A stretch of 64,000 nt of DNA. Source: Apricaphanius iberus. Taxonomy: Eukaryota; Chordata; Actinopteri; Cyprinodontiformes; Aphaniidae. The stretch lies in assembly GCA_028564705.1 (NCBI GenBank), contig JAPXFQ010001355.1, positions 1,054,001 to 1,118,000 of the forward strand, given 5' to 3'. The notes beneath the pieces are model-generated. The model did not search any database. It had not been told where the DNA came from and saw nothing but the letters and a program-made list of their open reading frames with translations. The position numbers were made by a program, and so were the translations under genes. Numbering within the stretch: position 1 is the first letter of the stretch; each line of letters opens with the position of its first letter. Positions 1 to 64,000 of this stretch are shown one piece after another.

Positions 1-559
1 TTTGAATGTGCCATCACTTCACCGATGGCTGCTTTGCGAACCTTGGCCAATACTGAAGTGGATTGTCCGAGAGATTAACTCCTGCAACCGGCACAATTTC
101 GACCATGACAGAACGCCTGATGGAACCAAAATGCTAGCTAAATGCTTATGATAATGTGTGTTAGCCATTTATAAAGCTGTCTCGCTTATTTCAACTTATA
201 ACTGCATTGTGAAGTAGCTTAATTGACTTACCACTACAATAATTATATGCCTACCACTGCTAAGGTTGAATCTGAGATTTATTCTTTAATTTGAAGAAAA
301 AATATTTACTTTGTCTAAATAAATGATAACAGAGTTCTACTTGTCAAGTCTACACAGGCAATCTAAATTTCCTGCCCAACGGATGTCATTCTAATTGTTT
401 TGAAGTGAGTACCTTTGTGTCATTGTGACAGACAAACTTTGTGCTTGTCTTAGATCACGCTTCTTCTCCATCCTTCTTCACTGATTCTGAGGTTAAAACA
501 TAATCACTACATTATAAAATGGGCGGCACTCATGAATAATGACTCCAGAATGTTCATTA
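1..559. other. No feature recognised
   Basis: AT-rich single-copy-looking DNA. I see no splice-flanked open frame, repeat ends or RNA motif in it. Confidence 0.4.
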
Positions 560-668
560 GATTTCTGCAATGGAGTGGCGACCTTTCCAGAGTGTACCCC
601 GCCTTTCGCCTGTTGATAGCTGGAGATGAAAGAGGATAGGTGGTATGGAAAATGGATAGATGGATAGA
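560..668 (+). repeat. 3' end of a dispersed SINE/LINE-tail repeat
   Basis: The segment carries the GGCGACC-TCCAGAGTGTACCCCGCC block followed by CGCCTGTTGATAGCTGG and a GGATAGATGGATAGA tail. The same block ends the SINE copies at 4.7 and 24.5 kb. The head and the central domain are missing, so this is a 5'-truncated copy on the plus strand. Confidence 0.7.
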
Positions 669-917
669 TGTAAGTTAGATTTCAATCCAAACATTTGCTA
701 AATAACGCCAAAGGTAAAATTTTATCATGCATATACCTATTCCAGGTGTAGAAAAGGAGTAAAATACTGTAGCATGATACAGATCCTTTAATGTCAGAGA
801 AGTTCAATACTCTATCAGCTGCCGTTATGGTCAGTCAGTAATGAAGCAAATCGGCGAGAATCGGACACCCCCCGAGTGTCCCAGTGCTGTTTTAAATTTA
901 TGCTGTTTTAATATTAT

Positions 918-922
918 TTATA

Positions 923-959
<37 letters not shown>
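918..959. repeat. (TA)n microsatellite
   Basis: An almost pure TA run abuts the left end of the TIR element that starts at about 960. The TA run may be its insertion target. It produces two spurious short frames rich in Ile and Tyr. Confidence 0.9.
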
Positions 960-962
<3 letters not shown>

Positions 963-1351
963 GGATGTGTATTGGCAAGAATCTGGCGATACGATATGTA
1001 TCATGATACGAAGGGCACGATAAGATATATTGTGATATATGATGATTCCATGAGTAAGACTATATATTTTTATTTTTACAAGTGAATTTAATTGTAAAAA
1101 ATCTGTCACAACATTCTAAATACTCAAACGTGTTTTTATTACTAGATCTGGTTGATCCACTGGAACAAAGAAGGTGAAAACAGCCACTAACTACCAGTCA
1201 TACTTTTAATTCGATAACAAAAATTACTTTTAATATTTTAATTAAAATTCTTTAAAAATAAAAATCGATTCTTTGCTTTTGATTATCGAAACAATATCAT
1301 GATATAAAATATCGCATTATATTGGCATATCGATATTTTCTTGCATCCCTA
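960..1351. mobile_element. Short TIR DNA transposon (non-autonomous)
   Basis: The segment begins TAGGGATGTG and ends TTGCATCCCTA, so its outer bases form an inverted repeat. The inner part of each end carries matching GATATCATGATA and TGGCATATCGATA-like strings in opposite orientation. There is no coding capacity. The ends resemble hAT-type fish MITEs, but no clean 8-bp duplication is readable because the left flank is a TA run. Confidence 0.6.
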
Positions 1352-2695
1352 ACATATAGTCTTGTCAGGATTTTTTTCTCAAATGTTTTGAGGATCAAAA
1401 GAGGTGTTTTGGCGAAGGTGAGTGTGGTCTTTTTGTTCCATTTGATCAGCAGTGATTCTCCATCTTAGAACCCTGTGGATGTCCTCCTTTGCATAGTCTC
1501 TAACTGCAGAATCTTGAAATACGAGCCTAATGAAACCAAGTCAGGTCTGCAGAGCTTTACATTTAGTTTTTGGTTCGTAATTTTTTCTGAAGAAATTTGG
1601 TTTGTCAGTGGCTCAAGGGAAGGTTTGACGCTCTTGTGTATTTTGTCCAATCACTGTTTGCAGTTCTCTGGTGTTCCAAATGCTTGAAATGGTTTTAAAC
1701 TACTTTCCAGACTCATTGATATCTCGGACTAATCATCTGTTGTTAGATTTCTTTAAATCAGGGTATGAGTGTTGTTTTTTGAGGGCTTACAGCCCAAGGT
1801 TCTCCAACCTTTTGCACACTATGGACCAGACAGGATTTTCTGCACCATTTTGATTGTGTCTTTTTCCTACTTCCTAATGAGATTTTGAGATATTACAGTC
1901 GTGCAACCGAGACAGTCTTTACAAAAGGCATTTAATAAAGTTTTTTTTTGGCCAACAGGATATTTGGAAGTTGTTTTGGAAGAAAAATGGGTATGGTATT
2001 TGGACTATTTAATTTTGACTACTTTGAATTAATATATGTTTAGCTCAGCGGTTTAGTTTGGATCACTGACTAATACCACATTATAAATCTTTTTAGTAGC
2101 CTTTCTCAATCTGAAGCCAATGCAATAGTTACTAAATCTTCAGTGGAGTGAGATATTTTGAAACTATCTCAGTGTTTCTGTTTTCCTAGTGAGTAATTTC
2201 TTCTAAACCTAAAGTAAAATATTGAGCATTTTAGATGCAGTGGAGCCAGTCAGAGACACCTTACTTTGTGAAAAGTGGATTTTGTTCCACTTTTTTCATC
2301 TTTTGCTTTAAAGGATGTACTTTTGTTAGTCTTTATAATGACTATCAGCTGGAACTGTATCATTAGAGATGATTAGCAGAGCTCAGACATCTAAAATAAA
2401 AATGATAAAAGTCACTGGTTCGGGGAGTCGCTTCAATTGCGAATCTTCTGTCCTTGAGAGAAAAATACCTGATGGAAAATTGAAGTTCACTCTGAGTGTT
2501 TTTGGGAAGCTTTCATCTGCATGCGTTTACATAAAACGTTAAGACAGGTCTGTGAGGACAGTTTGTCTCTACAGTGAGTGAACATAAAGCTGATTTAGCT
2601 TTATACCTAAATGCTCCAGATTAAACTAAATACTAAGAAAGGAAATCTGAAGTACTAGTTTTTAGCTTCCATCTTTTGTGCTATAACATGCGCGA
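1352..2695. other. Mostly unrecognised; possible hAT-end fragment near 1796-1855
   Basis: The only repeat-like string is GGTTCTCCAACCTTTTGCACA at about 1800, which resembles the end of hAT-type elements. The rest shows no motif or credible exon. Confidence 0.35.
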
Positions 2696-2841
2696 GTCAT
2701 AAACCGTATATATACTGCTACTTATTTCCCAATGCTCCGAACCATGCGGACTATAAAGCAGTGCAGTTTATTTATGGAGTTTTACAGCTAACGGTCACTA
2801 AAGGACCTCCTCGATCTATGGATTGTAAATGTTAGGTACCC

Positions 2842-2900
<59 letters not shown>

Positions 2901-3427
2901 GCCAGAGAGCGGAACAGTTTGCGAAAAGGTAACGTTTATGCATAAACACTCATTATGGAAAACAAAGAAATATTTATGATGCCACTTTTAAGCTAAAGGC
3001 AGTTGGCCTCACTTTTAAAGAACGAAATAGAGCGGTTTCACGTACCATTGGCAGCAATTAATCAATGGTGAGACGTTGGTGACGTCAGCCTGAAGAACTG
3101 TTTCAATGCAATAAGACGAAAAAAGCTTTCAGAGGTAATAAAAGCATAAAGCATATGGCCTAAACTTGAAGTCTTTCTTGAAGCTTGGCTAAACACACAT
3201 AGAGGCAGGCGAGGTTTTTCCGCCATGTTAAAATGTTAATAAAATCTAAGCTTTCCCAAACACCAATCACTTTCTAGACAATCCCCTTACATATGGTAAT
3301 TAAATGTTAGAACACCTGCGGCTTATAATCGAATGCGGCTTGTATTTGTACACGTTTTTGTTTTTCCCCTAAAATAGGCTGTTGCGGCTTATAATCAGGT
3401 ACAATTTATAGTCTGGACATTACGGTA
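2696..3427 (+). mobile_element. Decayed Tigger/pogo-like DNA transposon remnant
   Basis: A degenerate frame at about 2976-3165 reads FKLKAVGLTFKERNRAVSRT, then SMVRRW and PEELFQCNKTKKAFRGNKS, with in-frame stops between these pieces. This is the N-terminal helix-turn-helix pattern of pogo/Tigger transposases. The right end reads GCGGCTTATAATC twice and closes with TATAGTCTGGACATTACGGTA. The left side has the inverted counterpart GCGGACTATAAAGCAGTGCAG at about 2748. The catalytic DDE part is absent, so this copy is internally deleted and inactive. A GA microsatellite sits inside it. Confidence 0.65.
2848..2898. repeat. (GA)n microsatellite
   Basis: About 25 uninterrupted GA units lie inside the Tigger/pogo-like remnant, upstream of its helix-turn-helix coding piece. 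Confidence 0.95.
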
Positions 3428-4702
3428 AAACACATTCAGTTACATAGCTGTAAGTAGATGCTCTTTCTAAATATCTGGTAAGTATGCATTGCTCATTGCA
3501 AAATTTGAAATGGAACTCATAGAACTATGAGAAGTCGCTTTCCTGTTTGCCACCAGCCATGCAGAGGAAACATGAAGAACGGAGTGCTTTAGTCAGATTA
3601 AACCAAAAATAATTGAAGGTTTTCACCAACTAGCCTATCTATAAACACACCCTCTCCACTGTAAACATATTGTTGGCAGCATCTCCTTGCAGGGACTGAA
3701 ACTAAAAAACAATGGAGGCTTCCGTTGACAAATGAGAAAAATGTTTAAGGGGTATGACATTTATTTTGGAAAGGTTAACCACCATATCTTGGCTGTGACT
3801 TCTCCAGTCTTTCTTATGGTAGTTCTCAAGAATTACACCTAAGTATAACAATTAACTTTACTTTTTTACTTTTTTTTTTTTACTTTATTGAATATAGATA
3901 GTTAATGAACTCCTTGTTGTAATATAATCTGCAGTATCAAATTACACAATTCTAATGATGACACCCTTCTTTGGAGGGAGGAGAATGTGCCCGGTTTGAT
4001 CCACGGTCAATATGTTCTCCAATGAATCTCTTCTATCGGATTTACTTTCTATCGATTTCAATCTAGATTACTATTTCTGTTTTGCTGAATGATTAGTGAC
4101 ACTTTTAACAGTTTGTTAAACACTGAACAGCCAAATTATTTTGAAAATTAAAACATAATTACAAATTAAAGATAAATACAAAGCTAATTTCAACATTTCT
4201 TCATTACTTTCCTTACAGCGCTCTTGTTCAGTGTCTAAACAAGGCATGAAATGAAGTGATGGTGACTCCATTTGTTTAACGAGACTCTGCAGCTGCATAT
4301 ACAGGACAACACGATGGAAATGTTCCCTTTCGCTCATTAATTACACAATTATGCTAAGCCGTGTGCTTGCCTATGAACCAGATGTTGTGTAATTAACCTT
4401 AGCGTGAAGAGAGCTGGCCCGTTGTCTCTCACCTTCCAGACTGAAACAGAAACCCGGATGAAGCAGAGATAAGATAAAGAATTCCTGAGGGTTCAACAGA
4501 CATGAGAACCACACTGAGCTTGGCTGAGACATGCCTGATCAAAATGAAGGAATATTTAAAAAAAAGTAATCTGTGGACAGACCAGTCATTTCTATTTCAT
4601 TAATGTTGTGCAAACATCTTTGATCTTAAAGGTCTCCTTTACGGAAAATCATAGAAATGTGTTTTTTCTTTTCAATACAATGTTTCACCCTGAATTATGT
4701 AA
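3428..4702. other. No feature recognised
   Basis: AT-rich DNA with short T and A runs (a poly-T near 3870). No exon with splice sites and no repeat ends were seen. Confidence 0.35.
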
Positions 4703-4977
4703 GCAGTGGGTAGCACTGTTGCCTTGCAGCAAGAAGGTTTTGGGTTCATATCCCAGCCCAGGGCCTTTCTGCATGGAGTTTGCATGTTCTCCCCGTGCAT
4801 GTGTGGGTTCCTCCCACAGTCCAAAAACATGACTGTCATGTTAGTTGATCACTCTAAATTGTCCTTGGGTGTGGGTGTGTGCGTGCATGGTTGTTTGTCC
4901 TGTCTGTCTCTATGTGGCCCTGTGATGGACTGGCGACCTGTCCAGGGTGTACCCCGCCTCTCGCCCGTTGACAACTC
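4703..4977 (+). mobile_element. tRNA-derived SINE, V-SINE-like, 3' truncated
   Basis: The head reads AGCAGTGGGTAGCACTGTTG (A-box-like) and then GGTTCATATCCC, a B-box-like sequence with one change from the usual GGTTCGAATCCC. The central block GGAGTTTGCATGTTCTCCCC and TTCCTCCCACAGTCCAAAAA follows; it is the conserved centre of a widespread vertebrate SINE group. The 3' part ends at CGCCCGTTGACA and lacks the ATGG tail. The complete relative is at 24505-24830 on the minus strand. The V-SINE name is a moderate-confidence assignment. Confidence 0.8.
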
Positions 4978-5693
4978 AATTTTCTGCGTCGGTTACAGAA
5001 AGTTTATATTGCAAAATTCACCCGGTTCTGTAAAAAGACTGACCTTCGAACGTCAGAAGGCACGGCATCGCCCTGCACCATCTCTCTCAGTGGTGCTGGC
5101 CTCCTAGGTTTTATTTATTCAGGTAGCATAGGTCTTGCTGTAGCTGTGAGAAGCTAACACTTACCAACTCCACAACATGGCAGCACACGATATTTGTGGA
5201 GCGAACACAACAATGTTACATTTTTTTTACCCATGGAAGAGGAGCTAAAGAAGAAATGGTTAGAATTAGTTATTTTTTCAGTCACTGTGAGAAGAGTGAC
5301 TTCACAGCTATGGAGCTTTGCCTCGAAGCTATATTTAAAACCAGAATATGTACCAAAAGTGGGAACACCAGCTCCCAGGCTACTGTAAGTAAAAAAAAAA
5401 AAAAGTGTTCATCCAATGTTTGACTTTTTAAGTATTGTGTTCAAACACGTAATGACAGTGAAATGTATTACCTGGGCTAACACGCTAATATCGGTGCAAC
5501 ATCCACCCAGAGATGTTTGTCTAACTATCCTCAAACGTAACCTACGCTTCAAACCCCAAAGTGTAATATCAGCAGCCGAATCTGCCAACAGTTAAATCTC
5601 CTGGTCTACGGAGCTCGCCATGAGCTCTCACCGCGCGTTAGCCATGTGTGTGTGTGGAGGGGTGGTGGCTGCGGTGCTCGTTCCGAACAGACT
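4978..5693. other. No gene recognised; moderately GC-rich from 5560
   Basis: Contains a short poly-A near 5390 and a CpG-containing stretch from about 5560 leading into the 28S-like piece. Plus-strand open frames here have no splice context or recognisable domain. Confidence 0.3.
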
Positions 5694-5868
5694 ATTAGCT
5701 CAAATCAGACGAGACACCTCGTTGAATTTAAACATATTGCTAAGCAGAGGAGAATAAATTATCAAGGATTATCTCAGCAGCAAAGAGGGAAGAGCGTGGC
5801 GCCGAATACCTGCCTGAGTGGCAGCTGTGTGGCATACCGAATACAGCAGCTCTGGTGCCGGAGTCCAC
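5694..5868 (+). pseudogene. 28S rRNA 5'-end pseudogene fragment
   Basis: From about 5694 the sequence follows the start of eukaryotic large-subunit rRNA. Visible matches are ATCAGACGAGACACC, TTGAATTTAAACATATT, CTAAGCAGAGGAG, AAGGATTATCTCAGCAGC, AGAGGGAAGAGCG and GGCGCCGAATACC, then TGTGGCATACCGAATACAGC. Many substitutions relative to the conserved rRNA (for example TTTAAAC for TTTAAGC, and AGCAGAGG for AGCGGAGG) show it is not functional. Similarity begins close to where mature 28S begins, and I do not recognise ITS2 upstream. That suggests retroposition of mature rRNA or an rRNA-derived SINE rather than a piece of an rDNA repeat. Overlapping open frames are not genes. Confidence 0.82.
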
Positions 5869-7892
5869 CTGCGGCCAGTCGCGCATCGGAGTCCAGTCTT
5901 ATTTGGTAATGCTGCCTTAACTGGGTGGTAAACTACAATCTAAGGCTAAATACTGACATCATGTCTAGTGTTACTGATTTTAATAAACCGAGAGAGTAGA
6001 GTAGAGCAGTGTTGCGCTTAGCCAATCAGAGGACAGAAACTTGCATGTCATTAATCTCAATGAGCAAGCCTCCAAATCGTGCTGAGTCTCTACGCCCACT
6101 CGCATAAACTGAGAAAGACTTGATTTTTTTTTTCTTTTGACAGACACCAACTCAGACGACATTCTTTCATATCAGAGAACACTGAAACATTTATAAAAAC
6201 AACAGTAAATTAGACCTTCGGGGGTTTATGGCATTAGCATGTTCCTGCGGACTATTGTATCTATTATATTTACTAACATACTGAAAAAAGATATTTAGCC
6301 ATAATAAATTCTAACATGTGTATCTGATAGTTCAGATATAATGACTGGAGTCACACTTGAGTCAAAAAAACATATTTCAGACTTATCTTATACTGTACTC
6401 TAAAGACTTCAGATTTTACTTACATTAATAGTTTGGTCCTCAAGTGGAGTTTTTATATTTGTAATCAATAAAAAATGAACCTGGTATGGAAATCACATAT
6501 TTACCAGCTGTATTTGAGTTTACTATCCAGGGATGGTTAGGGACTGTTAATAGTAATGACCTCTCAGATGTCTCTCAAACTGGATACTGTCAAAAATGAC
6601 ATGAGGATGTTTTGGAGAAAAATACACTTGCATGACCTTTCATTTTCTCATTGTTTTTTTAAACAAATACTTTCAGCTTTTCAAAGTACAGTAATAGCAC
6701 CCTGTGTTCTAAACAAACAGATATATAGCATTGACTATTACTCACACAGCACCTCGTTCTTCATTTTGTAGTTATGATATTGTTTCGATCTTGATTATCG
6801 TTATAACTTAAATGTTTCAGATGCAGATTTACAAATGGGTCTCTAATAATATTGCAAACCCTCTGATATAGTAAAGAAGGCAATACTCTATAAATCTTAT
6901 ATAATGCCCTGTATCGCAAAACAGTGTTCAGTATGAGTATGAGATAGTTAACATTGATTACAAAGATAGATTAGAAGTGAAGTTTATGATTTGTTTTTTC
7001 ATATGTCGAAGTTTCAGAATGCAGTTGTTAACAATTGTTAATGAAAGTGAAACCTAAGAATAAAATGTTACACAAGTAGACTTGTAAACCTTAACATTCC
7101 CGCTTAAGGATTTGACTTTGGACTTGAGCTTCAAAGACTTGAGCTTACCCCTCATAGCCTTAAGAACTGACAATAGACTTAAACATGCCCCTCACAAACT
7201 TGTCTTGGACACGACTCCTTAAAGAATTGAATTGACTTGAATTGATTAAGATTTGTGTCTCCAACACTTAACTTGGCTTTAAACTAAAAGAAGCACTTCA
7301 TCATCATACAGAACAGTTGGCCTCTTTGTTCAACATTTGTTACTGGATTCCACTTTGGCTGTGGTGTTGTTGGGACATCATAGTTCACCTCCAGTAATAT
7401 GTTACAGATTACATGACTATTCAATAATTGAAATAAATTGCATGCAGCCAAGGTTATTCAAATCCGTTTGGTTCCTTTTGCTACACAGCATGTGTTGTGT
7501 AATGAGGTAATTCATTGGTGAACACCTGGCAACTGAACAGTTACACGTTACAGAACATTAGTTTGACAGAAGGTAGTTCACTTAAACATACACTACAAGA
7601 ACAGTGTAAAAAGCTCACGTTTTTCTGGGGGTCAACTATGTACTAAATCAAAACTCAGTTGCCTCTTGATTTAAAAGTCTGGAAATCACTTATCCTGATT
7701 TAAGTGCATTAAAAAAATTTCTAAATTTTCCTCAGCCACTGTGACCCAAATATCAGCTTTACTTGACAAACTTTGACCCTGTAGTTAAACTAAAGTTTTG
7801 AATGAATCACTGGACGCGTAACAAAACCTCTTTAGCTTCTTACTCGGCAGGCCAGGTGCAAATAGACGGGGGTCCTGGGCCGCTGAAGACAG
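5869..7892. other. No gene; repeat-like traces
   Basis: At 6010-6100 there is a GCCAATCAGAGGACAGAAAC string followed by TTGCATGTCATTAAT, typical of fish non-autonomous DNA elements. At 7080-7265 a block rich in GACTTGAG and ACTTG words looks like a degenerate dispersed repeat. Nothing else is recognised. Confidence 0.35.
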
Positions 7893-8215
7893 ATTACCAG
7901 GTACATAAATGAAGTTGCAACCATTTAATGTATTGACCCACGATAACTAGAAAAAGGTGTTGTAGGCTTTTCATTAGGACTTTTGGAGGCAAAAAATACT
8001 AAATGCAAACGATCCTTTTGATACGGTTGTAGAGCTTCGCATAATTAAAACAAACAAAAAAAAAACTAGCTCAAGCAGGGACAATGCTAAAACATCATTG
8101 GGCTTAGCGAGGCACGTGAAACCTTGAGTTATACCATACCATACCAGTCGGTGGTGGTAATGCACATATTTGCTGTTTGACAACCGCCAATAATCATCAC
8201 AAAAGAGGAAACAAA
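7893..8215. repeat. Dispersed repeat, copy A of a family also at 46497-46800
   Basis: This stretch is colinear with 46497-46800. Shared strings are ATGTATTGACCCA, TTTTGGAGGCA / TTTTGGTGGCA, CTAGCTCAAGCAGGGACAATGC / CTAGCACAAGCAGAGATAATGC, AACATCA and TCGGTGGTGGTAATGCAC near the right end, followed by CCGCCAATAA / CACCAATAAA. The two copies are diverged but have the same order and spacing, so they are old members of one element family of unknown class. Confidence 0.75.
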
Positions 8216-9712
8216 ATGCCGTTATTTCTACACTAAAATGTGCATGCTGATGATTGCTGTGAGGAAAAAAAGGAATTAACAAGGTTTTGTATAGCAGATC
8301 AAATTTGATTATGGATGCAAGAGGAATTACTATTTTAATAGAGGACATTAACTGGAAACCTGCAGTCATTAGAACACTGTTTGTTTGAGATGGCCCTGTT
8401 CTTAATGATATGTGGCTTGGAAACATCATCGCACATTTCTTTCATTTTAGATCGTTTCACAAAAGTGTTTGCTGTTTCATGTTATGATCATATCCTTGAT
8501 TGGCATATATAATTTGAATCGTAACTTTCAAAAGATGTATAATACTTATATCTACATACAGTCAAAAGGGTGTCACAATTAAAATAATATTTAAGAAAAC
8601 TTTAGCATACCGCCAATGGGACATAAGAAAAAAAAAATCAAAATTTGCTCCTTTGAGGTGTATTTTCTATTTCATTGTTTGCTCCATTATAACAGTCTTT
8701 AATCTACTACCTCTTTAATTAAATTAATTTAATGTAATTAGATAAAATAATTAACAAAAAAGCAATTTTATCTTACTTATTAAACAAACATATCACTATA
8801 AATGGTTTTTCTAAATTAAGAAAAAGTGAAGACACCTTACCTGCTAGAAGCCAGTTCTACTAACTATGGTAGGAAAAATTTCAGTGCAATGCTTTTTGTA
8901 ACCATCACCTAGTCTTTCACACCCTTCTAAGGAAAGCTTGCCAAACTCTTCACTTTCAGCTGTAAGATATTTGAGGGGTTCCTTTAATCTACAGCAAGGG
9001 TTGGTAACCTTTCTGATGAAGAGTGCCATCAAAAATTTCCTCTCGGGTCAACAGTACATTAACAATAAATGTATAAACACTGCTTATGAACAGCTACACA
9101 TTATACGGATATAAAACAACTTTATAGAGTTATATTTGACTGATGTTGGCAGAGTGCAGATCAGCTATTTCCGAAAATCACTTAACCAAAACAACAACAA
9201 CAACAACAAAAATAGAAATGGTATTTATGGTCTCCTGACAACAATGAAAAACATACACTGGGTCCATATATCTTGTTGCCACAGGAAAAAAAACGGTTAA
9301 TGAGCTCTATGCCCCTGCTTTGTATCTGCCAGTTCTATTATCTGGGAAACACGCGTAGAAAATCTGCTGATACAGATATGTAGAGCCAAATATTATCAAT
9401 AATTCCGCCATTTAAGGAGGGACAAATCCAACTGGTCATTAGAACTTTCTGGTTTGATCAGAAAGAAAACATTGGTCAGTACAGCTGGAAGTCCTGATTA
9501 TTATATGTATTTCCGTACTTCCATTGAACGGACAGTACCTGAGGCATTTGAAGTGGCGGAATGTTGATTGATTTTTCAAAAACGTCCAGCTTTTGAACTT
9601 AAGCTTTCCATGTCTTGCGCACGTCTAAAACAGTTTGTCCTGCTCGCTTGAGTTTGAGATTAGGCTGTGGTGTGAAGTTACTATATCTGTGAGTAACAAA
9701 CATTTTTCAACT
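8216..9712. other. No gene recognised
   Basis: Contains a CAAGGGTTGGTAACCTTTC string near 8995 that resembles a hAT-element end, and a (CAA)n run at 9192-9212. The rest is AT-rich and featureless to me. Confidence 0.3.
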
Positions 9713-9985
9713 AGTGTTGTGAAGATTCTAAAATATCAGGAGTCGATACTGAAAAAAACACCCTCGATATCGATACTAAGGTGACTTAAACAAGTACATA
9801 CAACTAATGACATTCCTTCATTTATAGCGCAAAAATGAAATGTAAACAATTGTTAAGTGTTAACATCTTCACTTGAAAAGTTTAGGAGAAATTTTATACA
9901 CTTACCAGCAATGTTTTTCAAAGTTCATACAAAAAACTGTTGAAATTTAACACAGTTTAAAACTTTAAATAAAGTCTTAAAATAA
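9713..9985. mobile_element. Degenerate TIR-element fragment
   Basis: Starts CTAGTGTTGTGAAGATTCTAA and continues with CAGGAGTCGATACTG and CGATATCGATACT. This is the look of the left end of a common fish hAT-type non-autonomous element. No matching right end was found, so the bounds are approximate. Confidence 0.45.
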
Positions 9986-10689
9986 GAAAAAAAACAGCAC
10001 TCAATATGAAAATATATTAACTATATATTACTAAATATTCGGGCCTTCAAACGCTATTTTTTATATCTAATTGTTTACAATTTAGCAGTGAATTAATCAT
10101 GATTAATCACAATTAACATTCCTAAATATGGTAGAGCTAACCAAAATAAATGAATAGAGTTAACATTTAGATATCACCAGTCTGTGTTAAACATGACATA
10201 AATTAAATCTAATATAGACTTAATAATTAAATGTCACCATTTACCATTTTCCTGTAAGTAAAAACATCTTTGATTAATTGATTAATAATAACTGGATTGC
10301 CTTAACAGTAGTAGGCCTATGTTTTGTGTATGTGTTGTATTTTCATTTTTTTTATAGTTGCAAAGAAAAAAATATCTTCCTACTCGCACTCTTCTCAAGA
10401 GAGCTAAACTTGTGTCATGTCTTTCTGATTGCACAGGTCCAGCACTTTCATGTCAGGAGTAGCATTAGCCTGATATAGGTATCACAATGAGATTTTAGTG
10501 GTTTCTGGGGACTTCTTTTATAGTCGTGATCTGCCTGCCAGGTACAATCACTTGGAACGCTAGACCTGTCTATGCTGGCAGTTGTGGTGACTGTCCCACG
10601 CTTGGAGACTATCATCTTTACAGAGGAATGGCAGATTTCAGATTCATTTCAGGCCTCTGTTGATTAGTTATCAGACTCATAAGTTGCAA
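9986..10689. other. No feature recognised
   Basis: AT-rich sequence with no recognised repeat, exon or RNA. Confidence 0.3.
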
Positions 10690-10803
10690 AAACCTGCGAT
10701 GGGCTGGTGACCTGTCCAGGATGTGTCCTACAACTTGCCCAACAAGGCAACAGCATCCCCCCTACCTCTGCATGTATAAGCGGTATAGATGATGGATAGA
10801 TAG
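10690..10803 (+). repeat. 3' end of SINE/LINE-tail repeat, diverged subfamily
   Basis: Contains GCGATGGGCTGGTGACCTGT, CCAGGATGTGTCCTACAACT and a GATGGATAGATAG tail. It is a diverged relative of the 3' ends at 560 and 4900, truncated at its 5' side. Confidence 0.65.
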
Positions 10804-11330
10804 AAAACCTTCGATCTGAGAGTCTCAGACATCATTGTGGCCTAGCTTTCACCTTTTAACAGTTAAAAAGCTGAGGAACAGTTTGCACATATTGTGGAAT
10901 ATTTTTTCTAACCTGAAACAGGAATATGTTAGAAGGTGTTCTAATTTAGTCTTCTGAGAAATTGAATTTTTCATATATTTTGCAGAGAGTTAAGGGATAT
11001 TTAAAAGGTATTTTTCTTCCATTTTTGTATTCATAATATTTTAAGAAAATTAAAATTAACAAAAACCTCAGGATAAATATGCGTTCAACTAAGATAGAAA
11101 AACAGAAATTGGCTTATCCAAATAATTGGTATGTCTTTATCTTGTGCTTTTGATATTTATTTCATAGGACTTTATGACAGCTTCATAAAAATAAGTTAGA
11201 AAATGATATGACTTTCTCAACAAAAACTGATTAATTCAGTTTTTTAATGAAAAATAAAAAAAATTATGTGCGCCTCGTTTGTTTGTGTTTACTTGTGTAA
11301 GTACGCCAGTGTTTGCAGATTTGTTCTGAC
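10804..11330. other. Probable intron sequence; nothing recognised
   Basis: AT-rich sequence downstream (in minus-strand sense) of the candidate exon at 11331-11426. No second exon was recognised in it. Confidence 0.3.
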
Positions 11331-11426
11331 CTGTTGCAGCTCCTCTTGGTCGTCGCCCACCTCCAGTGCAACGGCAACTGAAGCGAAGGGACGACTGGCC
11401 ATCTGCTGCCGTTCTCTCATCAGCTG
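11331..11426 (-). CDS. Candidate internal coding exon of a host gene (32 codons), unrecognised
   Basis: On the minus strand a pyrimidine-rich tract (TTTCCTTTTTCTCTGTTTTT) runs into TGTGTAG. A 96-bp exon follows, ended by CAACAG|GTCAGAAC. The exon is exactly 32 codons, in phase 0 at both ends, with no stop. It encodes QLMRERQQMASRP, FASVAVALEVG and DDQEELQQ. The Glu/Gln/Arg-rich flanks suggest a coiled-coil-forming region around a short hydrophobic patch. Its GC content and codon look differ sharply from the surrounding AT-rich DNA, and nothing near it looks like a transposon. I do not recognise the protein. Other exons of this gene were not identified with confidence; a possible first exon lies near 18894-18937 on the same strand. 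Confidence 0.65.
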
Positions 11427-12519
11427 CTACACAGAAAAACAGAGAAAAAGGAAAGATTTCAATGGAAAATTTTTGGCTTTTGAATCAATGTGACAGCTTA
11501 TTTTTTGGGTTGTTTGAAAATCTGTAATTATTTCACAGATTTTGTTGTAAAGTTTTGGTCTGCATGTCTTTGATGGAGTCAGAATTTAAATTGAAGTTGC
11601 TTCTAAGACATAGGGGAGTATGGCCAAAGGAAATCAACAACCAGCTTCTATTGTTCAGGCAAAAAAATACAAAAAAATCTATTTAACTGATGGCGAAATG
11701 TCAAATATTTTAAACAGCCTTTCTTAGGGATACAGCACTCTTACATTTGTCAATACATTGGCACAGAACCATCAAAGGTTTGGTTGCAAACAGTCAAAAT
11801 GGTCACACAAAACATGCTGAGAAAAAAAGATAAATTCACTGCAAAGCAAAGACCTACCAGGAACTTATTCTCATGTGGTGCTGTTATGATGTACAACTGC
11901 CAGGGCTGTACAGAGTGACATACATGCAGTGCAATAAAAAGCTTTGCAGACGTAGCACTTGATGGTCTCAAGATACAGAGTGGTTGTAGTCAATATTGAA
12001 AACCACGTGTTACTTTACCAGTGTAATTAGCCTTAAATCCTACAACAGTTCCTACAATTCCTGCGTGTGTGTTACTGGTCCACCAGTAGATGGCATACAC
12101 ATGCTTAGAGAATCCAACAGAGTTCCAAAGAAGGATTTTTGACGGTACATTCACCTAAAAACAACAACCTGAGTGTGCTGGTACTATTCTTTACCACGAT
12201 GTGTCCCAGGAGATACTACATCAGAAGAGCCTGACTATTTAGGTCATAATTGACCATGATACAGACACTTCCGACAAAGAGTGTGAGTTGTTTATGTGCA
12301 CCTGATAAATACAATAATAGAAGACCCACAGCTAGTTGGGTAGTCAGAACTGAAACACAGCCATGCAGTTGATGAGTAACATTATTTATTATTATAGCAG
12401 CTGTTAGACTGTAGAACCATTACAGCTCCCAACAAACTCTATAATTGTCAACATGCTTGCTGTTATTTCCAATGTAGTATCACTTCAAATATGATTTCTG
12501 TGGTTTATTAGTTCAATGT
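11427..12519. other. Probable intron sequence; nothing recognised
   Basis: No repeat ends, RNA motif or second exon with good splice sites were found upstream (minus-strand sense) of the 11.3 kb exon in this stretch. Confidence 0.3.
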
Positions 12520-12770
12520 GAAAATGCTTTATTGATCCCAAAGGACAAAATAATAACTTAGTCTTGTTGTCGGTCATACTATTCGAATTTCTTCAAAGCG
12601 TTGTTGTAAATGCTGATGGCTGTGGGCAGGATGGATTTCCTCTAGCAGTCAGGGTTGGAGTGAATCTGATGAAGCCTCTGACTGAAGACACTCTCTGGTT
12701 GTATGATAGACTCACAAAAAGGATGCTCAGTGTTGTCCATTATTACACATCTCTGTCGTTTGCACAGTTT
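12520..12770 (-). mobile_element. Rex1/Babar-like LINE 3' fragment
   Basis: The plus-strand text starts GCTTTATTGATCCCAAAGGA, the reverse complement of the typical 3' tail of this fish LINE group. It continues through GAAGCCTCTGACTGAAGACA, TTGTATGATAGACTCA and GGATGCTCAGTGTTGTCC. These blocks line up with the 3' part of the larger copy at 54003-55195. All are in minus-strand orientation. The frame is broken and no reverse transcriptase core remains. Confidence 0.75.
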
Positions 12771-13440
12771 TTTGTCACTTTTTGTCAAAAGCCTGTTCAT
12801 GTATAATTTGCAAATATATTTTTTTTCTTGCTCAGTTGAACATTTCTTGAGCTTGAGTATACCATTTTTTATAACTTCACAGTATTTTAGCGTTGTAATT
12901 CTGCCCATACTATAAACTTTTATTGCTAAGTTTGTTTTTTTATATTTTTATTATTTAACTTTGTATGAATCTGTCAGTTTGCTCTTATTACACTTCAATT
13001 TCCCCAGTGTGGGACAGTTAAAGGAATTTCAATTCCATTATTTTTATTGCAAAATGACCTAAATTGATATAGTTTCTTAGTACATATGCACACACACCTA
13101 ATAATGCATCCACACAAACATAAATGAAACTAAAAAGTTACCATTTTCACTGAAATAAAGATGTTTGAAAGTATTTATTGTTATGTTGCATTTATTTTAT
13201 GTATGTTTTGTCTGTTTTTTAATAATGAGATACACTACAGTTGGTTTTTGGAGACTGTAAAAGTCATTCTGTGTTGATGCTACAACTTTTTTTATCTGTG
13301 CTATAAAACCCAGCAACCTCTATAGCAGTTTTGTTGTAGTTAACATAGAACTCTGAGCCTACATGGAGTACCTAGAGGTGCAAGATGTTCAGTGCTCAGG
13401 TACATGGCCAAGATACCCCACAAACACTGAACAATACATT
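12771..13440. other. No feature recognised
   Basis: AT-rich; no repeat end or exon recognised. Confidence 0.3.
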
Positions 13441-13640
13441 TTCATGTTAAAACTTCAAAACTGGGCAGAAATATATGAAAACAGACCTTTCAAAAGATTT
13501 ATGGACTAATGAGATCAAAGTTACTTTTGACGGACCAGATGGATTGGCCTGTCATTAGATCAGTAATGGACACAGAGCTCAATTTCTGCCAGCGAGGTGG
13601 GCTGGGGTATTGATGTTAAGGAGAAGGTAGTAATGCTAAC
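13441..13640 (+). pseudogene. Tc1-like transposase fragment
   Basis: The sequence reads in short shifted frames as TFQKIYGLMR, KVTFDGPDGLA and a block ending in QRGGLGY. This resembles the middle of a Tc1-type transposase around the second catalytic aspartate. It has stops and is flanked by unrelated sequence, so it is a short dead fragment. Confidence 0.5.
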
Positions 13641-13664
13641 TGCCATGTGCTTGTATAGCACTTT

Positions 13665-14000
13665 ATCTAGGACAGAGGTCACCACACAGCTTCACACAAC
13701 ATTAAATCCTTCACTTGCTGATGGTGATGAGCTACATTGTAGCCTCAGCTTCCCTGGGGTACACTGACAGAATTAAGTTTACCATATAATCGACGCCACC
13801 AGGCCCTCTGATGTTAAAAAAGCAGGTGAAGTGTCTCACCCAAGGACACAATGATTTTCCTTACCAACTTGTTGAAAGTGTGTCATGCAAATGTAATTGC
13901 CTTGTCTACCTTGCCTTGAAACCGATAGAGCGGGGGCTCGAACTGGTAACCAGGTTCTTACAGGACAAACTCCTACCAACTTTTCTAGTGGAGCATTTTT
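13665..14000. repeat. Dispersed teleost repeat with CCAAGGACACAA motif
   Basis: The ordered strings GTAGCCTCAGCTTCCCTGGG, CACTGACAGAATTAAG, GACGCCACCAGGCCCTCTGA, GTGAAGTGTCTCACCCAAGG and GGGGGCTCGAACTGGTAACC form a recognisable dispersed fish repeat. The element class is unknown to me; the CTCGAAC block may be tRNA-like. Open frames through it are incidental. Confidence 0.6.
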
Positions 14001-14424
14001 AAGGTTTTGTGGCCATAGTGGCCGTAATTTTACAAGGACACCATAGAAAAGGGGAAAGAAGTCGGGGATGACAAGCAGCAAAGCTCTGTGAGAATGGGAC
14101 TCCGACTCCAAACCCTATGCCCCAAGTGGAACATTTTTGGTTTAAAGATGGACCTGAAGTCAACTCTCAAACTTACAGCAATTCTGGTGCAGGAACTTTT
14201 TAAGAATACCTCAATTTTTATGAAGGACAATGTTCTCTGAATGAACTCTGCCACACTTGACCAAAATCCAAAAGGGTACTCATGCGATGTTCTTTAAGGA
14301 GAAAAAGTCCAGTTGTCCTAACAGTGTCAGGGAGGCAGTACTTACTACTCTACAAAGCGCTGATTAGTTTAAGAGACTGACACACTCCATAAATGGAAGG
14401 CGTGTGTCTCTTGATGAAAAGACG

Positions 14425-14872
14425 GTTTTGGCATTTGTCACTTTACAACCACATACTTCAATGTATTTTCTTGTCATTTTATGTGATAGACCAGGGATCC
14501 TCTAGTCCAGGGCTCAAGGGCCGATGTCCTACCAGTTTTAGAGGTGTCTCTGCTCCAACACAGCTGATTCAAATTCTCTAACTTCCTCCTCAGCATTGCA
14601 AAGTTATACTGAGGCCTGCTAATGAGCCATTATTTGATTTTTGGTGTGTTGAACCAGGGAAAGAACTAAAACCTGCAGGATACCGGCCCTCGAGGCCTGG
14701 AGGTGCGGATCCCTGTGATAGACCAAAACAAACTAGTGCACATTAAAGTAGGACTTCTATCTACCATGAAGGATTTTCCTTCCCCTGAAATTATACACCA
14801 CTTGACCATGAAATCCGTATAAAATACATTGTGGTGGAGGGTATTAAAAGTTTTGCAAAGCACTGCAGATAA
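14425..14872. mobile_element. Tc1-type non-autonomous element, split by a nested hAT MITE
   Basis: The left part (to 14491) contains CATTTGTCACTTTACAACCA, CTTCAATGTATTTTC and TTTTATGTGATAGAC. The right part (from 14716) continues AACAAACTAGTGCACAT, and ends with AAAATACATTGTGGTGGAGG and AAAAGTTTTGCAAAGCACTG. The two outer ends are roughly inverted to each other, as in Tc1-type TIRs with the GCAAAG-CACTG terminus. No transposase remains. A related right-end piece is at 23390-23530. Confidence 0.7.
14492..14715. mobile_element. hAT-type MITE with perfect 8-bp target duplication
   Basis: The element begins CAGGGATCC and ends GGATCCCTG, and its subterminal parts CCAGGGCTCAAGGGCCG and CCGGCCCTCGAGGCCTGG are inverted copies. 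It is flanked by TGATAGAC at 14484-14491 and again at 14716-14723, an exact 8-bp duplication as expected for hAT transposition. The 224-bp interior has no coding potential. The insertion sits inside a Tc1-type element, so it is the younger event. Confidence 0.92.
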
Positions 14873-16235
14873 AATAGGAAGGCTTTAGTAATAGGACTGC
14901 ATTAAAAACAATAGGGAAAAGAGAAAGGGAAGCCATAAATATTGGAAAAATGGGGGCCAAACATCAAAGTAGACATAGAAGGAGAGTAAAGCGGTGCAGT
15001 GAAATATGAGTCAGGGGGGCACAACTTTTTTGATTGCGAAATGTTGGGTGAACAAACTCAGATGGCAAGGCCTTTAGCAACATGAGTCAAAACCAAAAAC
15101 CACAAACAGATCATGTGCTTTATTATCGCACCAAATGTAGAAAGCAGCCTCTCAAAAACAAAAAAGGACGTGCATCTGTCCAAATATCCAGATTCCCATG
15201 TGGCAAAATAAAAAAATGCTCATTACACTCTTCATCATGAGTACTATTTCACAGCTTTTTCCACTTCACCAAAAACATGTTAATGGGGTTTTGTCTCAAC
15301 AGTTAGCTCGAGGGATAGCCACCTGTTTCATCCGCACACGCATACAAAAATCCTGGTCAATTATGAAGAATGCAGTAATCATTGTTGCACTGCTTGTTTT
15401 TCTGCCAGATATTCCCTATCCATGCTAGGCTCACATTTCCATCTCACAGAACCACCTCAGGGAAGCCAGCATAGACATGGCAGCATGTTTGTTTAAAGCT
15501 TGAAATGCTTTATTTAACTAAGGGCATCAAATACATTTTTAAGAAAGGACAGACAAAAAGACAGCCTGTGACCTTTGCTACAGCTCTTCCCTCCTCAAAC
15601 GTACAAAGCAAATACCAAAGATCACCCAGCATAGGCGCCGTCGGGGGTGGGGTGGAGGTTAGCACAGACAGGGGGCCCTTTGAGGGCTAGCAATATGTAT
15701 TGTCTTGTGTAAGTTTTTTAAATGAAATATTTCATTTGATCTGTTAAAATAAGCAAATTATATATGGTTGGGATTCAATATAAAAAAAAATCCTCGAATA
15801 ATGTATGATATCATTTCACCCCTCTCCCTTACTGAATGGTATCGTCTGACACTGGCAGCGGCACATGCGAAATGTGTACAGTATGCTTCGCCTATGTGAA
15901 CAATTCCTTCCCTTCACTGCTTTGGAAGATCTTTTATGTCAAACTGTTTCTTAATTTAGGTCAAAGTAGGATTAGCCTTTTAAAACCCAGTGTTACAACT
16001 TTTTAGTTTTGTGTGTCAGCCGCTGTGAGATACAGGAGGATGTATAGATGCTGAACTAGCCACGTTGCTACTGGATTGTTAAGTGATAAATGCTTGCTCC
16101 TGGGTTATTTGGGCATGATGATACGATATAGTGCCAGGAAAATTGTTTGATAGTTTACCAACTGACACCCTGTCAGTTGTTAATCGCTATTCATTTTATT
16201 CTGGTAAATTAATACACTACTGTTAGAAATCGGAG
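14873..16235. other. No gene recognised
   Basis: Mixed sequence. Near 15630-15680 a G-rich string GCGCCGTCGGGGGTGGGGT may be the end of a DNA element, but no partner end was found. Open frames here lack any recognisable domain. Confidence 0.3.
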
Positions 16236-16239
16236 AGGT

Positions 16240-17165
16240 ATTATAAGGTCTAGTGTCTATGTAAGTAACTATAAGCTTTATCAAAAAGGAAGGCCTTAAG
16301 CCTAGTCTTAAAAACAGACAGAGTATCTGCCTCACCAACTAAAACTGGGAGCTCTCACAGGAGAGGAGCCTGATAACTAAAAGATCATCCTCCCATTGTA
16401 CTTTTAGAAATCCTAGGAACTACCAGTAGACCTGCATTCTGAGAACGAAGTGCTCTGTTAGGAACATATGGAACAATCAGATCTCTGATGTACGATGGAG
16501 CTTGATTATTAAGGGCTTTATACGTAAGGTGGAGGATCTTAAACTCTATTCTGGATTTAACAGGGAGCCAATGGAGAGAAGCCAAAACGGGAGAAATGTG
16601 ATCTCTCTTTTTAAAATTCATCAGAACACTTGCTGCTGCATTTTGGATCAACTGAAGGCTTTTAATTGCATGTTGTGGACTTCCTGATAATAAGGAATTA
16701 CAGTAGTCTAGCCTCGAAGTCACAAATGCATGGACTAGTTTCTCTGCATCACTCCTGGACAGGATGTTTCTAATTTTAGCAATATTCCTAAGGTGAAAGA
16801 AAGAAATCCTAGAAATCTGTTTAATATGAGATTTAAATGTCATGTCTTGGTCAAAAATTACACCAAGGTTCTTTTCATTATTACCAGAGGCCAATTTAAT
16901 TCCATCCAGATGAAGTGATTGACCTAGCAGTTTCCCTTTTAAAGGTTCCAGTCCAAAGACAACAACCTCTGTCTTGTCCGAATTTAGGAGCAGAAAATTC
17001 AGAGTCATCCAAGTTTTTATGTGTTCCAGACATGCTTGTAATCTACCTAACTGATTGGTTTCATCAGGTTTTATGGATAAATATAATTGTGTATCATCAG
17101 CATAACTGTGGAAATTCATACCATGTTGTCTAATTATTTTACCAATTCGAGGCATATATAATAAT
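16240..17165 (-). pseudogene. L2-like non-LTR retrotransposon, reverse transcriptase C-terminal part
   Basis: An uninterrupted minus-strand frame (16385-17179, about 264 codons) contains the reverse transcriptase catalytic box FHSYADDTQLYL. It is followed by LNSDKTEVVVFG, LGVIFDQDMTFKSHIKQI, LVHAFVTSRLDYCNSLLSG, LQLIQNAAASVL, LASLHWLPVKSRIEFKIL and RDLIVPYVP. This is the order of the thumb and C-terminal region of L2-type LINE ORF2 proteins. After the stop at about 16385, a shifted frame continues with VFKTRLKAFLFDKAYSYL, so a frameshift breaks the last residues. The N-terminal endonuclease and first RT motifs are absent, typical of 5' truncation. The copy is dead but relatively young, since the frame is long. 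Confidence 0.85.
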
Positions 17166-17329
17166 AATTGGAACCGCAAAGAAACGAAATTATGACCTGC
17201 ATAATCAAAAGGTCATATCAAAGCAAAGAGTTAGCCTACAATCTCAACACAATGCAAACATCCCCTGCAGAGCAAGATGGAGGTTTAGAGAATATGTTCT
17301 GTAGATGTTTGTACTTTTTCGTGTATTTC

Positions 17330-17396
17330 TCCATCCATCCATCCATCTGGTGCGTATCACCAGCAATCAGTTGGCGAGAGGCGGGGGGTCTGCTCA
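17330..17396 (-). repeat. Short 3' tail fragment of the SINE/LINE-tail repeat
   Basis: Reads (CCAT)n followed by a GGCGAGAGGCGGGG block. This is the minus-strand form of the tail seen complete at 24505-24560. Only about 65 bp remain. Confidence 0.55.
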
Positions 17397-17677
17397 TATA
17401 AAATACTACTTAGTACTTTTTGTGTACAGAGACATAATAGACAGACTTTTTTATCTTTGCCAAAGGACCGAATCTCAGACGTTTTGTTACTGTCAATTAT
17501 TGATTCTAAATATATATATTTTTTTGCTTAAAGAATATGATTTCTGGAAAAATATGGAAATAAGAAAAATCTAATGGAATTCGCGTTTAAAATTTTCGGA
17601 AGAATGAACAACTTTCACGGGCTTTAGGCAAGTAGCTGAAGGCAGACTTACTTTGGTCATTTTAGGCAAGTTGTGGC
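17397..17677. other. No feature recognised
   Basis: AT-rich spacer between the SINE tail and the 545-bp MITE. Confidence 0.3.
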
Positions 17678-18222
17678 CAGTGTTGGGGAGAATACTTTGT
17701 ATTTAATTACAGAATACTGAATACCTGCTTTAAATTGTATTTTGTAAAGTTTTCCATTACTTTGCTGAATCCACTTACTGTATTCTAAATACCTGGAATA
17801 TTCCCCTTAAAAACAGCATTTAAGTCTGTATGTCACAGAATGTGCTGGTAGCTACTCCTGCAGGAAAACAGGGGGATAAAAATAAAGTATTTCATTATTT
17901 TTGGCACAACACTGCTACCGCTCAGCGACAAAAACCATCCAAACAAACAAGCAAACTGTTTTGTAGCTGTAATATCTCTTTACATTTTATTAGATTTTAT
18001 ATTTAGGCATTTGAAATGAAGTTTAGCTGGTTTGCAGCCACAGCCAATTAGGCTATTTTCAACTTTCTGTTATAAATGTGCAAAGTATTCCAATGGTATT
18101 ACGAAAGTAACTGTATTCTGAATACCATGTTTAAAAATAGTAACTAACGGAATATAGCTACTCATAATTAGTATTCTAAATACGTAATGCTGGTACATGT
18201 ATTCCGTTACTACCCAACACTG
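17678..18222. mobile_element. 545-bp MITE, probably hAT-type
   Basis: Starts CAGTGTTGGGGAGAATAC and ends TTACTACCCAACACTG, giving clear terminal inverted repeats. The inner ends carry many ATTCTGAATAC/GTATTC words in both orientations. The left flank ends in GTTGTGGC and the right begins GTGGTGGC, a 7-of-8 match consistent with an aged 8-bp duplication. There is no coding content. Confidence 0.85.
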
Positions 18223-18237
18223 GTGGTGGCCATAGTC

Positions 18238-18350
18238 AGTCTGTAAGGGTCCTGCATGTTTTAGTTCTGTTCCTGGTTCAACACACCTGAATCAAAGCAT
18301 GACTCTGCAGAAACTTTGCTAAAACACAGCTGATTCAAATGGTTCAACCA
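18238..18350. repeat. Fragment of the CAGGGATC-type hAT MITE family
   Basis: Contains TCCTGCATGTTTTAG, GGTTCAACACACCTGAATCA and AACACAGCTGATTCAAA. These match the interior of the MITE at 14492-14715, which has CAACACAGCTGATTCAAATT and AACCTGCAGGATACC on opposite strands. The terminal bases are lost. Confidence 0.6.
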
Positions 18351-18889
18351 AATCCGCAGATTTGGAGCCGAACATCCATCAGTTCAGAAAAAGGGTTTAT
18401 TTTTTATGAGTAAATAAATATAGCATATTTGTTGAGTTAGGAAAATTAAATTAGTTAATTAAGTTTAAACTAATATATTTCGTTAAGTTAAAGTACTAAT
18501 TAAGGTTCTCTCTCAACAGAGTTGCATATGGCCGTGAAGAAGCTGCTACAGGTATAAACCACTATTTATTTTGCTTCTAGGTTTTAAATAATTGTATAAA
18601 ACATATTTGCTGATCTGTAGGTCATCCAGACATTTGATCTCATCTAAAAACATGAGTTGGACCTCTTGCACATAAAGTTGGAGAGCAGTAAGTGTGTAAG
18701 AACCTAAAACATTTTCAAGAAAAAGATGATAAAAGGCCAAAAAATAAAAACATACTTGACGATAAACGAAGGAGAAAGTATTAAGTAATAAAGTTTAAAA
18801 AAATCCTGTGAAGAAAATGGAAATAAGCCACTTGTAAATGTCAACAGCAGACACATTGTGTTACCTCTCTCTAAACAGAAGCACTTCTC

Positions 18890-19272
18890 GTACCTCTGTG
18901 TCCTCTCCTGTTTCTGAAAAAGGCTACACGCTGACATTAACTAGCTGTCAGGTGTTGTGGGAGCGAGCCGCCGGCTGCTGGCGTGCCGGTGTCAGGCTCT
19001 TTAAGCATGAATGAATACTACACCTGTAGCTACAGCGGCACAGAGTCAGCAGCTCGCTCTGTTAGCATTGCTGCCGCGCCGGCTAATGTGATGTCTTCTC
19101 TAGTTAGCTGTCAGTGCTCTGCCAACGCTGCTCAGATGACAGTTTGTGCTCGGTGGTATCGCTGTTAGCTTCCTGCTGATGTCAGCTTGGATCAGTGAGA
19201 AGTCAGACGGTGCTGGTGGGATGCTTTGAGAACTTTGGTGTTGGGGAATACATCCTCTCTAAGCTGTTTTAG
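18890..19272. promoter_or_regulatory. CpG-rich putative promoter/first exon, possibly bidirectional
   Basis: The stretch 18955-19200 has many CpGs (GAGCGAGCCGCCGG, GCTGCCGCGCCGG) in an otherwise CpG-poor window, as at vertebrate CpG-island promoters. On the plus strand it ends in TTTTAG|GTAAGTGG at 19272/19273, a near-ideal 5' splice donor, as for a 5'-UTR exon. On the minus strand ACACAG|GTACGAG at about 18894 is another good donor; it follows an ATG at 18937 that encodes MSACSLFQKQERTQ before the splice. That minus-strand exon could be the start of the gene whose internal exon is at 11331-11426, but no intermediate exon links them. Transcript data are needed to choose the strand. Confidence 0.5.
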
Positions 19273-21138
19273 GTAAGTGGTAAACATGGTGGTTAGCAGC
19301 CTTTTTTGATTAGAACTTCAAAGGCATAGTAGTTCCCTACAAACACCAAACAGTGTGTCAAATGCCGGGGTATTTCTCACGTTTCTTGATAACCATAAAC
19401 TTTGAAAATTGCCTGAACTGCTGTTCTGTAATCAGTCTGCTAAAATTAGAGTAATGACCATGTATAAATACGGCAAAACTATTACAGACAAAAACATAGA
19501 GTGTAATTTTCAGAAGCCTTCATCAATTAAATCATTATATACAGCTAATGGTTAGTTCACACTAAACATTGACCCTGAACTAGTGTTGTGCTGAAGTAAT
19601 GAAAAATAGATTCTGAGTCGATTCTTGTATATTTATTTGATTATTCTATTTATTTTTTAATAAATGCCCGTTTCTCAATATGCGTACTTGTGTGGATTTG
19701 TGTACTCGCGTACTTGAGAAACGTCATCATCAGCGGTCCCATGCCTACTCTGAATATTGTCTTTGAATTTCAGAAACAACTCTTCCCTTGTGTTTTAGGT
19801 AAACAAGGTTTCATGGTGGATCATTTGACCCAACTTCAACCTAAGGCTTTAAAAGGCTTTAAAGCTTTGATTATTCAATTACTTTAGGCTGAATTGTTTA
19901 CAGTGCTGCAAACATTTTTTTAAGCAAGGCTTTTTCTTCATTGCAAAAGTATAATCTTAGATATTTTTTTGTTGCACAATCTTACTAGATTTGTAAGAGT
20001 CCTAAGGGATATTCCATGAAACGAGAAAAAAATCTAGCCTAATTTGAAATATCCTTGCTTGAATTACCATAACAGTTCAATCCAGGCTTATTTGCTTCCA
20101 CGAACGAAACTCAGGTAAATTCAACACCCGCTTGTTCAAGCAAGGCTCATGTATGTCAACGCTACACTACATGCAGCACCTGTCAATCAATGCTAGACAG
20201 TTGAGGATGGACAGATAGGAAAGAGCTGTGTTCTTCTCCCATGCTGAGAAAACGTATTAATGCAGCCTATGAGCATCACAATTAAAAAATGCCAAAGGGA
20301 ATGCAGAGAAAATGCAGTCCAGTGATGAAGTAGAAGACGAAGCTAGATTGTCATTCCATGTGTGTTGAAAATTCAGGTTAGCCTCATTCATGGGACATAA
20401 TCTGGGGAAATTGACTCACGATTGTCAAAGTAAGTCTGACTTTTGAAATTAGCTCGCTTTGGGGAAAAACCCTCTGGATTCTATAGTGCCTTCTTCTGTT
20501 CAGGTCACCCCACAGGTTATCAACGGGTCTAGGTTCAGGGACAAAATAATGATTGACCAATTGGAAATGGTAGGGGGTAGGTGTTTTTGTCATTGATCTG
20601 TGTTTGTCATGTGGCGGCCATTTTCTTTTCCCCGTGTGTGATATTGTTTAGCTAAATCAGTATTTAAGTTCCCCGATGTCAGTTAAGACGGTCAGTTTGT
20701 TTAAGGTTCTGTTACGTATGCTTTTAAGCCTAGTTTATTAAGTTGACCTCCATTATTGGCCTGCTTGTACAAATTTTGGATGTGTTAACCATTTCTCACA
20801 TTTTTGGGTAAATGAAAACCCAGACTTTGAATTAAACACCAGTGTACTCCATTAAATACCGTGTAGAGATGAACAACCTCCATTATGTCAGGAACAGAAA
20901 AAGCCAGAGAAGCATTTGGTATGCAGATAGTATCTAATATTGTTATGTAGGCTTGTTGAGCTTTTTTTTTTTTTACACCCCTTACTAACCTTTTAAATAT
21001 GGGCCATGTGCTTTTCACCCATCTTTACCTGGGTTGCCAAGACAGTAAAAAATCCTTTGTGAAATGTTTCCTTTTTTTTGCTGTTGTCCTCCTAAAGTCA
21101 ATATTCCACCCTTAGATTATAAAAAAAGAAAGCCGGTT
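19273..21138. other. Probable intron/intergenic; traces of DNA elements
   Basis: At 19665-19735 the strings CGTTTCTCAATATGCGTACT and GCGTACTTGAGAAACG form an inverted pair about 40 bp apart. At 20030-20200 the text resembles a degenerate Harbinger-like end, without decisive motifs. No exon was recognised. Confidence 0.3.
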
Positions 21139-21905
21139 CTCATCTTGGTTGAGACCACTTGGATGTGCTTGTGCTCTTGAATTGGTTGGGAGTTGTAAAA
21201 TGCCTTTTGACAAGTCCTTGAGTGGGCAACAAGGACAAGACAGTAACCATCCTTAGTGTCTGCCCGTCAGGCTGTAAATCAGCCATAAAATGCCTAATTA
21301 ACTCTGCAGTGCTGTAAACAAGCTCCACTGCACTAGCCTTTATCAACTGGAAAGACAAAAAGGAAGAAGACTGGCAGGGGTGTGCATTTCCACATTTCGT
21401 CCCCTCGTATAGATTCAAAGCAGGTACCAAAAAATTCAGAGTGAATCACAAAGAGACCCAAAGTTACCATTTAGAGTGAGAAATTCTTCATGCCTGCACT
21501 TCCATACACTTGTTTATCTAGCCTCAAGGGGAGGCCTGACATCCAAATACGCATTCAGCCGTCCTTCCATCCTCTCGGCCGTGACAGCCGGACAGACAGA
21601 CACATAAACAGCCCGGAGCTGCAACAATGAAGCCAATCACATGGCGAATTATGCTTCACAGAACGCCGCTTAACCAAAGCAGCACCTGTGAGCTCAAATT
21701 GCCGGTCCTGTTAGATGGATTGGAAATATCTGCGTAATGTGCTGTTTGCTGATTTCGAAAGCACTCCTGTGCAAATGGCAAGCTTAAAAAACACAAGTGG
21801 CTCACTGCTACGACAGCTGCAATTAAACACCACTTCAGCTCAGCTAGGGCACAACTGTTGGAAATAAACACACATTTATGTGGAGGTAGATGAGGCATGC
21901 ATTCT
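21139..21905. other. Candidate conserved non-coding block
   Basis: This stretch has no repeat ends and no credible long frame. It is more balanced in composition than its surroundings and rich in regulatory-like words, for example GCATAATTCGCCAT in reverse, GCCAATCACATG, TTATGCTTCAC, CAGCTGCAATTA and GCTGTAAATCAGCC. This is how vertebrate enhancers look, but conservation cannot be tested from one sequence, so the call is an inference. Confidence 0.3.
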
Positions 21906-22534
21906 GTATCCTATAGCACCAAATTACGGTAAACATATGCATAAAACCAGTTGCCACTGATGTTTTCTATTGACCAAATATCTAGATGCTTTCAGACATT
22001 TCAGAAATATCTTACATCTATAGGAAGCAGTTAGCTTTCTCTTTAGTTTTCTTTAGTCAGCATTGCAGGAACTATGGATGATTAAACCTTTTAAAACTTT
22101 TACCTGCTGGGAGCAAGTCCATGGAGCTTTCTGTCTGACACCGGATTCAAAACTATGCTTTTCAGTCACAACTTGGTCGGGGGAGGGGTAGCAAGTATTT
22201 AAGGACATCAAATGACCATAGCCATTCTTCCAGCGGCATCAATGGGACATCTGTGGACGTAACTACACAGGAAAAGTTACTGGCTCTTGTCATTTTGTAA
22301 GCAGATTTGTAGCAGAGTAGTAGAGAGAAAAACATCCCCCGACTCTGGCTAATCATCATGGACATAAGTTCTGCTTTTTCTGATTAGACTTTTTACAAGT
22401 AAAAAAAAAAAAAATTATGATTTCATGACGATGATCTGTTTTTTTTGGGGTTTTTTTCACCTAACACACATCACAAAGTAACATTCTATGTCATAGGTAA
22501 GTGTTGTAGAACTTGAAGAAGATAAGAAGCAGGG
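21906..22534. other. No feature recognised
   Basis: AT-rich with short homopolymers near 22400-22455. Confidence 0.3.
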
Positions 22535-22665
22535 CTGAGGCACTCATGAGGATCAAAAAGATTTTAAAAAAGCCTTTATTGTTCCATGGCTATAAAAGTA
22601 AAAACGTGCCTACGCGTTTCAGCCGTAGGGCCTTCTTCGGGGCACAATGTTTGTGAAACTGTTCA
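22535..22665 (-). mobile_element. Retroelement end with CTACGCGTTTC/GGCCTTCTTCGG motif
   Basis: The plus strand reads GCCTACGCGTTTCAGC, CGTAGGGCCTTCTTCGGGGC. On the minus strand this gives a GGCC-CTAC-GGCT hairpin followed by GAAACGCGTAGG. That arrangement is a common vertebrate retroelement end, often seen with intact CTGATGAAGGCC, and probably belongs to Penelope-like elements. Here CTGATGA is degraded to CCGAAGA. A hammerhead-type fold has been described for Penelope-like ends; whether this piece derives from one is uncertain. No coding sequence accompanies it. Confidence 0.45.
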
Positions 22666-23385
22666 CTGTCTTTTGAAACAGAAGATTTGTAACAGCTGTT
22701 CTTTATGTTCTAATATTTTAAGTCTCTGTGTTTGTTTTTTGTTTTCATTTTTTGTGAGTTGATGTGTTTCTTGTTTGTGATACGTAGAACAGCTATTACA
22801 AATCATGGGAATGATCAGACCCTTGTATTGAAGGGAAAAAAAAACAGCAGCTACACAATTGGACGGCCATCTTAGAAGATTCGGGTTATTGGATCAGCAG
22901 TTCATCAACATTTCAATGATTGTGAGCAAATTGTTTTTTAAATAGTATGAGAAGACTGTCTACTAGATGGTTCGAGAGGAGTAAAAGGAGCCGTCTATGT
23001 TCGGCATTAAAATCCAACAATCGGGTTCCATCTTTCTAACGCCTACAGTGTAGCCTTAACTCATTTCCCCAGGTTGTTTTTGCAACCATTCACACCTTGG
23101 GACATGTGACCACAAAAATCATCAATAAACTTCAAGTAACAGTGAGCAAAACTTTGAACTACAATGGAAGGTACAGCCAGTAACGCATGACTTTAACAAC
23201 CTCATTAACGACCTTAACGGCCCCATTACTGAGATTGTTCTCACAAAAATTTAGAAATCTTTGAATCCGTATTTAGTGCTGACGAAGTATTTTGTCTGAG
23301 ACATTTAATTATTGAAGTAAGACGAGAGGAAGCGGTCATAGGGCCTTCTGTTTAAGGACTTCTCTTCTTTGAAAAAGTACATACA
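22666..23385. other. No feature recognised
   Basis: No exon, repeat end or RNA motif recognised. Confidence 0.3.
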
Positions 23386-23389
23386 TCAG

Positions 23390-23535
23390 GAATCAGAACA
23401 CTTTATGACAAATCGTGTAGCAATTTTTATTGGGATTTTATGTGATAGACCAACTCAAAGTAGTGTGTAATTGTGAAGCGTAAGGAAATTGGTGCATGGC
23501 TTTCAAATTTTTCCAAATTAAACTTTTATGTATTT
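23390..23535. mobile_element. Tc1-type element end fragment
   Basis: Contains GGGATTTTATGTGATAGACC, AACTCAAAGTAGTGTGTAAT and TGTGAAGCGTAAGGAAATTG. This is the interior-end sequence of the same Tc1-type family as 14425-14872, in the same orientation as its left half. No transposase is present. Confidence 0.65.
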
Positions 23536-23847
23536 ATATTCAGCTCCCTTCCCACTGATACCCCTAAATAACATCCAGTATAACCAACTGCCATCAAAAG
23601 ATGAACAATGATTTCTCCTATAAGGCTATAAATGGTTTACTTTATGTGTTACTCTAAATTGTTACAGTATGTTTGCCTAAACAGATCAAAAAGATAAAAT
23701 AAAATTAACCAACTTATATTTAGAACTTACATGTATATTCAGTACAGTCATATTATAAGTACATATGACCTGTGAAACAGAGCAGCTAAAACTGCTTCAA
23801 TGATCTAATCAACTGACTAGACTGTCGTAAAAGGAGAACAGATAGGG

Positions 23848-25182
23848 GCGGGTTTATCAAGATTCCTGATACTGACAGCAAAATTGCCATGGGGCGCTAA
23901 AAGATTGCACGAGTGGGTTGTCCTTAATTTGTGGGTGATTTACTAAGATTGCGTGAGCAATTCTCAACGGACGCAAGCAGCACCACGACTAGAGAGAGGA
24001 AAAATAATACTGATGGATCCATGATGCGTCTCAGGCACAAAAATTTGGCTAAAATGCTGTTAATTCTGTTTTTAGTTTGTCAGTAATAAATGTAATTAAT
24101 GCGGTGTACAATGCGCTGCGCTCTGCTGCATGCACACATCGTATTGCAGGGTTAGCCTGATTAAAAGTGCTGCATGTCTAAATTTTGTTATTAAAATGTC
24201 ATATATAATGCCACTTACCATTCTGGAGTTGTATATGATTTCTACGTTTTATTAATTGGACTCCAGGAAGGTTAACCACTATGTGAGAAACTAATAAGGA
24301 TCCACTAGGCTCATAACTCACTGTGCGCTCAGCACATCTTTACCAGGTGGAGACGTGATGAGAGCGCAGTGAGTTATGATTCGTCTTTGGGGGAAAAACA
24401 GGTAAATATTTACATAACTATCAGGTTTATGACCATCAGAGTGTTAATTACTCTTAGTTTATATTGCGTGTGAATGGCATTTTTTGTTTGTCAATAATAA
24501 ACTTCCATCCATCCATTTTCCAGCTGTCAACGGGCGAGAGGCGGGGTACAACCTGGACAGGTTGCCAGTCCATCACAGGGCCACATAGAGACAGACAGGA
24601 CAAACAACCATGCACGCACACACCCACACCCAAGGACAATTTAGAGTTATCAATTAACCTGACAGTCATGTTTTTTGGACTGTGGGAGGAAGCCGGAGTA
24701 CCCGGAGGGAACCCACACATGCATGGGGAGAACATGCAAACTCCATGCAGAAAGGCCCTGGGCCGGGATATGAACCCACAACCTTCTTGCTGCATGGTAA
24801 CAGTGCTAACCACTGTGCCACTGTGCAGCCCAATAATAAACTTATGTTAAATTAATTAAATTAAGAAATGCTTTTCAGAAGTGCTAAAAATAGATGCTAA
24901 AATAGCCAGCGCTAACATTTTTATGCTTTGTAAATCACACTGCGCCTGGAACACATACTTATTTGCCTGTTCTCAAAATATTTTGCGTCTTCTTACAGAA
25001 ATGCCCAGATTGCATATTAATCAAGGGAAAAATGTTAAATGGATTGTGTGCGTCTTGCTGTGGGTTTAACAGGTGCCATGATCTCTGCGACGTGTTGATA
25101 GATCAGCCAGAGCCTGTTTTTAGGATTCTGTGTTGTTTGCACGGGTTTTAACAAGCACAAAACCGCTGATAAATCAGGACCA
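23848..25182. mobile_element. Non-autonomous TIR element hosting a SINE
   Basis: The left side reads GGGCGGGTTTATCAAGATTC and the right side GCTGATAAATCAGGACC, so the outer parts are inverted (TTTATCA / TGATAAA). Another left-end-like string, GGGCCTGATTTATCAAGA, occurs at 32290. Interior sequence is non-coding. A complete SINE (24505-24830) splits it. The bounds are approximate. Confidence 0.55.
24505..24830 (-). mobile_element. Complete tRNA-derived SINE (V-SINE-like) with 13-bp target duplications
   Basis: Exact copies of CAATAATAAACTT flank the element at 24492-24504 and 24831-24843. Read on the minus strand, it starts GGCTGCACAGTGGCACAGTG and has an A-box-like AGTGGTTAGCACTG and a B-box-like GGTTCATATCCC. 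The central GGAGTTTGCATGTTCTCCCC and TTCCTCCCACAGTCC blocks follow, then GTCCATCACAGGG in reverse sense, the CGCCTCTCGCCC block and a (TGGA)n tail next to the duplication. This is target-primed retroposition of a 326-bp unit and gives a full reference for the truncated copies in this window. The open frames across it on both strands are not genes. Confidence 0.92.
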
Positions 25183-25269
25183 CATTCTTTAAATTATTAT
25201 CCTGTTTTAGCAACAACTACCTACAAAGAACAGTGTGAACGCATCATGTAAAGACTGTTTTTTAGTCAA

Positions 25270-25965
25270 TAACTTGTAGGTGTGAGGCAAAAGGCAAACT
25301 TCGCCCGCAGAATTTGAAGCCAACCCGGAAGTGTCAAAAATTGCAGTTCAGCCTACAACATTTTATTCGGTTTTGGATGTTAATCTGCAAATATTGGACA
25401 AAGACAAATACTGGCTGAAGCTTCACCAGCTGTGGGGGGTCTCTTTCTGGTGGCCGAGAGGAATGCTGTTCTGGTCTGAGCTTTTATCTCTTTTTACACG
25501 TGAGTTGGAGCAGGCGATCGGTCGGGTAGCAGCAGAGCAGCAAAGTCGGCAGGACCGATAAACCGCAGAATCCAGAGCGGGAGACGGCTAGATCAGGCTG
25601 GAAGACTACAGAGTCGGACTCTAGACAGACTGGATGATCGCTGATTAGATCAGGACTGGTGTGAGGAACACAGCTGGAGGCATAAACTAATGGATGTCTG
25701 AGATGTGAGGTGAGTCAAAAGCCTTTTATTTTTTGAGAGGATCTGAGTTTGCATGATGACTTTTTTGCTGGATGTGTTGTTAAGATGAGCCCGCCTATGT
25801 CCTCACCCCTTTTGGAGTTTCTGAGAGTGACAAGGCGCGTGACGCGGACAAGATGGCGTCCGTGGGAACCGCCCAGTTGGCTTCATTTTTGCTCTTCAGA
25901 AACCTATGGGTGACGTCCCGAGGGTTTGTCTAGTATATATATAGTCTATGGTGTGAGGCTTGCTA
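25270..25965. repeat. Dispersed repeat ending in TATATATAGTCTATGG
   Basis: Its right end, TAGTATATATATAGTCTATGG at about 25930-25950, is the inverse of CCCATAGACTATATATTAG at 40538. Both are followed inward by a 'cttcagaaacctatgggtgac'-type segment or its inverse (GTCACCTATAGGTCTCTGAA at 40577) and a cagttggc / gccaactgg block. The two are therefore opposite-strand copies of one repeat. The interior, with GC-rich pieces near 25500-25600, contains a 76-codon plus-strand frame with no known domain. Confidence 0.6.
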
Positions 25966-26797
25966 GCAGTTACAAAATGTCTCAGGATGACCAAGACAGT
26001 CCAGTAATCTCTCGCCATGTCTTACCGGGCTTAATTACTACCAAAAAAAATCACAGGCATTGTGAAGAGGGTAAATATTAAATTTGGACTTTCTACATAA
26101 ATTCAATGTAGTTGCACAAAAAAGAGCATTGAAACTGATAAAAGGGATTTTGTTGTTCTCCTGTGTCCTATAACTTGTTAATGTTGAAGGCAAAAACATT
26201 GTTGCCAATGCCCATACTTTAACCCTACTGTACATATTAAATTAGGGTTGAAAAAGAAACATTAAACAAAAAAATCGTTTTCTACTAAAACTGGAACTTT
26301 TTTATGTATAACACAATAACAGAGCAAATGCATTCAAGATGCAAAAGAATCAACTTTAGAAAACCATGTGCACAACTACAAAATCTACATTTGCTTTTAA
26401 GTCACTGCTAAAACACATCCAACAAAATGATTCCTCTTTACATGCAATGCAAAAAAAGAGAAGAAAAAAACACCTCTGCCCATGTTTCACCAGTCTGTCC
26501 GCAATCTGACAAGATGGTTTAATCAATTCCAGGGAGGGCAACTAGTTTTGTCTGATTGATGTTTTAATCAGACGAACAAGAGAAACTGCCCTTCTTTGAC
26601 AAAGCATTGTAACTCTCTAACCAGCCACGTTTTTTTAGTTCTAAACTATGCTGCACAGGAAAGATTAAAATGACCAGAAATGCTTGGATGAGAACCAGTA
26701 AAAGTTATAATCTAGGTAAAATATTAATCAACACACTTTTGCTGCTATATGAAACATCTACGTTCAAATGCACTAAACATTTCCAACTCCAAGACAG
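25966..26797. other. No feature recognised
   Basis: AT-rich; no exon or repeat end recognised. Confidence 0.3.
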
Positions 26798-26830
26798 AAA
26801 TGATACTCTCCTAGATTGAGAGTATCATTT
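26798..26830. repeat. Perfect hairpin, 13-bp arms
   Basis: AAATGATACTCTC (26798-26810) is followed by the 7-nt loop CTAGATT and by its exact reverse complement GAGAGTATCATTT (26818-26830). Its function is unknown. Confidence 0.9.
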
Positions 26831-27380
26831 GGTTGTGACTTTGACAATACATTTTACAGTCATATTGCATTGTGTGACTATTATTAGGAATATTAAACTG
26901 TAAACTCTCTCTAAAACATCACTTTACGCCACTGAAGAACAGTCTTGGGAATAACGGTGTTTATTTATAACGGCATTTTTATTTTTAGGAAACTAATAAA
27001 TCTAATGAATTACTTTTCCTATCGTTGCAGCGCCATTACCGTTAGTGGGGATGTGGCACGTTACTACAACGTGGTTGAATGGAGTGCAGTGGTGTCAGGA
27101 TTTCTTACAGCCACACTTAAGTTGCAGTGAGAGAGCAGGTGTTTCAGTTTTTCTCCAGGTCACTGATACCTCATCTGATGAATCAGAGAGCGGGACGGAA
27201 GAACTCAAAACGCCTAAACGGAAAATGCCCCGTGGTATTGGTGGTAGTGGTGGGAAGCCCTGTCTGAGCCAAATGGCAAAAGACGGCACTTTGTGGGTAG
27301 AGGAGGACATTGGAACGCCCAGTACAACAGCAGATCACCAATGCTTCACTGCGCAGGCTGGACCTACAGAGTCTGCAAAG

Positions 27381-27495
27381 GTATGTCATTGTTATAGCAC
27401 ATATGACATTTATATAAACCCATATATTGTTTATATAAACCCATTTACAGTGAGGGTCATGTAAATTAATTATCTATTTGTTTATCTTCCGACAG
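27381..27495 (+). other. Intron 1 of the piggyBac gene
   Basis: Runs from GCAAAG|GTATGTC to TTCCGACAG|CGTAAA. Removing it joins ESAK to RKITSVLQSF in phase, which is the expected family order. Length is 115 bp. Confidence 0.8.
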
Positions 27496-28427
27496 CGTAA
27501 AATTACCAGCGTGCTTCAAAGCTTCCTCTGCCTGATAGATGTGGGAATGTTGCTGACCATCAGAGAGTGTACAGTCCATCAAGCCCGCAGAACAGAGCCG
27601 GACTGGAAGTTGGCTCTTCATGAACTTATGGCATTCATTTCCATTCTGTCTGTGAGAGCAATTATGTGTCCCGTTTGTGCCATTGTGGATTGCTGGTCAG
27701 AAAACATTCTGGTGCCAGTAATCAAAGACACAATGCCCCGAGATAGATTCCTTCCATTATGCAACACCTTCGCTTTGATAACAAGGATACTAGGGCAGAA
27801 CGGGTGAAAACAGATACATTTGCTGCTATCTCAGACATCTGGACATGCTTCATCAAGAATTGTTTTGACAGTTTCACTCCAGGACGACACATGACCATAG
27901 ATGAATAGCTGTTCCCTACAAAGGTTCGTTGTCCATTCACTCAGTATATCGCAACAAAGCCGGACAAATTTGGGATCAAGTTCTGGGTGGCCACGGATTT
28001 GGAGACCAAATATGTCTGCAATGCAGCACCTTACTTGGGAAAGGATCCGAGTCGTCCGAAGGGGGAGCGGCTGGCAGAGAATGTGGTCATGAAACTCATG
28101 GAGCCATTTCTTGATGCCAGGAGAAATGTAACTACGGACAATTTCTTCACCTCACTGGCACTGTCACACAGACTGCTTCAGCGAAAAACAACCCTACTGG
28201 GCACCATAAATAAAGTTCGCCGTGAACTTCCTCAGCAAGCTAAACACACTGGAAAACGGGAGGTATTCTCCACTTCTGCCCTTAGAAGTGGATGTGTCTC
28301 CTTGACAATTTATGCACCCAAAAAAAACAAGACAGTGTGTGTTGTGAGTTCATTTCACCAAGCTATTACGATCGATGCTGGCACAAAGAGAAAGCCCAAC
28401 ACAATAATAGACTACATACACATGAAA

Positions 28428-28547
28428 GTATGTGAATGTGTGTATAATTTTACAACAGCGATACAATTTTTATGATATGTACTTTACAAGCTTATAGAAA
28501 AAATAATATATACTCATGATTGTCTCTCTCACTCTCTACTTTTACAG
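28428..28547 (+). other. Intron 2 of the piggyBac gene
   Basis: Runs from ATGAAA|GTATGTG to CTTTTACAG|TGTGGTG. It sits directly upstream of the third catalytic aspartate (GVD), and its removal joins IDYIHMK to CGVDVLDQM in phase. Length is 120 bp. Confidence 0.85.
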
Positions 28548-28982
28548 TGTGGTGTCGATGTGTTGGACCAAATGGCACAGATTTATTCCGTTAGAGGAGC
28601 AACACGGAGGTGGCCAGTAGCCGTGTTCTACAATATCCTGGACTTGGCGGCGGTGAACGCCTACATTCTGTACAAGGCATGTAAAGGATGGGACGGCAAA
28701 AGAAGATTGTTTTTGAGTCTTCTTGCAAAGGAACTCCGTTGCCGTTTCATGCAGCTCAAAGAACTAGAGGCACAGAACAAGGCTCTGAAGCTCCCGAGGG
28801 CTCCTGTTGGCTCTGAGGCTTCTGCAGCTGCTGAACCAGGGAGGGTTTGGACAACCCAGTGTCAAGTGCTGAAGGCATGCAAGAGGAATCGCAGCAAGTT
28901 TACCTGTGCAGCATGCCAAAGATTCACCTGTGCCAAATGCAGGGATGATGGACACTGGGTTTGCAAAGACTGCAAAGTTTGA

Positions 28983-29241
28983 AACATATGTTTCTGCTGT
29001 TGAAACTTGTATATAGTGGTTATTTTTGTATATAGTTGTTGTTTTTGAGGTGCAAGACAGTTATACAGTAACCGTATTACCTATGCTACCTGTGCAAAAT
29101 GCTCCAAAGTTTGAACATGAAAACTGTTTCTAGTGTTGGAACTTGTGTGAGAAAATAAAAATTCCAATGTTTACATTCTTTTGGACCGTTGTCTGACCTT
29201 ATTCCAAGGGCCACATGGTTTCTGCATGGTAAAAAAAAATT
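28983..29241 (+). other. 3' flank of the piggyBac gene
   Basis: Contains AAAATAAAAATTCC at about 29151, which could supply a weak polyadenylation signal (AATAAA at 29154). No terminal repeat was recognised. Confidence 0.4.
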
Positions 29242-29440
29242 CTATTCATTACATTGATTGTCACATTGAAACTCAGAAACTCACTTCCTCCAAAACAATC
29301 TTCTCCGAACTGGCTAAAACTATTCACCTGGCAAAGACATCTATTCATTACATTGACTGTTACACCTAAACTCAGAAACTCACTTCACCCAAAACAATCT
29401 TCCCCCAACTGGCAAATGCAAAAGTGGTAATGTGAAATTG
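29242..29440. repeat. Two-copy tandem repeat, unit 99 bp
   Basis: CTATTCATTACATTGATTGT at 29242 recurs at 29341 as CTATTCATTACATTGACTGT. Both are followed by AACTCAGAAACTCACTTC and AAAACAATCTTC. The pair lies about 260 bp after the piggyBac stop codon and may be part of that element's subterminal region. Confidence 0.8.
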
Positions 29441-30185
29441 TACATTTCAGTTAATGGGCCATCAGTGCAACAAAAGATGAGCTCTGCAGAAGCTCAGGCT
29501 TGCAGGAGGAATACATTTTCCAGTAAATCTAGTGTTTAGGACGTCATTGAAAACACGGTAATGATTTGCAGGGTGGGCACTCTCACTGCATGTTGTAAGA
29601 CCGCAGTGAACGTAGTTTTATGTTGGATATTCAACGGACGGAGACTCCCGGCAAAGTCTCAGCAAGAACTGCGTTAATAGAGCCGATACGTCGCTGCCGA
29701 AGGCTCGCTCCGGAAGGCGGTGGTTTTTGTTAGGGTTTGGTTTTCGGTGATTCTTCATTCATCCCAGAAAAGAAATCAATATATATAAGATACTAAAAAA
29801 GTATCCCCACAATATTGACAAATCCATGCTAAACACCCAAGGAACATGACACACAAACGATGCAATTTTTTTTTTTTTCATATTTAGCTACAGTTTCTTA
29901 TTAATATGTTTATGTAAAATATGTGATTTTTTTTCAATAAGTTCTAGTTCATATGACCAGGTGACACCAAATTAATTGTGAAATCTCTTACTAAATATAC
30001 AGAACAAGACACAAGCTATTTCACGTTTATTTGCAAGGAATATTTCATATTTTTATTTTACTGTAATATTTCAGATTTTCCTTTAATAACTTCCAGGTCA
30101 TGTGACCTGGTCATGGATAGTGCTCTGTTTACTGTACTGTAATATTACAGATACAGATGTTTGCACAACTTAATAGACAGATGTT
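29441..30185. other. No feature recognised
   Basis: A GC-richer patch at 29640-29720 (CGATACGTCGCTGCCGAAGG) stands out, but I cannot assign it. The remainder is AT-rich. Confidence 0.3.
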
Positions 30186-30189
30186 CCTT

Positions 30190-30555
30190 TGTTTCTTTTT
30201 ACCCACATTCTTCTGTCTTAGTTTTGCACTTTAATAAAACGTGTGATTATGTATTCCCAATATTTATTTTTTGTATATTTATATTTTTTCTTATTGAGTT
30301 AAGTTTAAATACCAAATGTTCTAAAATATTGTATATGATGTTTTTTTTTTTATCATTCAGTTATAAAAAAAAAGTTACGTTATAGATATTATAGAATGTA
30401 ACTGCATTACAGAACATAGAAACAATGTCACAGTTACTTTGGTGAGTAACTAATTACTTTTACAGAGTGCTAACTGAGTTACTAACTCAATTACTTTCTT
30501 GAAAAAATAATTTGTTACTATAACTGAATAATTTTTTAATCTAAGATGCCACGCA
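30190..30555. repeat. Dispersed repeat, partner of 37395-37735
   Basis: Colinear with 37395-37735 in the same orientation. Shared strings are CTTAGTTTTGCACTTTA, GTGATTAT/ATGATTAT, CCAATATTTA, GAACATAGAAA, GAGTAACTAATTA, AACTCAATTA and ATCTAAGATGCC / TGTAAGATGCCC, ending in CACTGCT. The right end resembles the AAGATG-CCAACACTG terminus of hAT-type fish elements. Confidence 0.75.
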
Positions 30556-31060
30556 CTGCTGAAGACACCAGATTGAAAAGTAAGGTATATTAGGTTGAAA
30601 GATATCTCTTTCCTTAGTTACTCCTGTAACTTAGGATGGTATAGGATGTAACTTACATAAAGGGAACATAATTAATTTGAAAGGAATATTAATTCAATAT
30701 GTTGGCTAAATTGGGGAAGTTCTAAGATAAAACTCTATGTTTCACGGAAAATTTGAGTGTTTAAGCAGAAAGACAAAGTTGTGTAAATACCACTAACATG
30801 GTGGTAGTGGCTAAACTGTAGTTTACTTGCTCTAGTGCTGTACATGAGTCCCAAACCAAGAAAAACAAAGTAAATTGCATTGAACTACTGTATTTATCTC
30901 TATAGACAGCTTCTGACATACTGTAATTTTCATCTTTAGCAAAGCTTATAACTAACATTTTAGCTAATGTAAAGTTGTACACTTTGTTTAAATAAACAGA
31001 TTTGCATCCTTTAGTTTAAACTACAGTAAGACTTTGACAAATTTTTTCGCAATATTTCTT
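30556..31060. other. No feature recognised
   Basis: AT-rich; nothing assigned. Confidence 0.3.
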
Positions 31061-31061
31061 G

Positions 31062-31292
31062 TGTAGTTACGTCTAGTGTAGTGACATCTTATATGCGACT
31101 TCTGATTTGTATGCATTTTCATTGACATTTTTACAATTAAATAAATCTCAAATCTTTAGTTATAATTTAAATTGAGGTACATCATATGTGTGATTCAGGA
31201 GGTAAGACAAACCGGACCATTCATTATTTTTTTTTTCAGCCAAGGGACCATAAGGTGACAGGAAGGGGAGGAGACTTAGGCTCCCCATTTGA
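31062..31292. repeat. Dispersed repeat, partner of 41385-41670
   Basis: Shares TTTTTACAATTAAATAAATC, CATATGTGTGATTCAGGA, GGTAAGACAAA and GGAAGGGGAGGAGACTTAGG with 41385-41670, in the same order and orientation. This copy lacks about 40 bp present in the other (the ATTTTATCGCTCCG part). Confidence 0.8.
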
Positions 31293-33118
31293 AGAGTGTT
31301 TGGGTTACACCTGTGTGGAACACACAGAATCTTCTCAGAAAATGCCAAACAACTTTTATGAAGGCAGTGTGATGGGTTTTGGAGTGGGAAATCCTTCTAC
31401 ATAAAGACAAGGATTGTCTTTTTTATAGCCATCTTTTCAAGTTACAGCAGTGTTTAAATAAGGCTCTGCAATAGGGGGCAATCCCATATCTTGGGGAACT
31501 AGCTCTTACTATTTTTTATTAATGCTGGCCAACACATGGATGGATTTATTAGAGACTACCTTCTGATTGGTATTCTGGCAGTCCTGAACCCAACACTCTT
31601 GACCACTTGTAGAATCAGCTAACGGGGTGCTGTTGTTGCCAGAGTTACCGACACAAACACATCGGCTGACTGGCAACAAATGCCGCTTGAAGAAGGGCTG
31701 GCATCCCACAGCAATGTGTGACCAAGCTGGTGACCAGTGACCTGAAAAAGCGCCAGGTTGTTGTGGTTGTGTACATTTTTGAAATTTGTTTGGTTTCTTG
31801 AAACCTCGGTCATTCAATCCAGTGCACAACACCAAACAAGAGTCAATAACAGGATAGGCTAATTCTTCATGGCCACACAACGCTGTGAGTTAAAAGTATT
31901 TTCCATATATGTGGCACATTTTAAAGTAAAAAAATCTAAACTTCCAACTGTGTACGAACGAGATGCACTACTACACAAATTTCCATACATTTTGCAGTAA
32001 GTTTAGATACTACGATTCCACAACTTAAAGAATTGAAGCTACTTTTAGAAAATTATTTCATTTACTAGAAACAATTGTGTCAGAGACCCCTTAAATATAT
32101 GGATGGATTGATATTTGGATATAAACTTTTATTGTTACAGATGTTCAAATTGAAATTTGTCCAGAATAAGAAAAATGTCTACTTTATCTGTTCATTTATT
32201 GTCACTCAAGACAAATTGAAATCAAATATGTTTATTGAAAATTTTCCAACAAAATCTCTAGTAACTAAAGCTCTAAAGTAAAATACAATGGGCCTGATTT
32301 ATCAAGAAGTCTTCAGAGCAGGGATCAAATTTCAAGAAAATCACACAGAACTTCAGAAAAAAACATCTTTGACCTCTCAAATCTAAAATTGAAACATTTT
32401 GCCAAAATTAACAGTAAGCCTACTGGTTCGTCAAATAACTTTATAGTTGGAGTTTTTTCATTCGTGAAATTTAGTGAACTGATTTATTTAGTACCTGTTT
32501 TAAATGTCTAAATATATTTATATGACTAACAACAGTTTCATTACGAATTCATTTCATTAAGAATTAGGTAAGAACCGAGTCCAAAAAGCACTGCTGCTTC
32601 CACCAGAAAGCTTGAATGTCACAAGTATAAAAGCCACATTCACAACCCCAATACACACAACGATGCCGGGACATGCTGATGCTTCTTAAAAAGATTATAG
32701 ATGTAGGCCTACCAATAGACACACACTGAAATCATTGCTTTGTTGGAACGTCATAAAAGCCATCAAGACACATAAGGCATTCATAAAACTCTGATTGATA
32801 CTGATAAGTATTCACTTATTCCTTGATTATGGTGCTTTGAAGCTCAGCGTTGTGAGTGGAGACATGATTTCCAGCTTTGCCTCTAAGCATAAAGATATTA
32901 GCTTTTGAAAGGAGAATGAATGCATGCAGACGATATGTCCACAGAGAGGCCACTGTTCTGATTATTTGATACAATGCAGCTGCTTTTTATAAAAGGATGC
33001 ACACATGGGTGATCTTGCAAATTTACATCATAAAAAGCACTTGGCTAAAAAGACAAACATGTGCAGACAAACAGGTGCGCGCAATGGCGGACATACTGGG
33101 AATCACACTCAAACTCAG
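31293..33118. other. No gene recognised
   Basis: A TIR-like string GGGCCTGATTTATCAAGA at 32290 matches the end of the element at 23848, but no partner end was found. Minus-strand frames around 31509-31880 have no recognisable domain. Confidence 0.3.
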
Positions 33119-33148
33119 ACACACATACACACACACACACACACACCT
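33119..33148. repeat. (CA)n microsatellite
   Basis: About 13 CA units with one interruption. It encodes the artefactual TH/VC runs in overlapping frames. Confidence 0.95.
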
Positions 33149-33841
33149 CCCTGTCGGTGAAATCTGTATGACGGGCGAGCCAGAATTGGGAAGCGATAAC
33201 AAATCTAATTTCCGGCATGTTTGCCAAGTTTGCAGACAGCATTTGTCTCCTGGTTGAATGTGGGGAGTGGGACTGGAGTAGAGTAAACAAGGGAACAGAT
33301 ATCCATGTCTGATAGAATTTGCCACTTCTTACCAGCTTCCATCAGAGACTGGACAAACACTCAGCATTTGCTGCACAACAACGGCTTTAGAGGTTCAAGA
33401 CACAGATTGAACCAATTCCAGGGAAACGTCCCGGTTCTACTCGAAGTTGTCACTCACAAACACACCGATCACCTGTGGATAAGTGTATATTTGAAATCAG
33501 ACATTTGTTTGGTCTTTATTTCAAACTTCTTTGAACAAAATCAGCTATTTGAAATGCAATGTGATCCAAGATTGGTTTATAACATATAAAAAAACACAAC
33601 ACTTTTTTTTACTTTAAATATGGCGTCATCCCTAAATCTGGTATTTGTAAATCCCCAGATATGCTTTCTGTTGTGTAATATTCCAATGGAAAGACTGGTG
33701 CTGGTATTTCCAGTTAGGTTTTACCATCTGTGATTTTTTTTGAAAGGCTCTAAACTCCAACCTTGCAGCTCAATCCCCTCACTGGTGTGTAGTTTTAGAT
33801 ATCAAAAATGTACGATTTACAGTAAGTTTTTTACCATTTAC
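33149..33841. other. No feature recognised; non-repetitive patch 33290-33440
   Basis: A patch of balanced composition at 33290-33440 could be conserved non-coding DNA. It has no splice-flanked frame. Confidence 0.25.
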
Positions 33842-34030
33842 CAGAGGTGGGTAGTAACAACTTACATTTACTAGAGTGACTTTTTGGCAAAAGAACAACT
33901 TTACTTTTAAGAGTAGTTTTACTATACCATGCTTTTGATTTTACTTGAGTGATATTGTTATGAAGTATTGCCACACTTGAGTAAAATTTGTAGATCCTCT
34001 ACCTACTCTGATTAACTCTACTGAATGAAG
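33842..34030. mobile_element. Left-end fragment of a GAGGTGGGTAG-type element
   Basis: Begins CAGAGGTGGGTAGTAACAAC and carries TTACTTTTAAGAGTAG, ACTTGAGTGATATTG and ACACTTGAGTAAAATTTGTA. This is the left end of a common hAT-type fish element. A possible remote right part lies near 35100-35180 (GTCAAGTACGTTTTTGGGCA), which would make a 1.35-kb element. An opposite-strand end occurs at 40060-40195. Confidence 0.55.
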
Positions 34031-37000
34031 AACAAACACGTTTCAATATAACATAAGAAGACGTAGATAAACACCTATAGTTATTACAGGAGACCTGCAG
34101 TTTCTACACAAATTTTGTTTTTATTTTTATTTGTTATCTGTTCAGCTTCTTGCATTTTGAGCTCAAGTAAATATATAGTGAACACCGTAAATTGTTGCTG
34201 GATGTTCTTTTATATACTGTTCTAATCTAGGACCGATATTTGCACATATTGTAGTGATCAGAAATCAGCTATATTAGCTGATGAGTCATGCTAATCTTTA
34301 CGAAAGTGTGTCCTTACGTTTCACGGTGATTAAACAATAATTCAAACCTATATAGCAGTGCAAGCAAGGACTGTCAATTGCCACAAATCAGTATAGCAGA
34401 TTAAACACAGTCCTAATGTGGGTAACATTACTTCAACAAATATGCTTAACCGTACTTTAACTACACGATAAAGGCATATAAACTCACCTTCTGGTATTTG
34501 CATACAACAATAAAATGAAATAAACAGAGAAAAACTTCTCTTTATGTCCTGCAGTGGGAGAGAAAAAAGGCAGACACTGAGCTGCACCTGTGCTGCATTC
34601 GAATTTGGGAGTTTGGGAGCATATGATATTTCAGCTTATAGTGAAAACACCATTAATGATGAAACTTAGAACAATTTGGGCCTTCCAACTCTGGTATTCA
34701 CTCAAAAATATAGTGAATGTGATCCCATAAAAGTGGAAGCGCAGCATTTTGCAAACCGGCATATGGCCTACCAGAAATACTTTTAAAAAAATCTTACTGT
34801 ACTGTACAAAGTAAGTTTTTTGCTTTTCACTTTTGTCTGAAATATTAAACTGAAGTTGATCTTTATTTCTGTGAGATTTGGATTTCATGGTATTTACAAC
34901 AATAATGGTAATGCTTCTTAATGAAATGAGTCTATTAAAAAGTTAAGTAGGGTTACTTGTAAAAATATTTCAGTTTTATGAATTTAAATTCTAAAGGCAA
35001 AAGGTCGGCTTGGGACTCGAAATCAGATCGTCTTTGAGGTGAAAAAAAACCGATCAGAATCTTTTCATGAAAACAATATTTTGCTTTCCCAGTATTTTTT
35101 TAGGACTCGTGTAGCCTTTATACCAAATACTTTTTCACACTTAGTCAAGTACGTTTTTGGGCAGTTACTCTTAAGTTACTGAGCCACCTTCAAAAGCAAA
35201 GGGTCTTTGGAACAGACGCAGGTCCTTCTTGTAATAAAAGATCTCATAGTTGGCTTTTCTGCAATCTGGTGATTGATAGGGTGAGAAATAGATGAAGTAT
35301 GCTGTAAGCCTCTGTTCAAGGTGAAATAATAAGACAAACTTTAAAAAATGCTTTAAATTGCATTGCTAGCATTGATCAGATTTAATGCACTTAGCAAAAG
35401 AAGCATCTTGCAAACCTTTTCACTTATAATTAAGTATTTCAATCAAATTTACAATTAGTTATCTAATAAAGAATAATAAAGAAATAATAAAGAAATCAAA
35501 CCTCTGCCACATGTGCCATACTATGATGTGGTGTCCACCTTTTTTCAAGTTGTTTGTGGCATGAGAGGAGTTGTACTTACTTGTATTTAGAAGTTACCAA
35601 GGGGGAAAAAAAAGTAACAGCATCACACGGTTCTGGTCCATTTCAAATATAACAAAGATGCCCAGAGCCCATGAGTGACTATTGGTGCTGGGTTAAGAAG
35701 AGTTGATGCAATCCAATTGTAAGCATGCCATAAACAAACAATTTCTCCAGTTACAGCATCTAATATGTTTTGTTTGACCTTTTTACAATTAAATCTAGAG
35801 TTCTGATGATTCGCAGCACTTTGGATTCTTTTTGTATCAAAACCCTCTTTAGAAAGCGGGCTGTAAAACTTGCACAGTTTCTTTGACACATTCTGACAAG
35901 GCCATAAAGTAAACCCCAATTGATTTGGAGAGCTAATTAGAGAAGGCCAGTGAGACACAGCGAGACAGAAGAGGCTTATAGATCGGACAGCTTGTAGCTG
36001 TAAGTCTGAACAATACCCACGCGCTCTTGTGTGGCGACCAATCACTTCTATTCACATTTAACTGTCAATTACTGCTGGTGCTTTGATGCAACAAAGAAAG
36101 AAATGGACGTCTAAATAAAGACGGAAAAGAACACTATTCAACAGTAAATATAAAGAAATGTAGATAGGAATAAATTATGTAAAATATGTGAGAGAAAAAA
36201 AAGATAGCTGCACAGACAGCTGACTATGCTATAGAACTAAAAAGCAGAGCTTCGGAGGTTCCCCAGGAAATAAAATGGAAGACCAAGTAGATTTGTGGAA
36301 TTATTGACACGATTAGAGCAAGAGTATTTCTCTTTACTGAGTCGTCAAGATTGTTTTGTTTTTTGAATTAGCATTGCTCTCTAATAACTAGTGCAATTAT
36401 GATGAGGAAGCCCAACTGTCCTATCGACATTTACTAAGTATAATGTTAAAAAAATGCTAAAAATACAATTTTGCCAAGTTCAATCCCGTACTGGTAGTAG
36501 TATTTGTTCTTTAACGGAATGTAGCTATATCCTGAGTTTACGTCTACACAGCAGTGTAGAGCTTTATTTAGGTATTTAGAGGGTTTTAACCAATTGCCGC
36601 TGGCTGTTCTACTTTGTGACCGCATACCATGGAGGCCGCCATTGCTCCGCCATTGCTCCTCCATTGCTGTAGTATCTCCATTTGGCCGCTAGGCCCCCAT
36701 TGAAAAGCATTGGACTTTAGACACGTTAAAAACAACTTTAATGCCTGGTGCCCATTTTTTTTAAAACTTTCTATGGCTACATATTCTTCCTGAGATAACG
36801 CTGGGCTAGTCAAAAACATAGGCACCAGGCTGGTTTTCATAAGATAATTTTTTGAAATCTTGCATAATTAATGAGGGGCCGGACTTTGATTGACAGGCCG
36901 TTTCCTTGGACTTTAATTATAGTAACACTACATTTTAATAATTATTTTAAGTGACTAGTTCTTACCTTTTGAGGTTTGAGAAATAGGAGAACCGTCGGAG

Positions 37001-37390
37001 GAGCGCAGATACGGCAACAGTCAGGCATGGGGCTATTATCCTTTAGCTTAGCTAGCCAAGTTTAGCATCAGAGCTTGAACTAGGATACCTTTTGTAAGAA
37101 TGGTGAGAAGGCTTCCTAAGAACAGTGATGTAAACCGTCCATGAATCATTTGTGCCTAAAAGCTTCCAGAAAAAGAAATAATCAACATTGTCTGAAGCTT
37201 CGGCTGATGAGCAGAAAACATTGAATAGGTGTGAACAAAATGCGGTGCATTTGTAGATAAAACACTGAAATGGTAATCCAAAAAGAAGTATTTGGTGACT
37301 GTTGGGCACCAGTTAGCACAGTCTTTCTGTACATATCATACTGTTATTTCCCATACTGGCATTCACAGCACGACTTTGATAGCTTCCTAT
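34031..37390. other. No gene recognised; repeat-like GC shift 36590-36930
   Basis: At 36625-36660 the string GCTCCGCCATTGCTCCTCC contains a local duplication of CCATTGCTCC. Around 36890 GGGGCCGGACTTTGATTGACAGG looks like a dispersed element. The long minus-strand frame at 35623-36045 has no splice context or domain. Confidence 0.25.
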
Positions 37391-37394
37391 TCAG

Positions 37395-37735
37395 CCGAAT
37401 GACCCTCTTTCTTAGTTTTGCACTTTAGATAAAAAAGAGTGTATGATTATACATTTCCAATATTTACTTTTTGCTTATTTTTATATTTCTGCATACTTAC
37501 ATTTCAAAATTAGGGAGTCAAGTTCAGGTATGAAAATATTTGACATTATAGATATTGTAGAACGTAACTGCATTATGGAACATAGAAATAACGACAGTTA
37601 CTTTGCTGAGTAACTAATTATTTTTACAGTGTGGTAACTAAGTTAATAACTCAATTAATTTTTGGAAAAAGTAATTTGTAAATATTGCTAATGAAAATTT
37701 TAATGTAAGATGCCCAACACTGCTTGACAGTAACA
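37395..37735. repeat. Dispersed repeat, partner of 30190-30555
   Basis: Same order of blocks as the partner, ending GTAAGATGCCCAACACTGCT, the better preserved terminus. No coding content. Confidence 0.75.
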
Positions 37736-39560
37736 TTTTAGACCTCATTTGGAGTAAGAAACCCACGCAGATGCATAAACATTAGCCTCAAAAACCCAAA
37801 GATCTAAGCTTCAGTTTTTATTATTTAGCAGCTGTTCTTAAAATAATGCAGTTTTGGCTTCACCCTCATTTGCACTCCTCTCCACAATCTGGCTTGTAAT
37901 GGAGTCCAATACTGTTGGGCTAGTTTCTTTATCAGCATTGGCTCATTTGTCTATTCCATCTGCCACAGACTAACAAAAAATATAAAAATGAAAACTTCTT
38001 TAAAGATATGAAAGAAATTTAGACGATCAGGTCAAGTCATTTCTTTGCTCCTTCTCTAGTTGCCTTCTCAGTTTGGTCTAAACTAGGTATTGTATCAGTC
38101 ACAGACATAAGGATGTATTGGGGGTAGGTTATTGACACATTGTCAAAGATTACTGGGGAGCAGATATAGCCTGCAGCTACCATTGCTCTCTTTGAAGCTG
38201 ACCATCATTCATTTGTTTGCAAGGCATCTCATACTCCTGAAGTGGAAATCTGTTTCAGCACCATCACATACATATTAGATCAGATAAATTCTCTATTTTG
38301 CTAAATTGGAAAGACTGAGATGTTGAAAGGCAGTATACTGTGGAGCTCCTTTAATGATTAAGCAGGGAAGCTGGACTTCCGTGAGGTTTTAGATTGATCG
38401 TCCAGTTTGAACTCTGTTTGATAGCAGCTTTTCTTTTTTCTTTTCATCTTTTTTTGTCATCTTTCAGATATCTGTTTTCTGTGGATCCAACAGATACAAG
38501 TTTGGAGTTTTGTTTGCGTATCTATAATTAATTATGTCTGTCATTATAGTTTGTCTCTGGAGTTTCGTCTGTAAAATTCAAAATTCAAACAAGATTGTTT
38601 TTAAAGAACAAACAAAAAAAACGCTCACATGTTTTAACAGAAGCAAGATTTTAAAGATTTATTGCCCCAGGCACTCTCATAGAGTTACATTGTGAGATTC
38701 TTTTTTTTTTCAAAGTTTGGACCTTACAATGCATTTCAATGGGCACGGAAGTGCTTGCCCCAATGTGATTTTGTAATACGCTCTGATGCGTACAGCTTTA
38801 GATATGCGTGTCTCTGCCTACAGCAGGCACACGGCTAGTGACAAACCACGGGAGCTGGATACAAACGAAAAGAGACACAAAATGCAGAAATAAAAAATTA
38901 TAATTTTGTCATATAGCTCAAGACAATACTGTTCGAGAGAAAAACAGCAGGAGAAACTTGACGTAAAATAGCACGGACCTGATTATCAGCTAAATATAAA
39001 TACCAATAAGCAGTAAAACAAAAGTAAAAAGTGTTGTATTAATGTGGAATTATGCATTTTGGGTCACTGTATAGCTTGAGTACATTTCATAGTAAGGTAC
39101 CGCTGCGTTACAAATGCTCATTATTCAGTTAAAGTAATGTTTTCAGACTTAAATTACTGCTAATAGTTAGCAGTAACTAATGGCACATAGCGGAGGTAGC
39201 TGTGTAGATGCACAACTTCACAATAAGAGCATGTAGTCATATTGTTTAGATTGAGAGTTTATTTGCTGAGTGTTTACATTTTGGAAAAAAGGGAATTGTG
39301 ACATTTTATTACTAAGTCTATATTACGTTTGATTTATTTAATATTTAACACAGCTGCATTGCATTTGTTCTTATTTTTCATATGAGATCACACATATCAT
39401 CTCCCTCCTCACATTTACATCACCTAAAGCTGTATCAGCAGCTTTTTGGAAATAATAAAGAACAATAGAAATATAATAGTCTTTTCTCGACCACATTTTC
39501 TCACACTCTGAATGGCTTTAAGTGGAGCTCTGGCAGGTTCTCCCAGTGTTAACAGTGATC
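37736..39560. other. No gene recognised
   Basis: At 38640-38800 the strings TTTATTGCCCCAGGCACTCT, CATAGAGTTACATTGTG and GCATTTCAATGGGCACGG look repeat-derived. The rest is AT-rich and unassigned. Confidence 0.3.
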
Positions 39561-39564
39561 CCAT

Positions 39565-39715
39565 CCTGAACCAGAACCTCTATAGACAGCTCAGTGTTTC
39601 CTCCTCTACAGTAGCAGTCTGTTCTCGCAAAACTGTTGAAGCCTCTGACTGAAATCATTCTATTGTCGTAGAATAGTCCCATTTAGGGATGATCAGGGTT
39701 GTTCAACATGATTGA
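39565..39715 (-). mobile_element. Rex1/Babar-like LINE fragment
   Basis: Contains GAAGCCTCTGACTGAAATCA, TTGTCGTAGAATAGTC and GATGATCAGGGTTGTTCA. These are colinear with GAAGCCTCTGTTGCTGTAGG and CTCAGGGTTGTCC in the 54-kb copy. Minus-strand orientation, short and dead. Confidence 0.65.
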
Positions 39716-40059
39716 GAAACAGTCAGCTTTAAATGCAGAAAATTTTCGGCAGTTAATTTTCCTTAGCAACTGGCTAAAAGATAAAACAATCTATGAATCA
39801 CTCCTTTTTTTTAATGAAAAAGAGCTATGGTTATTGGTTATTGTCCCTTTACACCGCAAATTGTATTTATTATTACTTTTGTCATATTTGGAATGTTAAT
39901 TAGTCAGGATTAACTCACAGCTACCCTGTAATTAATTAGGTAAAAAAAAAATGTAATCGTGTGGAAGCTAACATTTAACCATCATAGTCATAGCCCCCCC
40001 TGGAGAAAATTCCACCAGTCGCCACTGGGCAAGAAGCCAGAGAAGACTGTTCGGTTGCT
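39716..40059. other. No feature recognised
   Basis: AT-rich. A 66-codon plus-strand frame at 39699-39899 has no recognisable domain or splice context. Confidence 0.3.
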
Positions 40060-40195
40060 TGTATTCACTTAGCGCACCACTAGTGGAGGTAATTCTTACA
40101 CTAAGAGGCTTTGACTTTTACTCAAATAAAAATATGTTGAAGTAATACAGCTCTTACTTGAGAACAGGTTTTGCGTACTCTACCCACCTCCGATC
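40060..40195. mobile_element. Right-end fragment of a GTGGGTAGAGTA-type element
   Basis: Contains TTTTACTCAAATAAAAATAT, GCTCTTACTTGAGAACAGG and TGCGTACTCTACCCACCTCC. The last is the inverse of the GAGGTGGGTAG terminus at 33842. Confidence 0.6.
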
Positions 40196-40534
40196 GCAAC
40201 ATAAAACCATGCCAGAATACTTCCAAATGTTGCGTGATTGAGAGCAATGAGGAGAGAGAGATTTTTCAGTGGCAGAACTTGTGATTCAAGAACGGAGAAA
40301 ACGTCCCAATTCAGGGACTGTGGACCATACTAAGTTTTTTTTTTCTGACAACTCTGGATCAAATGAATTGCAGCGGTGATAAGCAGCATTCCATGTAAAT
40401 AAAATGGCAGCGATTCATAATTATCAAATGACAAGTCCAAATAATATTGAAATATATATTCATTACATGAGCAGAACTGCAGATTTAGAGACTGATGGTA
40501 GAGCTCAGCAAAGGTGGTATACTGCATCTGTAGC

Positions 40535-41690
40535 CTACCCATAGACTATATATTAGATAGACAGAGCCTTGATGATGTCACCTATAGGTCTCTGAAAAGG
40601 CAAATTGAGGCCAACTGGGCCGTCTCCACAACCGCCATCGTGTCACATGTCTCGACACGCCCGGAAAAGTAAAAAAATGGGCAAAGAGGTGGAACTAAGA
40701 GTGGGGCTGTGAGGGTGGGGTTGGATGATTGACACTCTGAGCCAATGTAATTAAGAGCTATTCGAACTAACATGGAGCTAAGTGAAGCTAACAGAGGTTA
40801 GCGAGCGCGTTAAAAAAGTAAACTGCGGTTGAGCGTCTCTGCTAACCCTTTGCCTTCTAGGCAGATTCAATAATTTTGTCAAATAAAATCATGAAGCCTT
40901 GTCGGTCCACAACTTTCACTAAAACAATGGGGAGACTAAGTCACGCCCTTCTACTTCCGATCCATGGGTCCTCGACTGCCAAAAAATATGAATGAGAGTT
41001 AATGGAGTGATAAAAGTTATTTTCTGATCCAGTTTGAAATGCACCGTTGATCGAACATATGATGTCAGTGAATTTAAAAAAAAATTTTGATGTAGAGAAA
41101 ATGCTGATTTTCGACCGGAGGCAAAAGTTACTTTAGGTTTTGTGTGAAAACGTTTAGCGGACTGCAACTGCAGAAGATGAAGGAGAGAGAGGGTTGTAAA
41201 CTCCAGGACGAAGAAAGAGTATTAAACACGGAGAAAACCTCGAAAATCTGACCATGTGGAAAGTAGCAGCTATGTCGGGGGTAAAGCAGTTGGTGGAGTG
41301 ATGGCCAGCATGGAGGAGAAGCTCTACAAGGTCTAGGTTAGTGTTTTACGTGCTATACCTAGTGCTAACTCCCGTTAGCCAAATGGCATCATATGTGCAA
41401 CTTCTGACTTCTCATTTGTAGGCATTTTAAATGTGAATTTTTACAATTAAATAAATCCCAAATCACTGGACAAACACATTCGAAATGTACATCATTAGTT
41501 ATCAGTTAGATTGAAGTACAACATATGTGTGATTCAGGACGTAAGACAAAGCAGACCAGAAAATACATTTTATCGCTCCGTTGACTTCCATTCATTATTT
41601 TTTCGGTTTGGGGACCCATGGGCCGACCGGAAGGGGAGGAGACTTAGGCTCCCCATTCTTAAAAATCGATATGTAAGTTCTCCCCTCATC
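40535..41690. repeat. Large dispersed repeat starting CCCATAGACTATATAT
   Basis: Its left part is the inverse of the 25.9-kb end. Its right part (41385-41670) matches 31062-31292 directly. Its interior is GC-richer, with GAGTGATGGCCAGCATGGAG near 41300. These links suggest a 1.1-kb composite or full-length non-coding element whose parts are also found separately at 25.3-25.96 and 31.06-31.29 kb. Confidence 0.55.
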
Positions 41691-44079
41691 TTAGTGAATG
41701 AAGGGGGAACTGCAATTTTGTGACTTCCAGGTTTGCATCACATGGAGTTTTACCCTTGAGCCTTCACAAAGATATTCTACAAAAGGAAGATGCCGCGATC
41801 ACATGTCACTCACAAACACAGACACACAACAAGATCATAACGGTGGCTCAGTTGTGACATCACTGTGGCTGGTTTTGGAGTACAAAAAGCCTCTTTCCAC
41901 CGGCCCTACAGCAGAACGGTCCTTCGGGAACACTCCCGAACCTTCCTATGGCCAGCCTGCCCTGAATGTGGGTAATAAAGTTCAGATGGCCTATAGGTGG
42001 ATTTAAGTTTTGTTTTGGGGAGCTCTGTTAAATGGCTAAATGTAACCTCAGCATTTGGCAGTGGGGCGATCTGGTCTAATAAATCAGGACCTGTTGACAG
42101 AACAAGGCAAAGACACGAGACCTTAAAGATGAAAATAAGGGGTGTTTTTAAAACTCAACTATTACACCATATCACATTAGCAATGACCCCTGGCCAGCTC
42201 AGACAGCAGTCATTCATCCCCATTTTCCAAAAGCCAACACACATACTGTCCAACAGAATGAATGGATGACTGAGGGTGTGCATTCTCCTGAACTCAGCTC
42301 TTTATGCCATTTCTTTCTTCACATCATTTGCAGCTGGAGTTAATCTGGAGTACTCTGCTCATTGAAGTCTCAAGCAGCACGTCTAGGTTTCCCAAGTCTG
42401 AAGCCTCCCAGTGTTTGCACCATTTAATATGTTCTGTTGGTTCCCATAGATGTATTTCATCTTAACATCTGTAACCAACAGAGTCAGATAGCAATCAATC
42501 TAATCTTTAACTAGTGTTTGAAAGACATTACTTTTTCATAACGTCATTACATGCAAGCCAGCTAGAAAGTTACAAGTTATCCTTTAACTATTAGGTGACT
42601 ATATGTAGGAATTCTTCATGCTAAGTTACATGTATGATTTGCTACTTTTTAACCCTCAAACCTAAGATTCAGCCGCTGCCAATGTAGCCTTTTGGTAATC
42701 AATGACCAAAGAATTTTTATTTTCTTAAATATGAAAATACTGCATATATTTTCAATAAGACCAACTCAATAATTGAAAGTAATTTCAGTAGAAACATGAA
42801 TCACTCTTAAAACACACATTTGTCAAATATCTTTTACTTCCTGAACTCAATCTGGATTATCATATATAACACGCTCTATATCCAGCTGCATTAATGCATA
42901 CAGGTAAAGCTGCTAACAGATAATCATTGATGTAATGTTAGATTAGAATTTCTGTTTAATTTTATAATATTCACTCAATGTCACCAATTTAGCTGTGTGC
43001 TTTTGGTCATTGTCTGCTTGAATGACCCAATCGTGCCGCAGCTTTGACTTCCTGGCTTATGATGTAGGATAGTCATCATAGTATTTACTGATAATGTAAT
43101 CTATTTTTGAAAGTTCACAAGTCTCTTCTACAGCAAAACACTCAGAAAATGATGTTACATCACAGTGGGGATAGTATTCTCAGGTTTAGTCAGTGTGCTC
43201 AAGTAGTTATAGTTTTAACAGACCACAGGACATGTCTCCAAAGAAACAAGAGTCCCAGAATATCTTTGCAGACCGCAATCCGGCTTTTTATTTTGCATAT
43301 CGGAGTAAAGTCAAGTTTATACTCCTCCATCTGCGTAGGTACGGATAGATGCAACAGCACTATCCTTCAAAGCAAGGGCTCTCCATTACCTATGCAAGCA
43401 TGGACGGAGTAGAAACAAATTTTTAACTATCCCTCGAATGCATCAGAGAGCGCACGCCTGTGATTGGTCAGCCCAACAACACCCCGGGATCATTTCACCG
43501 GAAAAGGAGCTTTATAGCTGATTTAATTAGCAGTCAATGCAGCTCTTGGCACTAGATGCTTTTTATTTCAAGGCCGGTTTACCTAATATGGTCTTTCTTA
43601 ATATGGCGATTTTGAACACCAGGAGATGAAGAGAACAACAAAACAGACCACTGTAATTGTTTACAGTGTTATATTAGCTGTAGTAAGAAGCTTTCCAGTT
43701 CAATCAAAAATCACTTTCTGTAGGCCATTGGAATTGTGTTTATAAGCTGAAGAAGTAAATAAACTTTAACTGACCGAAGACGTTGCTGCAATTGTAGGTA
43801 GATTGGAAAAGACCAGCACCCCTGCTGCCTTGGGGGTGGAATTGCTTTGCAACACTCAAACACCAGCGGAGAAGTATCTATCAATAGGTGTATGTGTGAG
43901 TGCAAACTGGCTGTTGTAGAAGTATAAACTAAGCTTAATGGCTTCTTCTTCTCTGAATGAACTTTCAGCCCATCCTACTACAGGACGCATTTCACTGAGA
44001 ATAATGACATTTGCATCAAACAGCATAATTATTCTTGTGTTGCATTTGGAAATGTTGCAACAAAACTCTGGGACATCCA
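41691..44079. other. No gene recognised
   Basis: Around 43280-43500 strings such as GTCAAGTTTATACTCCTCC and CGCCTGTGATTGGTCAG look like a fish non-autonomous DNA element. Plus-strand frames at 41698-42269 lack domains and splice support. Confidence 0.3.
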
Positions 44080-44470
44080 TCTTCATGTACAGTATGATGG
44101 TCGGACAATGCAGTGGTGCTCATACTTGCGTAAAATTGCTCAAACAAATGAATGTAGCACCATCAGGTATTCGGAAATCGTCCCCAAGAACGACCCAGAT
44201 TAGACTTCTCTTCTACATATGTTACCTGATTTATTCTGATTTTCAGTTGGATTTGTTACAGAAAACAGCAGCTTACTTGATGTGCTGCCTTCAAATACAT
44301 CCACACATGTGCTTCTATTTCACTTTGATGTTAAGATTCAGATTAAAAGAAGCTTACAGAGCAATGGATTTCCCAAAAGCCATTGTAAGCTAAGTGTACA
44401 CAAACATCTGAATTTGAAGAAAGCAATAAAAAGCTAGTGAAGATTTTTGGAAAGAGGACAGAACAGGTAG
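44080..44470 (+). mobile_element. Tc1-type element remnant (non-coding part)
   Basis: The ordered strings TGTACAGTATGATGGTCGGA, CATACTTGCGTAAAATTGCT, CAAACAAATGAATGTAGCAC, CCATCAGGTATTCGGAAATC and AATACATCCACACATGTGCT match the non-transposase part of a widespread fish Tc1-type element. The 151-codon open frame at 43938-44393 runs through this and is not a gene. Confidence 0.6.
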
Positions 44471-45235
44471 AGGAGGTGCATACAAAGCAGGCAGGGGTTT
44501 AAACTCAACACTCATACAGAAAACATCTCATAAAATTGTAAAACCATTGGAGCAATGGTTACAGAGCTGAGGAAAGCCAAATAGTATAGATCAAATTTGA
44601 CAGGGAGGTGCTGACATCTAATACAGGCAGGCGAGACATTCGCATACAGCTAAGCTAGGAAACGGTTCAGTGTATGCGCCAGCCCAGGTTTAAATTGAAT
44701 TAAGCAATGCCTACCACATGAAAATGTTTTTCATGGAGTTCCCAAAAACACTGTTAGGAAAGAATTGTTCAATGTTGAGTCAGAAATTCATCCTAGCATG
44801 TGAACTCAGATAAAACAGTTTGATAATTATTTAAAGGATAATTTTTGTCTCATCAGTGAGGTGCAGAAACTAAGAATGAATTCATGCCTTTATACACATA
44901 TCTTCTCCAAGAGATTTAGGCTCGCATATGTCTGCATGCGCTGAAAGCTGCAGGTGGTTCTTATTATCACCTTGACAGTTTGATTTACAGGATTTAAACA
45001 AGCACACATCCCTTTGACCGCATCTGTCTCACACAAACAGTCCACAGTGGGCACACAGACCTGTAAACCTGCCACTCTTTAACCACACACATTATGCAAA
45101 CAGTAACTGCAGTGCACTGCCAATCTATTATGCTGTTTGCCTCCTTACACACACGCACAGTCCTTTGGTTTCCTTGGGAACAGTCCATTAGTCCATTTAG
45201 CCGTGTGTCCTATTAGCATCAACCTCCCATCTGTC
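44471..45235. other. No feature recognised
   Basis: No exon or repeat end recognised; non-repetitive in appearance from about 44880. Confidence 0.3.
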
Positions 45236-45640
45236 TACCCAGCCTCAAAGGAGCATCAGTGTGTGTCTGTGTTGTCTATGTATCTCCCTACATATGTGTA
45301 GGTCTATTTGTGTCCACGCCGAATGTTTGTATGTGTGAGTTGCTGATCAACCCCCCCATGCCCATTTTCACAAACTAATCTAATATCAGATTAACTTCCA
45401 TCAATTCCCACCTGCACCAGCGACACTGCACATAATTATTATCCCTGACCTCTCTGGTTGGCTGCTTGCCTCCCGTCCCATCCACCAATTAAACTGCGCA
45501 GCTGACGTGCCAGCTGACTGCCACTTCCTGCCCTGTGTCCAATTAGATTGGATCAAGGAGGTGACCCCGTCAAGGGGAGGCTGGATGAGGCTGTCGACCC
45601 TTAAGGTCAAGGAGAGTGAGAATAACTGCTTGTTAATGGG
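45236..45640. other. Candidate conserved non-coding block
   Basis: Non-repetitive, balanced composition, no credible exon. Many regulatory-like words are present: CAATTAAACTGCGCAGCTGA, GCCAGCTGACTGCC, CCAATTAGATTGGATC and ACATAATTATTATCC (E-box CAGCTG and homeodomain TAAT cores). Enhancer function is an inference. Confidence 0.35.
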
Positions 45641-45984
45641 GTAACAATCACACAGGCGAACCTTTTTCTTAATGGGATCATTACATCTTTACAACAGGAT
45701 AATTTCAGGAGATGTTTCATCTTCCTGGACCTAATACACTGTCAAATCTGATTTTATTCAAACCCCAACAACCCCAAAGACATTACTTTGAGCTTGACTT
45801 TGAGGAAAAGTAACATTTCGCTACAAATCATAAACTTAAAGAACCAACGGAAAGTGAATTGATGGTCAAGCCTCCAAAGTTTAATTTTTTTTTTTACACT
45901 CCCCCCTTTTAACGTCTTGAGTTCACTACTCAAATAATGTGAACTAGAGATTTTGCCAAGATGAGCAAAGAAGCTGCAGCTCCT

Positions 45985-46215
45985 TATGTTGCATTCACAC
46001 CGCCCCAAACGGCAGCGTCAGTTGCGGCAACATAACATGTAAAGTCTATGGTCGAGTCCGTCAGAGGTCCGTCAGAGTCTCTGCGGTGCGTTGGCTCTGT
46101 CAACTTTTCAAGCGTTACTCTCGTTTCAAGCGGCAAACACAAGGAACACAGAAGTTTAGCTAGCTGAACTTTTGACGGACTTGACACAGTGCTGCAACCA
46201 ATCAGAGCGTCTCGC
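45985..46215. mobile_element. MITE-like repeat starting TTGCATTCACACCGCC
   Basis: The GC-rich segment GCATTCACACCGCCCCAAAC, AACATGTAAAGTCTATGG, CGTCAGAGGTCCGTCAGAG, AAGCGGCAAACAC, CTTTTGACGGACTTGACA and CCAATCAGAGCGTCTCG is typical of a dispersed fish non-autonomous element, with CCGTCAGAG- and TTGACGGAC-type words in both orientations. The ends are not exactly defined. Confidence 0.5.
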
Positions 46216-46496
46216 TGTAGTGACGTTGCCCGACATCAACCATGTAAACCATGTATGTAAACCCAAACTTTACATACACACTGACAGAAGCACAGACTAG
46301 CGCCACCGGTCCACCAGCAGGCAATTCAGGTGAATTCAGGTAACTTTCAACCCCCAGTCTGAAGTCTGTTGCCTCAGTGGGAATGGTGTGTTCAGGGTAA
46401 TATTCAGTATTAGGTGTCTGCCAGGCCACACACCAACGGCCCAGGGAGGGGACTGTCCATTCAGTTATCGGGTCAACCCAAGAAAGATTACAATGC
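46216..46496. other. No feature recognised
   Basis: The minus-strand frames here have no domain. A local duplication GGTGAATTCAG/GGTGAATTCAG lies at about 46325-46340. Confidence 0.3.
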
Positions 46497-46800
46497 CCAT
46501 GTAAATTAAGTAGCAACAATGCAATGTATTGACCCAAGACAACCAATAGAGGGTACTGCAGGATATAAATTGGGATTTTTGGTGGCAGAAAATAAGATAC
46601 TCTAATATGGCTGTATGCCAAAATGGACATTGGAGCTTTGCTAGCACAAGCAGAGATAATGCTAACACATCACCAGTCTAAGAGTTTGTAGAACCCTTAA
46701 ATCACATTCTAGTTCACACTCAATACCAATCGGTGGTGGTAATGCACCGGTTTGTTGCTTTCCAGTCACCAATAAACCCCACAAAGGAAGAAGAAGAAGG
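46497..46800. repeat. Dispersed repeat, copy B of the 7893-8215 family
   Basis: Same block order as copy A, ending in CGGTGGTGGTAATGCACCGG, CACCAATAAACC and GAAGAAGAAG. Copy B has the better preserved right end. Confidence 0.75.
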
Positions 46801-47395
46801 GTACATGTCAGTGGTAGTTATGATGAAAACTTTGAGAAATACAATCAAGGCCAATTACAAAGGTTTTCAGTGGCAGGTTATGTTGGACTGTGGACGTGAG
46901 ACTTGTGGACAAACTGTTTTATTGGACTACATTGATTGGACCCTTGTGGATGGAAGAAAAACAGTTTTTGTTCGAGATTTTTCTGTTCTGTCAATGACTT
47001 GGAAAGATGAGTTGTGTGTTATATAATATTTCTGAGTGGTTTGTAAAACCATTTACCTTGTCTATTGTTAACAGTTTATTCAAAATAGCATACATAATTG
47101 TCCCATCAGTTTTCCAATCATGTACAATATGTATATGAATGCAGAAAGGCTGCATCAAAGAAAGGCAGATTTGACCTGGAAGTATGTAACCTATAGGCAA
47201 CAGGATTTAAAAAACACTAGGAGTTTAAAAAAAGCTATTGTTTTTGATTACCTCAGGAAACTTTTAATAACATCTTAAAAATGACAATGGTTCAAGTTTA
47301 TTTAACTCCCTATTAATCAGAACATATTTACCGCCACGTTGTAATGGTTCAATGTAATACATTAAGGTTTGTGTTTGTAATGTAACTGACTGAAA
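46801..47395. other. No feature recognised
   Basis: Contains a 97-codon frame (46733-47026) that starts inside the repeat and has no domain. The rest is AT-rich. Confidence 0.3.
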
Positions 47396-47399
47396 AGTT

Positions 47400-47960
47400 T
47401 ATTAACACAGCGGATGCGCACGCAACCTAGCCGCAGAAAGAAATGGTAGAATGACATAATTCCGGATCAAATTGTTATTATTTGCAGGTAACTTACAGCT
47501 GCAGTGTTGGTTAGTTATTAGCTTGTTTGTTGTCAAAGTTACCTCATTTTAATGGTTAGATAAAGATATGAACAACATCTAGTTTATCTGGTTATAATTA
47601 CAGCAATAAAAACATCGTTCCAGCTGTTTGGTTCCCTGGTTTGCTTGCCGATACGCCCAGCGACCTTCCTGAACGGTGTCCATTTTAGAGGAGTTTAACT
47701 AACAGCTAAAGTTAGCCAGTGAGTTAGCTCACCGATCCAGAAGGAAAGTTGCCATTTCCGGGTGTGTTTGATACAGAGGAAATGGTTTGTGTGGGTCCAT
47801 CTAGTGCAGGGGTAACCTAAAACTACTCTAGTTTCTGTTCTTCTGCGGTGACTCCTCTCCTGAGATGGATAACAATCTCTCCGGGGCTCTGAAGCAGCTG
47901 CTGGACTTGCTGACGCCACCATTTTTCCCAGTGCGAGCTGAGCTTTGTTTGCCTTAAAAG
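47400..47960 (+). other. Candidate gene start (weak)
   Basis: GCGGATGCGCACGCAACC and TTCCGG words at 47410-47465 look promoter-like. An ATG at 47863 opens a short frame, MDNNLSGALKQLLDLL then TPPFFPV, before a possible donor CCA|GTGCGAG. Composition is richer than the flanks. It might belong with the exon-like frame at 48.55 kb. There is no recognised homology, and it could equally be chance. Confidence 0.25.
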
Positions 47961-48528
47961 GGGTGCGAGTCCATTTAAATCATTAGAACATGTTCTTATT
48001 TTCATCCAAGCAATTTTCCAACCAACAGCACAAGTAGACATGATCTGGTCTCTTTCTGTAAATGATATGCAGTAGAGGAGAAAGTTACATACCTAATCCC
48101 TCTATAAGATTTCTTAACCAGTTACGTAGATCTAGTCTTTGTTCTTTTTTCTTTCTTTCTACCCCTTTTACTGATCATTTTTAAATATCATTTATCAAAG
48201 GTAATCCTGTCAAATTGGACCAGTTTATTTGAACTAATAGTTAGATACCCACTAAACACAAAAATCTCTGCACATTCCCACAGAGAAAACGGACCGGTGG
48301 AAACCTTGTAAAGTACAGAACTAATAGGTACAAGTCTGAATTTACCATCATCCTTTTGGATCTCTTTCTACCTTTCCACTGGTGCATCTATTCTCCAAAA
48401 GTTTTTTTTTTTTTAGCGCCTCTAAAATTTGCAGGTAAAGCTGCAGATCGCAGCACTACTCAACACAACAAGGTCCCGTCTCATTAAAAATGGCCTCAGG
48501 TCGCCAGTACACACAACTCATCAACTGA

Positions 48529-48678
48529 GTGTGTGTGCAAACTGTCGCTTTATTTGTTCGTGTCAAAGGAGTCAGCAAGTTTCCCGACCTGGCTGCAGGC
48601 CTCCTCCTCAGATCCTATAACAAGGAGCCGGTCAATCAATCTGTGATCAATAACTATCTGGAGCACGCCATCAGAAAG
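48529..48678 (+). CDS. Exon-like frame, unrecognised
   Basis: A plus-strand frame opens after a stop at 48526 and reads VKGVSKFPDLAAGLLLRSYN then KEPVNQSVINNYLEHAIRK. It is followed by AAAG|GTGTGTTTG, an acceptable 5' splice donor at about 48678. The amphipathic helix-like character and GC content suggest real coding sequence, perhaps a HEAT-like helical repeat protein. The 3' splice site is not obvious: either CTGAG at 48529 or GTCAAAG at about 48568. More coding-like pieces follow at 48787-48850 (FLEFLESTRERWHTLRSQ) and 49028-49110 (IPLDQHRELILHLWRDVY), in differing frames, so a decayed pseudogene is also possible. Confidence 0.35.
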
Positions 48679-49469
48679 GTGTGTTTGCGTGCACCGCTGT
48701 GTGTGTTTCAAGCTGACTAAATCAGACATCTAGACATAAAGCGGTCAGGCTGCTGGGCCTTATTTTGGTGCCAGTGTTAGAAATGAAAAAGCAGCGGCAT
48801 CTTTCCTTGAGTTCTTGGAGTCCACGAGGGAAAGGTGGCACACATTGAGAAGTCAATAACGTCGGTCTGAGCAAATATTCTGAGAAAGCGAAGGAGGGGC
48901 CCAGAGTATGAACACACTAAGAACAGAGGGAGAGAAGGCCAGGCTTTCGGCAACAAAAAAGCAAGCGCAGCACTGCTGCAGATGGAAGTGGACCTTAAAT
49001 TTACAGAATAGACACATTACAGAGTACATCCCCTTAGACCAACACAGAGAGCTGATCCTGCATCTGTGGAGGGATGTATACATGAATCTGTGTGGGAATG
49101 TGGAGAAAACGGTTTGTGGTCAACAGACTGCATTTATTTATTTTTAGTATGTATGGTATTATTTTTCTGTACTTTTAAGGATTTTAGAATTGTAATACAC
49201 TACTTCTATATTATGAAATTATATCAAGGCCTTTTTTTTGTTGCTGCAACATTTTGCCAGTAGAATATGTATTGTATTTATTAAATTCTATGCAAAGCTG
49301 TTTTTAAGGGAATAATGTGGGGTTTTTTTGGTCATAACCAACATGACTGAATGTTTCTGCTATACAGATACATTTTATTTGATTTTTAAAATATGTGATT
49401 GGTCTTGAAGTTTGCTCTCCCAAACTACCATCAGTCCAACAAAAACAAAACAAGTATTAATTTGCTTAT

Positions 49470-49517
49470 TATTATTACCTATTATTATTATTATTATTAC
49501 TATTATTATTATATTTT
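49470..49517. repeat. (ATT)n microsatellite
   Basis: About 14 TAT/ATT units with interruptions. Confidence 0.85.
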
Positions 49518-50285
49518 AGCTAAAAATTCATTGGTTTGGTTTCAAAAAACTGTAAGGATGAAAGAAAGGTAACATGCCTTGAATGATAAAACAAGAAGAC
49601 AAATAATACTTTTTAACTTTCTGAAAGAGAAACTGAATCTGACTCTATGGACTGATTTAGAAAATATTTATTCTGATATGAATCAGATTTTTCATTACAA
49701 TACTGATTATATTTGGAATAACCTAAAATGAATTCAGAATGCTTATCCGGAGTCGAGAGTGGTGTCCCAGTTTACATGTCACTCAGACAATTGAGTCACA
49801 CAGATAGTAAACAAATGCTAATGTCAGTGAGGCAGATGGAGTAAAAGCAGGATATGCACAATGAGCAAAGAAATGGACAGCGACAACCATGCAGCACAGC
49901 ACATTTTGTAAGTACTGCCCTGTTTGATTTTGTTACAGTCGTTGATGCTCTTTCTGTTGTTGGTATACCTGCTACTTGATGGCTAGGGCTTCCAAAAGCT
50001 CGGCTTCTAATGACTAGCCTTTACATGCAGAGAAATTTGATTTTCCGTTTGCATTAGTCCATTTTTCATTTGCTTTAGTCCGATTGCTCAAACTCCCGTT
50101 CCGTTCAACTTAAGTTGAGCTAAGGTTTGTAAATACATTTCAAAAGTCTGATTTCAGTCAGAGCAAGGCAGTAATTTGACTTTCTCTTGCTGCATGTAAA
50201 TGCACAGAGGATTGAGAAGAGTAGACGGGTACAGAGCAATGCAGCAAGATGGATGTTCAACAGGTTAGGGTGATTAATACGGTGG
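49518..50285. other. No feature recognised
   Basis: AT-rich spacer before the integrase-like element; CTTAAGTTGAGCTAAGG and nearby words gave no assignment. Confidence 0.3.
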
Positions 50286-50289
50286 CCTA

Positions 50290-50573
50290 GAAGTGTGAAA
50301 CAAAAATAAATTTTTACCGAAACAAAATTACATTTTTACGAAACACTTTTACATTTTTACCGGAACAAAATTAAATTTTTACCGAAACAAAATTACGTTT
50401 TTAGCGAAACAAAATTACATTTTTACTGAAACACTTTTACATTTTTACCGAAACAAAATTACATTTTTACCGAAACCCTTTTACATTTTTACCGAAACAA
50501 AATGACATTAACCTGAAACACTTTTACATTTTTACCGAAACACATTTACAAGTTTACCAAAACAATTTTACAA
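50290..50573 (+). repeat. Left TIR: about 12-13 subrepeats of 22 bp
   Basis: Units alternate between CAAAATTACATTTTTACCGA-type and CACTTTTACATTTTTACCGA-type, sharing ACATTTTTACCGAAAC. Most are 22 bp and a few are 21. The outermost and innermost units are the most diverged (TGTGAAACAAAAATAAAT; ACAAGTTTACCAAAAC). Confidence 0.92.
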
Positions 50574-50657
50574 AGACATGACACGGAAGTGATAATGCGG
50601 GGAACGGAATCAGTTGCCAAAGTTAACGCAATTTTGTTATCAGCTCAACTTGTGGAG

Positions 50658-51475
50658 ATGTTTTGCGGAATCTATATTCAAGTTTTAAGGACTTTTTGTG
50701 GTGATTGTGGACATAATTTGGACTTTCTCGCTGATGCAGAGGGAGAAGCTGTCGATTTTATGGACTGGCTCGTTAAGTATTTCAACGAAGGCCACGCATA
50801 CAATGTGATTGTTGACATGATGAAACGGCTTCACAGTGTCTGCCTGTCTTTGCGGACCGTGAAAACTAAATTAAATAATGCCGGATTCTACTAAACTATT
50901 CATCCGAACTAGACATCAGACATGCCATCAGACTGGATCTTCGTGGACAAGGGCTGCTGTTTGGGTACAGGGCAATGACTCAGGTGCTTAGGCAGAAGTA
51001 CAAACTTCGAGTGAGGAGAGACAATGTAATGAATCTTCTGCATGAGCTTATCCCTCGAAGTTGTGAGAGGAGGTCTAGGAGAAGATTTGATAGACGGACA
51101 TATCACTCTTTGGGAGCGAACTATATGTGGCATGCGGACGGCTATAATAAGCTGAAGCAGTTTGGCCTTGCCATTTCAGGTTGAATTGATTACTTTTCCA
51201 GGAAGGTTTTATGGCTCCAATGTGGATCTAGTAATAACAATCCAAAGGTCATCGCTTACAATTATCTGGAATGTGTGAGAAAGCTTGGTGTTGTTCCAAT
51301 GAGACTGCGGACTGATTGCGGTACAGAGAACGGTATCCTTGCTGCTATTCAAAGTACCCTGTGCGATTCTCACAGTGACTACTTCTCTGGAGCCTCCAGC
51401 TACATGTATGGGTCGTCAACTGCAAATCAACGCATCTAATCCTGGTGGTCCATCTTCAGAAAATCTAGGTAAATG
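50658..51475 (+). pseudogene. Integrase-like (DDE) transposase, inactivated
   Basis: From the ATG at 50658 the frame encodes a degraded zinc ribbon (TFCGDCG kept, first CxxC lost), then WLVKYFNEGHAYNVIVDMM and LSLRTVKTKLNNAGFY, a helix-turn-helix-like segment. A frameshift at about 50890 precedes LDLRGQGLLFGYRAM, VLRQKYKLRVRRDNVMNLL, RRRFDRRTYHSLGANYMWH, ADGYNKLKQFGLAISG, KVLWLQCGSSNNNPKVIAYN and RLRTDCGTENG. Catalytic candidates are Asp (codon 51137, WHAD), Asp (codon 51314, RTD) and a third acidic position now reading TAA (codon 51437, between NQRI and SWW). Another stop, TGA, is at 51182. A donor-like AG|GTAAAT follows near 51473, so a 3' exon may be missing or unrecognised. The domain layout is that of integrase-core proteins found in fish and invertebrate genomes. 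Confidence 0.82.
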
Positions 51476-51729
51476 GGCTATGTCAGTAGTGTACTCTGGT
51501 GTATTTTTCTTTGTTGGCAGGTATTACATTTGTTGGATAAATAAACCCTCTTAGTGATACCTATACTGTCCTGTAGGTCACAGTTCTGGATGGACTTATT
51601 TGCTGACCTCAGAGACACTGGACATTGTTTAATCATTATGTAGAGTGGTCCTGCATACTGTACATAACTTTAGCCACTTGCAAACACATTGTTTTCGAAA
51701 ATGCATCACTCACGTGGTTTAGCACATAC

Positions 51730-51852
51730 CCCCTGATTACTCGGTCCCACCATCTCCTCCTCAATGTCTTTTAGGACATGAAGGGACCGTCCACAAAACT
51801 CACAAAAAGTATTTTTTTTAATGAGCGAACTACCACAAAATGGGCAAAACAT
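51730..51852 (-). pseudogene. Zinc-ribbon exon in the right TIR
   Basis: On the minus strand, ATG at 51852 opens a 41-codon exon. It encodes MFCPFCGSSLIKKNTFCEFC (a CxxC-10-CxxC zinc ribbon) followed by GRSLHVLKDIEEE and VGPSNQG. It ends exactly at a consensus donor, GGGG|GTATGTGC; without splicing it would stop eight codons later. It is the better preserved counterpart of the start of the left transposase frame, and the sequence upstream of its ATG is the same as upstream of the left ATG. It therefore faces the left gene head-on from the opposite end. Confidence 0.8.
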
Positions 51853-51965
51853 CTCCACAGGTTGAGCTAATAAGATTGCGTTAACTTTGGCAACTGATAA
51901 GAAAAAAAAAAAAAAACTTTGGCAGCTGATTCGGTTCCCTGCATTATCACTTCCGGGTCATGCCT

Positions 51966-52222
51966 TTGTAAAAGTGTTTCGGTAAAAATGTAATTTTGTT
52001 TCGGCAAAAATGTAATTTTTGTTTCGGTAAAAATGTAATTTTGTTTCGGTAAAAATGTAAAAGTGTTTCGGTAAAAATGTAATTTTGTTTATGTAAAAAT
52101 GTAATTTTGTTTCGGTAAAAATGTAAAAGTGTTTTGGTAAAAATGTAATTTTGTTTCGGTAAAAATGTCCTTCATCAACATTTAATTATTTGTCTCATTA
52201 AAAATGTAATAATTTTTACAAC
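51966..52222 (-). repeat. Right TIR: about 9-10 subrepeats of 22 bp
   Basis: The inverse units read AATTTTGTTTCGGTAAAAAT and AAAAGTGTTTCGGTAAAAAT on the plus strand, the same two variants as on the left. Clear units end at about 52170. A degenerate continuation, ATTAAAAATGTAATAATTTT, at 52197-52217 may be the true outer edge. Confidence 0.92.
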
Positions 52223-52344
52223 TGGTTTCTCTTGTGGTGTTATGCACGTGGGTCAGGAAACTTAACAAGGCAGTTGTATCTGGAAGACAGCTATGGACCT
52301 CTAAAGGTCTGGTTGATCCTTGAGGTCTGGTTGATGCTTGGTTA

Positions 52345-52850
52345 AAACTTCCATATACCTGAAGGTGCCATGTTTATCTATTCAGTCCATTTTATGCAAA
52401 AAAAAAGGTTAGGCATGTCCTTCCATCAATATTACTCAAGAGTTACCTTTGAAGTTGCCCCTGAAGATGTGAGCACGGAAAATATAGACTAAGTTCAAAA
52501 AAGTTATTGAAATGAACAATAGGCCTAATCGTATTTTGTGGCTTAAGGACAACATAGTCAATGGTTTGGAGTGGCCATTTGCAAAGCCCATTTCAAAAGA
52601 GCTGAAGATAGCCAACAATCTGATTCTGTTACACATTCTCTGTTAGGAATGGACCAAAATTCCAGCAAACTATTGTGAAAGGATATCCAAAACGTTCAGC
52701 ATATGTCAAAGAGTTTAAATGACAATTTAACCAAATTCTTAAGAAATGTATGCAAACCTCTGACACAGTTAAAGAAAATGGTAAAAATGTTACCTATCAT
52801 TTTGGATTTTTATACAGTGTATGCAAATATGTAGGTTTACACTAAACTGA
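52345..52850 (+). pseudogene. Tc1-like transposase, internally deleted
   Basis: At 52362-52400 the text GAAGGTGCCATGTTTATCTA and TTCAGTCCATTTTATGCAA matches the N-terminal paired-like region of Tc1 transposases. From about 52530 it jumps to the C-terminal end: WLKDNIVNGLEWPFAKPIS, then EWTKIPANYC and RISKTFSICQRV. The DDE core between them is almost wholly missing. Stops and shifts are present. The tail GTATGCAAACCTCTGACAC is typical of the 3' end. Confidence 0.75.
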
Positions 52851-53114
52851 CTTGGATAAAAAAACAGAATGAAAATATATTTTCTGACAGGAGCTCAGTA
52901 TTTGGTGTCAGTTCAGACGTGAAAAAAATGTCTGCTATTTATATTTACATTTTCCTGTCCATATGTATTACCTTTACACTCAGCTCAGCAAACTGCTCTC
53001 AAATGTTGTACATAGGGTGTGTGCATGTGTGTGTGTGTGTGTGCACTGCCACGTGTGAAGTGTAATTTGTTATTATTTGCTGCCCTGCAGCTTTGAGTAG
53101 TGGCTCATTATCTG
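52851..53114. other. No feature except a short (GT)n
   Basis: A GT run at 53028-53043; otherwise unassigned. Confidence 0.4.
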
Positions 53115-53480
53115 CTTAGATTCGTATCTCTTGTGCCTCAGGGCCGTAACAGTCGCAAAACCATTGATTTGTTTCGCTTCCTGAAACAATGGACGATGAA
53201 TTAATCTGTGATGGAATAATGGAATAGATTTCTAACCTGCCTGGTATGGTTGAGCCTAAAACAGGATTTCTATGATTTATTTCTGTGACAAATCGCAGAT
53301 ACAGCCTAAAAAAATGTTCTCCGAGGTCAGAGCGTTTCGTAGAGGTAAGCTTGAAGACAAGAACAGTGCTGCAACTGGGTCTTATATCATCATCAGTTTC
53401 CTTATTATTGAGAGAAAAGGGTAGAATAATTCCTTTTGAAAGTGGTAGGACACAGCAATTAGCCCTGTGATAACTCATGT
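53115..53480. other. Candidate conserved non-coding block
   Basis: Non-repetitive with regulatory-like words: AAACCATTGATTTGTTTC, GAAACAATGGACGATGAATT (a SOX-like core AACAATGG) and GATGAATTAATCTGTGATGG. The 122-codon minus-strand frame has no domain or splice support. Inference only. Confidence 0.3.
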
Positions 53481-54002
53481 ACATTTCTGCTTAAAAGCCC
53501 AACAGTCTTCTGTCCTTGGAGGCAAAACTGGTTTTATTTGGACCATTTTGCCACAATATAAATGTTTATGGTTTCATCATAAAAGTGTCCAACGAAGTAA
53601 AACTCTTTTGCATCTATAGCAACATATTTACAACCCAAAATCACTTTAGCTGCCATTCTCCACAGTAGTATACTATGGGTTTAGCAATGCTTTCACACCA
53701 TAAGCAACAAACCCTTGTCCTGAATGTCAAAAAATTGTAAAAGTATTTCTAGAACTGTGCTGCTCTGGGTGGCAGCATGTTGTAATGGCTCTGTTAGCAA
53801 AATTTTGAATTTAATTTTTTTTCAGACATTGCTTCCCCTTTTTTTCTTGAGAAAAAAGCAATTTTTTTGAACCTGCATGCTTCACAGGTTTTTATCCTGT
53901 GAAGTTGGAAGGATTTTTGCTGCTATTTTTTCCCTTTTTGATCATATGCTATGATGTGTAACAAAGTCAACAAGGTGGTTTAATTCAGTTCAATTCAATT
54001 CA
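53481..54002. other. No feature recognised
   Basis: AT-rich. CAATTCAATTCAAAAATAC near 53990 is the tail junction of the adjacent LINE. Confidence 0.3.
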
Positions 54003-55195
54003 AAAATACTTTATTGATCCCAGAGGGAAATTAAGTGTTCTTGTAGCTCATTACTAATTCATTCTTCAATAAGTTGTTGTAAACCATGATATAGAAAGGA
54101 TTTCCTATTGCAGTCTGCATTGCAGCGAAACCGAAGAAGCCTCTGTTGCTGTAGGATAGTCTCATGAAGAGAAAGCTCAGGGTTGTCCATAATCTTTTTA
54201 ATTTTATGAAGAATCCCTCTTTGCATCATCATCTCCAGTTGTTCCACAGTTGTCCTCAGAACAGAACAAGCCTTCTTCATCAGGTTATTTAGCCGTTTTA
54301 AGTCCCTGGACCTGATGCTGCAAGCTGAACAGATGATGGACAAAGAAATAACACTCTCCACAACAGACTTGTAGAAGATTTATAGCTTCTTGAAGGACGT
54401 CAGCTTCCTCAAAAAGTACAGTCTGCTCTGTCCCTTCTTGTAGATGGCTTCACTGTTGATTCTCCAGTCCAGTCTGTTGTCCATATGAACTCCGAGGTAT
54501 TTATACTCCTTAAACACCTCCACTTCTTCTCCCATGATGGAGAGAGTCTTTGACTTATCCCTGTTTCTTCTGAATTCTACAATCATCTCCTTTGTTTTGT
54601 TCACATTCAAGGTAAGATGATTGTTTCCACACCATTCCACAAAGTGGTCTACCAGCTCTCTGTATCCATCTCCTTCTCCATCTCTGATACACCCTTCAAT
54701 TGCAGAGTCATCTGAGTATTTCTGCAGATGACAGGTGTCCATCTTTACTGGAAGTTTGAGGTGTACAGAGTGAAAAGGAATGGTGAGAGTACAGTCCCCT
54801 GTGGTGCTCCTGTGCTGCTCACCAGTTGGTTTGACACACAATCCTTCAGTCTCACAAACTGTGGTCTCTATGTCGGGCAGTCATTCATCCAGCTGATTGT
54901 TGAGGCCTCCACCTGTGTCTTCAAAGCAGATAAGGCTGAATTGTGTTGAATGCACTGGATAAATCAAAGAACATGATTCTCACAGTGCTGCCTGCTTTGC
55001 CCAGATGACAGTGAGTTGGTTGAAGCAGTTTGATGTTGGCATCTTCAACGCCAACTCCATGGCGATAAGCAAATTGCAGAGGGTCCTAATAGGTTGTAAT
55101 TTGCTTACTCAAGTGGGGCAACAGGAGTCTCTCTAGGACCTTCATGATGTTGGATTTCAGGGCAACAGGTCTATAGTCTATGATGACTGATCGGT
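54003..55195 (-). pseudogene. Rex1/Babar-like non-LTR retrotransposon, reverse transcriptase remnant
   Basis: Read on the minus strand from about 55195, broken frames give PLQFAYRHGVGVEDANIKLL, STVRIMFFDLSSAFNTIQP, then KYSDDSAIEGCIRDGEGDGY (RT catalytic YSDD), ELVDHFVEWCGNNHLTLNVN, KTKEMIVEFRRNRDKSK, YKYLGVHMDNRLDWRINSE and KKGQSRLYFLRKLTSFKKL. A stop/shift near 54378 follows, then KSVVESVISLSIICSACSIR and MDNPELSLHETILQQQRLL. The 3' end is the tail AATACTTTATTGATCCCAGA in reverse sense. This is the order of Rex1-type RT motifs. The endonuclease is absent (5' truncation), and at least three frame breaks make it inactive. Confidence 0.88.
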
Positions 55196-55204
55196 GAGTT
55201 TTCT

Positions 55205-55262
55205 CAAAAATCACGGACAACCCTGAGCATCCTCTTCATGAAACTATCCTTCAGCAGTTCCT
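55205..55262 (+). mobile_element. Inverted piece of the same LINE's C-terminal coding region
   Basis: The plus strand reads DNPEHPLHETILQQ, the counterpart of DNPELSLHETILQQ encoded on the minus strand at about 54150-54195. It directly abuts the 5' side of the minus-strand LINE, giving a head-on pair about 1 kb apart. Confidence 0.7.
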
Positions 55263-56074
55263 GAAATGGCCTCGAAACCAGCACGCTGCAGTAACTAAAA
55301 AGAGTCACTAGATGGCAGGCCCCCTCTGTGACTACTCATTTTTGTTATTATGTTTGTGCTGGCTGTTGGCTGTATGTAGTCCATCTTTTGAAATAAGATT
55401 TACTGTACACATTTTTATTAATAAAACCAATGGTTATAGTCTATTCTAAAAAAGGCATAGGCCTCTGTGCTGTAAGATGAAGAAATTGTAATACTAAAAT
55501 TAAAAATCAAATCGAGGACTTGAAAAAGTGTGACACCCTTAATATATATATTTATACAACAGTTAGTTCCAACCCAGTAATTTGATTGAACAAGAGACAT
55601 TCATTGAGTGCTGACATTAGAGTACAACAGTAGTGGGACATTTTACAGACATTTTCACTCACTACAGGCATTCTAATGTTTGTGTTTGAAATAATGTGTG
55701 GACGAAATGTTTGCATTGACTGGCAACACCCTTTGAGTTGGAATAATTTGTGTTGGTAGAGCTAAATAAATTATTACATAAACCAATAAATTGCATCTGT
55801 TGTTGCTCATTATGCGCTTGAACAATTGTTGTAAAAAAGCAATACCACACTTAAGCTCGTGCTGTTGTGCATAATATCAGCATATGTGTGATCATCTGCG
55901 GCACTCCACTTGCAGCCTCATGCCTATGACTGAATCAAACCGGTGCTGACAGTGTTCAACAACAATTGACAAGGTGTAGGGCATGTATTTGACTCGCCGT
56001 ATTCTGCTGACACAGGTGTATTTTAATTTATCTCTTTATTTGAAGTATCATAGCTTAGGACAGATAGGGAGCAA
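55263..56074. other. No feature recognised
   Basis: AT-rich; the minus-strand frames have no domains. Confidence 0.3.
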
Positions 56075-56605
56075 ACTCATGCCTTGTCCACACATAGTCA
56101 GGTATCTTACAAATGGAGATTATTTTTAAAATTTGGCCTGTCATCAACACGTACCAAAAACTAATCTTTTTAAAAACTCAAAGCCAAAGGGAAGATCTGC
56201 GTTTTCTCCATTTCAATGTCTGCATGTGGACAGATGAAACCGGAGTTTTAAGTGATGCAACGTCAGTGTCCACGACGAAAAATATTCCCTAATCACTCGT
56301 ATAAAATGCGTTTCCACTCAGAAACCGCAATAATCCCTCAGAGCTGTGTTGGCATTATTGATTGTCAAAGCGCTTTTTGCTCGCTTGTCTTCAGAAGCTA
56401 TTACTGCTGTATGCCATGATTACAGAGCAGAAAGTTACTCTGAGCAGAAAGGATTTGGCGATGTACTGCCCACTACGAATGTATTTGAATGTATTTGAAA
56501 CTCATTTATCTGATTACGTGTGGATAAAAAAATGTTTTTTTAAAGGAGCAGTAGAAAATATATTTTTTTTAAAAACCCAGCCACGTGTTTACATGGCCAC
56601 AGTCT
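56075..56605. mobile_element. MITE copy, partner of 62393-62900
   Basis: Shared ordered strings are TTTGGCCTGTCATC, GTGGACAGATGAAA / GTGGACGGATGAAA, GAGTTTTAAGTG, CTCAGAAAC, CCCTCAGAGCTGTGTTGG, ATTGTCAAAGC and AGAAAGTTACTCTGAG. The outer ends read CCTTGTCCACACATAG and CACGTGTTTACATGGCC, roughly inverted to each other. The 148-codon frame at 56362-56808 starts in it and is not a gene. Confidence 0.75.
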
Positions 56606-58499
56606 GGCCGCCAAGGAGATCTGTGACAATTGGTTTTCACCAAGCATTCCTACGCAATAAACCAAAAGAAAAACTGAACGAAGTTCTTTTCCACTTGGCT
56701 ACTCAGTGCAGATGCCTGCACTTTCTCTCCATAATGAAAATTGGAAGAACAAATGCTACTGCTAAGAAAAAGGTAAATGGGGACAAAGGCTATTTGAAGG
56801 CTAAATGACACAAAGATTATTAAAAGCCAGATAAGGAGGGAGGGGTAGAACTTCTAAGAGACAGAGATGGAAGAACGATAAAAAAAACCTCATTCATTGA
56901 AGTATCGAAGAGTCAGACTTTACCCCTAAGAACCAAGCCTTATTCCTAGGAGGAAACACTTCAAAAATGTGTGTGTTTGTGTGTGTGTGTGTCTGTTTGT
57001 GTATACTGAGATGGGTTACGATTCCAAATGTCAAACAGGGGTGAGAGCTTTTAAAATTGCTGCGAAACAGTGAGAGGGGAGATAAAAGATGTGTGTTGAT
57101 ACAAGGCAGTGACACTCAACACGGCACAGAGCTCAAGTTTCATTCAAAAAGGAAGAGAAGATGAAAAGAGGATGGGGAGAATGGATCAGCAGCTGAGCTG
57201 GAGATCTGGAAGAAGTGGTGTCTGATGAGGGGGAAAAAGAGGCAGCACGGAGATGGAAACAGACATTTTCTGTAAAACGAGAGATAGAGAGAGAGAGGCT
57301 ATAAAATGTGTCAAGACAACATTATTTTGGCTAACCTCAGGAGAGACCGCTTACAATGATGTACCAATGGACAGGGGAAGAGAAATGCTAAAACATATTG
57401 ATTTGGGTTAGAAAAGTTTGGTTTGTTGTCTTGCTACAAACTCAATAATGTCCCCCAAGTTTTTAATAATAACCATTTATCTATCTAGTTTATACGTTCA
57501 CATTTTGTGTTCCTATTACCACAAACTTCAATGTTTTTTGGGAATGTCGTGTTCATTAATCGAACATTTTATTGTTTTGCTTTATTGAATAAATGACTAT
57601 CTTACCTCTTGAAGAGAAATGTCACCAAAGCTGCATCGGTTTTGAAACCTTTTAGGATTCTAATACAGCTACATTCTTGAAACGCATGTGTGATGTAAAT
57701 ACTATTCCAGTCTCTAAGGCGTTTTTTTGGTGAATTTAGTCTCCGGACTTTTCTTAGTTTTTCTTTCAAAAGTTGATGTAGCCCTCTGTAGCTGGGTAAT
57801 TGCTTTAGCTGTAGTTTGCTCCGACTTCTCCATGACCGCTCTCTCCCATTATGGTGTAAACAGGAAGACACAGAGCAACCTGTGTGCATGGCCCCATCAT
57901 CACAGGTTTACCGATGTGCATGTATGTTGATTGACAACTGACAAAGCGAAACCTGGATTCTATTGACAAGAGGAATTCACTGGTCAATGTGAATTGTATA
58001 GGGTTCCATGGGAGGAAGGGAGGACTTAAGAAGAATAAAAAATATTGTGAAGCACTGACCAAATTATCATTTAAAAGATTTAGAAATCGTTGACACATAA
58101 ATTAATTCTCTGGACTGTAGCTTTAATAAAAACTGAATAAACTTTATCAGTCATCTATTTAAAAAAGAAACTCCACATGCACATAAAATAAAAAATAAAA
58201 TTAAATAAAGAGCAGTGTTAGGTTCTACAATAATATTCCAAACTCACAGAGCAAGTTTTATTCCATCATTTGAAAATGAAGCGAGTATAGCACAAAAGCA
58301 AACCAGGCAGGCAGGTAGGAGGGGTAATCATCACAGATACAGTCAAAAGGCCAGCGGTAACTCTGGAGGAGCTGCATAGATCAATCGCTCAGGTAGGAGA
58401 ATCGTAAAAGAGTGTAAGGAAGAACGCTGTCGTTGGGTGTAAAAAAAATAGCCGTCGTAAGTCTTCTAGTTTCTCGCACAGATAAGACCAGAAATGAAT
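56606..58499. other. No gene; (GT)n at 56968-57002 and purine-rich 57130-57300
   Basis: A GT microsatellite lies at 56968-57002. A purine-rich stretch with GAGAGATAGAGAGAGAG follows near 57285. No exon was recognised. Confidence 0.35.
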
Positions 58500-58520
58500 T
58501 TTTTTTTTTTTTTTTTTTAA
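58500..58520. repeat. Poly-T run
   Basis: About 20 T residues immediately upstream of a Tc1 fragment. Confidence 0.9.
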
Positions 58521-58632
58521 AGAGACCATTCCCACCATAAAACATGGTACTGGCAGCATCTTGCTGTGGGATTCTTCTCTATAGAAGGGACAACGAAGCT
58601 GGTCCAACTCGCATTCATACAACTTTTGGACC
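58521..58632 (+). pseudogene. Tc1-like transposase fragment (HGxGSI box)
   Basis: AAACATGGTACTGGCAGCAT and CTTGCTGTGGGATTCTTCTC encode KHGTGSILLWDSS, the counterpart of [13 protein letters not shown] in the copy at 63.1 kb. Only about 100 bp survives. Confidence 0.65.
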
Positions 58633-58687
58633 GTTACTTGCATCCCCATTACTTCTAAATATTAAAAAGCCTCAGTTTAAATATCCT

Positions 58688-58957
58688 TCCATTATCCACA
58701 TCGGCTAAGGCCACAGGGGAGATGGTGCCTACCTCCAACCCTAACCCCTAACCCAAGTACGCTCATATCTAAGACCAATTAACCTAACAGTCAAGTTTCT
58801 GGACTTTGGGAGGATGATGGAGTACTGAGACAGACCCCCAAGCATTCAAAGGGAAACATGCAAACTCCATGCAGCAAGAGTCCCAGAGAGGATTCGAACC
58901 TGAACTCTTCTTGCTTAAAAATCAACAGCACAACCAATGTCCCACCATGCAGCATAA
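58688..58957 (-). mobile_element. V-SINE-like SINE, diverged copy
   Basis: Read on the minus strand: GCTGCATGGTGGGACATTGG head, the intact B-box-like GGTTCGAATCC, then GGAGTTTGCATGTTTCCC and TCCTCCCAAAGTCC blocks, TGTTAGGTTAATTGGTC, and GATGTGGATAATGGAAGG near the 3' end. It is older than the 24.5-kb copy but has the better B box. Confidence 0.78.
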
Positions 58958-59679
58958 ACCACCACACGTTCATAATATTCAAACCTGTCAGAAAACCTCA
59001 AATGCATATAAATTATTCCAAATATTATTCTACTTTCGTATTCATAATCTTTATGTTCTCAATTTTAGACTTTAGATGATGACAGAACTGCAAACTGGCC
59101 CTTTGAGACGAGGCTATTAAGGAGGAAAAAATGAACAGAAAGTCTGTGCAGAGAAAAATAAAATGAAACGTGCTGCATAGCAACTTTTTAGCTCTTTTGT
59201 TCCAAACCATTACTAAACACAGCACTAATGCTCCTCCATTCATCTTACTCAGAGCCTGACTTTAACTAATATCAAACCCATTGTTATAACTCCTTCCACC
59301 TGGAAAAGAACCCATTTTCAGACGTTAAGCAAAGATTTTATTGTCGTTTTTTGGCTCTGATACCAAACATGATACAGAAAAAAGGCCCTCACTAATAGTA
59401 ATGAATCACTTTGTTTCTTTTAAAAAAAAGAACTGAAGTGGTTGGTAAACAAAATACTTAAAATGACTGGAAGTCTGATTATGGTGTTTCACCAAATTAC
59501 TTTTTAAAATGTTTTAAAAATGATGGTGCTCTTCTTAGACATCAGTGTTGGAAATATTTTAAGACATGACAAACTGGTTTCAAAAACCGTGTTTTAGAAA
59601 AAGGAAGCTGTTCGTAGGGAGAGAAACAGTATTGATTTGTGCATACTGAATCCTCTCTACCTCTTTTTTTTTTTTTACA
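58958..59679. other. No feature recognised
   Basis: AT-rich; nothing assigned. Confidence 0.3.
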
Positions 59680-60550
59680 AAGTTAGCTTTTATTTCATAA
59701 TAGGGTTTTTTTCATAATGGTGTATTTATTTCAAAATGCCATTTAACATAATCTCTTAGCCAGCCAATCAGAATTAGCTGTTGGGACCTGGATGCTTATT
59801 GGTTGGTGCTTAAACATGATGTTCCTGCAGGAGGAAAACGGCGAGGACCGGCTAAGTCGTTTAACACTGTTATTGAATTTAAAGCCTTTTGGATTTTATG
59901 TATGGCTTTATAATTCTAATAATACTGGCAGAATATTTGATCACTTTTGTAATGGGGATGTCTAATCCAAACAGCCGGTGCTGCTCCAGTGTTCTAGGTG
60001 TAAAGCTGCTCAGGGCGCCATGCCCGTGATTAGACTGGGGAAAGAGACTCAGGTAGGCTGTTTGGTACGATCATTAAAACATTTCAGAAATAACACAGAA
60101 CACGTTTAAATAATCTCCCTTTAACTGACTGTAGCTAACAACCAACCAGGGCTTCCTCTCCCATCTCCTCCTAGTTGTGCTGGACAAAACAGAAAAGATA
60201 ACATCAGAACACCGGTGCTACTTTCAGACAGCTGAGAGCTGATTAATAAAAATAATTCAGATTATATCCTCCAGACGAATCAAGATGGGTCTCTGAAACA
60301 GTTCATGATAAGTTATTCCTCTCAATATGACCTGTTAGAGCAACCAGAGCTGAACAAAGTTCCTGCAGCTCCGACCCTTTACTTAGCATGCTGCTAGCTG
60401 CTCACAGAGCCACAACAACGGCTATCCAGGAAGACTAATCTTAGTTCCAGCCAATCAGCGTCCAGGTCTCAATTATACCATTATGAAAATTATACCATTA
60501 TTATGAAAAACCTCATTATGAAATAAAACCTGACTTTGGGAATAAAAACT
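59680..60550. mobile_element. 870-bp TIR element (non-autonomous)
   Basis: The left side, GCTTTTATTTCATAATAGGG, CATAATGGTGTATTTATTTC and CCAGCCAATCAGAATTAGC, GACCTGGATGCTTATTGGTT, is the inverse of the right side: CCAGCCAATCAGCGTCCAGG, TACCATTATGAAAAT and CTCATTATGAAATAAAACC. The inverted similarity extends about 120 bp with small indels. No coding frame is present. A GC-richer core (AACGGCGAGGACCGGC) lies near the left side. Confidence 0.75.
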
Positions 60551-60629
60551 GATGGAATTAAATAAAAATGTCTTGAAATAATTTATTAATTATGAAGTAA
60601 ATTGCAGTGAAATAAATATTTAATGAAAT

Positions 60630-60657
60630 TTATATATATATATATATATATATATAA
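60630..60657. repeat. (TA)n microsatellite
   Basis: About 13 TA units just before the minisatellite. Confidence 0.92.
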
Positions 60658-60714
60658 TATGGCATGCCGTTCAGGAAAATATTATATATTTATATTGATA
60701 TGTTGGAATATATG

Positions 60715-61508
60715 GAATGAACCTTGAATATATGGAAGGTAAATCTGAATATATTGAATGATAGTCTGAATATATTGATTGAACTTTGAATATATTGAAT
60801 GAACCTTGAATATATGGAATGAAAATCTGAATGTATTGAATGAAAGTCTGAATATATTGAATGAAGTTTGAATATATGGAATGAAAGTCTGAATATATGG
60901 AATGAAAGTCTGAATATATGGAATGAACCTTGAATATATGGAATGAAAGTCTGAATATATGGAATGAAGTTTGAATATATGGAATGAACCTTGAATATAT
61001 GGAATGAAAGTCTGAATATATGGAATGAAAGTCTGAATATATGGAATGAAGTTTGAATGTATGGAATGAACCTTGAATATATGGAATGAAAGTCTGAATA
61101 TATGGAATGAAGTTTGAATATATGGAATGAACCTTGAATATATGGAATGAAAGTCTGAATATATGGAATGAAAGTCTGAATATATGGAATGAAGTTTGAA
61201 TATATAGAATGAACCTTGAATATATGGAATGAAAGTCTGAATATATGGAATGAACCTTGAATATATGGAATGAAAGTCTGAATATATGGAATGAACCTTG
61301 AATATATGGAATGAAAGTCTGAATATATGGAATGAACCTTGAATATATGGAATGAACCTTGAATATATGGAATGAAAGTCTGAATATATGGAATGAAAGT
61401 ATGAATATATGGAATGAAGTTTGAATATATGGAATGAACCATGAATATATGGAATCAAAGTCTGAATATATGGAATGAAAGTCTGAATATATGGAATGAA
61501 GTTTGAAT
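60715..61508. repeat. Minisatellite, about 39 units of 20/21 bp in three variants
   Basis: All units share GAAT-GAA...TGAATATATG. They differ in the middle: A = GAATGAAAGTCTGAATATAT (21 bp with the next G), B = GAATGAACCTTGAATATATG (20 bp), C = GAATGAAGTTTGAATATATG (20 bp). The first seven units are diverged (TATATT for TATATG, plus point changes). From unit 12 on, the order is dominated by A-A-C-B and A-C-B blocks, with a B-A alternation in the middle. Two long minus-strand frames (258 and 250 codons, HSIYSDFHSIYSRF-type and SFHIFRLSFHIF-type) are by-products of stop-free units and show no sign of being genes. Confidence 0.95.
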
Positions 61509-61740
61509 GGCCAGCGTCAGTAAAGTCTGAATATTAATTAATGGTTTTCCTGAGATGAACTTTATGATTTAGGCATCAAGTTGCCTATTTCAACAACTGA
61601 ATCTCAGTTATTTAATTTCTAACTTCTCATTAGGAATTTTCCTGTTTTTGAAACCTTGAAAACAAATTGGACTTTGTCAAAAGCGAGAGATATATGTATC
61701 GTCCAATTCATGAAAAGCAGGGATTATTTCCTTATTTGAC
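61509..61740. other. No feature recognised
   Basis: Spacer between the minisatellite and the G-rich region. Confidence 0.3.
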
Positions 61741-62045
61741 CTTTTTTTTTGGGGGGGGGGCAGTTATTACAGTAGCGGATAAATATGGAGGGTTTCTGTA
61801 ATTTTAAAAAATTTTATATTTTATCCTCTCTGGGGAGAGGGGTTGGACGTGGGGGGTGTGGTTTGAGGCTGAGTAAGAGGTTATACCAAGAGAGTGATGA
61901 GGACAGGATGAGACTGTGAAGAACGTTGTGGCGCGGGACTTAGCCGTGGATGGGGGGGGAGGGGAGGTGGGGTGAACAACGGGTTCTCTGGAGGTTGAGG
62001 AAGTGGACGACGAGAGGACGATAGGGGGGGGGGGTAGGGTTGGGA
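61741..62045 (+). other. G-rich, strand-asymmetric tract
   Basis: Long G runs on the plus strand occur at 61750-61760, around 61830-61860, at 61951-61970 and at 62023-62035, separated by short spacers. The arrangement could form G-quadruplexes. It is also very poor in C over about 250 bp. The minus-strand proline-rich frame through it is not a gene. Confidence 0.6.
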
Positions 62046-62392
62046 CATTGTATTTGTTGGCGGATGAAGGGGAGAGCGCCGGAAGAGAACTGATTCATTT
62101 GTCCGTTTGTCGTGCAGAAACGTGGAATACAGTTAACTAAATTAAAAAAAAGAGATTTACATTTGAAGCATTTGTGCATAATTTCATGGCATCTCATTAT
62201 CAATGAGCTAGCAGTGTGTTTCAAGATTTACGGAGGCTTTGGAGCAGTCACAGTCCTGCTCCAAAAACCGTAACCCTGTACAGAAGTTGTGCTTACTACT
62301 GAACTTACTCCCGCTGAAGCAGTTAAAACTAAGATGATGATTGTATTTCAGTCTCCAGTGTGGTAGTGGAGCACAGATTCAGCTTTCAGAAC
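62046..62392. other. No feature recognised
   Basis: No motif assigned. Confidence 0.3.
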
Positions 62393-62900
62393 ATTTAATG
62401 CCTTATCCACATGTAGCTGGGTATCTCAGAAAACTGAGATATTTTTCTACGATTTGGCCTGTCATCCACACGTAAACTGAGATTTTTGGCACAAAAAAAA
62501 CCCAACATTTTTTTAAATCTGGCCAAATTGGAGATCTGCTATTTCTCCATTTTCAGCATCTATGTGTGGACGGATGAAAACTGAGTTTTAAGTGCTATAA
62601 CTTCACAAGCTGCATTTACACTCAGAAACAACATTTATGCCCTCAGAGCTGTGTTGGAATCATCAATTGTCAAAGCATGTTTTGTTTGTTTACTTTTAGA
62701 GCTCTGTTACTGCTGCAGGCTGAATATAGAGAATAGAAAGTTACTCTGAGTGGATAGGATTTGGGAGAACTATTGCCCCTACAGGTTTGCCATGTCTATG
62801 AAAGTGCTGAAAAACACATTAATCCGGATTTTTTTTCTAAAGAAGCGGTGGAAAATCTTTGGGTTTTTTATTAAACGGCTATGTGTGGATATGGCCTAAA
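62393..62900. mobile_element. MITE copy, partner of 56075-56605
   Basis: Better preserved ends than its partner: CCTTATCCACATGTAGCTGG at the left and CGGCTATGTGTGGATATGGC at the right form an inverted pair. Direct orientation relative to the 56-kb copy. Non-coding. Confidence 0.8.
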
Positions 62901-63059
62901 TCCTTAGAAGTCCAAAACTCAAAACAATAGGCTACTGTATGTGCAGTTCAGATCCATGCGAATAGAGGTATTTGTGACTTGTTTAGGCCACAGTAGGTGA
63001 ACTTTTCATATTTTACGTTTAAAATGGGAGGTTTTTATTGTTAACATGAAGTTAATGGG
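62901..63059. other. No feature recognised
   Basis: Short spacer. Confidence 0.3.
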
Positions 63060-63540
63060 GCCACAATCAGTGGTTGTCACTGTGGAAAAAAAAATAAAAA
63101 GAATCTGCTTGAGATTGAACTTTCTGGCCTTAATTGTAAGTGTGGAGAAAACCAGGCACTGCTCCTTAGCAGCCCAACAAAACCCTACAGTAAAACATGG
63201 TGGTGGGAGTATCATGTTGTGGGGGTGTTTTTCAGCTGCAGGGACAGAACTGGTTGTAACTGAAGGAAAGATGAATGCGGCCAAGTACATCCTGCAAGAA
63301 AACTTCTACCAGAGTAATTAGGACCCCAGACTGGGTTGAAGCTCCACCTTTCAACACGACAGTGACCTAAGCACACACCTAAAATAAAAAATGGTGTGGC
63401 TTTGGAATAACTCTGTGACCGTTCTTGACTGGCCCAGTCAGATCCTTGACCCAAACACAATTGAGCATCTCTGGAGACCTGAAAATGGCTGTCCACCAAC
63501 ATTCAACATCCAACCTGATAGTATATATAGATTTAAAAAG
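63060..63540 (+). pseudogene. Tc1-like transposase, C-terminal half
   Basis: A frame reads [40 protein letters not shown] and QENFYQSN, with the [10 protein letters not shown] box of Tc1/mariner transposases. After a shift come the HDSDLSTH-like stretch at 63355-63380, FGITL and LTGPVRSLTQTQLSISG (the region before the last catalytic Glu), and ENGCPPTFNIQP. The N-terminal half, including the paired-like DNA-binding domain, is missing. Several frameshifts make it inactive. Confidence 0.82.
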
Positions 63541-63627
63541 AAATTGGTACAATTTATAGCAGTAGTGGTGTTGTTCTGTTGATTAGAACAATATACAGAG
63601 CTGATGTAAACATCCATGTTTGTTGGC

Positions 63628-64000
63628 AGCAGTTTTGATTGAACAGTCTATCAGCTGCAGAGAGGAAGGACCTGCAGAAAAGCTCCTTCCTGCATCTAGG
63701 ATACAGCAGTCTGTCAATGAAGGAGCTCTACAATCCAGCAACATTTCCATGCATGGGGTGGGAGATTCTCTCCATTAGAGATGTTATTTTAACCAGAGTC
63801 CTTCTGTCTCCAACCACCTGTACTGGATCCAGGGTGCGTACTAGAACAGAGCTGGCCTTCCTGATGAGTTTATCTTATCTCTTCCTCTCAGCTGTCGATA
63901 TACTAATGCTCCAACATACAACAATGTAAAAAATGACAGAAGTCACCACAGGGTCATAGAAGGTCTTTAACAGCGCTCCCTGGACTCCAAATGACCTCAG
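63628..64000 (-). mobile_element. Non-LTR retrotransposon 3' part, runs off the window
   Basis: The plus strand shows CAGAGAGGAAGGACCTGCAG, CCTGCATCTAGGATACAGCA, CCACCTGTACTGGATCCAGG, GAACAGAGCTGGCCTTCCTG, CACCACAGGGTCATAGAAGG and CCCTGGACTCCAAATGACCT. This is the reverse complement of the C-terminal coding/3' region of a fish LINE, with GDFCHF and RLGSPGSAVK-like codons on the minus strand. The upstream reverse transcriptase would lie beyond position 64000. Confidence 0.75.

Follow-up and report, generated by a model that had tools for sequence, protein, structure and literature searches.

Ordinary internally deleted non-autonomous DNA transposons share a deletion junction, keep their ends and are presumed to transpose in trans. 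According to the available parts of two papers (PMC10045372, PMC12730594), the IS3EU/GingerRoot superfamily of eukaryotic DNA transposons encodes a DDE transposase, and IS3EU elements have TAYGG..CCRTA or TA..TA ends and usually 6-bp duplications. The available text of PMC12730594 also describes fungal TET+ IS3EU elements, in which an alpha-kinase gene is oriented opposite to the transposase. The element analysed here lies in a window of 64,000 nucleotides (the whole stretch of DNA that was analysed, C808:1054001-1118000 of a 1.195-Gb assembly, on which the own-genome searches were also run). It resembles IS3EU in its TACGG..CCGTA termini, 6-bp target duplications, TIRs of more than 30 bp and integrase-type DDE transposase (rva_4), and it is placed with IS3EU based on the termini, the duplications and the rva_4 domain rather than on a Repbase transposase tree. 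It differs from IS3EU in two respects: its long inverted ends include ribbon coding sequence, and for its relatives a convergent gene of HECT type is predicted. Neither feature is mentioned in the available parts of PMC10045372 and PMC12730594. The element in the window is very probably a decayed copy of an internally deleted IS3EU-type family, the parent of which carried convergent transposase and ribbon-HECT genes.

The original prediction for this locus described inverted ends that each combine 22-bp repeat arrays, a shared leader and the start of a zinc-ribbon protein, an architecture that was confirmed, with corrections. Positions 50375-50624 match 51915-52166 in inverted orientation at 86.6% (blastn; 253-base alignment, E 9e-81), a likeness far above chance, and a second inverted match links 50609-50666 to 51844-51898 at 89.7% (blastn). 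The 22-bp arrays comprise 12.6 units at the left end (50297-50572) and 8.8 units at the right end (51975-52168). The leader is found on both strands and runs each time into an ATG, at 50658 on the plus strand and at 51852 on the minus strand. The features are, in order of position:

50278..50296, plus strand: left terminus, TAC + GGTGGCCTAGAAGTG.., diverged from TACGGTGGCCGGGAAGTGCAAATC, the end typical of the family
50297..50572, plus strand: left subterminal array of 22-bp units (12.6), inverted relative to the right array
50573..50657, plus strand: left leader, common to the right end (blastn between the ends)
50658..51468, plus strand: remnant of transposase exon 1, aligned with relatives, with stops and frame breaks
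51469..51576, plus strand: transposase intron, GT..AG, based on splice-site counts and on fish proteins that read on across it
51577..51632, plus strand: start of transposase exon 2, truncated by the family-wide internal deletion (junction ~51626-51634)
51708-51713, minus strand: candidate donor GTGAGT of the right ribbon exon, conserved among right ends
51714..51852, minus strand: right zinc-ribbon exon, MFCPFCG..CEFCGRS.., read as exon 1 of a deleted convergent HECT-type gene
51853..51966, minus strand: right leader, including a partial duplication and an A-run (plus strand)
51967..52168, minus strand: right subterminal array of 22-bp units; beyond the array, the right TIR was not found

The remnant of exon 1 contains an N-terminal zinc ribbon from which one Cys pair is gone (MFCGIY where MFCPFCGIY is expected), a helical region and a DDE integrase core (rva_4). 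Between the ends, DNA similarity is high only to about codon 7 (MFCPFCG), and the two ribbons diverge beyond this point. The boundaries first proposed (50290..52222) required revision. The start lies at 50278 (TAC) or 50281 (GGTGGCC), and at the other side the array decays past 52168, and a search of the window copy did not find the right terminal TIR. The same locus is also present in C168 (L009), with flanks that are 98-99% identical but without 51911-52397, the break falling within A-runs; this version is probably a haplotype or a duplicate bearing a deletion. Elsewhere in the window (60706-61508), a 41-bp unit with a GAATATATGGAATGAA.. core forms a tandem array of 19.6 copies.

An own-genome DNA search with the element returned at least 347 matches (40 of 160 candidates scored). 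Forty sequences were compared, i.e. 39 fetched loci and the window, including the near-identical L013 and L014 as well as L009 from the window's own locus. Both termini are present in 22 of the 40, the window lying outside those 22, while, for the ribbon comparison, the substitution rates and the splice sites, the left end could be extracted from 36 sequences and the right end from 32. The family ends read TACGGTGGCCGGGAAGTGCAAATC.., with termini TACGG..CCGTA, and the end pattern (three positions free, one two-fold) has 84 matches in the genome, against 0 for a reversed-pattern control. The two-ended copies are flanked by 6-bp target duplications, which are perfect in 11/22, with one mismatch in 5/22, two in 3/22 and worse in 3/22; among 462 mismatched pairings taken as a control, none matched at 6/6 positions and five matched at 5/6. 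The TIRs exceed 30 bp, as left and right ends are inverse complements over at least 45 bp in many copies, in addition to the arrays and the leader. By a loose motif count, the copies differ widely in their number of 22-bp units, the extremes being the left arrays of L027 (4 units) and L011 (102 units).

Left and right ribbons occur together in 20 of the 22 two-ended copies, and a ribbon start at both ends is a trait of the family. The claim of a zinc-ribbon start at each end thus holds for the family, the left ribbon of the window itself having lost one Cys pair. An intact member in which just one end has a ribbon would have spoken against the original prediction, but none was found: among the two-ended copies, L034 is without the right ribbon and L041 without the left, both being internally deleted, and L038, where the right ribbon is absent, is a damaged copy.

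The integrase-like nature of the element was borne out by a Pfam match to rva_4 (E 5.9e-22, in a 276-aa frame of copy L014) and by the residues D167, D226 and E267, which are invariant across 17 aligned sequences. The ribbon start in these 17 is exactly MFCPFCG in 9 and follows CP[FY]C[GA] in 15. Seven relatives of 409-424 aa were retrieved, and the closest named transposase relatives are fish proteins, which makes a ray-finned fish the probable host. At the intron, GGTAAA is present in 27/32 and TAGGT in 29/32 of the copies where the site was found, and the proteins of the fish relatives read continuously across it. A PDB sequence search with the fish transposase P0002 gave no match, and a scan of viral contigs with the same protein gave no relative. 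AlphaFold gave a poor model of P0002 (mean pLDDT 55.9), which was set aside.

The 3' end of the transposase is missing in the window, where exon 2 halts at ~51630 and is followed by right-end sequence. The same internal junction is crossed in 31/40 sequences by a strict test (33/40 by a looser test, in which L038 was wrongly counted in), from which it follows that one deletion founded the short family. Among the nine sequences that do not cross it, seven have no match at the junction, L039 matches only from 51618 on and L038 has its two sides apart. The latter is an older copy in which exon 2 runs on and ~1.16 kb separates the two sides of the junction. The ~1.9-kb form is a non-autonomous internal-deletion derivative. 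It is similar to ordinary internally deleted transposons in its shared deletion junction, its kept ends and its presumed mobility in trans, but differs from these in that the coding starts of both putative parental genes are retained.

With CpG sites excluded, codon positions 1/2/3 have accumulated substitutions at rates of 0.046/0.052/0.046 in the left ribbon and 0.059/0.065/0.064 in the right ribbon. Since the three positions decay equally, neither ribbon shows selection at the protein level since the burst. Rates are lower in the leaders (left, 0.024; right, 0.040) and higher in the stretch that follows the right exon (0.085), a pattern that fits ends kept for their DNA. These rates bear on the proposal that the right exon encodes a stand-alone zinc-ribbon protein, i.e. 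a regulator competing with the transposase for the ends. An open ribbon frame in many copies and the same leader at each end would agree with such a competitor, but the right ribbon shows no third-position excess and its retention is explained by descent from a single deletion. Moreover, the splice donor proposed for this exon, GTATGT, is limited to the window's locus, as it was found in 1/32 right ends (the window's own) and in L009, which belongs to the same locus and stands outside the 32. GTGAGT, starting 16 nt beyond GTATGT, is present in 24/32 right ends. The proposed donor was therefore not upheld, and a competing regulator is very unlikely.

The right and left ribbons are identical at 14/27 residues. 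Of 120 retrieved proteins, 22 start with M[FY]CPFC, and the right and left ribbons resemble the ribbons of these relatives to about the same degree (mean identity 13.6/27 for the right, 14.1/27 for the left). On these residue counts, the right ribbon is a distinct sequence rather than a copy of the left one. This matters for a further option in the original prediction, a fold-back fusion of two transposase copies with the right exon as the 5' end of the second transposase. The leader and the array are inverted copies as such a fusion would require, and a related family may include fusions of this kind (C338:356641-359036 and C1260:1108803-1111341, each with two convergent transposase matches and with ribbons outside them). 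However, the right ribbon is unlike the left and the DNA similarity of the ends stops after a few codons, the right ribbon accompanies the left one family-wide, and in the long members HECT-like sequence is found on the same strand as the far ribbon. Judged by the ribbon residues and the DNA comparison, the two halves are not copies of one gene, and the fold-back was rejected as highly improbable. What stood of this option is that the right exon is probably the 5' end of a second, deleted gene. Most plausibly, it was exon 1 of a putative convergent ribbon-HECT gene that was lost by deletion, since HECT-like sequence lies opposite the transposase and the far ribbons of relatives lie on the HECT strand.

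Of the family members that were located, C1366 is the longest, with 13.8 kb. Its left TIR lies at 395349, its right TIR at 409093-409116 (minus strand) and its right ribbon, 98% identical, at 408609-408731 (minus strand). From this order we infer that the two ends belong to one element, the interior of which was read up to 398700, ~10 kb short of the right end. In L046, the first 3.4 kb of C1366, the transposase is interrupted behind its N-terminal part. The minus strand of this stretch contains the frames ..DMLVKFSDDPGVSEEGLDMGGPRREFLSVLMK.. and ..EYYLAGKMIAVAVVHGGPDPHFLFKDLVNHL.., which we take to be the beginning of a HECT domain, of a type that is common in fish. The top PDB matches of the first frame are weak matches to HECT ligases (AREL1, E 0.067; Rsp5, E 0.54 to 0.63), besides one unrelated protein, and the sole PDB match of the second exon is an unrelated dehalogenase (E 0.017). 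Pfam gave no match for the isolated HECT-like exons, the window's own family showing N-lobe-like exons only, and a PDB sequence search with the HECT-like piece of L038 gave no match. The HECT identity of the C1366 exons is suggested by these weak PDB matches, by their motifs and by homologous loci at which Pfam detects a HECT C-lobe. A short inverted repeat adjoins the HECT-like piece of L038 (4249-4410), and one of its arms also matches eleven other places.

An own-genome search with the 127-aa exon of L046 gave C1697, C408, C103, C223 and C217 as the best five non-self matches, with C342 lower. At all six loci, PF00632 positions 212-305 (the C-lobe) are matched above the curated cut-off, and the match of the 127-aa exon lies past this C-lobe as viewed from the transposase. 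These six HECT-bearing relatives are described here from match positions. Among the matches listed, all transposase-HECT pairs within 15 kb (6/6, the six loci forming three groups) have the HECT match downstream of and convergent with the transposase; under uniform placement, 0.41 such pairs would be expected in any orientation. The test comprised all 134 HECT matches and 121 of 142 transposase matches, the 21 omitted being additional pieces of places already represented, from source lists in which 140 of 593 transposase candidates and 129 of 275 HECT candidates were scored. The spacing between transposase and HECT is constant within each group (1562/1562/1568, 2517/2519 and 908 bp).

In C1697, C103, C223, C217 and C408, the order is transposase, C-terminal exon(s), HECT C-lobe, HECT N-part and far ribbon, with the last three all on the strand opposite to the transposase. 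A far ribbon was looked for at C342 and was not found. The transposase C-terminal exon matches of C1697, C103 and C223 end ~248 bp before the HECT C-lobe match, and one in-frame TAA is present in the aligned transposase C-terminal stretch of each. The near-identity of these three loci suggests recent spread or duplication, possibly assembly duplication. Their far ribbons match the right ribbon weakly (37%, E 0.154; one genome); the far ribbon of C408 matches with E 0.07 and that of C217 better, with E 2.6e-5. Protein searches for a complete ribbon-HECT homologue (padded searches) found nothing. Several kb between ribbon and HECT sequence at the related loci, together with the weak matches of four of the five far ribbons, would be compatible with a HECT gene that is a separate passenger in the element, the far ribbon then heading a different small gene. 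Such a passenger is unlikely, as ribbon, HECT N-part and HECT C-lobe share one strand and keep a constant order at five loci from three groups.

Under the preferred reading, i.e. a parent with convergent transposase and ribbon-HECT genes, the left gene would encode a DDE transposase with a zinc-ribbon start and the right gene a predicted HECT-type E3 ubiquitin ligase, most likely with a related ribbon start. Its long inverted ends would span the arrays, the leader and, in each of the two genes, roughly the first seven codons. A single deletion would have taken the 3' end of the transposase and nearly all of the HECT gene, sparing the right ribbon exon, and the founder would then have been amplified, presumably in trans, with the right ribbon of the short copies as a relic. 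Ribbon and HECT exons may be spliced into one protein, the ribbon common to both proteins may bind the subterminal arrays, and the ligase may act at or near the ends or on the transposition complex. More tentatively, and with somewhat less than even confidence, we propose that transposase and E3 ligase share the end-encoded ribbon, so that the terminal repeats would both encode and, via the ribbon, recruit the two proteins. At the ends, the ligase would then modify the transpososome or else silencing factors or proteins of DNA repair. If both proteins do share this ribbon, it would offer a concrete and testable route for recruiting an enzyme to transposon ends.

The second gene on the strand opposite to the transposase, as predicted from the six pairs among the matches listed and from the C1366 exons, is reminiscent of the fungal TET+ IS3EU elements, with the difference that it is of HECT type here and an alpha-kinase gene there. 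An alpha-kinase was also considered as the second gene of the present elements and was rejected, PF02816 having 8 matches in the genome and none at the studied loci. No HECT gene in IS3EU was found in the literature searched, outside of which lay Repbase and most subscription papers, and with the convergent HECT-type second gene these elements appear to vary an otherwise known type of transposon. As a parallel to the fungal alpha-kinase, a convergent HECT ligase would suggest that the pairing of a transposase with an enzyme that modifies proteins is a recurrent theme in IS3EU.

HECT-like genes are abundant in fish genomes, and the presence of HECT sequences in transposons may bear on this abundance. 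Many other HECT matches in the present genome have no listed transposase match near them. Five of the places without a listed transposase nearby (C1323, C1803, C267, C927 and C1021) have identical HECT scores, with the N-part and the C-lobe ~2.5 kb apart, and these possibly represent another mobile HECT unit.
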